Origin: a virus
DNA length: 21,681 bases
IMG/VR virus record: IMGVR_UViG_3300042938_002700
Location: 1-21,681 of that record
Direction: 5' to 3' (one strand)
This document shows, piece after piece, positions 1 through 21,681 of the stretch. Under the pieces are notes generated by a model, which saw only the letters and a list, made by a program, of their open reading frames with translations, was not told where the DNA came from and did no database searches. The stretch's first letter is position 1. The number at the start of each line of letters is the position of its first letter. The position numbers were made by a program, and so were the translations under genes.

Positions 1-51
1 CCTGGAGTTTCGGAAGGACCGAGATCGAATCCTCGAAAGCTGGAGAAAACC

Positions 52-267
52 ATGCCCCACTACATGACGCTGAAGACCTCGAACGGCGAGGTCACCGAGA
101 CGCGGAAAGTCCCCGGCATCCGGGGAGCAGACAGAGCCGTCAACCACGCCCGGCAGCTTGCCGTGCTGTGGGGGACGGCAAACGGCAGCAAGGTGGTCGA
201 GTTCGAGGTCAAGGACGATGAGGGCCGCGTCGTCGGGAACGGAGCCGTGAACATCATCGTGTCATAG
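52..267 (+). CDS. Small hypothetical phage protein, WGxxNGS type (71 aa)
   Basis: I do not recognise a named family. The ATG is preceded by GGAG with 6 bases of spacing. The protein is small, mixed alpha/beta by appearance and without membrane segments. Its core WGTANGS followed by VVEFEV matches WGRGNGS and AVKYTV in the protein at 1301-1756, and both begin with a short strand containing LK(T/S). The two are probably paralogues. The stop codon ends only 3 bases before the -35 box of the next promoter, so the gene would be transcribed from a promoter to its left, outside the window. Function is unknown. The opposite-strand frame over the same bases is taken as a shadow because it lacks a ribosome site and family resemblance. 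Confidence 0.7.
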   Translation: MPHYMTLKTSNGEVTETRKVPGIRGADRAVNHARQLAVLWGTANGSKVVEFEVKDDEGRVVGNGAVNIIVS

Positions 268-270
268 GGC

Positions 271-298
271 TTGACGGCCCTAAGTCGTTACGTAGAAT
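271..298 (+). promoter_or_regulatory. Sigma70-type promoter P1 upstream of the 292-aa gene
   Basis: TTGACG at 271-276 and TAGAAT at 293-298 are separated by 16 bases. Transcription would start around 304-306 and give a leader of about 35 bases before the ATG at 340. A second copy with the same boxes and spacing lies at 1233-1260, and the conservation between the copies is the best evidence that both are real. Confidence 0.7.
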
Positions 299-329
299 GA
301 CCTCACGAGACCGAGACACCAACCAGGAG
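289..329 (+). repeat. Promoter-leader direct repeat, copy 1
   Basis: These 41 bases match 1251-1291 at 40 of 41 positions; the single difference is T versus A at base 303 (A at 1265). The repeat covers the -10 box, the predicted transcription start, the untranslated leader and the AGGAG ribosome site, then stops just before the start codon. Upstream, only the -35 box, a GCCC and a few more bases agree. Confidence 0.9.
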
Positions 330-339
330 GATCACGACC

Positions 340-1218
340 ATGTGCGACAAGAGAACCGACATCCACGCCCCGTCCGCCGCCGGCTTCGACCCCGCCGCCT
401 ACGCCTGCTACGGCTGCTGGGACAACAGCCCAGAGGGATTCTTCTTCGGCCCCAATCCCCTCATCGAGTTTCAGGAGACCGTTCGCCGGCTCCTGGCCGA
501 TGGGTACCGGTCGGGCCCCGGCAGCATCGAGAACTGCGGCCACTGCGGTGCCCGCATCCGGTACTTCGCCCTGCTGGTACGGGACGACGTCAAAGAGTTC
601 ATCTGCGTCGGCGAGCAATGTCTGGACAACCGGTTCAGCGGCTTGACGGCCCAGGACTTCCAGGCCCTCCGCAAGCAGGCCAAGCTCAACCGCGAGCGGG
701 CCACCCGCCAAGAGGCCCTGGCGGCCCTCAAGGCGGCCAATCCGGCCATCGCCCGCCTCCTGGACGGCAACGACCCCGAGGTGGCCTACAGCGAGTTCCT
801 GAGCGACGTCCGATCCAAGGCCCACAGCGGCCGGCTGTCGGACGCCCAGGTGGCCGCCGTCGGCCGGGCCTTCGAGGGGATTGACCGTCGCCGGCAGTGG
901 GCCAAGGAGCGGGCCGAGCAGTCCGCCGCTCTGGCCGCCGCCGGTGTCCAGGCCCCCGAGGGCCGGGTCGAGATCGAGGGGCTGGTGGTGTCCGTCAAGG
1001 AGGTCGAGGGCTTCCAGGGCGACCCCGTGACGAAGATCATCGTCAAGACCGACGCCGGCTGGTCCGCCTGGCTGACCCTGCCGGCGGCCCTGGCCGAGGA
1101 GGACGTCAAGGGCCAGCGGATCCGGGTGACCGTGACCCTCACCCGGTCGGACAAGGACGCCACCTTCGCCTTCGGGAAGCGGCCCTCCAAAGCCGTCTTG
1201 TTGGCCACCGTGTCATAG
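340..1218 (+). CDS. Phage protein with Cys4 zinc-binding site and C-terminal OB-like domain (292 aa)
   Basis: The ATG follows AGGAGG with 9 bases of spacing. Cysteines at residues 66, 69, 89 and 94 (CxxC, 19 residues, CxxxxC) form a probable zinc site in a segment reading CGHCGARIRY and later VGEQCLDNRF. The middle, about residues 100-200, is helical and charged. Residues 205-285 look like an OB-type beta domain: GLVVSVKEVEG, then GQRIRVTVTLT, then the FAFGKRPSKA ending. From memory, this layout and the KRP(S/T)KA tail occur in many actinobacteriophage and environmental phage proteins of unknown role. A nucleic-acid-binding function is inferred from zinc plus OB-like parts and is not shown. 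The gene is driven by P1 and followed directly by P2. Confidence 0.85.
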   Translation: MCDKRTDIHAPSAAGFDPAAYACYGCWDNSPEGFFFGPNPLIEFQETVRRLLADGYRSGPGSIENCGHCGARIRYFALLVRDDVKEFICVGEQCLDNRFSGLTAQDFQALRKQAKLNRERATRQEALAALKAANPAIARLLDGNDPEVAYSEFLSDVRSKAHSGRLSDAQVAAVGRAFEGIDRRRQWAKERAEQSAALAAAGVQAPEGRVEIEGLVVSVKEVEGFQGDPVTKIIVKTDAGWSAWLTLPAALAEEDVKGQRIRVTVTLTRSDKDATFAFGKRPSKAVLLATVS

Positions 1219-1232
1219 AGTCTGGATAGCAG

Positions 1233-1260
1233 TTGACAGCCCGAGGTAGGTACGTAGAAT
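1233..1260 (+). promoter_or_regulatory. Sigma70-type promoter P2 upstream of the 151-aa gene
   Basis: TTGACA at 1233-1238 and TAGAAT at 1255-1260 are 16 bases apart, and the -35 box matches consensus exactly. The first bases after both -35 boxes (GCCC) and the last four before both -10 boxes (TACG) agree with P1, but the middle of the spacer differs. This suggests selection on the boxes and leader and not a very recent copy of the whole block. Confidence 0.75.
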
Positions 1261-1291
1261 GACCACACGAGACCGAGACACCAACCAGGAG
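1251..1291 (+). repeat. Promoter-leader direct repeat, copy 2
   Basis: Second copy of the 41-base leader at 289-329, with one mismatch. It ends at the AGGAG ribosome site of the gene starting at 1301. Confidence 0.9.
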
Positions 1292-1300
1292 ATTCGACCC

Positions 1301-1756
1301 ATGAACAGCTACAGCCTTCAGCTCAAGAGCATCGGCAGCCAGGCCACCTCGTTTCAGGTGATCGAGAACTGCGGCCACCATTCAGAGGCCTGCGAAATCG
1401 CGTTCGCAACCGCGAAGTCGTGGGGCCGTGGCAACGGAAGCACCGCCGTGAAGTACACCGTGTCGCTCGGATCCGACGAGTGCGACGTGTGGGAGGCCGT
1501 CGTCGACATCCTGCCCCGCATCCCGCAGTTCAAGCCCTCGCCGCTGACCTCCGTGACGATCTCGATCGACTCGAAGGACAAGTTCTTCGCCGTGCTGGAG
1601 GCCCTCCAGCAGTACGTCGACAACTGCGACGACCACATCGAGGCCCAGAAGGATTACGGCGACCAGGACGCCGTCCGTGATCTGGCTGCCAAGTCCAACG
1701 CTGCCGGAGAGATCCGCGATCAGCTCGAAGCCGTTCTGACGTCACTCGCCGGCTGA
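1301..1756 (+). CDS. Hypothetical phage protein with WGxxNGS domain and helical C-terminus (151 aa)
   Basis: The frame is open from an ATG at 1259, but that ATG overlaps the -10 box of P2. The ATG at 1301 has AGGAGA with 8 bases of spacing and is the likely start. Residues 1-70 resemble the 71-aa protein at 52-267, sharing WG-x-x-NGS-x-x-V followed by an aromatic and T/E-V. The C-terminal half, about 85-151, is acidic and helical (alternating charged residues with LEALQQYV and QLEAVLTSL), which may mediate self-assembly. It carries no known motif and function is unknown. It is the first gene of a run with 1783 and 2040. Confidence 0.75.
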   Translation: MNSYSLQLKSIGSQATSFQVIENCGHHSEACEIAFATAKSWGRGNGSTAVKYTVSLGSDECDVWEAVVDILPRIPQFKPSPLTSVTISIDSKDKFFAVLEALQQYVDNCDDHIEAQKDYGDQDAVRDLAAKSNAAGEIRDQLEAVLTSLAG

Positions 1757-1782
1757 ACACACCCCACCAGGAGAACCAGACC

Positions 1783-2028
1783 GTGACCCCCGCAAAGAAA
1801 ATCATCGCCCCAGTTTTCGACCACGTCGCCAAACGCGTCGCCGACGACGCCTGGGAGGACGGCTTCCGCCACGCCGGCGTGCTTGACGCCAGAACATGCC
1901 TGGAGATCGCCCTCGGCCAGGTGGCCCGGTGGGCGTTCTACCAGGACGAGGACATCGCGGCCGAGCGAGTCAAGATCGTCGTCCGCCAGGCCACCGAGAT
2001 TCTGATCGCCCGAGCCAACAAGAACTGA
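1783..2028 (+). CDS. Small hypothetical protein, helical (81 aa)
   Basis: It starts at GTG, preceded by AGGAGA at 1769-1774 with 8 bases of spacing, 26 bases after the previous stop. The protein appears almost wholly helical, with a basic N-terminus (MTPAKKIIAP), an acidic-aromatic middle (WAFYQDEDIAAERV) and a basic end. No membrane segment, cysteine pair or family motif is seen. It lies in the same run as its neighbours and its stop codon TGA forms part of the ribosome site of the next gene. Confidence 0.65.
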   Translation: MTPAKKIIAPVFDHVAKRVADDAWEDGFRHAGVLDARTCLEIALGQVARWAFYQDEDIAAERVKIVVRQATEILIARANKN

Positions 2029-2039
2029 GGAGCCCACCC

Positions 2040-2249
2040 ATGTCCGCCTACGTCTGCTACGGCCGCCTCAACGCCTGCGTGATCAGTGGTGGCTTCGCAT
2101 GCACCCGTGACGAGCTGCCACGGGAGCTGGCCCGCGTGGCCCGCCCGGTGATCGGGGATCTCATCAGCTACTCGACCTACGGCAGCCAGGAGGTCGCCCA
2201 GATGATCGCCGGCCAGGTCCTGGTGCTCAAGGCTGCTGACCACCGCTGA
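2040..2249 (+). CDS. Small hypothetical protein (69 aa), last gene of the rightward cluster
   Basis: The ATG at 2040 follows AGGAG at 2028-2032 with 7 bases of spacing. An earlier in-frame start at 1896 would sit deep inside the preceding gene and is rejected. The N-terminus SAYVCYGRLNACVISGG has two cysteines and looks like a beta hairpin, and a helix follows (DELPRELARVARPV). No family is recognised. Its last 23 bases overlap the 3' end of the leftward gene at 2227-2790. Confidence 0.6.
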   Translation: MSAYVCYGRLNACVISGGFACTRDELPRELARVARPVIGDLISYSTYGSQEVAQMIAGQVLVLKAADHR

Positions 2250-2790
2250 CCAGCACCGCCTGGCGGACGGGCTCGAACGAGTCCCGGATCTTCCGCCAGG
2301 CGTCGGCCCCCAGGAACGCGTGCATTCGCTCCCGGAGGGCGTCCAGGTCCACGAGGATCTGGATGTCCTCCGGGAGGCCTGAGGGCTCGTAGGGCCCGTA
2401 CTGCTCGCGGAGCTGGATGATCTGCCGGAGCAGCTCGTCCGCCCGGCCCTTGTGCCGCTCCGTGGCGTCTTCGAGGGTCCGGACGTGCTCGTACGCTGCG
2501 GGGGCTCCGCCGTCGCACGGGGACTCGTGCCACCGATGGAGCGGCCTCACCGTGGTCGCGTACCAGGTACCTGGCTCCAGGTACGTGACCTTGCCGGCAC
2601 GCACCTCGACTCGGGTCACGCCCCGGCACGGGTAGGCCAGGACGACGTCAGCGTCGCCCTCCAGGGCTTCGAGGAAGTCCTCGACCTGCCACTGCGGGAT
2701 CACCCCGTACCGGCCGTCTGGGGCCTTCCAGCGATGCCGCAGGGCGGGTCGCATCGGAGGATCGACGAGAAACGAAACTGCCTTGCTCAT
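2227..2790 (-). CDS. Hypothetical phage protein (187 aa), last gene of the leftward operon
   Basis: The open frame begins at 2925, but the first 45 codons are arginine/proline-rich shadow of the upstream gene. The ATG at 2790 overlaps the upstream stop as ATGA and gives a natural start (MSKAVSFLVDPP). The N-terminal half (about 15-90) looks like a mixed alpha/beta domain with GVIPQWQVEDFLEALEGDAD and a strand pair around VRAGKVTYLEPGTWYATTV. Residues 105-180 are helical and charged, plausibly a coiled coil. I do not recognise a family. The position, after a tail-appendage gene and small enzyme-like genes, suggests an accessory product. Confidence 0.7.
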   Translation of the reverse strand: MSKAVSFLVDPPMRPALRHRWKAPDGRYGVIPQWQVEDFLEALEGDADVVLAYPCRGVTRVEVRAGKVTYLEPGTWYATTVRPLHRWHESPCDGGAPAAYEHVRTLEDATERHKGRADELLRQIIQLREQYGPYEPSGLPEDIQILVDLDALRERMHAFLGADAWRKIRDSFEPVRQAVLVSGGQQP

Positions 2791-2993
2791 TCGTCGCTCG
2801 GGCTCGCGGGGAGATGATCGCCACACCAGTCGTCCGGCATGACCTGCGGCCACATGGCGATCACGCCGTGGCCGTCTTCGTCGGGGTCGATGATCGACTC
2901 CGGCTTCGGTGAGTTTTTTCGGCACACGCCAAAATTGGTTTTGATCTCACGGTAGAACCAGCACGTCTCGCATGACCGGGCGGTGGTTTTCAC
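2787..2993 (-). CDS. Small Cys4 (rubredoxin-like) phage protein (68 aa)
   Basis: The start is GTG at 2993, overlapping the upstream TGA as GTGA. Longer frames to 3305 are rejected because they translate to arginine-rich shadow. Cysteines at residues 8, 11, 24 and 57 fit the small pattern CxxC, then GxCR, then WP and DDWCG that I know from many prophage and environmental phage proteins of unknown function. A structural zinc or iron site is likely. The stop overlaps the next start by 4 bases, so it is probably translationally coupled to both neighbours. Confidence 0.8.
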   Translation of the reverse strand: MKTTARSCETCWFYREIKTNFGVCRKNSPKPESIIDPDEDGHGVIAMWPQVMPDDWCGDHLPASPSDE

Positions 2994-3454
2994 GTCGCGT
3001 CTCCGATCGTCCAGTGCTTCGGAGCCTTGTCGGCGTGCTTGTCCGTGACGGCTTTCACGAGCGGCGTGAGCTGCTCGACGAGTTTCTTGTAGCCGCCGGG
3101 GAACTGCCGGTCGTCCGTCATCGTGCCGGCGGCACGGGCGTCGACCATGATCGCCAAGCAGGCGAGCGCGGAGCTGAGGTGCGGGATGCCTTCCTCGTCG
3201 CATTCCTCGCCTTCCTCCCAGGCGGCGATGTGCCGGCGGAGAGCGTCGGTGTACCTGGTGGCCCGGATGCCGGCTTTCCGCCAGTTGGACCGGCCGTACT
3301 TGCACGCCCCGTTGTGGAGGGCGATCGACCCGAGCGCCGTGGCGGTGGCCGGCCAGAGGTGCAGCGGGAGTTTCGTGGCCCCGACGACGTCCTTCGGGTT
3401 TTCGAGGACCAGCTCGGTGTCCATGTCTGCGGCGTCGTCGATTTCGTCTTGCAT
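2990..3454 (-). CDS. DUF5664 / dATP-dGTP diphosphohydrolase N-terminal-like protein (154 aa)
   Basis: Residues 19-116 carry the features of the phage family called DUF5664 or dGTP_diPhyd_N: NPKDVVGATKLPL, GACKYGRSNWRKAGI, TRYTDALRRHIAAW, EGEECDEEGIPHL and ending TDDR. The conserved H75, E81/E83 and H92 could form a MazG/HD-like metal site (inference). In characterised relatives the role is hydrolysis of dATP or dGTP to shape nucleotide pools, but activity is not proven for single-domain versions like this. The ATG at 3454 has GGAGG 11 bases upstream; an open frame extends to 3619 but overlaps the previous gene out of frame. About 35 residues follow the domain with no clear motif. Confidence 0.75.
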   Translation of the reverse strand: MQDEIDDAADMDTELVLENPKDVVGATKLPLHLWPATATALGSIALHNGACKYGRSNWRKAGIRATRYTDALRRHIAAWEEGEECDEEGIPHLSSALACLAIMVDARAAGTMTDDRQFPGGYKKLVEQLTPLVKAVTDKHADKAPKHWTIGDAT

Positions 3455-3491
3455 CTCGTCGAGGTCCTCCGGAGACAGGATCGAGGTCAGT

Positions 3492-3776
3492 CTATCCAGA
3501 CTCAGCCACGGAGTCCACGATGCGATAGCCGAGGCTCCAGAGGATTTTCGCGAGGTCGTGGGCCTGCTGGTGGACATGCTCCTCCGAGAGCGTGGGATTT
3601 GCGGCGTGAAGAAACTCATGGCACTCAGTCTCCAGTCTGGCTCGTTTCCTGAGCCGGGAATCGATCAGGATTTTCGGTTTCTCGCCCCCGACGTACGCCC
3701 ACCCCTCGGCACCGCCTCGGAGTTTCACGTATCGCCAGGCGTAGCGAATGCCGCAGATCAGGAAGTGGTGGATCAT
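3492..3776 (-). CDS. Putative HExxH metal-dependent peptidase-like protein (94 aa)
   Basis: The ATG at 3776 overlaps the stop of the large upstream gene as ATGA; longer in-frame starts are shadow. HEFLH at residues 53-57 is a classic HExxH zinc motif. It is preceded by a helix with LETECHE and followed by a second helix ending in DLAKILWSLGYRI, which resembles small phage and planctomycete proteins with HEVLHA and ARILWRLGY. ImmA/IrrE- or SprT-like minimal zincins are the nearest idea. Catalysis is inferred from the motif only. Possible targets are a structural protein or the host envelope, but nothing here decides. Confidence 0.7.
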   Translation of the reverse strand: MIHHFLICGIRYAWRYVKLRGGAEGWAYVGGEKPKILIDSRLRKRARLETECHEFLHAANPTLSEEHVHQQAHDLAKILWSLGYRIVDSVAESG

Positions 3777-6700
3777 TCGAGCCTCACCGCGATGTTCTCG
3801 CAGAACACCGGCGACCACTTGACGAGCTTGGCCTGTCCTGTAGCTCCACCTCCGCCCGCGCCGTAGATCGTCACCGACGGCGAAGACGCGTAGGCTCGAT
3901 CGGCGACTCGGCTCCCGTTGAAGACGTAGAGGTACTCCACCCATCCGTCGACGTAGTGAGGCAGGAACCGCCAGTCGGCGAGCCTCGCACTGAGATACTC
4001 GACCGTGCTCAGGCTTCGCTGTTGTGGCACGTCTTGCCAGGCGTACTCGGGCATGGCAGACGACAGGTAAACTCCGGCGTTGTCCGTGACAAAGGCAGGG
4101 CCGTACGAGCTGCCGAGTGTGTTCCTGTCTACGATCGTCACCGTCGGCGTGTATGCGTAACCCGATCCCTTGTTCGCAACGGCGATCGTCGCAATCCCGA
4201 GGCCGTCAGCCTGGAAGGAGAACGATGCGACTCTCGCGGTCGCGCCCGTGCCTCCGCCGCCGGAGATGATGATGTCCGGGACGGCGTTGTACCCTCCGCC
4301 TGTTGAAGTCACGTTGATCGCGACGACTTCACCGTTGGCGTTGACGACCGCCGTGGCCGTGGCCTGGTGGTCCCACACGTATCGGCGGCCACCACGGATC
4401 GCGAGCTTTGCGTTGAACGTGTAGCCCGTCCCGCCATTCGTGACGCCAATCGACGACAGCCGCCCGCCCGTGCCCCACACCGGAGAGAGCACGCACCCGG
4501 CCCCCGCGACGTCCTCGACCGTGATGGACGGAGCAGTCGAGAACGCCAGACCGTAGCCGTAGTAGCCGATGTTGTCGAAGCCGCCGATCGGCCCCACGGC
4601 GGAGAGGTGGAGATTGTTTCCGTCGAGCCCGTAGCCTCCGCTCGTGTTGCCGGCTGACTTTCGGATCGGCCCGGCTGCGGCCTGCGTGCCGTACAGGCTC
4701 ACCGTTTTGCGAAAAAGGTTCGTGTCCGATCTTGCTCCGTACGTATCACGGAACGAGATCGACGGGACGTTGTGGTAGAGACCTCCGGACGTGACCGATA
4801 CGGAGGTCACCGATCCGGAGGAGTTGGTCGTCGACAGGCTTCCGGCCGTGTGCTCGAACTCTTTCTCGAACGCGGCGGTCACCACGCCGTTGTAGTAATC
4901 GAGCGGGTTGTACCCGCTCCCGCCGTCGGTGAGCGACACCGCCGAAACGGGGCCCAAGATCCTTGCCTGGAGGATGGCCACTTGGCCCGACGGAGACGCC
5001 GTGGCGGTGACCTCCGGGGCGGTCTGGTATCCGCTGCCGCCGTTGGTGACCTTCGCGAAGATCATCTTGCCGCTGATCGTCGCGGTCGCTGCGGCACCTG
5101 ACCCGCGAGCGACCACAGAGGCCACCGCCGTGGCTCCGTCGCCGCCGCCCCCGATGAAGAGCACCCTCGGGGTGTCCAGGTACCCCGAGCCACGGCTGGT
5201 GATCACTACCTGGCCGACGCCGCCGCTGCCGTTGAGCGTGCAGTAGGCGGCCCCACCGGAGCCGCCGCCGGCCCCAGCGACGATCCTGACCTCGGGCGCC
5301 GACGTGTAGCTCCCGCCAGCGTTGGTGACCGTGATCGCGTCGATGTCCGGGACAGGCTCAAACGACACGGACGGGGCGGCCCGGTACGTCCCACCGCCGG
5401 CGATCGCCACCTCGGCCACGCCGCCGTTCGCGTTGATCGTGCACGTTGCTGTGGCCGACACGCCTGGCTGGGAGAATCGGACGACAGGTGGCAGCCGGTA
5501 CCCGCTACCGGCGGCGGTGACCGACACCGCGTCTACGGGGCCCTGGATGACGGCATCCGCCGTAGCTCCGCCGGCGATCGAGATGGACGGAGGCGTTTGG
5601 TATCCGCCCCCGCTGTCGAGGACTCCGATCGTCACCACACTGCCGTTGAGCGTCGCGAGGGCCGAGGCCACACCGGCCGGCTGAGACAGCTCGACGCGGA
5701 CGGGATCGGTGTAGCCGGCTCCGGTCGACGTCAGCTTGAGAGACAGGTTGCGGGATGTTTTTGTCGCGTCGTCGCTGCTCCCGTACCACCTCGCATCGTC
5801 TCTGATCTGGCCATCGCCCAGAAGCGTCCAGTCGCCGTCATACGCCACGGCTCCGGCCAGCTCTCTGGCCCTGTATCCGCTTCCGTACGTTGGCACAGAC
5901 GACGAGTCGATCGACCTGACAGCCGACCCCAGCCAGGGAGGCCCGTACCAGTTGGCCCAGGAGTTCGGGTTCACCCAGTCTGGCATCGGAATAAAACTTC
6001 CGGACGCCGTTGGCTTCATGCCTCCGAAGAGAGTGGCCCATCTCATCGGCAGAACGTCAGACCAGTTCGGAAGTTCAACTACCACCACGGTCGCCCCTGA
6101 CCCCGTGGCGGAGACGATCGATGCGGACACAATGTCTCCGTACACCACAACAGGCGGGAACGATCCGTCGGCCATTGCGGTCTGCACTTCACGCTCGAAC
6201 GTCTGCACTGCTGGCAGCAGCGAGATGCTCTTCACCTCCGTGTACCCGGTAGGCGTGGAAAACTGTCCGGTCGTTGTCTGAACTGAGTAAGTGTTGACGA
6301 CAACCCTGAGCTTGTCTCCGGCCTTGTATCCGTACCCCGGCTCCTCGACGAACGCAGCTCTCATCACGGATACGGACGGACTGACCGCAGACTTTGACGA
6401 GTACCAGTTCACGTGATATGTGTCTACCGTCTCCTTCGTTTCCGTCCCCGTGAAGAAGACTGGCCTTGTTCCACCGCCCGAGTATGCGCCGACGCTCCAC
6501 CACTGTCCGTTCTCATCTCTCGCCAAGCCGCGATGAACGTGCGTGAAGTTGACGGGCCCAACAAGCCTGGCCGTCGCGGCGACTCCAGCGGGCGACGAAG
6601 TCACTTCTGGAACGGACGTGTAGCCGATGCCTGGATTGATCAATGTCGTCGTGAACAGACCGTACGTGTACGAGAACTGTTGCAACGCATAGTCTGCCGA

Positions 6701-8524
6701 TCCGTACAGGAACTGTCCGTTCGCGCCTCCTGACGCCTGAATGCCGCTCGGAGAATCAGGCGGCGTGACCGACAGAGAAACGGAAACAGCGTTCGGTCCA
6801 GAAACGGACGACGTCATTCCGACTGTCGAGTCGACGTCGATCGCAATGCCTTGGCCTACAGGGGTCGGGTATGACCACACGCCACTGGCGTTGTTCCCCC
6901 GCCCCCACCACCACAGCTTTCCCGACGAGTCGATGGCGGTTCGTCCGTAGTTGGCCAGGTTGAGCGATGTCTGGCCAATTCCATCAATGTCTTTCCACGG
7001 TCCGGCCGAAACCATCCGGGGCTCGGCGACACCACCGTAGACGATGTACGCCGGGGGCTCGATTGAGTACCCGTCGCCTGGCTGCACCAACCCGTTGCTG
7101 CCTCCGAACTCGTACCAGCCGATCGCCGGTGTTTGCCCCTCTCGGTTGAAGTACACGGACACGACGTTCCCGGCCGAAAGCGTGAAGCCTAGGTTAAACG
7201 CGAGGTCGTGAACTGGGGCCGGCGTGAGATTGACGATGCCAGCCACCTCTGTCTTTTCGCCGTCGCTGGCGACCGCGTAGAGGACACGGTCCCTGGCTCC
7301 CGATGGCCGGTACCCGTACGCGTTGTGGTACGGGTTGTCGGCGTTGTAGTAGCTGTCGTACGAGGTGGAGTACCCAGTCCCAGGATGGACAATCTCGAAC
7401 GATTGAACGGGACCAGACAACGAGTCGACGACCGCCGTGGCTGTGCCCTGAATGGAGACCCTCGGGGGCGAGGTCCAGATCTCTGGATTTTCCAGCATTC
7501 GGATGCCGGTGACGCCGCTGGGGTACGGGACGGCCTCGGCCTGTGCCCCGTTTCCGTCGCCGGTGATGTAGACGGGATATTTCAGAAGCGGGCTGTTCGC
7601 CGATCCTTCGCTGGTCATCGTCCACCCCGTGATCACGCCCCCCGTGATCACAGCCGTCGCTGCTGCGTTCGTCCTGCCGTCTCTGACCGATGCGAAGGTG
7701 TACCCGCTCCCGCCCGCGAGGACGCGAAAGCTGGCGGTCTTCGACGGAGTCATCACGGCGACCTCTGCCGTTGCGACCTTGCCGGCGTCTTCCGCTGCGA
7801 CGGGAATGATGGTCACGGCCGGCGGTGACATGTACCCGGCGCCGGACGATGTGACGGATATGCCATCGATCCTCCCGTACCACACAGCCTCGATGTCACC
7901 GCCGAAGCCCGTCTCGATGTCGAGAGTGGTGTACCTGTCGGACGTCCTCGCCTCGATCCACGCCGTGGGTTTGCTTGAGAACTCCGTGCTGGTCGGCGTC
8001 ACTGACTCGATCGAAGACTGGAGTCGTGCTACGACGGTGTTCGAGAATCTCCCGGTCCAGCCGAAGGGGTAGGTGCCACCGAGCACTCCCAGCCCGAGTG
8101 CTCCCCTGGCGTTCGTCCCGATCGACCACATCGACCCATCGCTTTTCAGGAGCAGCCCGCCGTTGCATTTCACCCAGTCGGTGTCGGTGCCGACCTGGAG
8201 CATCTCGGTCGAATACCCGTAGACGCCATGCATCAGACGGTGCGAGATGTTCACCGGGGACTCGCCCCACGTCCACAGCGTGCCGTCAGACCGGATGGCC
8301 AATCCGCACCAGCCGCCGTTTGCGTACTCCGAATCGGCTGCCTTCGTGACGCTGATCCAGTCGCCCTGGTTCTCGATGAACGGCCCGTACGGACCGCCCT
8401 CGACCTGCGGATATGTCCGCTCGGCCGCGACGTCGCCGCAGTACTGCGAAGGCTCCGCCTGACCGCCGATCGACGCCCACGTGTAGATCTGCGGCTTGCT
8501 GCTCACGTCAGCAGCCCCCACCAT
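3773..8524 (-). CDS. Giant RCC1-like and GxGY beta-repeat tail-associated protein (1583 aa), probable host-contact appendage
   Basis: No signal peptide or membrane segment is visible. Residues about 10-150 resemble RCC1 propeller blades (IYTWASIGG, CGLAIRSDGTLWTWGE, LLLKSDGSMWSIGTNARGALGLG). Further blade-like pieces lie near 535-545 (SGKLWWWGRGNN), 675-685 (GQWWSVGAYSGGG) and 900. Between and after them I count about 20 copies of a repeat centred on G-x-G-Y or a variant, followed by xxxPxVxI and often a glycine run, densest from about residue 930 to 1560. Such repeats are typical of elongated beta-rich adhesins and phage fibres. Position after the tape measure and tail-tip genes supports a tail fibre, spike or receptor-binding role (inference). 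Start is uncertain: ATG 8524 overlaps the upstream gene by 17 bases, whereas GTG 8506 lies one base after its stop with a GGGG upstream. Confidence 0.8.
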   Translation of the reverse strand: MVGAADVSSKPQIYTWASIGGQAEPSQYCGDVAAERTYPQVEGGPYGPFIENQGDWISVTKAADSEYANGGWCGLAIRSDGTLWTWGESPVNISHRLMHGVYGYSTEMLQVGTDTDWVKCNGGLLLKSDGSMWSIGTNARGALGLGVLGGTYPFGWTGRFSNTVVARLQSSIESVTPTSTEFSSKPTAWIEARTSDRYTTLDIETGFGGDIEAVWYGRIDGISVTSSGAGYMSPPAVTIIPVAAEDAGKVATAEVAVMTPSKTASFRVLAGGSGYTFASVRDGRTNAAATAVITGGVITGWTMTSEGSANSPLLKYPVYITGDGNGAQAEAVPYPSGVTGIRMLENPEIWTSPPRVSIQGTATAVVDSLSGPVQSFEIVHPGTGYSTSYDSYYNADNPYHNAYGYRPSGARDRVLYAVASDGEKTEVAGIVNLTPAPVHDLAFNLGFTLSAGNVVSVYFNREGQTPAIGWYEFGGSNGLVQPGDGYSIEPPAYIVYGGVAEPRMVSAGPWKDIDGIGQTSLNLANYGRTAIDSSGKLWWWGRGNNASGVWSYPTPVGQGIAIDVDSTVGMTSSVSGPNAVSVSLSVTPPDSPSGIQASGGANGQFLYGSADYALQQFSYTYGLFTTTLINPGIGYTSVPEVTSSPAGVAATARLVGPVNFTHVHRGLARDENGQWWSVGAYSGGGTRPVFFTGTETKETVDTYHVNWYSSKSAVSPSVSVMRAAFVEEPGYGYKAGDKLRVVVNTYSVQTTTGQFSTPTGYTEVKSISLLPAVQTFEREVQTAMADGSFPPVVVYGDIVSASIVSATGSGATVVVVELPNWSDVLPMRWATLFGGMKPTASGSFIPMPDWVNPNSWANWYGPPWLGSAVRSIDSSSVPTYGSGYRARELAGAVAYDGDWTLLGDGQIRDDARWYGSSDDATKTSRNLSLKLTSTGAGYTDPVRVELSQPAGVASALATLNGSVVTIGVLDSGGGYQTPPSISIAGGATADAVIQGPVDAVSVTAAGSGYRLPPVVRFSQPGVSATATCTINANGGVAEVAIAGGGTYRAAPSVSFEPVPDIDAITVTNAGGSYTSAPEVRIVAGAGGGSGGAAYCTLNGSGGVGQVVITSRGSGYLDTPRVLFIGGGGDGATAVASVVARGSGAAATATISGKMIFAKVTNGGSGYQTAPEVTATASPSGQVAILQARILGPVSAVSLTDGGSGYNPLDYYNGVVTAAFEKEFEHTAGSLSTTNSSGSVTSVSVTSGGLYHNVPSISFRDTYGARSDTNLFRKTVSLYGTQAAAGPIRKSAGNTSGGYGLDGNNLHLSAVGPIGGFDNIGYYGYGLAFSTAPSITVEDVAGAGCVLSPVWGTGGRLSSIGVTNGGTGYTFNAKLAIRGGRRYVWDHQATATAVVNANGEVVAINVTSTGGGYNAVPDIIISGGGGTGATARVASFSFQADGLGIATIAVANKGSGYAYTPTVTIVDRNTLGSSYGPAFVTDNAGVYLSSAMPEYAWQDVPQQRSLSTVEYLSARLADWRFLPHYVDGWVEYLYVFNGSRVADRAYASSPSVTIYGAGGGGATGQAKLVKWSPVFCENIAVRLE
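3828..5735 (-). repeat. GxGY protein-level tandem repeat array, dense part
   Basis: The minus-strand coding sequence repeats a unit of roughly 35-55 codons: a strand ending in VT, then GGSGY or a close variant, a short turn with PxVxI, and a glycine/alanine-rich link such as GGGGTGATA. Copies are diverged at DNA level, so the array is old or under diversifying pressure and not a fresh expansion. Confidence 0.75.
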
Positions 8525-8906
8525 TGACGAGCACGTACCCCGTGCCTCCGGTGTCGTCTGGCATCACGTAGCAGATCCGTGGATTCTGGCCGCTGCCGAC
8601 GGCCGGGGTGAGCGTCTGGAGGTAGTTCGCGCATGCGGCAGTCTCAGCCGTGTTCGACGCGAACGTGATTTGCTTCGCGGTGCTGACGAGCCACCCGCCG
8701 TAGAAGTACGCGGTCCGGACCGACGTGCCACCGCCGCCTGCGCCTGCGGCCCGTGGGAGCGTCGACGGCTTCCGCTCTCGGCGGTGGCCCTCGTACCACA
8801 AGACGGCGGTGTTGATCCGGGCCGCATCTGACAGCGTGAACAGACTGGGAGCGTCACCGTTGTTCACGCCGGTATTCTGCGACGGTGTGGCGCCGTACTG
8901 GGTCAC
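8508..8906 (-). CDS. Hypothetical tail-tip region protein (132 aa)
   Basis: I choose GTG at 8906 because it overlaps the upstream TGA as GTGA, the same junction used elsewhere in this operon, with GGGGA 8 bases upstream. An alternative GTG at 8921 would add five residues. The protein has a beta-rich, glycine-rich look (AAGAGGGGTSV, TAYFYGG) and a helical stretch around residues 80-100. It ends with a strand reading GTGYVLVNGGGC. No family is recognised. It sits between an unknown tail protein and the giant repeat protein and could be an adaptor or chaperone for it (inference from order only). Confidence 0.7.
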   Translation of the reverse strand: MTQYGATPSQNTGVNNGDAPSLFTLSDAARINTAVLWYEGHRRERKPSTLPRAAGAGGGGTSVRTAYFYGGWLVSTAKQITFASNTAETAACANYLQTLTPAVGSGQNPRICYVMPDDTGGTGYVLVNGGGC

Positions 8907-9817
8907 TGATAGTATCCCCACGAAGGACCAGGGAGAGACGCGTTGTTCGGGTTCGCGTCGGGGATCTCGGGGAATGTGTCAGCGAACGTCCGCATCGGGT
9001 AGATCCTGAACGTCAACTGGTTCGGCGGCAGGCCAGGAGTCTTGGCCAATCCTCCCTGGAGCGCAACCGGTTCGCTGACCGGCCCGTCGGACGACAGGAT
9101 CTTGAATCGCTGCCCGCCGATGATCTGGTTGAAGCCGACGTCCCACGTCTGGAGGTCCCACCCGGTGTTCCGGTACGCGAGAGTCGTGTTGACCTCGTAG
9201 TAGATGACCTTCCCGTAGACGGGAATCGACTCGATCTTCCGGTTGGCGGTGATCGACATGCACTTCCAGGTCTTCGGCGCCCCGCCGCTCCACGTGTCGG
9301 AATTGATGGCTCCGACGTAGAGCTGGGCCTTTCCGTACGGGAACGGAGGAGGGAAGTTGCCCGTGATCGTCACCTGGAACTCGCCCTCGTCGCGGTCGAG
9401 GCCGCCGATCGGGTCGCCGGCCGTGTTGTGGATGATCGCCTTGGTGTCGTTGTCGCTGTCTCCGCCGCTGAAGTACCAGAACGCGGGGGCCGACGCGAGG
9501 CCCCCGGAGAAGGAGTAGAGGAACGGTCGATCCCATGGAACCTGGGCGATGCCGTCCGACGTCTTGTAGGTGAACGACACCTTGTAGTGGAAAGGGGAGT
9601 CGCCGTCTTGCGACACGTTCGACTCAATCAGCACCGCCTCGGAGTCTTCCGGGTGTGGATCGAGCCACGACACCCCAGGTGCCTCGCTGATTTCCTGGAA
9701 GTCAGGAGCCAGTTCGTCGACTCGAACCAGGAAGATCCGGGTGTAGACCGGCGTGTCGCCGTACGACGTCTGCCTCGATCGGCCACGGAACATTTCACGA
9801 GCGTCAACGACTGGCAT
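8903..9817 (-). CDS. Unknown tail protein directly after the tape measure (304 aa)
   Basis: The ATG at 9817 overlaps the tape measure stop as TGATG, with GGGAG 6 bases upstream; a GTG one codon earlier is possible. The protein is beta-rich without coiled coil or membrane segments. Recognisable pieces are VYTRIFLVRVDE near the N-terminus, FHYKVSFTYKTSD, GKVIYYEVNTTLAYR and a C-terminal LTFRIYPMRTFADTFP. I recall broadly similar proteins in environmental phages but no named family. Genes right after the tape measure usually encode distal tail or tail-tip components, so that role is inferred from position. Confidence 0.75.
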   Translation of the reverse strand: MPVVDAREMFRGRSRQTSYGDTPVYTRIFLVRVDELAPDFQEISEAPGVSWLDPHPEDSEAVLIESNVSQDGDSPFHYKVSFTYKTSDGIAQVPWDRPFLYSFSGGLASAPAFWYFSGGDSDNDTKAIIHNTAGDPIGGLDRDEGEFQVTITGNFPPPFPYGKAQLYVGAINSDTWSGGAPKTWKCMSITANRKIESIPVYGKVIYYEVNTTLAYRNTGWDLQTWDVGFNQIIGGQRFKILSSDGPVSEPVALQGGLAKTPGLPPNQLTFRIYPMRTFADTFPEIPDANPNNASLPGPSWGYYQ

Positions 9818-12800
9818 CACCGTCTCCCAAGCTGGGCAATAACCGGCGCGGCGTTTTTGTCCTTGGTCGCCTCGACGAGTTCGCGGGTGTTCCGGACGAC
9901 CTGGAGCTGAGCCTTGAGCGACGGGTTGTCGTTTCCGCGAAGGATCCGGAAGAACGTGTCGACCCCGGCCTTGCTGCGGGTGTCGGCCCCCTCCGCCTGG
10001 CGGCGGTCTGGCATCACCGACTGAAGGGCGGGCATAAGGGAATCCTGAAGTTCTGCCTGGAGCGACGTTTTTCGCTCGGCGTATTCGCGGCCTCCGATCC
10101 CCGAGGCGTTGAGCTTGGCCAGATCCTCACGGAACTTGACCAGAGGGCTGTCCTGGCCGCCGGGGAGCGTCTTCATCAGGGCCCGCATGCCGGCGGCGAA
10201 CTCCTCTGGGGCGTTCTTGCCGTCCTTGCCGTAGGCCTCTTCGAGCCGCTTCTGCTGGTCGTCGAACCTGGCCTTGAAGTTTGCCGACGTCTCGCCGGCC
10301 CCGAGGGCTTCGTCCCGCTTTCGCTTCGCGGTCGACTCGGCAAGCTGCTTCTGCTCAGCGGTCAGATTCCCGCCGGCTTCCGTGATCTTCTTCATCATCT
10401 CCGCAAACTCTACGGCCGGCGTCTTCTCGATCCCCACCGACGCGAGGAGCCCCTCGTTGGCGGCCTTGACGGCACGCTCGAACAGGCCAAGCTGTGCGGC
10501 GTTTCCGTTGAGGCGAATGCGAACCTGGTCGAGAGACAGCCCGGCCATGCCGAACTGCTCTGCGATGTTCGAGGAAGCGATCTGGAAATCCTCAAGCGGG
10601 GTCTTCGTGACTCCCAGCGACGACACGAAGCCTTCCGTGGCCTTCCGCATCGCTTCGTCCGTCTCGGTCTGCGTAGCCCCGACGGCCGCGAGCTTCTGGT
10701 TCAGCTCCTTGAGCTTCTCGATGCCGGACTTTTCGACTCCGACCGACTGGAGAACTTTCTCGCGGTTCTTCGCAATGGCTTCGTCGTAGAGGGCGAGATC
10801 GCCTGGCATGCCGGCCAGGGCCGCCCTGGCGTCGTTCACCGACTTGCCGGCCTGGCCGAACATGTCGTTGATCTTCTCGACGCCGATCGCCATGGTGTTG
10901 CCAAGGTCCTCGTCGAGCCCGAGTGCTGACCGTCCCTCGGCCGCCAGAGACAGCGATGCGCCCCGCTGTCTCGACTGGTCGAGAAACTGAACGCTGTTCG
11001 ACTTGTCCTTGAACTCGCTGCCGACGCTCGTTCCGAACAGTCCCTCCGCGTACTCTTTCTTCGCGGATTGAGCCGCCAGGGCCGCCTCAACTTTGTTCAG
11101 GGACTTGTTGTCGGCGATCTTTTCGAGTTCTTTTTCGAGCTTCTCGGGGCCGGACAGAAACGCCGTTTCGAGCTTCTTGCGGATCTCGTCGGCGAAGCCG
11201 GTGTCCCTGCCGATGGCGTCCATCGATCGCTTCTGGGCTCGCTGGGCTTCCTCAACGGCAATGGCAGCGTTCTCGTCGCCGGCTTCTCCGGACCCAAACT
11301 GGCCCTTCTGCTTCTTCCTCTGGATGTCAGCGACCGCTTTTTCGTATTCGTCCTGAACACGGGCCAGTTCTTCTTTGATCGCTTGGGAGGTTGGGAAAAA
11401 CTGCCCCTCGACAATCGTTCCAGACGAAACCTCGCGGGCAGACTTCGCAAAATCCTTGACGGAGCTGTTGAGGCTCTTGAAGAACTCTCGGTTTTTCTTG
11501 AGGGCTGTTGCTGCGTCCTCGTCTGAGAACAGCGTGAAGTTCTCCCTAGTCTCCTCGGCAATCTTCTGGGCCCTTTTCTCGAACTCCTCCAGAGACATTG
11601 GACTGCCTGTTTCTGGAGACTTCCTGAACTCTTCCTGGAGATTGTTGAACTCTTTGAGTGCTCTCTGCGACGCCTCTTCCGCCTTGTCGCCAAACTTGCC
11701 CGACTCGACGAACAGCTCGTCCATCGAGTCCCTTGACCGACCCACGGCAGCTTTGACTTCTTCCTGGTCCTCCACGAACCTCTTGATTGGTTCCGATTCG
11801 TACTCGAACCCAAAGACGGCGCCAATTTGCGACCCCGCATCGTTGATCGCTCTCTGCTTCTTTGCGGCGACGTCCGCGTACTCCTGTCGGCTCTTTGCAA
11901 TGTCCTCGGCGCTGGCTTTTGCGGAGTCGATTGCCTTCGGCTCTTCGATCCCTCCCCACAAGGCTGCGATTCTTCCTGCCATGCCTCCGAAAAACCCAAT
12001 GGTGGCATTTACTGCGCCAACGAACATTCCCTTGAAGTAGTCGGCGATACCCTTGATAGCCTCCCTCATTCCATCAAACGTAAACAGCTTTGCGAGGTTT
12101 TCTTGCCAGTTGGAGAAATAGTCAGTCAGGGCGTCAAAGTTGTTGTAGATCTCGTACGCGGCCAGCAGCAAAAGCCCGATGCCGAGAGTCGCAACAACCC
12201 AGGACGCGGCCATCGCAATCGACGCCATGTTCACTGACAATACCATCCTGGCCATCCCGAGCAGGAACTGCCCGACGGCGATGGCTGTCGTGGTGACGAG
12301 CGTGTACACCATCGTGGCGCCCAGCATCACGAAACGTCTTATCGTAAGGAGAATGCGAGTTCCGCTTCCTGCCTCCATTCGCACCATCGCGGCGACGTAG
12401 CTGATCGACGTGAGAAGCGCCTGCGCTGCCAACTGAACGAGATCGATGGTGAGGAGCCGAATGAGCCGGACTGCCCCCTGGATGACGGAGCCCACGCTGA
12501 GGCTTCTGATCCAAGTCCAAGTCGCTTGGGCTAAGGTCCAGAGCCTTGCCTCAAGGCCTCCAAACAAAGGGGCAAGAGGCATCATCGCAATCGTGAACGC
12601 GGCTGCTGACGCGATTCCGATCGCAAAGTTGACTGCCGCTTCCTGGATCGCTTTCACCAGGGGCGACATCCCCTCAGCGGCGCCTTCGGCGCCTTCGGCA
12701 GCGCCGCTTGTCGCTTTGGCAACGGCGGAGAAATACTCTGGAACCATTGAGTCGTACGTGATCGCAGCAATCTCGTTGAGAGTGTCCGCGAGCGCCTCGA

Positions 12801-14775
12801 TTGGCACCATCGCCTGCCTTGCGTACTCTCCGAGAACCTGGACGAGCCTCGCGGCGATGGGGAAGTTCGACAGCGCGGCGGTGACCTTCATCAACGCGGC
12901 GGCCATGCGGGCAAGGATGTTTATGACTCGACCGGACACCTCGATCACCTGAGCCAGGGGCTCCGTCATGTCGGCAAACAGAGAGCCAGAGTTCTGACTG
13001 AGCGTGGCGAAGCCGCCCAAAACGTCCGCGAGAAAGTTGTTGATGCCAACGGTAAGCTCAAGGAAGCCGGTCAGGCCTGCCTCACCGAAACTTGCCGAAG
13101 CCCGTTCAAGCCTTGAAAACGAAGCAGCCATCTCTTCGCCCCGAGCAAAATCGAGGCTGTTGGTCGTGACGTCGAGCCTCTCGACCTCCTCCTTGGCCCT
13201 CTTGATGTTCTTCAGGGCCGGAAGGATGTTGACGCCGGATTTTCCAAACAGATCGAACGCGATGGCCGATCTGTCGGCCGGGTCCTCGATCTTGTTCAGG
13301 GCCTCGGCAACCATCTCGAAGATTTCGTGAGGCTTCTCTGCCTTCAGGGTTGCCACGGAGATGTTGAGCTTGTCAAAAGCCAGCTTCGCCTCTCGTACAT
13401 TTTCCGTGTTGATCTGGCCAATGCGAATCTTCGAGAGAGACGAGTAGAACTGCTGCTGGCCCTTCGCAAGCTGCGACATGCTCACGCCGGCGATCGACGC
13501 CGCGTAACGCAGCTCCTCGACCTGCTGGGTAGCCATGCCGAATCGGTCTGCCATATTGCGAATCGAGACAATCTCGCCGGCCATGTGGTGCATCTCGTGA
13601 CGCACGCGACCAGTGGCGACGGCCGCAGCGGCCGAGTAGATGGCGATCGACGGAAGGATCCCGACGAACCTCTCTACCGCAGCGGACGCTCCGGAGACTG
13701 CTCCCGCGAGCGGCCCCATGCCTCCATTGGCCAAGCCGTAGACGGCGCCCGTCAACGCGCCAAAAACTGCGGAAGTTGCGCCGAGCCGGAGGGCTGTTCC
13801 AATCCAGGTGTTCAAAGACGCCCGGTCGTCGGCGGCCACGCTTACGAGTTCGATGGCCGCAAACAGATCTCCAAGAACGCCCGCGACGTCGCCGATTGGC
13901 CCCGAAGTCGCTCTCGCTTGTTCGCCCATCCGGCGGAATCCGCCGGCCACTACTCCGGCAATGCCGCCAGAGTCGCCTGCCGCTTCTCGAAACGCCCGAA
14001 GCCCGATGGCGGCGGCCCTCGTGCTGGCGTACAACGCAGTCCCCGCCGCAGCGGCTTGCACGGCGCTGTCGACGTAGCCGCGAGCCTCTTCGTTCATTCC
14101 GGCGGTTGCGTACCTCGCAACGCCCATGGCGGCCGCGTACACGGCAGCGCCTGCTGCAAGGCCGGACAAGGACCCACCGAGGCTTGCTATGACTGCCCTG
14201 GTGGCTGTCACGTCTCCTCGCAACGCCTGGATGACGGAAGTGAAGCCTCCCGTTGAGGCCGCGACGCTGGCCGCCACGGTGCCTACGGCGGCCAAGGCGA
14301 CACGGTATCGTCCGGCCGCTACGATCGCAGCCTCGAACGATCGCTCCCAGCTCCCGCCCGAAACGGAAAGCTCGATGGCGTCCCCGGCTGCGGTGGCTGC
14401 CCCCCCGACGGCCCGCATGGTGTCCGAGATGCCGCTCAGCGGCTGCTCAGCGGCTGCAATCTCGGTGAACGTCTCCCGCATCCTGGCGAGGGCCTGGCTC
14501 GCCCGGGACGCTTCAGCGACGGCTTCCGAGGCATCGGCATGAACGTGGACGGTCGGGGCCTGCCTCTCGATTTCCTCGCCGAGGTCTTCTACCTCGCTCG
14601 TGTCGACTGCGGCCCTGACGGCCACCGTCGATTCGGATGCAAGCTCAAGCTGATCCGTGATCTGCTCGACGCTGGCGACCAGGCCCCTCAGGAGCGACGA
14701 CGCGTCGGATGTTCCTCTCTGGAGACCGCTGAGGTCGGAATCGAAGACGGTCGTGATGGTGCCAATCGTGGCCAT
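9817..14775 (-). CDS. Phage tail tape measure protein (1652 aa)
   Basis: Great length, alanine-rich N-terminus with alternating hydrophobic segments, long charged helices and its place after the G/GT chaperones identify a tape measure. Residues about 400-560 carry the core pattern of phage tape measures: MADRFGMATQQVEELRYAA, then MSQLAKGQQQFYSSL, then DPADRSAIAFDLFGKSG. Hydrophobic segments that could enter a membrane during DNA injection lie at roughly 700-730 and 850-890. Residues 950 to the end are coiled coil. Two adjacent 102-residue units at about 1298-1490 are internal repeats. The ATG at 14775 has GAGGTG 5 bases upstream and begins 3 bases after the chaperone stop. At about 3 bases of tail per residue-scale helix, a long tail is implied. 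Confidence 0.93.
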   Translation of the reverse strand: MATIGTITTVFDSDLSGLQRGTSDASSLLRGLVASVEQITDQLELASESTVAVRAAVDTSEVEDLGEEIERQAPTVHVHADASEAVAEASRASQALARMRETFTEIAAAEQPLSGISDTMRAVGGAATAAGDAIELSVSGGSWERSFEAAIVAAGRYRVALAAVGTVAASVAASTGGFTSVIQALRGDVTATRAVIASLGGSLSGLAAGAAVYAAAMGVARYATAGMNEEARGYVDSAVQAAAAGTALYASTRAAAIGLRAFREAAGDSGGIAGVVAGGFRRMGEQARATSGPIGDVAGVLGDLFAAIELVSVAADDRASLNTWIGTALRLGATSAVFGALTGAVYGLANGGMGPLAGAVSGASAAVERFVGILPSIAIYSAAAAVATGRVRHEMHHMAGEIVSIRNMADRFGMATQQVEELRYAASIAGVSMSQLAKGQQQFYSSLSKIRIGQINTENVREAKLAFDKLNISVATLKAEKPHEIFEMVAEALNKIEDPADRSAIAFDLFGKSGVNILPALKNIKRAKEEVERLDVTTNSLDFARGEEMAASFSRLERASASFGEAGLTGFLELTVGINNFLADVLGGFATLSQNSGSLFADMTEPLAQVIEVSGRVINILARMAAALMKVTAALSNFPIAARLVQVLGEYARQAMVPIEALADTLNEIAAITYDSMVPEYFSAVAKATSGAAEGAEGAAEGMSPLVKAIQEAAVNFAIGIASAAAFTIAMMPLAPLFGGLEARLWTLAQATWTWIRSLSVGSVIQGAVRLIRLLTIDLVQLAAQALLTSISYVAAMVRMEAGSGTRILLTIRRFVMLGATMVYTLVTTTAIAVGQFLLGMARMVLSVNMASIAMAASWVVATLGIGLLLLAAYEIYNNFDALTDYFSNWQENLAKLFTFDGMREAIKGIADYFKGMFVGAVNATIGFFGGMAGRIAALWGGIEEPKAIDSAKASAEDIAKSRQEYADVAAKKQRAINDAGSQIGAVFGFEYESEPIKRFVEDQEEVKAAVGRSRDSMDELFVESGKFGDKAEEASQRALKEFNNLQEEFRKSPETGSPMSLEEFEKRAQKIAEETRENFTLFSDEDAATALKKNREFFKSLNSSVKDFAKSAREVSSGTIVEGQFFPTSQAIKEELARVQDEYEKAVADIQRKKQKGQFGSGEAGDENAAIAVEEAQRAQKRSMDAIGRDTGFADEIRKKLETAFLSGPEKLEKELEKIADNKSLNKVEAALAAQSAKKEYAEGLFGTSVGSEFKDKSNSVQFLDQSRQRGASLSLAAEGRSALGLDEDLGNTMAIGVEKINDMFGQAGKSVNDARAALAGMPGDLALYDEAIAKNREKVLQSVGVEKSGIEKLKELNQKLAAVGATQTETDEAMRKATEGFVSSLGVTKTPLEDFQIASSNIAEQFGMAGLSLDQVRIRLNGNAAQLGLFERAVKAANEGLLASVGIEKTPAVEFAEMMKKITEAGGNLTAEQKQLAESTAKRKRDEALGAGETSANFKARFDDQQKRLEEAYGKDGKNAPEEFAAGMRALMKTLPGGQDSPLVKFREDLAKLNASGIGGREYAERKTSLQAELQDSLMPALQSVMPDRRQAEGADTRSKAGVDTFFRILRGNDNPSLKAQLQVVRNTRELVEATKDKNAAPVIAQLGRR
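10305..10884 (-). repeat. Two-unit internal repeat in the tape measure (102 aa period)
   Basis: KINDMFGQAGKS, encoded from 10875, aligns with NIAEQFGMAGLS, encoded from 10569, exactly 306 bases later. Matching follow-ons are LxGMPGDLALYDEA with LNGNAAQLGLFERA, and LQSVGVEK with LASVGIEK. Confidence 0.75.
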
Positions 14776-14778
14776 CGA

Positions 14779-15419
14779 TCACCTCTTCGCTTTCGCCAAC
14801 TCGGCCATCATCTCCAGAGGCGTCTGCTGTCGCTTGCGGAAGGAAGGCATGAGCATCTCCTCATCGAGGTTCTTGGCGCCCCATGCCGTGCAGACGACGG
14901 TGGCGATCCTTGCCGACTGCCGCCACTCGTCACCGAATGGCATGATCGAATCGAACGCTTCCCACTCCGCCAGCTCAGCCGCATCGACCGTTTCGAGCAG
15001 CTCCCTGTGAGACCGTCCGAGTGCAAGCGCGAGCTTGAACTCGAACAGTCTCCTGGGCCTGCTCAGGAGGCTTTTCCCAGCTCGTCGACGTCTTCCTTGG
15101 TGAACCGGTTGTGCCGCATGCACGCCGAGAAGAGCTTGTCGAGCACGGCGGCGGACTTCTCGCCGAGCTGCGGGATCTCCGCCTCGGAGAACAGCCGCTC
15201 GCCGTCTGCGTCGCACACGCACTTCGCGACGAGCTTCGCCCGGACGTTGTCGACGGACTTGTTGCCGCCAACGAAGTCCGACTCGAACCGGTCTCGCTCG
15301 GCGCCGCTCATCACGCGGATCATCACCGAACCGCCCCACTCGCCGTCGCCCGAAAGGTCGACTTCGATCAGCTTCTTGTCGTTCGCGGCCAGGATCTGGC
15401 CCTTCGTCAGGATCGCCAT
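14779..15419 (-). CDS. Tail assembly chaperone G-T fusion made by -1 ribosomal frameshift (about 213 aa)
   Basis: The T-like part, ending at 14779, has no start codon of its own near its natural beginning; the first in-frame methionine is well inside (IMPFGDEW). It is joined to the G-like gene by slippage on GGGAAAA at 15072-15078. Reading 116 residues in the G frame and 97 in the -1 frame gives about 213 residues. The T part resembles lambda gpT / DUF4035-type chaperones: LGRSHRELLETVDAAELAEW, EAFDSIMPFG, then a helix and a C-terminal MLMPSFRKRQ. As in lambda, it would bind the tape measure and recruit tail tube protein during tail assembly. A 186-codon open frame to 15339 is shadow in its first half. 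Confidence 0.85.
15050..15078 (-). promoter_or_regulatory. Programmed -1 frameshift site GGGAAAA plus possible stimulatory hairpin
   Basis: On the minus strand the heptamer G GGA AAA lies at 15078-15072 in the G frame, fitting X XXY YYZ and leading into the -1 frame of the T-like part. The G-frame stop TGA is at 15065-15063. A stem CTCCTG (15069-15064) with CAGGAG (15055-15050) and an 8-base loop begins 2 bases after the heptamer. That spacing is short for a classical stimulator, so the hairpin is a weaker claim than the heptamer. Confidence 0.85.
15063..15419 (-). CDS. Tail assembly chaperone G-like protein, unshifted product (118 aa)
   Basis: The ATG at 15419 follows GAGG with 9 bases of spacing. 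Start MAILTKGQILAANDKKLIEV, a beta domain with GGSVMIRVMSGAERDRFE, a cysteine-containing middle and an acidic helical end fit phage tail assembly chaperones that sit between tail tube and tape measure genes. It is the major product. A minority of ribosomes would shift 3 codons before its stop to make the longer G-T form. It acts in virion assembly in the cytoplasm and is not expected in the finished particle. Confidence 0.85.
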   Translation of the reverse strand: MAILTKGQILAANDKKLIEVDLSGDGEWGGSVMIRVMSGAERDRFESDFVGGNKSVDNVRAKLVAKCVCDADGERLFSEAEIPQLGEKSAAVLDKLFSACMRHNRFTKEDVDELGKAS

Positions 15420-15444
15420 CTTCTTCTGCCTCTACGTTGGAGAA

Positions 15445-15861
15445 CTATCGATCTGTAAACTTGAACGTCGCGTTTCCAAGTACGAACTCGCCGACTTTGT
15501 ACTGGCTGCCGAGTTCCGAAAGGAACGCGAGGCGAGCTGGGGCCGTGTCCTCCGGCGACCCCACAACAACCAGCCGTCTTTTCATTCCGACGTGTGCTTC
15601 CGTAAGCTGCCCCACGTCGTAGTAGTCAATGTTCAAACTGCCCGGGTCCAGAACGCCGTAGTCGATGCTTTTGACGACCATGACGTGACCGGAATCGAAA
15701 TCGTCTTGCACGACAGTCTCAGCCGACCCACCGACAATGCCCATCGACGTGATGTCGACTTCGCCTGCGGCGGACCGGCTGTACTGCATTCCAGTTGCCT
15801 GGAGTTCAATCGAGCCCCACAAAAGTCTTACAGTGCTCGGGCGGGGCTCGATGAATGGCAT
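15445..15861 (-). CDS. Tail tube-like protein, second paralogue (138 aa)
   Basis: The ATG at 15861 lies 3 bases after the stop of the upstream paralogue (TGACACATG). It shares with it the start MP(F/Y), a strand followed by GS/GT and IEL/VFT, a DIT/DVTG motif near residue 37, and the ending VGE, two residues, GNATFKF/GNATFRL. The fold is likely the beta barrel of phage tail tube proteins. It is 15 residues longer than its neighbour, with a longer middle (DYGVLDPGSLNIDYYDVGQL). One of the pair would be the major tube protein; the other may cap the tube, form a tip-proximal ring or decorate it. Confidence 0.75.
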   Translation of the reverse strand: MPFIEPRPSTVRLLWGSIELQATGMQYSRSAAGEVDITSMGIVGGSAETVVQDDFDSGHVMVVKSIDYGVLDPGSLNIDYYDVGQLTEAHVGMKRRLVVVGSPEDTAPARLAFLSELGSQYKVGEFVLGNATFKFTDR

Positions 15862-15864
15862 GTG

Positions 15865-16236
15865 TCAGTTGAGGGTGAGCCGGAACGTCGCGTTGCCGGA
15901 GATCAGCTCGCCGACCTTGGCCGAGACCTGAGCCGACGTGCAGAGAGCCGCCGTGGGGAGGCCCGCCGTGAACGCGGCGTTCGAGCCGCTGCCGTCGATC
16001 GTCCAGGTGATCTGGCCGGTCGCGGTCATCTGCGGGAGCGTGAGCCCCATGAAGTCGATCGACAGCTCGTCTCCATCGCGGATCGGCCCGAGGCGGTACG
16101 AGCGGTACGAACCGTTCGGCGACTCCAGCCCCGTGACGTCGATCTCGGGCGTTTTCTTGGACGCCTGGATGGACATGCAGGTGAAGACGGTCCCACCAAA
16201 CGCGAACTTGATCCCCTGCGACGGTTCGTAAGGCAT
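15865..16236 (-). CDS. Tail tube-like protein, first paralogue (123 aa), probable major tail protein
   Basis: The ATG at 16236 is preceded by AGGAGGG with 9 bases of spacing, one of the strongest ribosome sites in the window, as expected for an abundant structural protein. The sequence is beta-rich: KFAFGGTVFTCMSIQ, EIDVTGLESPNGSYRSYR, DGDELSIDFMGLTLPQM, GQITWTIDGSG and final GNATFRLTLN. The position between the tail terminator and the chaperones is canonical for the tail tube gene. Assignment is by position, fold-like pattern and its relation to the 15445 paralogue, not by a diagnostic motif. Confidence 0.78.
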   Translation of the reverse strand: MPYEPSQGIKFAFGGTVFTCMSIQASKKTPEIDVTGLESPNGSYRSYRLGPIRDGDELSIDFMGLTLPQMTATGQITWTIDGSGSNAAFTAGLPTAALCTSAQVSAKVGELISGNATFRLTLN

Positions 16237-16255
16237 GTGTCAGTCCCTCCTAGGA

Positions 16256-16651
16256 CTATTCCTGAAATCTGATCTCGTACACCTGGTCGACTCGGTAAAG
16301 CGGTTTGCCACGACCTTCGAGCGGAGGCTCCATACTGTCGCTCTCTGACGCTAGGGCCGATGTAATGATTTTCGCCCCTCCGCCCTCACCCGTAAAGTTG
16401 TTGAGCGATCCCCTGACAGCGGTGGCCAGGTCCTTGCACTCGAAGTAAGACTCCGACACGATCGCGACAGCAAACGTGCCGACGGGGACGGGGAACGTGC
16501 CCCCGAGCCCCTTCTCCCGCCTGGTGCCGGTGCGGCGATAGACAATCAGCGGGAACGGAGCGTTCTGGACGGCCATGACCGGGTAGACACCGGCGGTCGG
16601 CGCGGCCGACGCGACCCTGTCGCGGATGAGGATTTCAGGAGACGCCGACAT
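16256..16651 (-). CDS. Tail terminator/completion protein, DUF3168-like (131 aa)
   Basis: The pattern fits small tail completion proteins (DUF3168 / gp17-like, functionally like lambda gpU): an N-terminal helix ILIRDRVASAA, then GVYPVMAVQNAPFPLIVYRR, a strand pair GTFAVAIVSES, a helix CKDLATAVRGSLNNF and a C-terminal YRVDQVYEIRF. Such proteins cap the tail tube and join it to the head. The ATG at 16651 has AAGGGA 7 bases upstream and overlaps the end of the upstream gp10-like gene by 17 bases. Confidence 0.8.
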   Translation of the reverse strand: MSASPEILIRDRVASAAPTAGVYPVMAVQNAPFPLIVYRRTGTRREKGLGGTFPVPVGTFAVAIVSESYFECKDLATAVRGSLNNFTGEGGGAKIITSALASESDSMEPPLEGRGKPLYRVDQVYEIRFQE

Positions 16652-17049
16652 CGCGAGTTCCCTTCGACATCATTTCGAGGACCTCGCCCGAGAACGACTC
16701 GGCGGTTTCCTCCATGATCACTTCAAGTTCGCCGGCGGTGATCCACCGCTTCCTCTTCGACTGGGCCGAAAAGAGGACGCTTCTTCGCGTCGGTGGCTCG
16801 GGGCGAAGAACGCTCTTCGGGCCGGCCGTCTCGACGCCTTTCTCGTAGCCGACGGAGATCGTCGTCGTTCGGGAACGACATGACCGACGACGGGAGGTCT
16901 CCGCTGAAGCCGACCGGCGTGGCTGCGCGGAGCCTGTCCTCGAACCGCTCGGCGACCGCCTCCAGAGACCTGGCGATGCCCATCTTTTCGGCGATGGCCA
17001 GCACGGACTCAGAGACCTCGTCGACGCCTTCGAGCCTGATCGTGATCAC
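16635..17049 (-). CDS. HK97 gp10-like head-tail/tail protein with a disrupted reading frame (about 137 aa if restored)
   Basis: It starts at GTG 17049, overlapping the upstream TGA as GTGA. Residues 1-63 read naturally (VITIRLEGVDEVSESVLAI, LRAATPVGFSGDLPSSVMSF), but the frame then becomes arginine-rich and ends at 16723. Moving forward one base near 16860-16875 restores a convincing sequence (ISVGYEKGVETAGPKSVLR, then ITAGELEVIMEETAESF) to a stop at 16635. The restored length and the 17-base overlap with the next gene fit the HK97 gp10-like family. There is one extra base relative to an intact gene, possibly in the AAC/GAC run. This may be a sequencing error, a real mutation or, least likely, a +1 programmed shift; no recognised +1 slippery site is visible. 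Confidence 0.75.
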
Positions 17050-17384
17050 GAGGACTGCTCCTTGCAGGTGAGCTTGTGCCCCTCGCGGTTGCCGATCTCC
17101 GTGATGTTCACGACGTCGAGCGTCCGGCTCGGGGATCGGCTGACCCAGACGATTCGCATGTCGTTGGTGAGGCCGTTCGTGAACGGACGGAACGACACCA
17201 TGTGGGTCCCGACCGTGCGGACACGCTCGCCGTTGACGTACTCGTCGAGCTGCTTGCCCTCGATCTTGGCCCACCGCGTGCAGAATGTGGCCCAGGTCTG
17301 GGTCACCTCGCCGTAGGCGTTCGTCGACTTGACCGGCTGCTCGATGCGAATTGACTCGCGGCACTCTCCGGCCCTGAAGTTCAC
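17046..17384 (-). CDS. Head closure / head-tail joining protein, SPP1 gp16-like (112 aa)
   Basis: The start is GTG at 17384, overlapping the upstream TGA as GTGA; the longer open frame to 17792 is arginine-rich shadow. Sequence pattern: RESIRIEQPVKSTNAYGEVT, QTWATFCTRWAKIEGKQLDE, then THMVSFRPFTNGLTNDMRIVW and a final DVVNITEIGNREGHKLTCKE. This matches the small beta-barrel head closure (Phage_H_T_join) family, including the typical 'G.. W.....WA.I....G.E' run and the closing strand that reports binding of the connector. It would sit under the gp6-like connector and stop DNA leakage after packaging. Confidence 0.83.
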   Translation of the reverse strand: MNFRAGECRESIRIEQPVKSTNAYGEVTQTWATFCTRWAKIEGKQLDEYVNGERVRTVGTHMVSFRPFTNGLTNDMRIVWVSRSPSRTLDVVNITEIGNREGHKLTCKEQSS

Positions 17385-18022
17385 CGGTACTGCCCCCAGG
17401 AGATCGTCCCGAGCATCAGGTTGACCGCCATCGGCACCGGGTTCATCGCCCCCTGGACGACCGCCTCGCGTGTGCCGTACCAATGAGCCAGCATGAACAT
17501 CATCGCGTTCTTCACCGGCTGCGGCGTGCTGTCGGCGCCGTCGCCGTAGCCGGCCCACCAGGTCACGATCACGTCGTTCTCGGCACCTCTCGCCGAGGGC
17601 CAGTACAGGTTCCACTGCGGCCGAATGCACGGCGGCGTAGAGTCGCGATCGATCCTGAAGTTGTCGTACGGGATCGGCTCGTAGACGGCGTTGGACGGGA
17701 TGTACGTCACCACCGGCGTGTCGCCCGGGTAGATCGGAGGACGCGGCAGCTCGATGTCCCACGGGGGGAATACGTCGAGAGCCATCCGCCACTGAGACCG
17801 GACGAAAGTGCGGTCGCAGTAGGTCTCTGCATAGAACCGCGAGGCAGTGATCAGGCCCTGGATGTACGAATCGTCATCGTTGAAGTCGCGGTCGATGCGG
17901 AGGTGCTGTTTCGCCTCCGACACCGACACGGGCTCAACCAGGGGGCCGGCCGCCCGGGTCAATGACCGGTACCGGAGGTTCCCTCGCTGGGTGATTTCGT
18001 AGTACCTGTAGGCGCGGCTCAA
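17381..18022 (-). CDS. gp6-like head-tail connector protein (213 aa)
   Basis: I place the start at TTG 18022, overlapping the upstream TGA as TTGA, with AGGGG 9 bases upstream. No ATG or GTG gives a sensible start, and the longer frame to 18148 is shadow. The helix-loop-helix signature of HK97 gp6 / YqbG-like connectors is clear: VSVSEAKQHLRID, DDDSYIQGLITASRFYAETY, CDRTFV. A long middle with WPSARGAENDVIVTWWAGYG and a C-terminal helix follows (VKNAMMFMLAHWYGTRE), again typical. It would form the ring attached to the portal. The portal itself is not in the window. Confidence 0.85.
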   Translation of the reverse strand: MSRAYRYYEITQRGNLRYRSLTRAAGPLVEPVSVSEAKQHLRIDRDFNDDDSYIQGLITASRFYAETYCDRTFVRSQWRMALDVFPPWDIELPRPPIYPGDTPVVTYIPSNAVYEPIPYDNFRIDRDSTPPCIRPQWNLYWPSARGAENDVIVTWWAGYGDGADSTPQPVKNAMMFMLAHWYGTREAVVQGAMNPVPMAVNLMLGTISWGQYR

Positions 18023-18234
18023 CGTCGCTTGCCCCTGTTCTGCTCTGTCGCGTACTCCACGCTCGCGGTCGGGGCCACGGCGGCCTCGACGACGTTCTGC
18101 TCGGAGCGGCTGGCCTTCACGTACTCGGCGATGCCGTCGAACACCCACTGTCGAGCCATCGGCGAGAAGATCTCGACGACGTCTCCGGCCTTGTTCCAGC
18201 CCCAGTCCTTCAGCATCTTGACTTTGTCAACCAT
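18019..18234 (-). CDS. Small conserved phage protein (71 aa) next to the connector
   Basis: The ATG at 18234 overlaps the end of the glycosyltransferase gene by 8 bases and has AGGA 9 bases upstream. The N-terminal half, VKMLKDWGWNKAGDVVEI and VFDGIAEYVK, matches a small SH3-like motif seen in many phages (K-x-L-K-x, A-G-D-V-V-E, then a helix ending G-I-A-E). The C-terminal half, residues 43-71, is low-complexity and ends in a basic NRGKRR tail. Function is unknown; such genes commonly sit between capsid and connector genes. Confidence 0.7.
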   Translation of the reverse strand: MVDKVKMLKDWGWNKAGDVVEIFSPMARQWVFDGIAEYVKASRSEQNVVEAAVAPTASVEYATEQNRGKRR

Positions 18235-18988
18235 TGCCGCTCTTCCTCGAATGGTCTTCGGATCCCCACGCCTCCGGTGGTCTCCGTCCGCCGTCGTTCC
18301 AGAAGTGAGTCGGGTACTGATGGATCGCCTGGAGCTTCTGGTCTGGCCAGGTGATCACGAGTTCCGCATGACCGATCGAAACCTGCGGACACACCGCAGC
18401 GGTGTTGCCGGCCTCTCGAAACTTGCGCCAGAAGAATATGTCAGGATCGACGCGGCCTTCGCCCCAGTCGTTCTCTTCGTTCGGCACGCCGATGAACCAC
18501 GGCTTCTTCATCCGACGCAGGGCCGCCGTGCGGATGATGGTCAAGCCGAAGTGGGCCGTGTCGACCGGCTGGGCCTGTTTTGTAAACCACTCCGGATCGA
18601 GCGTGATCTCCGTCGGGCCGTTCCCCGTCATGCCTGCCGGCGTGAACATCAACGTCTTGTCGTCCCTCTTCGTCTGAAGCGGGGCGATCGCATCGACGCC
18701 GCTGATCAGCATCGCCGAGAAGAGCCTGGTCAGGCAGTCCGGCTCGAAGACGCTGTCGTAGTCCATCGTGACCACGAAATCGTTTCCGGCCTCTTCCTTC
18801 GAGAGGTCGGACAGGATCCTGGTCATCGTCTGGTCCCAAAAAGCACCAGTCCCCTTGGTGATATTCACACCGTGGGGACTGAATGCCGAGAAGGCGCAGA
18901 AGAAGTTGTCCTGGAAGCCCAGTCTTGGAACCGACATGCAGGCCGCAACCTTCACGTCGTGTTCAACATTGCCAACGATCACTCGCAT
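18227..18988 (-). CDS. GT-A-type glycosyltransferase-like protein within the head gene module (253 aa)
   Basis: The likely start is ATG 18988; GGAG lies 10 bases upstream and a stronger AGGAGG 17 bases upstream. FVVTMDYDSVFEPDCL holds a DxD motif (D76, D78) on a strand, as in nucleotide-sugar-binding GT-A folds. Further marks are GVDAIAPLQ (97-105), AHFGLTIIRTAALRRM (145-160) and VDPDIFFWRKFREAG (180-194), which resembles the ED-x-x-x-x-x-R-x-x-x-G acceptor region. Residues 1-20 are strand-like (VKVAACMSVPRLG). A role in adding sugars to capsid or to other virion proteins is inferred from position. The donor and acceptor are unknown. Confidence 0.78.
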   Translation of the reverse strand: MRVIVGNVEHDVKVAACMSVPRLGFQDNFFCAFSAFSPHGVNITKGTGAFWDQTMTRILSDLSKEEAGNDFVVTMDYDSVFEPDCLTRLFSAMLISGVDAIAPLQTKRDDKTLMFTPAGMTGNGPTEITLDPEWFTKQAQPVDTAHFGLTIIRTAALRRMKKPWFIGVPNEENDWGEGRVDPDIFFWRKFREAGNTAAVCPQVSIGHAELVITWPDQKLQAIHQYPTHFWNDGGRRPPEAWGSEDHSRKSGNG

Positions 18989-19034
18989 CGAGCACTGTCT
19001 CCATACCTCCTACAGCATGGAAATTGGACCGTGA

Positions 19035-19472
19035 TCAGCCGCTGACGAAGCTGTTGACTCCGGCACCGCTGGCCGTGATCGGCATATCGACGCCCCGTCC
19101 GAGGCGAGCCGAGGAGGCGACCGCCACAGCGGCGGTCCCACCGGGCGTGCAGACAACGGTCACGTACCGACGGGCTCCCTTGAGATCGAAGTTGAACCGA
19201 GCCACGGCGCCGACGTTGGCCCCCGTGGTCGAGCCGGCCCCGATGACAGCCGCCATGCCGCTGACGTCCGCCTGGCCGGAGCCGGCGGTGTCGCTCTGCT
19301 GGAGCTTGAGGACGCTCGCGTACGAGGCGGTGGCCGTGGCGAACGGGGAGATCGCCACGTCAACCGACAGGTACTCGAATCCCAGGGTGTCGATCTCGTG
19401 AGAGTGAGTCGCGTTGGTGGCGACGCTCGCAGAGATCTTGGTGGCCGACTTCGTGCCTTCGAGGTGATTCAC
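19035..19472 (-). CDS. Putative accessory/decoration head protein (145 aa)
   Basis: The start is GTG at 19472 with GGAG 9 bases upstream. The protein is beta-rich, alanine/glycine/serine-rich and lacks cysteine pairs except a single VVCTPGG strand. Pieces reading IDTLGFEYLSVDVAIS, SVLKLQQSDTAGSGQAD and ARFNFDLKGARRYVTVVC are typical of small phage proteins encoded directly after the major capsid. Gene order and the jelly-roll-like strand pattern suggest a capsid decoration or minor head protein. I do not know a named family. Confidence 0.65.
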   Translation of the reverse strand: MNHLEGTKSATKISASVATNATHSHEIDTLGFEYLSVDVAISPFATATASYASVLKLQQSDTAGSGQADVSGMAAVIGAGSTTGANVGAVARFNFDLKGARRYVTVVCTPGGTAAVAVASSARLGRGVDMPITASGAGVNSFVSG

Positions 19473-19518
19473 TTCTATCTACTCCAGGGAGGGGTGTGTG
19501 TGGTATCCAGACTCAGGA

Positions 19519-20991
19519 TCAGGCAAGGGCCGTGCGGAGACCGACGATCGGGCCGGCAACGGTGTTGCTGCCGCAGTCGTGAGTCACGCAATCGAACCGG
19601 GTCGACGCCACGAGCAGCGTCTGGTCGAGTTCCGCGTAGCGGTCGACCGACGTGCGGAGCTGGAGGCCACGCCGCGTGGCGTACATCGAGGAGAGCGACA
19701 TGTCGCCCAGGATGAACTTGATCTGACCGGGATCGCTCCCGAGGGTGTTGTTCATCGTGTGCACGAAGTTGACCTTGTATCCGAGCAGCCGAAGCTCCGG
19801 AGCCTGGGTCAGGTTGTCCTGGGTGTTGCCGCCGGCCATGGTGCCGACATTGCTCGACAGCCCGAGCCGCTGGACAGCGGACGAGTAGGCCGCCGGCGAG
19901 CAGTACCACTGAGCGTTGGCGCGGGCGAAGAGGGGGACTCGGCCAGCCGCAGCGATGAAGTCGTCGATGGTCAGCGTTTCCAGACTCACGTGGCCGGCTG
20001 CGGCCGTCACGAGTGACTGGCTGTGCTGGCCGTCGTTGAGCTTCGTGGCCGCTCCGACAATTCCGCCGTCATTTCCGGCGCCGGTTCCGACGAAGCCCAC
20101 TCGGTCTACGAGGATTGCGATGGCTCTCGCAGTCTCCGTTGCCAAATAGTCTCCGAGGTTAATAACGGACGCGTCTTCGAGGATCTCGCTCGACATCCGG
20201 TTCGAGACGGCGACCTTCTTGGCCACGAGCTGCACGCGGTCCCAGGTGGCGTCGGAATCGGGAATCGCCGTGTTCTCACCGACGAAGTAGGCCTGGAGCC
20301 CACCGACGCGGCGAGGAACGATGAGCGTGTCGGACGCCATGTTCACGTTGCGAGCGGCGGCAGGGAAGGCACCGTACTGCTCGACAAGGACGATGATCTC
20401 GTTGAGAATCTCGTCGTTGACGAACACACCGCCGAGCGAGTTGACATTCTCGCCGAGGGCACGACTCTCGACGCCGGCGACACCGTGTTCACGGCACCAC
20501 TGGGCGGCCGTCTGGTCGCCCGCGAGAGTGGCCCGGAAGAACATGCCGGCACGGTAGGCCCGCTCTTCGGCGTTGCCGCCCTTGAAGCCCTTGAGCCGAC
20601 CGGCCCCCGGGAGATTGTGGTAGATCGACACGCTTCGGGTCTCCTTCTGGGTGTTGGCTGCATTGGACGGAGAGGCCGGAGCGGCCTTGTCGATGACGGA
20701 TCGCATCTCCAGCTCGCGGGCGGCGACGCCCTCGTAGAACTTGATGCTGTCGCGGAGCTTTTCGGCACGTTCGCAGAGGCAGCGGAGCTTCTTCTGCTTG
20801 TGCATCTCGGCCTCTTCGTCGGGCTCCTCAGCCCCTTCGTCATACGACGACTTCTCAGGGTTCTCGGGCATCTGAGACTCGTCGCCGGCGGGCTCGGCTG
20901 CGGGCGGCTGCTCGTCGCCCATCGCGCCCATTTCGGCGAGGACCGACGCCAGCTCGTCAAGAAGAGCCTTGACTTTGTTCGACGCTGCCAT
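19519..20991 (-). CDS. Major capsid protein, HK97 fold (490 aa)
   Basis: Residues about 187-480 are a clear HK97-type capsid: GGVFVNDEILNEIIVLVEQY, VNMASDTLIVPRRVGG, ATWDRVQLVAKKVAVSNRMS, SEILEDASVINLGDYLATET, and late DDFIAAAGRVP and LGYKVNFVH. The first 115 residues are a charged delta/scaffold-like domain: helix 4-24, an acidic proline/glutamate-rich linker 25-63, and helix 66-101. Cleavage by a head protease around residues 115-140 is plausible but the protease is not in the window. The ATG at 20991 follows AAGGA with 10 bases of spacing. The 90-base gap to the next gene upstream shows no strong promoter. Confidence 0.93.
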   Translation of the reverse strand: MAASNKVKALLDELASVLAEMGAMGDEQPPAAEPAGDESQMPENPEKSSYDEGAEEPDEEAEMHKQKKLRCLCERAEKLRDSIKFYEGVAARELEMRSVIDKAAPASPSNAANTQKETRSVSIYHNLPGAGRLKGFKGGNAEERAYRAGMFFRATLAGDQTAAQWCREHGVAGVESRALGENVNSLGGVFVNDEILNEIIVLVEQYGAFPAAARNVNMASDTLIVPRRVGGLQAYFVGENTAIPDSDATWDRVQLVAKKVAVSNRMSSEILEDASVINLGDYLATETARAIAILVDRVGFVGTGAGNDGGIVGAATKLNDGQHSQSLVTAAAGHVSLETLTIDDFIAAAGRVPLFARANAQWYCSPAAYSSAVQRLGLSSNVGTMAGGNTQDNLTQAPELRLLGYKVNFVHTMNNTLGSDPGQIKFILGDMSLSSMYATRRGLQLRTSVDRYAELDQTLLVASTRFDCVTHDCGSNTVAGPIVGLRTALA

Positions 20992-21081
20992 GAGAGATGC
21001 TTCCTTGCGGTTGTGATTCGTGAAGCCAACTTTGTGGCGACACGTTCAACCTATGCAAAAGGAAGCGACAGCCCGAAGAGA

Positions 21082-21273
21082 CTATTTTTGTACGATACAA
21101 CTTTTTTTCACGCCGGCCGATCGTCTCCAGACTTCGGCGGACGGAACGATCGATCGTGCCTGGCTGCCGCACAGAGGGCATTCGAGATAGCGGACCTGCT
21201 CGTCACCGCACTTTTTGCTCGTGCGTGTCCGCATTCTTCCGGTGCATCTCGGGCACTTGTCGCCGCTCTGCAT
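21082..21273 (-). CDS. Small zinc-ribbon protein (63 aa)
   Basis: Four cysteines at residues 7, 10, 32 and 35 (CPRC and CPLC) make a zinc ribbon, with an RTRTSKK basic linker and RYLECPLCG. It resembles the Ogr/Delta-like or NrdR-like ribbons found in phage regulators, which suggests DNA, RNA or protein binding, but the match is to general shape only. The ATG at 21273 overlaps the upstream stop as TGATG. It lies directly before the major capsid gene, where portal or protease genes would usually be. Confidence 0.75.
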   Translation of the reverse strand: MQSGDKCPRCTGRMRTRTSKKCGDEQVRYLECPLCGSQARSIVPSAEVWRRSAGVKKSCIVQK

Positions 21274-21668
21274 CAGCGTTTCCCTCTGCGGGTTCTCACC
21301 GCGTGCGCGATATCGCCGGCTGCGACGTCAACGACCGTTGGAACAACGTACGCCGCGACGAGAGCGCCGGCCGTGGTTGCGAGAACCTTGAAGCCGCTCT
21401 TGATGAGCTTCACGACGTAGGCCTGCGAATTGGACTTCACGACGATCTCGGTGGTCTTGGGCACGGAAGCCTTGGCGATGGACTTCACCCGAGAGATCTC
21501 GGCGTCGCTGAGCCTCCCGGTCTGGCTGCGTGGGTAGACGGTGATCGTGCTCTTGGTCATGTCGACGTTGAACGACTTCTGGCCCTTGGAGTTCACGACC
21601 GTGATGTGCAGGGCGTCGCCCTTCACGTCCGCCTTTGTCCTCTCCGTCCCGCCGAGCTTCTTCACCAT
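21273..21668 (-). CDS. Hypothetical protein with hydrophobic C-terminal segment (131 aa)
   Basis: The ATG at 21668 has AAGG 9 bases upstream. Residues 1-85 look soluble and beta-rich (DALHITVVNSKGQKSFNVD, STITVYPRS, then a helix SDAEISRVKSIAKAS). Residues about 93-120 are hydrophobic (FKVLATTAGALVAAYVVP), possibly one membrane span, followed by a basic tail ending RTRRGKR. No family is recognised. It is coupled by a 1-base overlap to the zinc ribbon gene. The upstream region lies outside the window, so the N-terminus could be extended only if an earlier start is preferred. Confidence 0.65.
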   Translation of the reverse strand: MVKKLGGTERTKADVKGDALHITVVNSKGQKSFNVDMTKSTITVYPRSQTGRLSDAEISRVKSIAKASVPKTTEIVVKSNSQAYVVKLIKSGFKVLATTAGALVAAYVVPTVVDVAAGDIAHAVRTRRGKR

Positions 21669-21681
21669 GGACGCGACCTTT

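Follow-up and report, generated by a model that had tools for sequence, protein, structure and literature searches.

A candidate host-recognition protein from an uncultured phage lineage combines RCC1-type blades with a conserved GxGY repeat array

The window, a stretch of viral DNA of 21,681 nucleotides (IMG/VR record IMGVR_UViG_3300042938_002700, positions 1 to 21,681), encodes on its minus strand a giant putative distal tail protein of 1,583 amino acids, P0001 (3773..8524), with collinear relatives in the same gene slot. Its open reading frame (8524-3773) contains no internal stops. The exact start codon is uncertain because the closest GGAGG lies approximately 20 bases upstream, farther than usual. 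The giant is the third gene after the tail tape measure gene (9817..14775, minus strand; PHROG tape measure matches of 1e-16 and 4e-15), in a string of overlapping genes comprising the tape measure, a conserved 305-amino-acid protein termed P305 (8903..9820, minus strand), a 137-amino-acid gene sharing a few bases with each neighbor (8508..8921, minus strand) and the giant itself. A sequence-only reading had described the giant as being as large as the tape measure, in agreement with the lengths found (1,583 and 1,652 amino acids). P305 was without a named family in Pfam and PHROGs, and its structure model was weak (pLDDT 59.7) with an uninformative fold search.

Several other features of the window were observed. 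Immediately following the giant, a small reading frame (3492-3776, minus strand) contains a CHEFLH (HExxH) motif and perhaps encodes a small metallopeptidase, with no match in Pfam. The gene at 2990-3619 (minus strand) carries a dATP/dGTP diphosphohydrolase N-terminal domain (PF18909, 1.6e-21); the label of its best PHROG, 'endolysin; inhibits RNA polymerase', looks like a misnomer. In the relatives L002 and L006 a similar gene, followed by a deaminase-like gene, lies after the swapped slot described below. A family-2-like glycosyltransferase gene (18227-18988, minus strand; Pfam E-value 7e-4, under the curated cut-off) lies between the capsid and the tail genes, within the structural module. 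On the plus strand, a 66-nt repeat (264-329 and 1226-1291, 86% identical) precedes two plus-strand genes; with a TTGAC box inside and CAGGAG at its end, it resembles a promoter and ribosome-site leader that has been duplicated.

RCC1-type blades in P0001 were sought with an HMM trained on relatives, with P0001 left out, and 540 shuffled giants served as the control (best score 9.1 bits). Matches were obtained at residues 53-90 (27.9 bits), 114-146 (21.4 bits) and 507-543 (13.9 bits), corresponding to blade 1 (residues 52-92; 8249..8371), blade 2 (residues 113-146; 8087..8188) and blade 3 (residues 506-548; 6881..7009), which, like all parts of the giant given below, are encoded on the minus strand. 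Two degenerate blades, blade 4 (residues 650-690; 6455..6577; 2.0 bits) and blade 5 (residues 868-925; 5750..5923; -1.3 bits), were not significant in P0001 alone and were recognized solely by aligned positions in relatives, where scores reach 22.8 and 31.3 bits, respectively. Of the blade fragments previously proposed at about 540, 680 and 900, the first is therefore real, given its 13.9 bits against the shuffled best of 9.1, and the other two are seen only via the relatives. The RCC1 families of Pfam were not found in P0001 itself and were present in 10 of the 19 proteins in the alignment of relatives. A profile search of the two N-terminal blades against RCC1 propellers of known structure gave a best E-value of 4.5e-20. 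By its detectable blade motif, P0001 belongs to the RCC1 repeat family.

The remainder of the protein is made up of inserts and GxGY repeats. P0001 contains 16 strict GxG[YF] motifs compared with a mean of 2.3 (maximum 9) in 1,000 shuffles, and a repeat HMM identified 17 GxGY units; the earlier count of about 20 was slightly high, and an array far above chance was upheld. Insert A (residues 160-500; 7025..8047) contains GxGY units, insert B (residues 549-649; 6578..6880) contains one, and insert C (residues 691-867; 5924..6454) is a block in which some relatives contain an additional (sixth) cryptic blade. The dense GxGY array of eight units (residues 926-1210; 4895..5749) is followed by a C-terminal part with five more (residues 1211-1583; 3776..4894), which is variable between relatives. 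DNA identity between repeat units is at most 74%. A profile search of the PDB with the array alone yielded no match.

AlphaFold2 was run on residues 1-1200 with 23 sequences in the alignment, and the whole-chain model was weak (mean pLDDT 63.8, pTM 0.39). Residues 210-390 of insert A (pLDDT mostly 82-92) and residues ~960-1190 of the array (pLDDT 85-93) were nonetheless predicted as all beta. The sequence-only reading had named predicted disorder in place of beta repeats as evidence against it; this was not seen, since the GxGY parts were confidently all-beta (pLDDT mostly 82-93). The blade region is partly unresolved in the model because residues 1-52 and 818-929 had pLDDT values below 50. 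Foldseek aligned stretches of roughly two blades (77-101 columns) to RCC1 propellers with probabilities of 0.94-1.00 and weak E-values of ~0.08-0.3. A complete closed RCC1 propeller usually has seven blades, and P0001 has five blade positions, with the sixth cryptic in some relatives. The propeller-like N-terminal part proposed earlier holds as two blades, not as a complete propeller. Closure by N- and C-terminal half blades was not supported, a 'YTW' being visible by eye with scores not above the control.

P0001 as a direct query against viral contigs gave no matches, its divergence probably being too rapid for this, and relatives were found via the neighboring P305 instead (35 loci by sequence, 56 by alignment). 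Nearly all close P305 loci that reach far enough carry, in the corresponding slot, a giant open reading frame in which GxGY and RCC1 motifs occur. About 20 uncultured relatives encode collinear proteins of 2,216-2,870 residues there (19 full-length), sharing the block order blades 1-2, insert A, blade 3, insert B, blade 4, insert C, blade 5, array and C-terminus; P0001 is the shortest of the family, mainly via shorter inserts. Because the same slot in relatives holds collinear giants, the RCC1 and GxGY architecture is, on this comparative sequence evidence, an inherited family. The more distant distal proteins of L034, L071, L077 and L079 contain GxGY units and no detectable RCC1 blades, so the combination is on present evidence confined to one clade. 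In L013 and L014 the slot holds a different protein of 1,629 amino acids without detectable GxGY units or blades. A cultured phage relative or a host of the lineage was not found among genome contigs and phage records. PATR (autotransporter passenger) repeats were detected in L079 (9315-12911) and in one of the 19 proteins of alignment A1 (E-values 1.5e-15 and 2.4e-20). Furthermore, direct duplications of 320-400 bases (75-77% identical) occur within the tape measure genes of L002 (7412-7734 and 8189-8511) and L024 (7763-8160 and 8165-8562).

Comparison of closely related loci revealed replacement of the entire gene. L002 and L006 share flanking DNA that is 82% (before the giant) and 85% (after it) identical at the nucleotide level, and in L006 the giant gene is absent, with ~1.4 kb of small genes in its place. 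No match to P0001 was present in the L006 (42-kb) and L007 (76-kb) records; the giant is therefore not the only solution in the lineage. L028 and L029 have P305 proteins with 98% amino acid identity and downstream DNA with 94% identity, and their giants are only 21-43% identical by block, representing a deeply diverged allele. Between L002 and L008, identity was 88% for P305, 80% for the tape measure and 62% for the giant. The tape measure is at least as diverged as the giant in some pairs (L016-L018: 47% vs 58%). Replacement or fast divergence between close relatives and a position distal to the tape measure, both characteristic of the receptor-binding and tail-tip class, were thus observed, the latter in the window as well as in the relatives.

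Within the giants of close relative pairs, the dense GxGY array was the most conserved block (76-88% amino acid identity) with almost no change in length; across distant clades the main array varied from 5 to 16 units. The earlier proposal that the repeats drive variation was not sustained, since units are at most 74% identical in DNA and the array, nearly constant in length, is the best conserved part among close relatives. Repeat slippage was rejected as a source of variation in close relatives on the same grounds. Recombination itself was evident, as whole-allele and segment exchange at the array borders and not through the repeats. At four-fold sites in four pairs, the array differed by 19-40% and the rest of the gene by 64-73% (Fisher p 4e-16 to 2e-35), the strongest contrast being 19% vs 68% (p 2e-35), and the shift in synonymous divergence was located close to the array borders. 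Three of these four pairs come from one lineage, leaving two independent cases. Because synonymous divergence falls sharply at the array borders, the giant is best described from these sequences as a mosaic whose shared block is the array, on evidence from relatives in two independent lineages; the array nearest to that of P0001 is 49% identical, and the mosaic evidence thus comes from the relatives alone.

The pairs also suggest which parts moved. In L017-L022 the flanks of the array look replaced, because the array is in line with the genome background (tape measure 36%, P305 45%), and in L016-L018 the array itself looks exchanged, because it is younger than P305 (19% vs 43%). The P305 tree groups L017 with L018 (support 100/99), a grouping rejected by the array (p-AU 8e-8). 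Codon or nucleotide constraint acting without recombination might also lower synonymous divergence in the array, in which Gly and Ala codons of a high-GC genome are abundant. However, the array reaches the same saturation as the other parts of the gene in distant pairs (L002-L003, 70% vs 74% and 67%; L028-L025, Fisher p 1.0), and the P305 and array topologies conflict. As the saturated pairs are without contrast, codon bias is a highly improbable cause.

Taken together, P0001 is probably a distal tail (tail-tip or fiber) protein with which long-tailed phages of an uncultured lineage recognize their host. RCC1-type blades are spaced by beta-rich inserts, several with GxGY units, and followed by the long GxGY array, which may form a rigid beta shaft, while the blades, inserts and C-terminus would provide variable host-contacting surfaces. 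Among the relatives, the gene changes by wholesale allele replacement and by exchange of segments whose junctions lie at the edges of the conserved array. A tail-tip protein for host recognition is in keeping with the gene position, the divergence and the replacement; virion location, the shaft role and receptor binding are inferred. The sequence-only reading had singled out the giant as the best candidate for receptor recognition; it is indeed the most plausible host-recognition gene because of its distal tail slot, fastest divergence and exchange between relatives. Recognition proteins typically diverge fast and are swapped, although these features are not proof, and RCC1 propellers have other functions too. 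More tentatively, and on the unlikely side, the blades could belong to one RCC1 propeller ring split by long beta inserts, with the GxGY array as a built-in recombination joint for recognition halves.

P0001 could instead be a structural tail or baseplate protein in which GxGY repeats and RCC1 blades serve assembly or decoration, with recognition located elsewhere, e.g. in the adjacent small genes. Sequence and fold matches are mostly to cyanophage virion structural and baseplate-wedge proteins, via the repeats, and the GxGY structural protein of Prochlorococcus phage P-SSM7 has a 21-kb gene that neighbors baseplate gp6. We consider this unlikely: for a purely structural part, one would not expect unrelated genes to take its place when the backbones are 82-85% identical, nor the deep difference between L028 and L029 despite a neighbor protein that is 98% identical. 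A surface-degrading or carbohydrate-binding protein (a depolymerase or capsule-binding protein) that is not the primary receptor binder appears improbable, as neither Pfam nor PHROGs revealed an enzyme family in P0001; large tail proteins are often depolymerases, and the PATR autotransporter-type repeats in one alignment protein and one distant distal protein would be in keeping with such a function. For the most part, the tail-tip proteins encoded by uncultured phages go unrecognized. As a likely host-recognition protein, P0001 is the basis of a family in which two modules are combined in an unusual architecture, and comparison of its relatives directly reveals the gene changing, by whole replacement or by exchange of parts at the array borders. 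This provides a concrete case of modular evolution and corrects the view that repeats of this kind vary through copy-number slippage.

The architecture had previously been described as not attributable to a known phage fiber family, and consistent with this no curated family matched P0001 over its full length. The blade motif is common to P0001 and RCC1 propellers (PF00415, PF13540, PF25390). Stand-alone RCC1 copies in phages, such as those of Synechococcus phage S-SRM01, have 5-8 contiguous blades or part-blades in ~340-410 amino acids, whereas P0001 has five positions that, after the first two, are spaced by inserts of 100 to 340 residues. The GxGY unit is shared with cyanophage virion structural proteins (PHROG 701, 19630, 5342 and 708; E-values down to 7e-38), as reflected in the 17 units of P0001; tblastn matches to these proteins cover the repeats only (25-29% identity, ~18% of P0001), with homology among the matches listed at residues 917-1226 and not outside the repeats. 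The P-SSM7 protein resembles P0001 in its giant size, and contained no RCC1 blades in the stretch examined. The combination of RCC1 and GxGY was not found in phage records with limited queries, and is not described in the titles, abstracts and passages seen of the open-access literature on RCC1 in phages. Passages of the respective reports describe RCC1 proteins in virions of phage W70 (PMC11370258) and RCC1-like virion components of phage GAP32 (PMC5259590), both by mass spectrometry, and similar genes of phAPEC6 (PMC7247149). These are myovirus proteins, for which the same passages do not report GxGY repeats. The receptor-binding protein of Staphylococcus phage phi11, a tail-tip protein, combines a beta-propeller with a repetitive all-beta domain (PMC4901313). 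It differs from P0001 in having a five-bladed propeller closest to glutamine cyclotransferase and in being without a GxGY array, with no sequence relation shown. By analogy, the propeller of the phi11 protein and the RCC1 proteins of W70 virions may serve as precedents for P0001 as a host-recognition protein of the distal tail.
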